From a bacterium (GTDB taxonomy: Bacteria > Blakebacterota > Blakebacteria > Blakebacterales > Blakebacteraceae): a stretch of DNA of 5,008 bases. Within the stretch, counting starts at the first letter, position 1. Each line of letters begins with the position of its first letter. The translations under genes and the position numbers were made by a program. The stretch lies in the NCBI GenBank assembly GCA_025774205.1, contig JALGWK010000236.1, forward strand, positions 1-5,008, given 5' to 3'. Positions 1 through 5,008 of this stretch are shown piece after piece. The notes beneath the pieces were generated by a model. The model was not told where the DNA came from, did not search any database, and saw only the letters and a list, made by a program, of their open reading frames with translations.

Positions 1-40
1 CCGCTCTTCTTGCCATTCTTGCCATTCTTTCCATCCTCAT
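1..40 (-). CDS. Possible 5' end of a further minus-strand gene (product unknown)
   Basis: An ATG at 40-38 opens a minus-strand frame that stays open to the window edge, reading MRMERMARMARRA. A purine-rich AGAGGA lies about 9 nt upstream and could serve as ribosome binding site. The frame sits about 50 bp after the stop of the large permease gene, a normal spacing for a following gene. The 13 visible residues are too few to identify anything, and they are mostly produced by a 9-bp tandem repeat. This could equally be non-coding spacer. Confidence 0.2.
   Translation of the reverse strand, partial: MRMERMARMARRA
8..34. repeat. Three-copy 9-bp tandem repeat
   Basis: Three head-to-tail copies of TCTTGCCAT occur at 8-16, 17-25 and 26-34; the third has one change (G to T at position 5 of the unit). 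On the minus strand the unit is ATGGCAAGA. Because 9 is a multiple of 3, it would add M-A-R units in frame if the edge ORF is real. It lies in the spacer downstream of the ADOP permease, and no function can be assigned. Confidence 0.75.
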
Positions 41-90
41 TTCTCTGATTCCTCTCGTCTGGTATCCGGGACCGTCAGCGGTACCGTCGC

Positions 91-2796
91 CTATTCATAT
101 CTCAGGGTATTCATCGGATCGAGCCTGGCCGCCCGCAGGGCCGGAATGTAGCTGGCCAGAACCGCTGTGACGAAGAAGAGTACCGCCACGCTGATGAATG
201 AAATCGGATCAAGGGTCGAGACACCGAGCAGAACCCTGGAGAGCACCTTTGAGATCAGTCCCGCGATGACGGAACCGATGATCACCCCGATGAGCATCAG
301 GCGGATCCCCTGTCCCAGGACCATCATCACGACCTGCTGTTTATCAGCTCCCATCGCCATCCGGATACCCACCTCCCTGGTACGGAGCGAGACCGAGAAC
401 GCGATCGTACCATAGAGTCCGATGGTGGCCATGATCATGGCCAGAACACCGAAGACCGAGAGCAGGAGCGCGGCGGTGCGATCCACGAAATAAGCGATGG
501 CGACATGCTCCTCCATGGTCCTGGCGTCGAAGACCGGGACGCTGCTGTCGAGTGATTCGAGTTCCCGCCGGAACAGTTCGGGCAGGGCCGCCGGATTACC
601 CGATGTACGGGCCACCACGACCGTCGTCATGGTATAACGTCCGGCAAAGGGGAGGTAGAGGAACGGTATGTCCTTCTCCCGGAGTGACACCCAGGTTGAG
701 TTGTTCACCACACCGATCACCTCGACCGATCGCTCTTCACCCTCACTGCCGATCAGCATTGACTGACCGACCGCCGGGCTGTTCCCCCAGAGAGAATCGG
801 CCAGAGCCTCATTGATTATCACTGCCCGGGGTGACGAGCCGGGACTGATGAACGGGAAGGTCTCACCTCTCACCAATTCGATCTCCATCGCCTCGAAGAA
901 TTCCGGAGAGACCGCCGCGTAATGCACACCCGGCTGTTCTTCTTCCTCCTCCTCCCCTTCCACAATGGTCGCTTCTGAGAGACTCACCCGTGTCTGCGAT
1001 CCCCCCCCGAAGAGACCGAAGGGGATCCGGCTGGAGAGAGCGACCGTTTCGATCTCGGGATGAGTGAGCAATCTCTCCCTGAAACGTTCGAGGAACACCC
1101 GCGCCGAGGCCTCATCCGCGTACCCCCCCAGCGCCACATCCACGGCCGCGATCGCCTGGTGGTCCGATCCGAAACCGGGATCGATGTCCTTCCGGAATCC
1201 GAGGCTCCGGAGAAAAAGCACGGCGCTGATGAGCAGCACTATCGACACGGTGACCTGGGCAACGATGAAGGTGTTCCTGAGTCTGGAGTTCTTCCGGCTC
1301 ACGGTCGAGGTTCCGGAGGCATCTTTGAGAGCGGTTACGAGGTCGGGTTTTGAAGCCTGCAGCGCCGGGGCGAGACCGATCAGCAATCCTGTCATGAGAG
1401 AGAGGATCAGGGCAAAGGCCAGTACCGTGCCGTCGAGGGTGAGATTGATGCCAAGCGCGAAGGGGAGCGGGATGCTCCATGATTTCAGGATCACGGCGAG
1501 TCCATGCGCCAGGGCAATACCCAGTATCCCACCGAACAGACCGAGCAGGGCATTCTCGGTCAGGAGCTGGGCTATCAGCCGCTTCCTGCCGACCCCCAGA
1601 GCGATACGGATGGTTATCTCCCGCCGTCTCGAGATCGACCGCATCAGGAGGAATCCCGCCAGATTCGAGCAGGCCACCAGCATGACGAGGATGACGATCG
1701 TCATCAGGAATCCGGAAATAGGCAGGAGGAGCTTATCCATCAGCGGATCCATGCGGACCTCACTCGACGGCATGACCGTGAGGCTCATCCCCTCATTGGT
1801 CTCCGGATATATCTCCGCCAGACCTGCCGCGACGGCACCGAGCGCGGAGCGGGCCTGTTCGATCGCCACTCCCGGCTTCATCCGCGCGAAAATGGTGCAC
1901 TCACGGTTACTCCGGTTTTCCATGTAGGCGTAGGGAGTATTGATGAGCGCGGCCGTTCCCCAGGAGACCCAGTATTCGGTGGCTACCCCGATGAAGACAC
2001 CTTTGAATCCCGGAGGGCCGACTCCCACCACCGTGACCGGATAACCGTTCAGTTTCAGGATCTTCCCGACGATGTCGGGATCACTGCCGTGCCGCTCCAT
2101 CCACGCCGCATGGCTCACCATGACCACCGGTTCAGCCGTACCCGGCACATCCTCTTCCGCGGTAAAGGTGCGACCCAGAACCGGAACGATCTCAAGAGCG
2201 GGGAAAACCCCGGAGGAAAAAATGTCACTCAGGACGGTTTCAGCGCCTGATTCAGTGACGAGACTGAAGGGAAATATGTCGCTGGTCGCTCCCATCGCCG
2301 AGAAGAGATCGGTTCCGTCCCTGAAAGCCAGAAAGTCGGGATAGGAGTTCCACCGGGGACTTCCATCCTCGGCATCATTGGTGAAGATCCGGATGACCGC
2401 GGGAGAATTATCACCGTAGATCGGAGTGAAGAGGAGGGAGTTGACAAAGCTGAACATCGCCGTCGTGGCGCCGATCCCGAGGGCGATGATCACTACCGCC
2501 AGAAGCGAGAAACCCGGGCTCTTGCGGAGGATGCGCCAGGCGTAGCGCAGATTCTGGCTGAAGTTGAGAATGAAGCGGATCCCCTGCTCATCCCGGGTCT
2601 GCTCCTTCCGTCGTTCGACTCCACCGAATTCAGCATGAGCCGCGCGATGCGCTTCCTCCGGGCTCATCCCCCGCTCGAGGTTCCGTTCGACCGCCTGTTC
2701 GAGATGGAACCGGAACTCCTCCTCCATCTCCATCTCAACTTCTCGTCTCCGGAAGAGCGCCCGGAACCGTTCCCGTATACTTCTCACGACCGTCAT
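91..2796 (-). CDS. MacB/FtsX-family ABC permease of the ADOP ('orphan permease') type
   Basis: A 901-residue inner-membrane protein with a duplicated MacB/FtsX layout. Residues 1-72 form a charged soluble prefix typical of ADOP permeases (EEEFRFHLEQ, SPEEAHRAAHAEFGG). A first membrane helix (about 95-125) leads into a MacB-type periplasmic domain (about 126-350). An FtsX-like block of three helices follows (about 357-385, 408-438, 455-480), with the cytoplasmic motif RRREITIRIALG (390-401). The second half repeats this: helix about 507-530, periplasmic domain about 535-770, helices about 773-800, 824-850 and 865-888, with RTREVGIRMAMGA (805-817). It ends in the family-typical PALRAARLDPMNTLRYE. 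The frame is intact and full length. The ATG at 2796 has GGAGG 9 nt upstream and lies 4 nt after the padR stop. ADOP proteins usually have no adjacent ATPase, and their substrate is unknown. By family, a role in macrolide/peptide efflux or lipoprotein/envelope mechanotransmission is possible but unproven. Confidence 0.93.
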   Translation of the reverse strand: MTVVRSIRERFRALFRRREVEMEMEEEFRFHLEQAVERNLERGMSPEEAHRAAHAEFGGVERRKEQTRDEQGIRFILNFSQNLRYAWRILRKSPGFSLLAVVIIALGIGATTAMFSFVNSLLFTPIYGDNSPAVIRIFTNDAEDGSPRWNSYPDFLAFRDGTDLFSAMGATSDIFPFSLVTESGAETVLSDIFSSGVFPALEIVPVLGRTFTAEEDVPGTAEPVVMVSHAAWMERHGSDPDIVGKILKLNGYPVTVVGVGPPGFKGVFIGVATEYWVSWGTAALINTPYAYMENRSNRECTIFARMKPGVAIEQARSALGAVAAGLAEIYPETNEGMSLTVMPSSEVRMDPLMDKLLLPISGFLMTIVILVMLVACSNLAGFLLMRSISRRREITIRIALGVGRKRLIAQLLTENALLGLFGGILGIALAHGLAVILKSWSIPLPFALGINLTLDGTVLAFALILSLMTGLLIGLAPALQASKPDLVTALKDASGTSTVSRKNSRLRNTFIVAQVTVSIVLLISAVLFLRSLGFRKDIDPGFGSDHQAIAAVDVALGGYADEASARVFLERFRERLLTHPEIETVALSSRIPFGLFGGGSQTRVSLSEATIVEGEEEEEEQPGVHYAAVSPEFFEAMEIELVRGETFPFISPGSSPRAVIINEALADSLWGNSPAVGQSMLIGSEGEERSVEVIGVVNNSTWVSLREKDIPFLYLPFAGRYTMTTVVVARTSGNPAALPELFRRELESLDSSVPVFDARTMEEHVAIAYFVDRTAALLLSVFGVLAMIMATIGLYGTIAFSVSLRTREVGIRMAMGADKQQVVMMVLGQGIRLMLIGVIIGSVIAGLISKVLSRVLLGVSTLDPISFISVAVLFFVTAVLASYIPALRAARLDPMNTLRYE
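937..957 (-). repeat. Glu-rich purine tract inside the ADOP permease
   Basis: Codons for residues 614-620 read EGEEEEE and continue as E-Q-P just before a conserved periplasmic stretch (GVHYAAVSPEFFEAM). On the minus strand this is an almost pure GAG/GAA run. It lies in the second periplasmic domain, where related proteins have a variable loop, so it is probably a length-variable loop that does not disturb the fold. Confidence 0.6.
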
Positions 2797-2800
2797 CGGA

Positions 2801-3145
2801 TCACACCTCCAGCGGAGCGACGGTGAGAATCCGGTTCACTGCGCCGGTGATTCTCCCCCACTCTTCCATTTCCTGCTTCAGCTGTTTCCGGCCTGCCCGG
2901 GTGATTTTATAGTACTTCGCTCGACGGTTGTTCTCCGTCATATGCCACTCCGAGGTGATCAGGCCTTTCCGTTTCAGACGCTGGAGCGCCGGATAGAGCG
3001 ATCCCTGGTTGATCTGGAATACCCCCTGGGAAATCTGCTCGATACGCAGTGACAATCCCCACCCGTGCATCGGCTCCAGGGCCAGGGTTCTCAGAGCCAG
3101 CATATCAAGAGTGCCGAGCAGCAGTTCCGATTTATCGGTAGACAT
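2801..3145 (-). CDS. PadR-family transcriptional regulator
   Basis: A 114-residue winged-helix DNA-binding repressor of the PadR family, subgroup that accompanies ADOP permeases. Signature stretches are LLLGTLDMLALRTLAL (about residues 8-23), PMHGWGLSLRIEQIS (25-39), the recognition-helix region INQGSLYPALQRLKRKGLI (44-62), and the wing ENNRRAKYYKITRAGRKQL (about 70-88). The C-terminal part would form the dimerisation helix. It probably binds as a dimer to the palindromes just upstream and controls itself and the permease. I chose the ATG at 3145 because homology begins there and CAGGA lies 7 nt upstream. An in-frame ATG at 3202 would add 19 residues with no family resemblance (MKPGSPFVRLKEKPKQDGT), and it lies between the two operator copies. 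The inducing ligand or signal is not evident from the sequence. Confidence 0.93.
   Translation of the reverse strand: MSTDKSELLLGTLDMLALRTLALEPMHGWGLSLRIEQISQGVFQINQGSLYPALQRLKRKGLITSEWHMTENNRRAKYYKITRAGRKQLKQEMEEWGRITGAVNRILTVAPLEV
2806..2810 (-). promoter_or_regulatory. Ribosome binding site of the ADOP permease, inside the padR 3' end
   Basis: GGAGG on the minus strand lies 9 nt before the ATG at 2796. It is embedded in the last codons of padR (Leu-Glu-Val, stop). With only 4 nt between the padR stop and the permease start, translation of the two is likely coupled. Confidence 0.75.
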
Positions 3146-3152
3146 GGTCCCG

Positions 3153-3157
3153 TCCTG
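3153..3157 (-). promoter_or_regulatory. Ribosome binding site of padR (decides start at 3145)
   Basis: CAGGA on the minus strand has 7 nt between its last A and the ATG at 3145. The upstream alternative ATG at 3202 has only a weak purine stretch (GAAAGAAAG) directly against it. This supports the shorter protein. Confidence 0.5.
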
Positions 3158-3169
3158 TTTCGGTTTTTC

Positions 3170-3186
3170 CTTTAGACGGACAAAAG
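3170..3186. promoter_or_regulatory. Probable padR operator, start-proximal copy
   Basis: The imperfect palindrome CTTTAGACGGACAAAAG has 6 of 8 base pairs symmetric around 3178. It matches a second copy at 3207-3223 in 14 of 17 positions, in the same orientation. Its centre is about 33 bp upstream of the padR ATG, a position where a bound dimer would block transcription. PadR operators in other bacteria are often of the ATGT-n-ACAT kind, which this does not match, so binding by this PadR is inferred from position and symmetry. Confidence 0.6.
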
Positions 3187-3206
3187 GGGAGCCGGGTTTC
3201 ATCTTT

Positions 3207-3223
3207 CTTTCGACGGTCTAAAG
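3207..3223. promoter_or_regulatory. Probable padR operator, distal copy
   Basis: The palindrome CTTTCGACGGTCTAAAG has 7 of 8 base pairs symmetric around 3215. It is the better of the two copies, with its centre 37 bp from the other (about 3.5 helical turns). Together the pair also creates a perfect 12-bp inverted repeat, TTTCCTTTAGAC at 3166-3177 and its complement at 3216-3227. No convincing -35/-10 pair could be placed around it, so the promoter itself remains unassigned. Confidence 0.6.
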
Positions 3224-3309
3224 GAAAGGCCGGCATCAGCTCCACTGAGGCTGTGGATGAGATCGATCGTTCAGGGTGCAGATAATGCCGAACAGTAATC
3301 TACGAACAG

Positions 3310-3337
3310 GCGCGCCCGGTCAGACCACCGGACGCGC
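3310..3337 (-). terminator. Hairpin terminator after the ABC-2 exporter operon
   Basis: On the minus strand the arms GCGCGTCCGGT (3337-3327) and ACCGGGCGCGC (3320-3310) pair over 11 bp with one G-U, around a 6-nt loop. The one non-Watson-Crick pair is tolerated only in the minus-strand RNA, which fits the direction of transcription. The hairpin starts 11 nt after the permease stop at 3349. No good U-run follows (CTGTTCGTAG), so termination may be partial or depend on other factors. The rest of the spacer up to 3224 shows no gene. Confidence 0.55.
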
Positions 3338-3348
3338 GTGACAGGCTA

Positions 3349-3453
3349 TCAGCCCTTGATGGCCCACCGGATGAAGTGCTTCAGTTTCGGCGGCGTTCCC
3401 TGCAGGAGGATCGCGACCCGGAAGATGCGGCCGCCGATCCAGATCAGGAACAG
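3349..3453 (-). pseudogene. Detached C-terminal end of the ABC-2 permease, out of frame
   Basis: In the frame one base away from the upstream permease frame, these codons read LFLIWIGGRIFRVAILL followed by QGTPPKLKHFIRWAIKG and a TGA at 3349-3351. This is the usual ending of NatB-like ABC-2 permeases: second half of the last helix, then a basic cytoplasmic tail. Upstream of about 3453 this frame is arginine-rich nonsense (for example VHSHARDPEPGERLRDRG), so it is not a separate gene. It is stranded from the main body by an indel near 3451-3456. Confidence 0.8.
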
Positions 3454-4622
3454 GCCGGAACCCCGCCCGGCGTCGCCTGCCTCGCCATCATCAGCAGCGG
3501 CGTGAAGGGGGGGAAGAGAGAAACCCCGGTCGCGAAGCCGCTCTCCGGGTTCTGGATCACGGGCATGAGAATGAACATCGGCAGCATCATCGGCACCATG
3601 GCCGGAAAGGTGATCGACTGCGCTTCGGCCAGATCGTTGCAGGCCGAACCGAGCGCGGCCAGGAGCGCGCCGTACATGAAGATCGAGATGATGACATACG
3701 CGAAGAACCATGGCAGCAGGTGCCAGGGAATGTATTCACCCACTCCCAGCTGGGGTAGACCAATGATCGCGACCAGCACGTAGAATCCGGCTGCCGTCAG
3801 GGAAACGCTCACACCGCCGATCAGCTTGCCCATCATGAAATCGAATGGTTTCACCGAGCCGATGATGACCTCGGCGATCCGCATCGACTTCTCCTCCATG
3901 ACCGCCTGCAGCTGGGGCATGGCTCCCATCATCATCATGAGGAAGAGCAGCATCATCATGATGATCGGGACCAGGATCGCGTCGAGTTCAGAGGTGCGCT
4001 GGGCCCCGCCGATCTCACCGGTCTCGACGTCCTCCGTAACCAGTCCGAGCGCGATCGGGTTCACCCAGTCGAAGAGGTCGCCGAACAATCCCTCATCGAT
4101 CCCGGCTTCGACAACCCGTAATCTCCGGAGGTGGTTGTTGATGGCGTTCCCCAGCCAGTTCCTGACCGGATCGAGAGCGGCGCTTTCCGCGAAATAGGCG
4201 ATGCTGTCGGGTTGCCCGTCGACCCACTGGTGAAGGATCCCCTCGGATATCACCACGAAGCCGTGGAGGTCGTCACTCCGGATCCGATCGGAGAGTTCGA
4301 GACTTAATTCGTCCGGATCCCGGTCACCCGGATCCACGATCTCGATCAGGTGGGCGGGCCGCACCTTCTTGCCGGTCTCCTCCTCATACACGACCGAACC
4401 GTTGTAGGCTTCCGCGGCCTCCAGCACCACATCGTTCACCAGCCCCGAATAGTCAACCACCGCGATCCGTTTATCCCGGGTGTCGACCTTGTCCTCCAGC
4501 AGGGCGAAGGCAAGGCCACTGCCGCTCATGAAAATGGGTGCGACGAGGAGACCGATCACGAAGCCCTTCGTCCTGACCTGCGCCAGGTATTCCCGCTTCG
4601 CGACCTTGAAGGCCTTAGTCAT
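3444..4622 (-). CDS. ABC-2 type transporter permease (NatB-like), C-terminus broken by frameshift
   Basis: Membrane subunit of an ABC-2 exporter, 392 residues in this frame. After a basic start (MTKAFKVAKREYLAQVRTKGF) come helix 1 (about 19-43) and a large extracytoplasmic domain (about 44-214). The remaining helices are at about 216-234, 269-291, 301-324 and 339-357. The hallmark EEKSMRIAEVIIGSVKPFDFMMGK (243-266, the amphipathic coupling region) and the conserved FPPFTPLLMMARQATPGGVPA (370-390) are present. After that the frame ends in Cys-Ser-stop, while the expected last helix and tail continue in another frame to 3349. The start at 4622 is supported by AAGGAGG 6 nt upstream and by homology; an ATG at 4673 adds 17 residues that merely read the neighbour's coding sequence. 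It overlaps the ATPase gene by 8 nt (ATGACTAA), so the two form one exporter. Substrate unknown. As it stands the protein lacks its last helix and is probably non-functional, unless the break is an error. Confidence 0.88.
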   Translation of the reverse strand: MTKAFKVAKREYLAQVRTKGFVIGLLVAPIFMSGSGLAFALLEDKVDTRDKRIAVVDYSGLVNDVVLEAAEAYNGSVVYEEETGKKVRPAHLIEIVDPGDRDPDELSLELSDRIRSDDLHGFVVISEGILHQWVDGQPDSIAYFAESAALDPVRNWLGNAINNHLRRLRVVEAGIDEGLFGDLFDWVNPIALGLVTEDVETGEIGGAQRTSELDAILVPIIMMMLLFLMMMMGAMPQLQAVMEEKSMRIAEVIIGSVKPFDFMMGKLIGGVSVSLTAAGFYVLVAIIGLPQLGVGEYIPWHLLPWFFAYVIISIFMYGALLAALGSACNDLAEAQSITFPAMVPMMLPMFILMPVIQNPESGFATGVSLFPPFTPLLMMARQATPGGVPACS

Positions 4623-5008
4623 GGTCCGCCTCCTTCCGGTCCCCTTCTCCCGGGTCGGTATCACCATCTCCATCTCCGTTTACTCCCTCGGCCGCCGCCA
4701 GAGCCTCCGGGCCGGCGATCCTCACGAAGATGTCATGCAGGGAGGGAGTGGTGAGTTCGAAACTCGTGATCGCGGTTCGCGACATGGCCGCGGAGAGCAC
4801 CTGCTGCGGATCGGCGCCATGGGCCAGGCGCAGTTCCTGCTCACGTCCGAAGTCGGCTATTTTCTCGACTCCCGGCAGATCTTTCAGGACCCGTCCATCC
4901 TCCTCGATACGGATCCGGATGGTGTCGCTCCCGTAATCCTGCTGGATCGAGTTGAGCGTGCCATCGAGTACCATCCGCCCCTTGAAGATCATGAAGATGA
5001 AGTCACAC
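4615..5008 (-). CDS. ABC-2 type transporter ATP-binding protein, C-terminal part (gene continues past the window)
   Basis: The cytoplasmic ATPase subunit of the exporter whose permease follows. About 130 residues are visible, and the frame is still open at 5008, so the first ATG in view (4992) is internal. The fragment opens with CDFIFMIFKGRMVLDGTLNS, the stretch that follows the H-loop in NatA-like ATPases. The Walker A, signature, Walker B and H-loop motifs must lie beyond the edge. Next comes a C-terminal accessory domain of the DUF4162 type (about IQQDYGSDTIRIRIEEDGR to FELTTPSLHDIFVRIAG), whose TPSLHDIFV ending is characteristic. The last roughly 25 residues are an acidic Gly-Asp-Glu-rich tail with no family counterpart that I recognise. 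The TAA at 4617-4615 overlaps the permease start by 8 nt. Confidence 0.9.
   Translation of the reverse strand, partial: CDFIFMIFKGRMVLDGTLNSIQQDYGSDTIRIRIEEDGRVLKDLPGVEKIADFGREQELRLAHGADPQQVLSAAMSRTAITSFELTTPSLHDIFVRIAGPEALAAAEGVNGDGDGDTDPGEGDRKEADHD
4629..4635 (-). promoter_or_regulatory. Strong ribosome binding site of the ABC-2 permease
   Basis: AAGGAGG on the minus strand, 6 nt before the ATG at 4622, lies inside the last codons of the ATPase gene. It is the best Shine-Dalgarno in the window. It decides the permease start and supports coupled translation of the two subunits. Confidence 0.8.
4660..4677 (-). repeat. 6-bp repeat encoding the Gly-Asp tail of the ATPase
   Basis: Three copies of a 6-bp unit (GGAGAT twice, then GGTGAT on the minus strand) encode Gly-Asp-Gly-Asp-Gly-Asp. 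They sit in the acidic C-terminal tail, after the last conserved motif of the accessory domain. This looks like a slippage-grown, disordered extension. Confidence 0.6.

Follow-up and report, generated by a model that had tools for sequence, protein, structure and literature searches.

Organisation of the padR–ADOP locus

The window (the whole stretch of DNA analysed, 5,008 nt) carries, on its minus strand, a padR gene (2801–3145) followed by a gene for an ADOP-family duplicated permease of the MacB/FtsX type (91–2796; TIGR03434, 774 bits against a cut-off of 622.3). The padR product, a putative repressor of its own operon, is 114 residues long and belongs to TIGR03433 (padR_acidobact; 143 bits, above the curated cut-off of 101.8) and to the Pfam PadR family. 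It is a regulator of the PadR-s2 type: a short protein with a winged helix-turn-helix that matches the chains of LmrR and bcPadR1 along most of its length, its C-terminal helix content being predicted from this homology. Two residues, Arg56 and Trp96, are invariant in all 81 PadR homologues compared. The start codon of padR is most likely the ATG at 3145–3143 rather than the mechanical ORF start at 3202, because related proteins begin there. The permease gene begins 4 nt past the padR stop codon, so the two are probably co-transcribed.

Upstream of padR, and on the same strand, lies a gene for an ABC-2 permease (3349–4673), which displays a frameshift near 3444–3480. Its main ORF ends in PGGVPACS, and the usual C-terminus (LIWIGGRIFRVAILLQGTPPKLKHFIRWAIKG) runs on in another frame. 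In the copy from a sister genome, G001, the frame is open across the equivalent region and contains extra residues that are missing from the window. The frameshift could be a true deletion or an assembly error.

Two palindromes upstream of padR

The region between padR and the ABC-2 permease gene contains two 17-bp palindromes, which we call the distal and proximal putative operators. The distal one, CTTTCGACGGTCTAAAG (CTTTAGACCGTCGAAAG on the coding strand), occupies positions 3207–3223, and the proximal one, CTTTAGACGGACAAAAG (CTTTTGTCCGTCTAAAG on the coding strand), positions 3170–3186, ending 24 nt upstream of the padR start codon; both are given on the minus strand. Their centres (3178 and 3215) are 37 bp apart and 14 of the 17 bases are identical, exactly as in the original prediction. 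That each would be symmetric around a central G is true in part: both are palindromic, but the symmetry is imperfect, with six of eight pairs matching in the proximal site and seven of eight in the distal. The perfect 12-bp inverted repeat reported between 3166–3177 and 3216–3227 is present, and a repeat search gives arms of 26 nt at 81%.

The consensus first proposed for the palindromes, with up to three mismatches, occurs twice in the window where 0.12 occurrences are expected, and a looser pattern, CTTTNGNCNGNCNAAAG, is found in the entire 3.09-Mb genome only at these two sites. When the window is scanned with the family matrix described below, whose training set excluded the window's clade, the two palindromes take first and second place (distal, 19.1 bits; proximal, 17.0 bits). 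The next match scores 8.2 bits, and the best score over 60 shuffles of the window is 12.9 bits. The half-sites, CTTT...AAAG, do not fit the canonical PadR operator ATGT-N8-10-ACAT.

None of the four genomes of the window's family, which are the window's own and three relatives (G001–G003) with padR orthologues that are 91, 71 and 71% identical, lacks either palindrome. In G003 the gene upstream is a different one and the palindromes are still there, so they are not just inherited with a conserved neighbourhood. The spacing between them, read from the four sequences, is 37, 37, 35 and 36 bp. Outside the family, matches to the pattern in 98 genomes are scattered and are equalled by a reversed-pattern control; one of them, in G026, falls within an aminotransferase gene and was discarded as an operator. 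No relative was found among viral contigs.

No such site is found upstream of the more distant padR paralogues that the genome carries, and each of them may have its own operator. The regions upstream of two padR paralogues (L030 and L037), of which one belongs to the window's genome and the other to G001, share a different element, CTCTA(C/T)CATTTTAGGG, which suggests that padR paralogues have separate operators. A long G+C-rich repeat with GGCGGCGGCAGTGGTCAG-like units is situated upstream of a distant padR homologue in the window's own genome (L008, contig C150). Elsewhere in the sister genome there is a perfect palindrome of the family type, CTGTAGATTATCTACAG (G001:C320:13584-13600), which may be an operator that serves another padR-like gene.

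The putative operator pair is common to the PadR/ADOP family

We compared 80 padR loci from Acidobacteriota, Gemmatimonadota, Latescibacterota and other phyla. From the 78 loci that lie outside the window's clade we trained a symmetric matrix, which settled on 119 sites; its starting point was a CT[CT]T[AT]GA consensus, so it is not de novo, and shuffled sequences scored by the same matrix served as the control. The half-site reads C (85%), T (78%), C/G/T, T (90%), T/A/C, G (99%), A (79%) and C/T, followed by its mirror image, which gives a family consensus of CTNTNGA. At a threshold of 8 bits, at least one site is found in 69 of the 80 loci and two sites in 54, leaving 26 without a detectable pair, while the three shuffled sets yield only 3–4 loci with a site and none with two. 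The 150 bp in front of padR hold sites of at least 12 bits at 394 times the density of the remainder of the same loci, an enrichment measured on upstream regions that are also the training set. In 72 of the 80 loci padR is followed by an open frame of at least 300 residues, with a median gap of 9 nt.

Judged from these sequences, the palindrome pair is an operator architecture common to the TIGR03433 PadR/ADOP-permease family across several phyla. We define it here as two 17-bp CTNTNGA-N3-TCNANAG sites upstream of padR, and the window's own sites, held out of the training, display it. The conservation of the palindromes upstream of orthologous padR genes, proposed as a check in the original prediction, is thus seen both in the four close genomes and family-wide. 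The half-site does differ from ATGT/ACAT, as claimed, but it is not uncommon: within this PadR subfamily the CTNTNGA type is the norm. The half-site had been given as CTTTNGAC; the conserved core across the family is CTNTNGA instead.

The spacing of the pairs clusters at 30–38 bp with modes at 32–34 bp, or about 3 to 3.25 helical turns. A spacing of 37 bp had been taken to place two dimers on opposite faces of the helix, favouring wrapping or a loop. Since 37 bp lies at the long end of the family range, the family prefers 32–34 bp and the window's clade itself varies between 35 and 37 bp, such an arrangement is not a family feature and finds no support in the comparison.

Relation of the putative operators to the promoter

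The family pairs have a fixed relation to a promoter. This was examined in 52 pairs with a spacing of 26–45 bp, of which 49 are outside the window's clade. In all 49, the best sigma-70 −35 hexamer (TTGACA or one base off) sits at offset 3 of the distal palindrome, and a −10-like hexamer is located between the two sites; by inference, the proximal palindrome falls near the expected transcription start. Occupancy of the sites must therefore interfere with transcription. The operator spacing looks to be set by the geometry of the promoter.

In the window's clade the palindromes persist and TTGACA is lost. The window has TAGACC where the family has TTGACA, and the best sigma-70 promoter that can be drawn in the window matches at 6 of 12 positions and is not credible. 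One other promoter-like match was rejected because it is on the wrong strand.

The four orthologous regions share a different element. The hexamer TGAAAC (3196–3201, minus strand), a candidate ECF-type −35, is located between the operators and is identical in all four, always 17 nt before the CGTC of the candidate −10 element CGTCTAAA (3171–3178, minus strand). The latter is inside the proximal operator and cannot be told apart from the conserved half-site that is part of the operator itself. The distance from TGAAAC to the proximal site is constant and that to the distal site is variable. A 58%-identical paralogue in G001 (L029) carries TGAAAC-N16-CGTA, a match equalled by 77 of 20,000 shuffles. 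We take TGAAAC and CGTCTAAA to resemble the −35 and −10 elements of ECF sigma factors, and 19 ECF-type sigma genes score above the cut-off in the genome. TGAAAC cannot be read as the beginning of a coding region (ATG/GTG AAA), as the frame runs into a stop codon before padR in G001 and G002. In each of the four genomes, TGAAAC-N15-18-CGTCTAA occurs only at the padR locus. A regulon search with TGAAAC-N10-24-CGTC gave many scattered matches with no evident excess at 17 by eye, so that no regulon was found, and the upstream regions of the genome's ECF genes contain one weak match and nothing alike.

The conserved, ECF-promoter-like TGAAAC-N17-CGTCTAAA that overlaps the proximal site is a candidate and a lead. 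One tentative reading, which we hold to be possible and on balance doubtful, is that the window's lineage exchanged its promoter underneath a conserved operator pair: the sigma-70 −35 within the distal operator would have disappeared, and the proximal operator would have come to contain the −10 of a newly arisen ECF-sigma promoter. Such an exchange would place the permease under the control of an alternative sigma factor, perhaps one for envelope stress, and leave the repressor logic unchanged.

Co-variation of the recognition helix and the half-site

Recognition-helix residues co-vary moderately with the half-site. Among 48 non-redundant loci, columns 55, 47 and 49 of the recognition helix (helix 3) are within the top seven covariates of half-site position −6, and the mean z with this position is 2.4 in the helix region and 1.3 elsewhere. 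Relatedness of the loci, which inflates such values, was partly controlled for; the co-variation is still partly phylogenetic, in that the z of the median column likewise exceeds zero (1.3) and the top columns include several outside the helix. CTCT half-sites often pair with helices of the N(P/A)GSLFPA..RLERAG type, and CTTT half-sites mostly with those of the QG(T/S)LYPALQR(M/L)KRKG type. The equivalent Tyr and Arg of the helix have been implicated in DNA contact (PMC3506622), and the counterpart of the invariant Trp has been linked to ligand binding as well as to oligomerisation (PMC3506622, PMC5050560).

Probable autorepression and its alternatives

Observed here are the sites themselves and how they are conserved, the fixed register that they keep with the promoter throughout the family, and the modest co-variation with the helix. 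On this basis the tandem palindromes are very probably the operator of the PadR encoded just downstream, with two dimers blocking the promoter and repressing padR and the ADOP permease. One PadR dimer would bind each 17-bp site, i.e. two CTNTNGA half-sites around three central bases. Together, the two dimers would occupy the promoter, covering the −35 element and the start region, so that RNA polymerase would be blocked sterically, as at the two-site promoter of cdPadR1, and both padR and the co-transcribed permease gene repressed. A ligand binding to the PadR dimer near Trp96 would release the repression. Any cooperativity between the dimers is, like the binding itself, a prediction. The family-wide pair and its fixed promoter register speak for the originally predicted role in autorepression of a padR–permease operon.

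Could the inverted repeat act as RNA instead? As a hairpin in the 5′ leader, it would control translation or termination of padR, and the leader strand can fold over both sites at −25.7 kcal/mol (z of −1.9; 7 of 200 shuffles fold as well). However, two copies of any palindrome are inverted repeats of each other, and neither an Rfam match nor a terminator-like site was found. The −35 hexamer also lies within the distal site in the 49 tested pairs outside the clade, so the distal arm would go untranscribed. A hairpin is highly improbable, which bears out the earlier preference for an operator. Binding of the sites by some regulator other than the window's PadR is only marginally less improbable. 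The sites are tied to PadR by association and the modest co-variation alone, but this type of site accompanies padR from phylum to phylum and is missing upstream of the distant paralogues in the same genome, and to this are added the enrichment directly before padR and the helix residues that co-vary with the half-site.

It is just as improbable that the proximal palindrome together with TGAAAC chiefly forms a promoter for an alternative (ECF) sigma factor, the operator resemblance of the proximal site being secondary. This reading would account for a TGAAAC-N17-CGTCTAAA that is constant in four orthologues while the distance between the palindromes varies, and the L029 variant and the 19 sigma genes agree with it. 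Against it, the proximal site reaches 17–21 bits with the operator matrix of the family in the clade sequences scored, the element is confined to a single locus in each of the four genomes, and the ECF genes examined have no similar promoter.

Comparison with known PadR systems

PadR proteins are known to bind the promoters of their own genes, the classical operator being ATGT-N8-ACAT (PMC4517056, PMC3506622). Among those of the PadR-s2 type, this has been published for LmrR, bcPadR1 and cdPadR1 (PMC3506622, PMC5428041, PMC5050560). In Lactococcus lactis, LmrR is, similar to the window's putative repressor, a PadR-s2 repressor encoded beside a transporter, with autorepression (predicted for the window) and a conserved Trp in the C-terminal helix (PMC5428041, PMC3506622). 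It differs in its ATGT/ACAT half-sites, which are 8–10 bp apart, and in its transporter, LmrCD being an ABC exporter of the heterodimeric kind and ADOP a duplicated permease. Another close parallel is cdPadR1 of Clostridioides difficile, which binds two TACT-N11-12-AGTA repeats in its own promoter, one of them over the −35/−10 region (PMC5050560). The two inverted repeats and the non-ATGT half-site are shared with the window, where binding is predicted. Unlike the window's sites, those of cdPadR1 have an AT-rich core and lie closer together, at 25 and 52 bp before the ORF, and the downstream genes are not those of the window. As PadR autorepression and a two-site PadR promoter with non-ATGT half-sites are already published, the mechanism proposed here is known and ordinary.

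The literature searched, with most subscription papers outside it, contains no description of how TIGR03433/TIGR03434 modules are regulated, and neither the family-wide half-site nor a −35 embedded in the distal operator was found there. Soil bacteria have many of these modules. An operator grammar that they share, in which the −35 is part of one of the palindromes, would allow their regulation to be predicted from sequence, and the variants of the half-site, with the helix residues that match them, are a natural set for working out PadR recognition beyond ATGT/ACAT. The modules of Acidobacteriota and Gemmatimonadota resemble the window in protein families, gene order and operator pair; they mostly have TTGACA in the distal operator and a spacing of 32–34 bp, whereas in the window's clade TTGACA is lost and the sites are 35–37 bp apart.
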